Origin: Gemmatimonadota bacterium
GTDB taxonomy: Bacteria; Gemmatimonadota; Gemmatimonadetes; Longimicrobiales; UBA6960
DNA length: 11,167 nt
Assembly: GCA_022564535.1 (NCBI GenBank)
Contig: JADFLD010000026.1
Span: forward strand, 1-11,167
Reading direction: 5' to 3'
Position 1 is the first letter of the stretch, and each line of letters starts with the position of its first letter. A program made the translations under genes and the position numbers. Positions 1 through 11,167 of this stretch are shown here, piece by piece. The notes below the pieces were generated by a model. It worked only from the letters and a program-made list of their open reading frames with translations, had not been told where the DNA came from and made no database searches.

Positions 1-795
1 AGACTGCGCGGACCCGAGCTCGTCGTCCAGCTCCGGGTCCGGGACATACGAGAGGGGCATCGTCCCTTGAGCGACCTCCCGGGGCACCTCCCCGTATTCG
101 GCGATGACCACGGAGATGTTGTCGTCCGAGCCGCTCTCCAGCGCGGACGACACCAGCGACTGCGCCGCTCCACGCGGCCCACCGGATCGCCTGAAGATCC
201 TTTGCAGGTCGTCGTCGCTGAGCGTCTTGTACAGACCGTCGGAGCAGATCAGTAGTGCCATGTCGTCTTGGACCGGAAACGGGCCGAAGACGTCGACCTC
301 CACGTGCTCCTCCGTGCCGATCGAACGTGTCAAGGCGTCCTTCCACGGCGTCGCCATCGCCTCCTCCTCCGATTGGCCGCGCTTCACCGCCTCGGCCACG
401 AAGGAATGATCGTCCGTGATCTGACGGATTCCGTCGCCGGACAGTAGATAGCCACGACTGTCGCCCACGTTCGCTATGATGAACTCGCCGTCCTCAATCA
501 GCGCCACAACGAGGGTCGTCCCCATCCCCTGTTTACCAGGGTCCCTCGCCATTTCGTGCACCCGCGTGTTCGCCAGCGTCACCGCGACATCGAGGTCCTC
601 ACCGTCCTCCACGGCCGCCACGAGCGTCTCGAGAGCCAGTGCGCTCGCCACCTCGCCCGCGGCGTGCCCCCCCATTCCGTCGGCGACAGCCACGAGAACG
701 CGACCGTCTGATAGGGTCTCAGCGAAGACCGAGTCTTCCTGATATGGGCGTTGACCGGCGATCGACTCGACGGCGAGCCGCGGCTCATTCGCCAC
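1..795 (-). CDS. PP2C-family Ser/Thr protein phosphatase (C-terminal end outside window)
   Basis: This is a metal-dependent PPM/PP2C phosphatase, expected to remove phosphate from Ser/Thr residues in the cytoplasm. It is open for 265 codons with no stop before the window edge. The ordered family motifs are all present: QEDS at residues 19-22, VADGMGGHAAGE at 37-48, GMGTT at 90-94, NVGDSRGYL at 109-117, a DDHS segment at 128-131, SDGL at 185-188 and GSDDN at 222-226. Asp21, Asp39, Asp186 and Asp225 match the usual Mn/Mg ligands. The start is GTG at 795-793, chosen because GGAGG lies 7 bases upstream and the first motif follows at the normal distance. The catalytic domain ends near residue 235. 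The acidic, Pro-containing tail that follows continues out of the window and may lead to a linker or membrane segment. A partner Ser/Thr kinase is often encoded nearby but none is visible here. The family assignment is secure; the substrate is unknown. Confidence 0.95.
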   Translation of the reverse strand, partial: MANEPRLAVESIAGQRPYQEDSVFAETLSDGRVLVAVADGMGGHAAGEVASALALETLVAAVEDGEDLDVAVTLANTRVHEMARDPGKQGMGTTLVVALIEDGEFIIANVGDSRGYLLSGDGIRQITDDHSFVAEAVKRGQSEEEAMATPWKDALTRSIGTEEHVEVDVFGPFPVQDDMALLICSDGLYKTLSDDDLQRIFRRSGGPRGAAQSLVSSALESGSDDNISVVIAEYGEVPREVAQGTMPLSYVPDPELDDELGSAQS

Positions 796-830
796 GCTGC
801 TACCTCCGAAAGAGCGGCAAGGGGTCAGTA

Positions 831-859
831 CAGATAGGTTTCACGCGGTCGCGGAGCAA
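831..859 (-). promoter_or_regulatory. candidate sigma70-type promoter for the PP2C gene
   Basis: Read on the minus strand, TTGCTC (859-854) is separated by 17 bases from TATCTG (836-831). That is about 35 bases upstream of the GTG start. The match is by eye to the -35/-10 consensus only; no start site is known. Confidence 0.35.
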
Positions 860-919
860 GCGCGAACGAATTGCCGAGCGATCCGCGAGCGCGAGCCCCC
901 CGGCAGCTCGGGAGGGATT

Positions 920-937
920 CCCATGCGTCCGCATGGG
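920..937. repeat. perfect 8+8 palindrome in divergent spacer
   Basis: CCCATGCG (920-927) and CGCATGGG (930-937) are exact reverse complements separated by TC. The element lies between the divergent PP2C and DUF2911 genes, upstream of both candidate promoters, and there is no T-run after it. An operator is more likely than a terminator. An imperfect C-rich/G-rich inverted repeat sits just to its left (about 896-917). Confidence 0.5.
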
Positions 938-973
938 TCGCAGCGGGAGCCTCGAGGGCGCCCATTCAGTGAC

Positions 974-1001
974 TTGAAAAAGGACCGGGCTCTGATAGCT
1001 T
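974..1001 (+). promoter_or_regulatory. candidate promoter for the DUF2911 lipoprotein gene
   Basis: TTGAAA (974-979) and TAGCTT (996-1001) are spaced by 16 bases and lie about 45 bases ahead of the chosen ATG. The -35 match is good and the -10 match is weak. Confidence 0.3.
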
Positions 1002-1045
1002 CCCGCCCATCAGTCCTTCTCGACCCGGTAGCCAGCAGGAGAATC

Positions 1046-1678
1046 ATGCGCTTCATCAGGACCTTTCCCACCCTCTTGGCCGCAACCCTCCTCATCGCCT
1101 CATGCGGCGGTGAAGAGGCGATGGGTGAAGCGAACTCGAGCGACATGGACGTGGCCGCAGGCGATGCCCTCTCCTGCTATGTAGCGCGAGGCTCGGTAGC
1201 GGAGTCGCGAGAGCGTCCCAGCCCCCTCCGCGAGACGGAGTTGAGCATCGGCGGCAACTCGGCACTTCTTTGCTACGGTGCCCCTTCGGCGCGTGGTCGC
1301 GACATCATGGGAGGCCTACTCGTCTACGGGCAGCCCGAACGGGTCGGCGCAAACGAACCCACCACGATCCATCTGAGTGGCCCCGCCTCGGTCGGCGGCG
1401 TCTCGCTCGAAGCGGGCAGCTACTCCCTCTACGCAGTCGCCAACGAGGACGAGTGGCGCTTCTTTCTCAACTCCAACTGGGAGCGCTGGGGCATTCCGAT
1501 CGACAACGCCGTGCGCGCCAATGAAGTCGGAAGCTTCACAGCCACCCCGGAGTCCATGGACGAGATGGTGGAGACGCTCAGGTACCGCTTCGAGCCGACG
1601 GCCGATGGCACGATGGGTGACATCGTCCTGGAGTGGGAGCACACGCGGGTGAAGTTCCACGTGCATCCGGGAGCGTAA
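1046..1678 (+). CDS. DUF2911-family lipoprotein
   Basis: The product is a predicted exported lipoprotein of 210 residues. It starts with a basic-hydrophobic signal and the lipobox IASC, with the lipidated Cys at residue 20. A polar, Gly/Glu/Ser-rich linker follows. From about residue 55 to the end it matches the DUF2911 pattern as I know it: an RPSP segment, RGRDIMGGLLVYG, RVGANEPTTI, LEAGSYSLYAV, DEWRFFLNSNWERWG and a final LEWEHTRVKFHV. The function of DUF2911 is not known. The frame is open further upstream to an ATG at 923, but the start at 1046 is preferred because it has an AGGAGA site about 4 bases ahead and puts the signal sequence at the N-terminus. The longer start would also put the upstream palindrome inside the gene. 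The gene is monocistronic, divergent from PP2C and convergent with the MscS operon. The usual anchoring Cys is present, so a periplasmic-facing location is likely. Confidence 0.9.
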   Translation: MRFIRTFPTLLAATLLIASCGGEEAMGEANSSDMDVAAGDALSCYVARGSVAESRERPSPLRETELSIGGNSALLCYGAPSARGRDIMGGLLVYGQPERVGANEPTTIHLSGPASVGGVSLEAGSYSLYAVANEDEWRFFLNSNWERWGIPIDNAVRANEVGSFTATPESMDEMVETLRYRFEPTADGTMGDIVLEWEHTRVKFHVHPGA

Positions 1679-1731
1679 CCCGGCGGACGACCATCCCTAA
1701 CAGCCTCTGGTAGTAGCGGTTCACTCTATTG

Positions 1732-1748
1732 CTAGCACGGGCTGCTAG
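1732..1748. terminator. weak hairpin between convergent genes
   Basis: CTAGCA (1732-1737) and TGCTAG (1743-1748) are exact reverse complements around a 5-base loop. They lie between the ends of two convergent genes. No T-run follows on either strand, so a bidirectional terminator is only suggested by position. Confidence 0.25.
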
Positions 1749-1750
1749 GA

Positions 1751-2794
1751 TCAGTCGCTACCGCCCGGAGATTGCATGACAACGGTCCGGATCGGGAATG
1801 GAATCTCGATGCCCGTGTCGCCGAACCGCCTGTGCAGGCGCTTGATGAACTCGTGCCTGATCGGTCCCTGACTCCTGAACTCACGCACCATCATCCGCAC
1901 CTCGAAGTTGATGCTCGAGTCGGCAAATGTGTGGAACAGAAACACAGGCTTCTCCTCTGGCAGTCCTCCGTCGATCTCCTTGAGTACCTCGGCCGCGACC
2001 TCGAGTGTGACACGTTGGACCTCCTCGAGGTCGCTGTCGTAGCTCACCCCAACCTCGATGCTCACCCAAAGTGATGGGCGTGGAAAGCTGAAGTTTTTCA
2101 CGATCGACGACGCGAGAAGGGAGTTCGGCACATCGACGAGATTCCCGTCGGGAAACGTTTGAATCGTGGTACTCCGGCCCTTCACATCGGTGACCCATCC
2201 CGCTTCTCCGGAGCTCAGTTGGATGTAATCCCCTGCGCGCACCTGTCTCGATAGAATGATCTGCACTCCGGCGAAGAGGTTGCCGAGTGTGTCCTGCAAG
2301 GCCAGGGCGACGGCGAGGCCGCCGATGCCAAACGCGGTGATGAGGGGCGTGATGTCGATCCCGAGATTCCCCAGGACGATGGAGATGCCGAGCACCGCGA
2401 CCGCCCCGCGGGCAAGATGCACCACCAGCGTAGGCGAGCGAATCGCCCCCGGAGAACGCGTGGAGAGCAACTCGACGGCGCCCGCGGCCAGCCGCATGCC
2501 CCCTACTACCACGGAGCCGACCAGGACAATCATCAAAACGCTCTGCACAACGCTCGCGACCACCGGTTCGGTGTCGCCCACCGTGAGCGCGAGGTACACG
2601 CCACCCGTCCCGAGCCAGACGGTCGGCAGTCCGCGGAGTGCTTCGACCGCGAGATCGTCCCACTTGAAGCGGCTCAGAGACGCCAGCTTGAGCACCTGTT
2701 TCATGACGAGACGCTCGATGAGGTAGCCCAGCAGGATCCCTCCGATGACGAACGCTAGGCGTTGTACCCAGGGCAGCTGAAGGAGGTCGGTCAT
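1751..2794 (-). CDS. MscS-family mechanosensitive ion channel
   Basis: The product is a 347-residue inner-membrane small-conductance channel that would release solutes when membrane tension rises. Hydrophobic segments lie near residues 10-30, 53-72, 80-108 and 122-143. The pore helix at about 150-182 contains the Gly/Ala-packed GIGGLAVALALQDTLGNLFA pattern typical of MscS. A beta domain follows (AGDYIQL, then a segment with VTDVKGRSTTIQTFPDG and VPNS). An alpha/beta C-terminal domain ends with the family signature GIEIPFPIRTV at 328-338. With about five membrane segments it is longer than E. coli MscS (three segments) and closer to YnaI-like members. It has no cyclic-nucleotide-binding domain of its own. 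Its ATG overlaps the stop of the upstream gene (ATGA), so translation is probably coupled. An AGGAGG-like site was not seen ahead of the ATG, which fits coupling. It is the last gene of a three-gene operon. Confidence 0.95.
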   Translation of the reverse strand: MTDLLQLPWVQRLAFVIGGILLGYLIERLVMKQVLKLASLSRFKWDDLAVEALRGLPTVWLGTGGVYLALTVGDTEPVVASVVQSVLMIVLVGSVVVGGMRLAAGAVELLSTRSPGAIRSPTLVVHLARGAVAVLGISIVLGNLGIDITPLITAFGIGGLAVALALQDTLGNLFAGVQIILSRQVRAGDYIQLSSGEAGWVTDVKGRSTTIQTFPDGNLVDVPNSLLASSIVKNFSFPRPSLWVSIEVGVSYDSDLEEVQRVTLEVAAEVLKEIDGGLPEEKPVFLFHTFADSSINFEVRMMVREFRSQGPIRHEFIKRLHRRFGDTGIEIPFPIRTVVMQSPGGSD

Positions 2795-4749
2795 TTTTCC
2801 GCAGTTTCCAGAATGCCAGTCAGTACCTCTCGCGTGATCGCGTAGAGGGGCGGTACACCTTCAGCCGCCCGAAGGCGTGCGGACAGGTTGGCATCGTGGC
2901 GCAGAGGAAGGTCGGACGTGTAGTAGAGGAAGCGGAGGCCCAAATCGTCGGCGATCGCGCCGCGGCTCATGGATTGGGCGAGATGGCGCAGGTAGAACGC
3001 CCCCTCCATCTCCAGGCCAATACAGCGCCAGATATGACGATTGAAGTGAAGCATCGTGCGATTCTGCATCAGCGTGCCGGTCACCGTGAGCATGTTGCCA
3101 ACGTGGACGCTCCGATCGGGCGTACGAGACCGAAGCCGCTCCACGTCTACGATCTGCCCACCTGGAATCGCGTGGTAGTAGTCTCGCGACTGCTCGACGA
3201 AGCCGGAGGCGACGAGTATGTCGCCTCGCTCACCCACAAGGCCTCCGGCCTTCCCCAAAACGCTGACGCTGCTGAGGTTTCGACCGAACAGCGACGCCAG
3301 ATTCGCGACGATGTGTTCCGCCTGCTCACCGAACGCGTAGTCGATGTTCACGATCAACGAGGGGCGACTCGGCGGCCCATCGGGAATGCCGGGGTCCATT
3401 TCGCTCCACGCGAGCTTCGACGTGTCGATGAGTTGGACCGCGATTCCGGTGAATGCCGTCCATTCCAGCGTCAGGATTCCGGACTCTCTCTCGGCCCGTG
3501 CCCGCACCTTCACGTCGCCGGGCCCGCCCCTCAAATAGTCTGGAGTGAGCGCGCACACGAGGTCGTATTCCTCATGCCACTCCTCCTCCGCAAGCATGTG
3601 ACCGGACGTGCGCCCCCACTCGAGAATGGCGCCTGCGTTCTCCCTGACCCATGAACTCAGACAATTTTGTACGGAGTGCGTATTGCTGCTGATGACGTGA
3701 ACCGGGAGGTCGTCGGGCAAATCCGTCGGATCGAATCCCAACAACTCACGGGTCGCCCGCGCGATCTGAGTACACCACGACTCGGCGTGTGCGCTGTTGT
3801 AGTTGTTAGGCTCCTTGTGGACTTCGATACGGAAGTCCTCGTGATGCAGCGCGATCTCACGAACCCTCTCCGCGGTATCGTCGGGCCAGATCGCCTTCAA
3901 GGGCTCGACGTCCGCATCCGACAGGGCGTCGAAGCCACCCCGGTCTCGAACCCGGCGCCGAATCTTCTTCGCCTCGATCGAATAGAGACAGAGGCACGTG
4001 ATCAGATCGACGAGGTCCGAGACACCATCCCGCACCAGTACCATGTTCTTGCCCGGGATCATCTCATAGATGGCCCTCCTTCGCGCAGACGTCGGGACGG
4101 AGAGAAATCGCTCATCGGGATTCGCATACAACTCCGGCAAGACGCCGGTCAGGTAGAAGGACAAGGTTCTGGTGACGTTTTCGGGAAGCCGCCGCACCGC
4201 ATACGTGAGGGCCCCGAAGTCGATCACGTCCCTCGTAGAAGCGTGGGGATGCAGCGCGGGATCGAGCTCCCGATAGAACGGAAGGAGTCGTTGCAGATCG
4301 ACCGAGCCTCTCGCCACGGCGCGCAGGAGCTCGACGTGGAAGCGATCGAACGGCGCGAAGATCCCCTGTTTGTCTCGAAGGATGCTGCCCAGCGCCTGGG
4401 CGAAGGGGGTCGACTCGTGGACGAGCCGGAGGAAGCGTTCGCCCGACATCGTGAGCGCGCGGACCCGATCCACGGCCCGCACCTCCTGTCCTCTTCGCTC
4501 GTCGAAGAGCGCGGCCCGTTCGCCGATGTAGTGGCCCGTCGTCACGATCCTGGAGCGACCACGCCGTCCAGAATCTCGGTCCATCACCCGAACGGAGCCT
4601 TCCGCGAGGAGAAAGACACGCTTATCCGACTCGTCATCCTGCTCGATGAGCACTTCGTCGGCCTGGAACACGCACTCGGTCAAATCCGCGCGCAGCGCGT
4701 CCCGCTGCTCCGGCGAGAGATACCGGAACGGAATGATCTGCTCGAGCAT
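2791..4749 (-). CDS. cyclic-nucleotide-binding domain protein with nucleoside-phosphorylase-like C-terminus
   Basis: This 652-residue cytoplasmic protein has no signal peptide. Residues 1-120 form a CAP/PKA-type cNMP-binding domain: FLLAEGSVRVM at 46-56, then a phosphate-binding cassette with GERAAL at 76-81 and Arg86 in the position of the phosphate-contacting Arg. Residues 170-300 are a helical region (ALTYAVRRLPENV, KNMVLVRDGVSDLVDLIT). Residues 350-470 contain VHVISSNTHSVQNCLS. The C-terminal 190 residues resemble purine nucleoside phosphorylases and AMP nucleosidase: GKAGGLVGERGDILVAS at 499-515, GLEMEGAFY at 578-586 and TSDLPL at 611-616. Asp613 corresponds to the catalytic Asp and Glu580-Met-Glu to the ribose-binding segment. 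The middle and C-terminal parts recall DUF6909 from memory of that family; this was not checked by a search. The start is ATG with GAGG four bases ahead, 6 bases after the upstream stop. Enzymatic activity is inference. Which nucleotide it binds is unknown. Confidence 0.75.
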   Translation of the reverse strand: MLEQIIPFRYLSPEQRDALRADLTECVFQADEVLIEQDDESDKRVFLLAEGSVRVMDRDSGRRGRSRIVTTGHYIGERAALFDERRGQEVRAVDRVRALTMSGERFLRLVHESTPFAQALGSILRDKQGIFAPFDRFHVELLRAVARGSVDLQRLLPFYRELDPALHPHASTRDVIDFGALTYAVRRLPENVTRTLSFYLTGVLPELYANPDERFLSVPTSARRRAIYEMIPGKNMVLVRDGVSDLVDLITCLCLYSIEAKKIRRRVRDRGGFDALSDADVEPLKAIWPDDTAERVREIALHHEDFRIEVHKEPNNYNSAHAESWCTQIARATRELLGFDPTDLPDDLPVHVISSNTHSVQNCLSSWVRENAGAILEWGRTSGHMLAEEEWHEEYDLVCALTPDYLRGGPGDVKVRARAERESGILTLEWTAFTGIAVQLIDTSKLAWSEMDPGIPDGPPSRPSLIVNIDYAFGEQAEHIVANLASLFGRNLSSVSVLGKAGGLVGERGDILVASGFVEQSRDYYHAIPGGQIVDVERLRSRTPDRSVHVGNMLTVTGTLMQNRTMLHFNRHIWRCIGLEMEGAFYLRHLAQSMSRGAIADDLGLRFLYYTSDLPLRHDANLSARLRAAEGVPPLYAITREVLTGILETAEK

Positions 4750-4755
4750 CGTGCC

Positions 4756-5181
4756 TCAGCCGCTCGAGGCGAGATCCGCGAAGTATTGCCTCATCCCGGC
4801 CATGCGCTCGGCCGCACCCGGCCACTCGGCCGCTACCTGCTCCACATGTTGGAAAAGGCTCGGCTGACCCGTGACCTCCCGCACCTCCTCGATCATGTGT
4901 TCCACCTTGCAGTACAGCGCAAGCATCTCCCCGCAGGTCGCATAGAACATCGGCGTATCGAGGGCCCCGTGCACGACGAACGTCGCCGCCATGTCCCAGT
5001 AACCAGTAGCCATTCTCAGGAAGACACCGTTGTCCGATTGCAGCGTGGAGACCACGTCGTCGGGGGAGGTCGGATTGAACTCGCGAATGCACCAGTCTCT
5101 GGCCTCCCGCAGCTTGGGGTCCCTTCGGAGGTCATACAGACTCATCAGCGTTTGGGCGTTCTCATGGGGTGTGCTCAACAT
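4756..5181 (-). CDS. hypothetical 141-residue protein, first gene of the cNMP/MscS operon
   Basis: I do not recognise the family with certainty. The protein is soluble, mostly helical by composition, without signal peptide or membrane segment. Notable stretches are SLYDLRRDPKLREARDWC at 14-31, a TSPDDVVSTL segment, MATGYWDMAATFVVHGALD at 57-75 and a long helix-prone EHMIEEVREVTG segment. The same frame stays open upstream to 5652, but that extension runs antisense to prfC and is probably not translated. The ATG at 5181 was chosen because GGAG lies just before it (a short spacing of 3) and the likely protein sequence begins there. An ATG at 5145 is a weaker alternative. The stop is 6 bases before the ATG of the 652-residue gene, so the two are almost certainly co-transcribed. 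It may be an accessory or regulatory subunit for that protein. That role rests only on gene order. Confidence 0.75.
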   Translation of the reverse strand: MLSTPHENAQTLMSLYDLRRDPKLREARDWCIREFNPTSPDDVVSTLQSDNGVFLRMATGYWDMAATFVVHGALDTPMFYATCGEMLALYCKVEHMIEEVREVTGQPSLFQHVEQVAAEWPGAAERMAGMRQYFADLASSG

Positions 5182-5376
5182 CGACTCCAATTTCACCGGG
5201 GATGGATTCCAGAACGTGAGAACTAGCGAAATACTCGGGGTAGCGCACGGGGACGGACTCGACTTTCTTCCGGCCATGAATCGCATATCATCGGCCGCCG
5301 CCGGAGTCGGCGTGGCGGCCGCACTCATAGCCGAAATGTTTGTGGAGTCGTCGAGCCGCGCCGAGGACGAGCATTG

Positions 5377-6999
5377 ATGAGCGCGTCTCTCGAACAGGAG
5401 ATCGCGCGGCGACGCACCTTCGCCATCATCAGCCACCCCGACGCAGGCAAGACGACGCTCACCGAGAAACTGCTTCTCTACGGCGGCGCGATCCGTACAG
5501 CGGGGTCGGTCAAGTCGCGTCGCGCTGCTCGACACGCGACGTCCGACTGGCTCGACATGGAGAAGGAGCGCGGCATCTCCATCACGGCGAGCGTGCTTCA
5601 CTTCGACTACCAGGGATTCAGGATCAACCTCCTCGACACCCCCGGCCACCAAGACTTCTCGGAGGATACGTATCGGGCGCTGATGGCGGCCGACAGCGCG
5701 ATCATGCTGCTCGACAACCGAAAGGGCGTGGAGACCCAGACACGGAAACTGTTCAGCGTTTGCAGGAAACGTCGTCTCCCGATCTTTACGTTCGTGAACA
5801 AGTGCGACCGGGTCGGAGAGGACCCAATCGGACTTCTCGACGACGTGCAGTCGGAACTGGGGATCGACTGCTTCGTGTCAACCTGGCCCGTCCGCAAGGA
5901 CGGGCAGTTCGTCGGCGTGTACGATCGGATGACGGGCCACGTTCTTCTGTACGAAAGAACCGACGACCACGGTCAGACCAGACCCGCTGTGACGTCCGTG
6001 TCACTCGCCTCGAGCCAGCTGGAGTCCGCCCTCGGCGTAGAAGGGGTCGACCGACTCCGAGAAGAGGTGGAGTTGATCGAAGTCGCGGGCACACCGGTGG
6101 ACATCGAGGCGTTCGCGAGAGGCGAGGCGAGCCCCGTCTGCTTCGGAAGCGCGCTCACGAATTTCGGTGTCGACGTCTTCCTGGAGCGCTTCCTCTCACT
6201 CGCGCCCGCCCCGACACCCCGCGAGGGAACCCACGGGATCGTCGATCCGGTCGAGCAGCCATTCTCGGGCTTCGTCTTCAAGGTCCAGGCGAACATGGAC
6301 CCTCGGCATCGTGACCGAGTGGCTTTCGTGCGCATATGTTCCGGGAGATTCGAGCCCGGATCGGAAGCGATCGTCTCCAGAACGGGGAAGTCGATCCGCT
6401 TGGCACAGCCGCAAGAGTTCATGGCGCGGGAGCGCTCTCACGCCGAGTCGGAAGTCGTCGCGGGAGACGTCGTTGGCTTGCTCGACCGAGGCAGCTTGAG
6501 GGTTGGGGACACGATCGCCATCGGGGGGAAGATCGAATACCCGGGTGTGCCCCGCTTCTCTCCGGAGCACTTCGCCCAAATCCGCATCGACGACGCGCTT
6601 CGGCGAAAACATCTCGACCGAGGACTCCGCCATCTCGCGGAGGAGGGCACCATTCTGCTGCTCTTCGCCCCGTCTATCACCGGTCCGGTTCCGATCGTTG
6701 GCGCCGTGGGGCACCTGCAGTTCGATGTCCTCCTCGACCGCCTCGAGAGGGAGTACAACGTGACCGCCCGGTTGGAGACCCTCCCGTTTCACTGCGCTCG
6801 CTGGGTGCGGGGGCCCGAGCCCGCCATCAAAAAAATTGCATCCGCCTATGGGCGGCGTCAGGTAGAAGATTCCGATGGCGCTCCACTGATTCTATTCGAC
6901 AACGAATGGACCCTTCAGCGGAGCGTCGAGGAGGAAAAGGATCTGACTTTCTATGACGTTCAGCCAGGCAAGCACACGTCCTCGATTGAGGGATCCTAG
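5377..6999 (+). CDS. prfC: peptide chain release factor 3
   Basis: RF3 is a translational GTPase that recycles RF1/RF2 from the ribosome after peptide release. The product is 540 residues, close to the usual family length. The G-domain motifs are in order: HPDAGKTTLTEKLL (about 20-33, P-loop), HATSDWLDMEKERGISIT (switch I region, about 53-70), DTPGHQDFSEDTY (87-99) and NKCD (141-144, with Cys where Leu is common). Domain II follows (FSGFVFKVQANMDPRHRDRVAFVR), then the RF3 C-terminal domain (GPVPIVGAVGHLQFDVL). SEDTYR after DTPGHQDF and SDWLDMEKERG separate RF3 from EF-G. A TTG at 5374 directly before the ATG is a possible start; GAGG at 5363-5366 serves both. The gene is divergent from the cNMP/MscS operon across about 195 bases, in which I found no convincing promoter beyond a lone TATCAT at 5286. 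Confidence 0.97.
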   Translation: MSASLEQEIARRRTFAIISHPDAGKTTLTEKLLLYGGAIRTAGSVKSRRAARHATSDWLDMEKERGISITASVLHFDYQGFRINLLDTPGHQDFSEDTYRALMAADSAIMLLDNRKGVETQTRKLFSVCRKRRLPIFTFVNKCDRVGEDPIGLLDDVQSELGIDCFVSTWPVRKDGQFVGVYDRMTGHVLLYERTDDHGQTRPAVTSVSLASSQLESALGVEGVDRLREEVELIEVAGTPVDIEAFARGEASPVCFGSALTNFGVDVFLERFLSLAPAPTPREGTHGIVDPVEQPFSGFVFKVQANMDPRHRDRVAFVRICSGRFEPGSEAIVSRTGKSIRLAQPQEFMARERSHAESEVVAGDVVGLLDRGSLRVGDTIAIGGKIEYPGVPRFSPEHFAQIRIDDALRRKHLDRGLRHLAEEGTILLLFAPSITGPVPIVGAVGHLQFDVLLDRLEREYNVTARLETLPFHCARWVRGPEPAIKKIASAYGRRQVEDSDGAPLILFDNEWTLQRSVEEEKDLTFYDVQPGKHTSSIEGS

Positions 7000-7064
7000 C
7001 CGGAGGCGAGCGTCAGGGCCGTGCCACAGCAACCCATACACACGAAACTCATGCTGCCCTTACC

Positions 7065-7418
7065 GAGGGGCGCACTTTACTTGTGCCGCTCTTCTTCGGT
7101 GGCATCTATCAATCCGCGAGACGGATATCCTCGCGAGCGCAGCCACAAAAACCTTGCTCCGGCTCAACCAGGACCGTGGTGACCGATATCCAGATGCCGC
7201 GAGGTGACGGGATAGAGTTGATCTCAGCGTTGAAAGGCATGGACCGGGACGCGTCGATCGTAGCAGTCTCCGGACAGACTCCGCACAAGTTACAGATCGC
7301 TCAATTGGCGGGTGCGCGTTCAATCCTCCTGCAGCCACTCACGAAGGAACGGCTCACGGAAGCCGTCGAGGAAGCATGCCTGCCGCTCGAGCCGGAGCCC
7401 CTCGCCGGGGGCTACTAA
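7065..7418 (+). pseudogene. decayed response-regulator receiver domain
   Basis: The second half of a CheY-like receiver domain is readable from 7173: TVVTDIQMPRGDGIELI with the phospho-acceptor Asp codon at 7185-7187, then ASIVAVSGQ and SILLQPLTKERL. The first half is broken. A strand-1-like RTLLV is readable in the same frame (about 7071-7085). Helix 1 to helix 2 appear one frame away as ALLRWHLS and DILASAATKTLLRLNQD (about 7085-7172). The acidic DD pair that should follow strand 1 is missing, and the conserved Lys of the KP motif is Gln (LLQP). There is no ribosome binding site before the only available start, a GTG at 7083. The most likely reading is a gene disabled by a deletion and a frameshift. 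A short expressed protein cannot be excluded. Confidence 0.65.
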
Positions 7419-7426
7419 GGGAAGAG

Positions 7427-7439
7427 GTTCCCTAGGAAC
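7427..7439. terminator. small inverted repeat at the junction of convergent genes
   Basis: GTTCC (7427-7431) and GGAAC (7435-7439) pair around CTA, which is the stop codon of the caspase gene on the minus strand. A second perfect 6-bp stem, AGCCCC (7396-7401) with GGGGCT (7408-7413), lies just to the left. There is no T-run; the terminator role is inferred from location only. Confidence 0.25.
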
Positions 7440-9207
7440 TCCCTCCGCCCCCTACGACGGCCAACGGGATGTCTCCGAACCCACTCCGCTGCGGGTTCTG
7501 ACGTCCATTCGTCGCGGCGCGCACGTTCACACTGACGTGCTCGAACAGCTCGGTGAACGTCACGATGCCGTTGCCGTCGAGGTCGCCCGCACCGTGGAGC
7601 CCATCCAGCAGAAAGTGGGTGAAGACCCCGTGACCGCCCCAGCGCTCGTCCTCGAGGCTGAATTCGTTGGTGTCCGCGGCGGTCATCATGAGTCGACGCG
7701 AAGGCGTAAACAGGCCTTGGAAGCCGCCGGCAATGTGGTTCGACGCTCCACCGCCCACGACATCGCCGTCAGCGGTACCCGCGGCGTGACAGGCATCGGC
7801 GATGACGATGACCCGCTCGGCGGCGATTTGACGGCGTAGGGCGGTCTTCACATCCCACATCGGGAAGCCGGTCGCGGCGAGTGAACCCAGGTCCGCGTCC
7901 GTCGGAAGCAGATAGAGGTTGTCCGGCCGGCCGGGGTCGGGCGCGCCGTGCCCCGCGTAATAAATGAGCACGAGATCGTCCCAGTCGGCCTGCTGCAGAA
8001 AAACGAAGAGCGCCTCCCGCATGGCTGCCCCCGTCGCACGCTCGTTCTCCAGGTACAAGACCTCGTCGAACGGACCCGCCGCGTCACTTTCCAGAAACTC
8101 CTTCATGGCCCGTGCGTCCGAAGTGGCGAACTCCAGGTCGGGAATGTCGTCGGACTGATACTTACCGACGCCGATGACGACCGCCCACCGTTTGTCGATA
8201 CGGGGCGCGGCGAACGTTTGCGTCGTTTGCCCCCCGGCACCCTCAGCGACGATCAGGACGCTATCCTGGCTGATCGGGAGCGTGAACTCACGACTGAAGC
8301 GACGCACGTCCGACCCACTCAAGCCCAGTCGCGCGATCTCCTCCGCGGTCATCGACTCGATCTGGGCCGGCTGGCCCTGGACCTGGACACTGGTCGCGTC
8401 GCCGATGACCACGCCCTCGAGGCGCACGACGTTCTGGACGCTCGAGGAACCGCCCTGGTTGCGACGGACTACGCCGATGCCACGTGTGGCCACGTCGCCT
8501 TCCGCCGGCAGGACCTCCGCCGACAGCACCGCCAGCCCAGGAGCTACGCCCACTCCTCCCGTCGCCGCGCTCGCGGTCCGTGCGGCCGACTCCTGAATCG
8601 AGCCCGGATCCGGCACCCAGTAGGAGTCTTCCTGCCAGGAGCGCTCCTCCCAGTCGTTCAGGACCGCTCCAATGAATTTGCCGATGACCTCCTGCGTAGC
8701 CGCCCGGATCGCTTTGGCCCGTGCCGCCTGACCGGTCGCCTCAATGGCTCGCGCGTCGGCGACGGCGTCTGAGACGACCTCACCCAGGTCGAGCCGCAGC
8801 GCCCGTACGGCGACCTCGGTCGTCGCCGTGATCAGCGAGCCCCCACCGGGAGATTCCCTCGTGGCATAGTCGGCCACCCCGAGAATGATGACCTGGGCCC
8901 CCCAGTCACGGCCGAGCTGTGTGGCGGCACCGTCGTTACCGTTCATCGCCGCCGTGACCAACGCCTGCGACGCCTCGTCGATCGCAAGCGCAGGATCGAT
9001 CACCGGGAAGCCGGCCTCCCGCAGGAACGACGTCATCTCTCTGGACGCGACCTTGCCGCGCCCCTCTTCCTGGATGAACACCATCATGCGGGGACGGTCA
9101 CCCTCGAAGACGATTTCCTGCGCCGTAGAACCAAGAGGCAGTAGCAACAAGCCGGCGAAGAACAACACCGCCGGCCTCGCCCCGCGCGCTGACGGACGGG
9201 ATCTCAT
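7432..9207 (-). CDS. secreted caspase-like (peptidase C14) protein with CsgG-like N-terminal region
   Basis: This 591-residue protein starts with a signal peptide (hydrophobic core about 13-26, likely cut after GSTA or STAQ), so it should act in the periplasm or outside the cell. Residues 35-185 resemble the CsgG/LpoB fold: a strand MMVFI, LREAGFPVIDP, QLGRDWGAQVIILGVADY, then a long helix. A Ser/Ala/Gly-rich linker and a beta-rich segment (VVRLEGVVIG to about 334) come next. The caspase domain begins at about 339 (RWAVVIGVGKYQ). It has the catalytic His420 in YYAGHG and Cys473 in IADACHAAG, so the dyad is intact. Near the C-terminus an EF-hand-like loop, DLDGNGIVTFTEL (542-554), may bind calcium. 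The start at 9207 has GGAGG eight bases ahead and is one base after the stop of the CsgG gene. The frame is open further to 9285, but that would overlap the neighbour and bury the signal peptide. Substrate and trigger are unknown. Confidence 0.9.
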   Translation of the reverse strand: MRSRPSARGARPAVLFFAGLLLLPLGSTAQEIVFEGDRPRMMVFIQEEGRGKVASREMTSFLREAGFPVIDPALAIDEASQALVTAAMNGNDGAATQLGRDWGAQVIILGVADYATRESPGGGSLITATTEVAVRALRLDLGEVVSDAVADARAIEATGQAARAKAIRAATQEVIGKFIGAVLNDWEERSWQEDSYWVPDPGSIQESAARTASAATGGVGVAPGLAVLSAEVLPAEGDVATRGIGVVRRNQGGSSSVQNVVRLEGVVIGDATSVQVQGQPAQIESMTAEEIARLGLSGSDVRRFSREFTLPISQDSVLIVAEGAGGQTTQTFAAPRIDKRWAVVIGVGKYQSDDIPDLEFATSDARAMKEFLESDAAGPFDEVLYLENERATGAAMREALFVFLQQADWDDLVLIYYAGHGAPDPGRPDNLYLLPTDADLGSLAATGFPMWDVKTALRRQIAAERVIVIADACHAAGTADGDVVGGGASNHIAGGFQGLFTPSRRLMMTAADTNEFSLEDERWGGHGVFTHFLLDGLHGAGDLDGNGIVTFTELFEHVSVNVRAATNGRQNPQRSGFGDIPLAVVGGGGSS

Positions 9208-9208
9208 T

Positions 9209-9895
9209 CTATGTGCCTCCTCGCAAGCGCCCGAGAGCGCGCTGTGCGCCTTCGTGCGGGGGATGAATCTCGAGGGTCGCCTCATAGCGCTCGATCGCCC
9301 TCTCGGTCTCTCCGCGATCCTCGAGGTCCACCGCCCGGCTGAACTCGATTATGGCTGAAACCGGAGTCGGCTCCACGTGGGCCCGCGCAGACGGCGGCGT
9401 GAGATTCAGTTTTCGGCCGAACTCGTCCGCCAGGGCGATCACGACTGCAAAGAGCTCGCTGGTCTTGTCCGACTTCTTCAGCACCGCGACGATCTCGGAC
9501 GTCTCGACGTCGACCGCCCGGATGTCCATGCGGAGGTTGTCGACAATGCTCGTCACCTGGCCATGCAAGACATATTGGACCCCGAGCATCTTGCCGACCT
9601 CGATGGCGTCGGCCTCCTCGATGCGGCCCGAAAGATTCAGATCCTGCTCGCGAAGCAGCTGGTTGAGCTGGGCACGCTCGATTACGTGCATCCCCTCGCG
9701 GTTACTGAACTCCGTAACCAGCATGGCGGCGACGGCCTTGCCCAGGTTCACGGCAGCCCCCGCGTTGCCCATCATGAAGCTCGTGAAGTCCATGACGGCG
9801 ACGGTGGGAACGTCGCGGGCCTGCGCCGAGGCGGTCGTCACCCCAAACGTGAAGACGCCGAACGCGACAGCTAGGACGATCTTGCTATTAGACAT
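9209..9895 (-). CDS. CsgG-family periplasmic protein with C-terminal TPR
   Basis: The product is 228 residues with a Sec signal peptide (about 1-25, cut near ASA-Q or AQA-R) and no lipobox Cys, so it is predicted to be periplasmic rather than a true lipidated secretion pore. Residues 30-163 show the CsgG pattern: TVAVMDF, NLGKAVAAMLVTEFS, HVIERAQLNQLLREQDL, then VGKMLGVQYVLHGQVTSI. Residues 176-215 form a TPR-like helix pair (EFSRAVDLEDRGETERAIERYEATLEI). The start ATG has GGAG six bases upstream. The stop TAG is one base before the caspase-like gene, so the two form one operon. It lacks the extended beta-barrel insert expected of curli CsgG as far as I can see. A scaffold or sensor role is therefore as likely as transport. 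Confidence 0.9.
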   Translation of the reverse strand: MSNSKIVLAVAFGVFTFGVTTASAQARDVPTVAVMDFTSFMMGNAGAAVNLGKAVAAMLVTEFSNREGMHVIERAQLNQLLREQDLNLSGRIEEADAIEVGKMLGVQYVLHGQVTSIVDNLRMDIRAVDVETSEIVAVLKKSDKTSELFAVVIALADEFGRKLNLTPPSARAHVEPTPVSAIIEFSRAVDLEDRGETERAIERYEATLEIHPPHEGAQRALGRLRGGT

Positions 9896-9915
9896 TCCGT
9901 TCTCCGAGGCCAGAG

Positions 9916-9945
9916 ATCGTAGCCACCTCTAGCCGGATGAGGCAA
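9916..9945 (-). promoter_or_regulatory. candidate promoter for the CsgG/caspase operon
   Basis: On the minus strand TTGCCT (9945-9940) is followed after 18 bases by TACGAT (9921-9916), about 20 bases before the ATG. The agreement with -35/-10 consensus is reasonable but was judged by eye only. Confidence 0.35.
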
Positions 9946-9949
9946 GAAT

Positions 9950-9982
9950 GCGGGCAAATCAGGGAAGAAACCCTTTGCCCGC
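9950..9982. promoter_or_regulatory. long inverted repeat between divergent promoters (operator-like)
   Basis: GCGGGCAAA (9950-9958) and TTTGCCCGC (9974-9982) are exact 9-base reverse complements. Inside them GGG (9962-9964) can pair with CCC (9971-9973) around an AAGAAA loop, leaving a 3-base bulge. The right arm contains the -35 of the plus-strand promoter, and the left arm lies 4 bases from the -35 of the minus-strand one. A repressor or activator site controlling both directions is the simplest reading. Confidence 0.5.
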
Positions 9983-10003
9983 CCCTTAGCCTGCTCCTAT
10001 AGT
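9975..10003 (+). promoter_or_regulatory. candidate promoter for the TPR-CsgG lipoprotein gene
   Basis: TTGCCC (9975-9980) and TATAGT (9998-10003) are separated by exactly 17 bases, about 100 bases ahead of the ATG at 10103. The -35 lies inside the right arm of the inverted repeat. Confidence 0.4.
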
Positions 10004-10102
10004 TTATGATGGTACCAACGGGGATGCGAGAAGATTCTTCGCGTCCTCACCGAAACCCGTTTCGTCTCGCGATGACTCGTCGCTCCCCAAGGAGCTCTGC
10101 CC

Positions 10103-11083
10103 ATGATGCATGCCTCAGTACGCCAACCGAGGCGCTTCTTTCTCCTCTTCGCAGGGTTGGGTCTCTCCGCCTGTGCCTCGGGACTCCCCGAAGTCGAGCC
10201 GGTCGACATCCCTCGACTCGAGCAGGAGGTCGCAGCCTCTCCGCAGGACACAGATCTGCGGGTCGAACTGGGAATGGCCCTCTTCAAAGACGCGGACTAC
10301 GAGGCGGCACGGGTTTCCCTCCAGGGGGCCGTCGATGACGGAAACGAATCGGGTCCGGTCTTCCTCTATCTCGGGATGGTACAGGAGGAACTGCGCGATT
10401 GGTCCGCGGCCCGTGAGGCGTACAACAGGTACCTCGTTCTAGGGGCCTCGGCCCCGGCGCGAGACGAGGTCCGCACGCGCCTCACGATGATCGGGCGGAA
10501 CCTGCTGAGGGCCCAGGCGCAGCAAGCGCTGGCGCAGGAGCAGGAAATCACGGCGGGCGGCGAAGTTACCCTTCGGTCCGTCGCGATCTTTCCGCTCGCG
10601 TTCAATTCGGATCGTGACGAACTCGAGCCGTTGATCTACGCGCTTGCGGACATGATGATCACCGACTTCAAGGTTTCCAATGCGCTGATCGTCCTCGAGC
10701 GAGTGCAAATCCAGACGCTTCTAGATGAAATGCAGCTCACCTCGGCTGGCTACGCCGAGGCCGAAACCGGGGCACGAGCTGGACGCATGCTCCGAGCCGA
10801 ACACGTGTTTCAAGGTGTGCTGACGACACTGGGCGAGAACGATCTTCAGACGGATGCGGAAATCTTCAATGTGCCAACCGAGTCCTCGGTCGGTCAGCTC
10901 ACCGAGTCTGCGATCCTCGAGCAGATATTCGACATGGAGAAACGCACATGCCTGGACGCAATCGACAGCGGCGCGTACGCAGCGGAGTGGGTGAGCGAGC
11001 GGAAGCTGCGATTGGACATTGACGAGGTGGATCGGGTCGATCCAGACGCCGCCAAACGCCTCGATCCGACACTCAAGAACTGA
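10103..11083 (+). CDS. TPR and CsgG-like domain lipoprotein
   Basis: The product is 326 residues. It has a signal with a lipobox LSAC (lipidated Cys24), then two or more TPR-like helix pairs: DLRVELGMALFKDADYEAAR (51-70) and VFLYLGMVQEELRDWSAARE (86-105), followed by NRYLVLG. A Gln/Ala-rich helix (136-148) leads to a CsgG-type domain at about 156-285: SVAIFPLAF, LADMMITDF, LIVLERVQIQTLLDEMQL and ARAGRMLRAEHVFQGVL. The chosen ATG is the first of two in tandem, with AAGGAG eight bases ahead. The gene is divergent from the CsgG/caspase operon and shares its intergenic region. The TPR is N-terminal here and C-terminal in the neighbour, so the two proteins have mirrored architecture. It is likely an outer-membrane lipoprotein facing the periplasm. 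No downstream gene is visible in the remaining bases. Confidence 0.9.
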   Translation: MMHASVRQPRRFFLLFAGLGLSACASGLPEVEPVDIPRLEQEVAASPQDTDLRVELGMALFKDADYEAARVSLQGAVDDGNESGPVFLYLGMVQEELRDWSAAREAYNRYLVLGASAPARDEVRTRLTMIGRNLLRAQAQQALAQEQEITAGGEVTLRSVAIFPLAFNSDRDELEPLIYALADMMITDFKVSNALIVLERVQIQTLLDEMQLTSAGYAEAETGARAGRMLRAEHVFQGVLTTLGENDLQTDAEIFNVPTESSVGQLTESAILEQIFDMEKRTCLDAIDSGAYAAEWVSERKLRLDIDEVDRVDPDAAKRLDPTLKN

Positions 11084-11120
11084 CAATCGTCGGGTTAGCT
11101 AGTGAGGCAACCGCGTCTTA

Positions 11121-11150
11121 TCGCGCGCTATCGCGCGCTACCGCGCGCAA
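11121..11150. repeat. three imperfect 10-base tandem repeats
   Basis: TCGCGCGCTA occurs twice in tandem (11121-11130, 11131-11140), followed by a variant CCGCGCGCAA (11141-11150). It lies about 37 bases after the TPR-CsgG stop, in non-coding sequence. It may continue no further, since TCCGGTCGCA follows. The alternating GC core could form small hairpins; its role is unknown. Confidence 0.6.
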
Positions 11151-11167
11151 TCCGGTCGCACCCCGGG

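What the first reader, a model, noticed from the sequence alone, without database searches (positions are those of the whole stretch)
1751..5181. Three-gene operon coupling a cyclic-nucleotide sensor, a nucleosidase-like domain and an MscS channel
The genes are separated by 6 bases and by a 4-base ATGA overlap, so they are co-expressed. Some known bacterial MscS relatives (bCNG channels) carry a cNMP-binding domain at their own C-terminus. Here the channel lacks it and the cNMP domain is on a separate, translationally coupled protein. The possibility is a split ligand-gated channel, or a nucleotide-signalling stress or defence unit in which cNMP binding controls a nucleotide-degrading enzyme and ion flow. 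The arrangement is seen; the mechanism is inference.
Basis: partly seen in the sequence, partly recalled or inferred. Interest (0 to 1): 0.72.

Follow-up and report, generated by a model that had tools for sequence, protein, structure and literature searches.

The report
cNMP-sensor nucleosidase beside MscS channel
A bacterial gene pair joins a protein that looks like a nucleoside-cutting enzyme switched by a cyclic nucleotide to an ordinary pressure-relief channel; the enzyme's function is undescribed, and how the two work together is not yet known.

The parts
4756..5181 (-). Gene A: 141-aa all-helical DUF4760 protein; neighbour on the same strand, probably not a functional part of the unit
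2791..4749 (-). Gene B: 652-aa cNMP-binding domain + DUF6909 (predicted NP-I nucleosidase)
4369..4749 (-). B aa 1-127: CRP/CNB domain
   Evidence: PF00027 3.4e-13 at aa 27-112; Foldseek match to PKA RIalpha CNB-B 5kjy, rmsd 2.0 over 126 columns
4474..4536 (-). B aa 72-92: phosphate-binding-cassette-like stretch with Gly76, Glu77, Arg86
   Evidence: of 60 sequences: G76 60, E77 57 (+3 D), R86 59; roles of Glu and Arg recalled from CAP/PKA
2794..3792 (-). B aa 320-652: NP-I nucleoside phosphorylase/nucleosidase fold; helices at about aa 366-422 look like an insert (my reading of the secondary structure)
3001..3012 (-). B aa 580-583 E-M-E-G, ribose-binding Glu motif (role recalled)
   Evidence: E580, M581, E582 in 60 of 60; in register with E. 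coli Amn 'DME' in a non-significant alignment
2902..2925 (-). B aa 609-616 YYxSDLPL, catalytic Asp motif (role recalled)
   Evidence: S612, D613 in 60 of 60; in register with E. coli Amn 'SDKPL' in a non-significant alignment
1751..2794 (-). Gene C: 347-aa MscS-type channel, no CNB domain
   Evidence: PF00924, PF21082, PF21088; PDB MscS 6pwo E 2.2e-27
5236..5280 (.). 45-bp intergenic block between A and prfC, conserved in L001 and, over 41 columns, in G309, where C itself is next to prfC
   Evidence: 0 of 300 shuffles reach the score for L001 and for G309; G416 13, G231 53, G083 192, G419 79 of 300 (mononucleotide shuffles)

Best explanation
Gene B encodes a cyclic-nucleotide-regulated nucleosidase. 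The N-terminal CNB domain binds a cyclic nucleotide made by a cyclase elsewhere in the genome. A middle domain relays the change, and the C-terminal NP-I domain cleaves the base from a purine nucleoside or nucleotide (AMP is a candidate substrate). It is most likely transcribed with, and translated next to, an MscS channel, so that a purine-pool adjustment and an osmotic release valve are deployed in one stress programme. The two act in parallel and need no physical coupling. Shown: gene structure, folds by prediction, conserved residues, a recurrent B-MscS neighbourhood. Inferred: cNMP binding, catalysis, substrate, shared transcript, shared stress role.
Against: No substrate or ligand was tested. 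In the second-look table the 50 best rows are PNP, MTA phosphorylase, MTAN, uridine phosphorylase and futalosine hydrolase, not AMP nucleosidase, and Foldseek's AMP nucleosidase alignment is loose (rmsd 8.7, TM 0.28/0.40), so AMP as substrate is weak. The profile alignment to E. coli Amn is not significant (E 0.23). The window protein matches no PNP Pfam model at E<=1. MTAN's catalytic Glu (recalled) has no evident counterpart in the conserved S355-N-T-H-S-V loop. Cyclases occur in 63 of 154 genomes of the order, including G309 and G419, which lack B, so their presence is weak evidence. In G416, B is on another contig than C, and C is directly next to prfC. The Persicobacter B lacks the CNB domain.
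Confidence: 0.43

Rival explanations
1. Adjacency without partnership. B is a free-standing cNMP-regulated nucleosidase that lies between an MscS gene and the upstream region it shares with prfC, so B and C share a transcript but no function.
For: C sits directly beside prfC without A or B in G416, G309, G231, G083 and G419 (the C of G419 is partial). The prfC-side block is shared by the window, L001 and G309. C stays intact where B is decayed (G166). B-linked Cs are no clade: 6 changes, 217 of 500 shuffles as low (4 of its 7 B-linked rows rest on contig length only, and some unlabelled rows are of unknown state).
Against: An MscS of another subfamily also follows DUF6909 in Persicobacter, where a chance hit is roughly 0.6%.
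Confidence: 0.33
2. Split ligand-gated channel: B docks on the MscS cytoplasmic vestibule and its CNB domain gates the pore, as the fused CNB domain is thought to do in bCNG channels.
For: Separate but adjacent CNB protein and CNB-less MscS; short spacing also in L001.
Against: C is common without B: in 154 genomes of the order, 29 have a C match at E<=1e-40 and 3 have any B. In Persicobacter the MscS neighbour goes with a B that has no CNB domain. A fully conserved enzyme site is not needed for a gate. NP-I enzymes form dimers, trimers or hexamers and MscS a heptamer (recalled), a symmetry mismatch.
Confidence: 0.1
3. Defence or abortive-infection unit: a cNMP signal switches on a nucleotide-destroying enzyme, with a membrane pore as second effector (Pycsar-like logic).
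For: CNB sensors fused to effectors occur in Pycsar (recalled); the five PADLOC hits of B are to TIR effectors, PycTIR and PycC, all through the CNB domain.
Against: No cyclase among the 8 window proteins scanned. The locus lies among genes whose order is shared with L001 (prfC, caspase, CsgG). No relative in the phage or viral collections searched. No rate or island comparison with known defence genes was made.
Confidence: 0.07
4. The CNB domain of B does not bind cNMP but another ligand, or only mediates assembly; the nucleosidase is constitutive.
For: Positions after the pocket Arg are variable (aa 87-89); many CRP-fold domains bind other effectors (recalled); the Persicobacter protein does without the domain.
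Against: Glu77 and Arg86 kept in 57 and 59 of 60; the best PDB sequence matches are cGMP-dependent protein kinases.
Confidence: 0.2

Closest known systems
NP-I nucleosidases/phosphorylases (PNP, MTAN, uridine phosphorylase, AMP nucleosidase Amn)
   Same: Same predicted fold; glycine-rich G-x-x-G-G, G-D, M-E and S-D motifs in the same order as in E. coli Amn (alignment not significant)
   Different: N-terminal CNB and middle domains; conserved S355-N-T-H-S-V-x-N-C loop and GKAG lysine in 60 of 60; no match to any nucleosidase model among the NCBIfam hits
bCNG channels (MscS superfamily with a fused cNMP domain; Caldwell 2010, title seen only in the reference list of PMC4560390)
   Same: MscS-type channel and CNB domain encoded together
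   Different: Here the CNB domain is on a separate enzyme and the channel is a plain MscS
Pycsar and Detocs defence (recalled; two searches found no paper, one search listed one conference report)
   Same: CNB-controlled effector (Pycsar); NP-I-type nucleosidase effector (Detocs)
   Different: No cyclase or two-component partner beside B, syntenic setting, channel neighbour
DUF6909 (PF21850)
   Same: B is a member, 354.7 bits against a cut-off of 27
   Different: Pfam gives no function; the fold call and the CNB-regulation reading are added here

Membership tests
DUF6909 (PF21850) | Score over the Pfam cut-off | tested here: met
   354.7 bits against 27
NP-I nucleoside phosphorylase/nucleosidase superfamily | NP-I fold | tested here: met
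NP-I nucleoside phosphorylase/nucleosidase superfamily | Ribose-binding Glu (ME) and catalytic Asp (SD) motifs | tested here: met
   M581, E582, S612, D613 in 60 of 60; residue roles recalled, no residue-level superposition was available
NP-I nucleoside phosphorylase/nucleosidase superfamily | Match to Pfam PF01048 | tested here: inconclusive
   11 of 60 members match at E<=0.1, the window protein does not
AMP nucleosidase | Match to a curated AMP nucleosidase model | tested here: inconclusive
   No nucleosidase model among the NCBIfam hits at E<=1; that the library holds such a model is recalled
AMP nucleosidase | Hydrolysis of AMP to adenine and ribose 5-phosphate | not testable with these tools
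   needs an assay
cNMP-binding (CNB) domain proteins | PF00027 with pocket Glu and Arg | tested here: met
   60 of 60 match PF00027; E77 57 + 3 D, R86 59 of 60
cNMP-binding (CNB) domain proteins | Measured cNMP binding | not testable with these tools
   needs a binding assay
MscS channel family | MscS TM3, beta and C-terminal domains | tested here: met
   PF21088, PF00924, PF21082 over cut-off
bCNG channel | CNB domain on the same polypeptide as the MscS core | tested here: not met
   C has no PF00027 at E<=1
Pycsar defence system | Pyrimidine cyclase gene beside the CNB effector | tested here: not met
   A, C and the neighbouring prfC and DUF2911 genes are no cyclases; the PycC hit to B covers only aa 18-123
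DUF4760 | PF15956 over cut-off (gene A) | tested here: met
   72.3 bits against 25

The most novel reading that the evidence does not exclude
DUF6909 and MscS form an ancient two-gene unit in at least two phyla: an NP-I nucleosidase, in most lineages under direct cyclic-nucleotide control, that works with a channel, either gating it or controlling the nucleotide pool the channel releases. To my knowledge (recalled, not searched beyond) this would be the first cNMP-controlled nucleosidase, and a new link between second messengers, purine breakdown and osmotic valves.
Probability: 0.3. Interest if true: 0.75.

Novelty: new variant of a known kind. Interest (0 to 1): 0.47.

Why it matters
DUF6909 proteins with a CNB domain number hundreds: 528 homologs at E<=0.001 were found among the 7994 candidates scored, and 119 of the 120 listed have the CNB domain. 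Named sources are Gemmatimonadetes, Longimicrobiales, Polyangiaceae, Salinispira, Spirochaetota and Planctomycetota, and a CNB-less form is in Bacteroidota. Pfam gives the family no function and no paper in the held library names it. Reading it as a cyclic-nucleotide-regulated nucleosidase gives a directly testable enzyme and a possible new output of bacterial cAMP/cGMP signalling.

Tried and rejected
A as an essential third part: rejected. It is in 21 of 154 genomes of the order and next to B in only one of them. In six of the 21 A loci it lies between the same two genes; these are argG by Pfam in the two copies tested and a Lon-N-domain gene in the one copy tested.

More DUF6909 contexts: the phylum sample (2 of 395 genomes), order (3 of 154), relatives (3 of 118) and class sample (3 of 394) gave only G001, G416 and G166; the samples overlap. 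Two viral scans and the phage collection gave nothing; plasmids gave two Persicobacter records. Loci in Spirochaetota, Planctomycetota and Myxococcota could not be reached, so gene order there is untested.

Contig-length matching of the listed homologs (120 B, 120 A, 119 of 120 C values typed): B and C share 7536, 27499, 23786, 2443189 and 2755. The last was set aside as a likely coincidence, because the contig is too short for both full genes and the sources differ. A and B share 39960 (the window's own), 301006 (L001) and 2443189; A and C share 3380, 2443189 and 4368507. This shows co-location at most, not adjacency.

Full report
Observation. The three genes are present as described. On the minus strand, A (5181-4756) is DUF4760, B (4749-2791) is cNMP_binding plus DUF6909, and C (2794-1751) is an MscS channel. 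A and B are 6 bases apart; B and C overlap by ATGA. In L001 (Gemmatimonadetes MAG, JAQBXY010000001.1) all three recur in order with 6-base gaps at both junctions, at 77% (A), 75% (B, aa 1-648) and 72% (C, aa 1-267) identity.

What C is. C matches MscS of known structure (6pwo, E 2.2e-27), has the three MscS Pfam parts and no CNB domain. Among 154 genomes of the order of G001, 29 have a C match at E<=1e-40, 21 have A and 3 have any DUF6909 (G001 complete; G416 running off a contig end and in two frames; G166 only fragments).

Gene order. Of the 30 C loci fetched and compared by tblastn, two have B upstream (L050 of G001; L030 of G166, a remnant), five have prfC directly instead (L031, L032, L034, L037, L058; the C of L058 is partial), and 23 have neither within the stretch held (about 1.5 kb each side, less at contig ends). 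A 41-45-bp intergenic block near prfC is shared by the window, L001 and G309, which has C|prfC (0 of 300 shuffles each); the four other relatives gave 13 to 192 of 300 against the window. So B, with or without A, lies between C and an upstream region shared with prfC, by gain or by repeated loss. A tree of 28 C sequences does not group the 7 B-linked ones (6 changes; 217 of 500 shuffles as low). Four of those 7 labels rest on equal contig length only, and some unlabelled rows are of unknown state.

Second phylum. In Persicobacter psychrovividus pPP3 a CNB-less DUF6909 protein (33% identity over B aa 321-648) is followed after 4 bases by an MscS-family gene. In Persicobacter sp. JZB09 the same pair is 150 bases apart (unannotated record; the PF00924 match lies inside the second gene). 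In pPP3 that MscS is only distantly related to C (35% over 65 residues). pPP3 holds 2 PF00924 matches and 320 annotated features, so chance adjacency downstream is roughly 0.6%. These are two species of one genus, hence one lineage. Counting all B loci: 5 of 6 have a readable downstream neighbour and in all 5 it is an MscS gene (window, L001, G166 remnant, two Persicobacter); in the sixth (G416) the contig ends. A is upstream in 2 of 6. In G416 the close C homolog lies on another contig beside prfC, which counts against a fixed pair.

Signal supply. Class III cyclases (PF00211) are in G001 and G416 but not in G166. Across the order they occur in 63 of 154, among them G309 and G419, which lack B, but not G083 or G231. 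This fits cNMP signalling but hardly discriminates. CNB domains are general: 6 of 6 genomes checked have a match, 5 of 6 over the cut-off.

Mechanism. I favour a cNMP-regulated nucleosidase co-expressed with a stress channel (0.43), against mere adjacency (0.33), a non-cNMP ligand (0.2), a split channel (0.1) and defence (0.07); the readings overlap and need not sum to one. Shown: gene structure, domain content, predicted folds, conservation, recurrence in a second phylum. Inferred: ligand, substrate, shared transcript, cooperation.

Novelty. No paper in the held library names DUF6909. 'nucleosidase' with 'MscS' and 'operon' gave two papers, the one listed being an unrelated review; 'AMP nucleosidase' with 'cyclic nucleotide-binding' and 'mechanosensitive' gave none. 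The library holds open-licence PMC papers only, so this is not proof of absence. The parts are known kinds; the combination is a new variant.

Noticed in passing
window 7435-11083: A caspase-domain protein (PF00656) and two CsgG-type proteins keep the same order beside prfC in L001; the caspase gene also adjoins the MscS gene in G420 (L044).
   Followed up: partly
window 7173-7403: A 135-aa response-regulator-like protein of L001 (4306-4713) matches the window only from its residue 59 on; its N-terminal half is not found in the window by tblastn.
   Followed up: partly
L030 / L004 (G166): Decayed copy of gene B upstream of an intact MscS: the nucleosidase is lost while the channel stays.
   Followed up: yes
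L001 about 9757-9901: The MscS frame departs from its relatives after about residue 267-280, a frame break or a sequencing error.
   Followed up: no
L010-L012, L017-L019: In six genomes the DUF4760 gene lies between the same two genes, by Pfam a Lon N-terminal-domain gene (one copy tested) and argG (two copies tested).
   Followed up: partly
window 923-1678: DUF2911 gene beside the MscS gene is kept in G416, G309, G231, G083, G419 and G166, but is not found in L001.
   Followed up: partly
window 5236-5280: 45-bp conserved intergenic block of unknown role upstream of prfC.
   Followed up: partly
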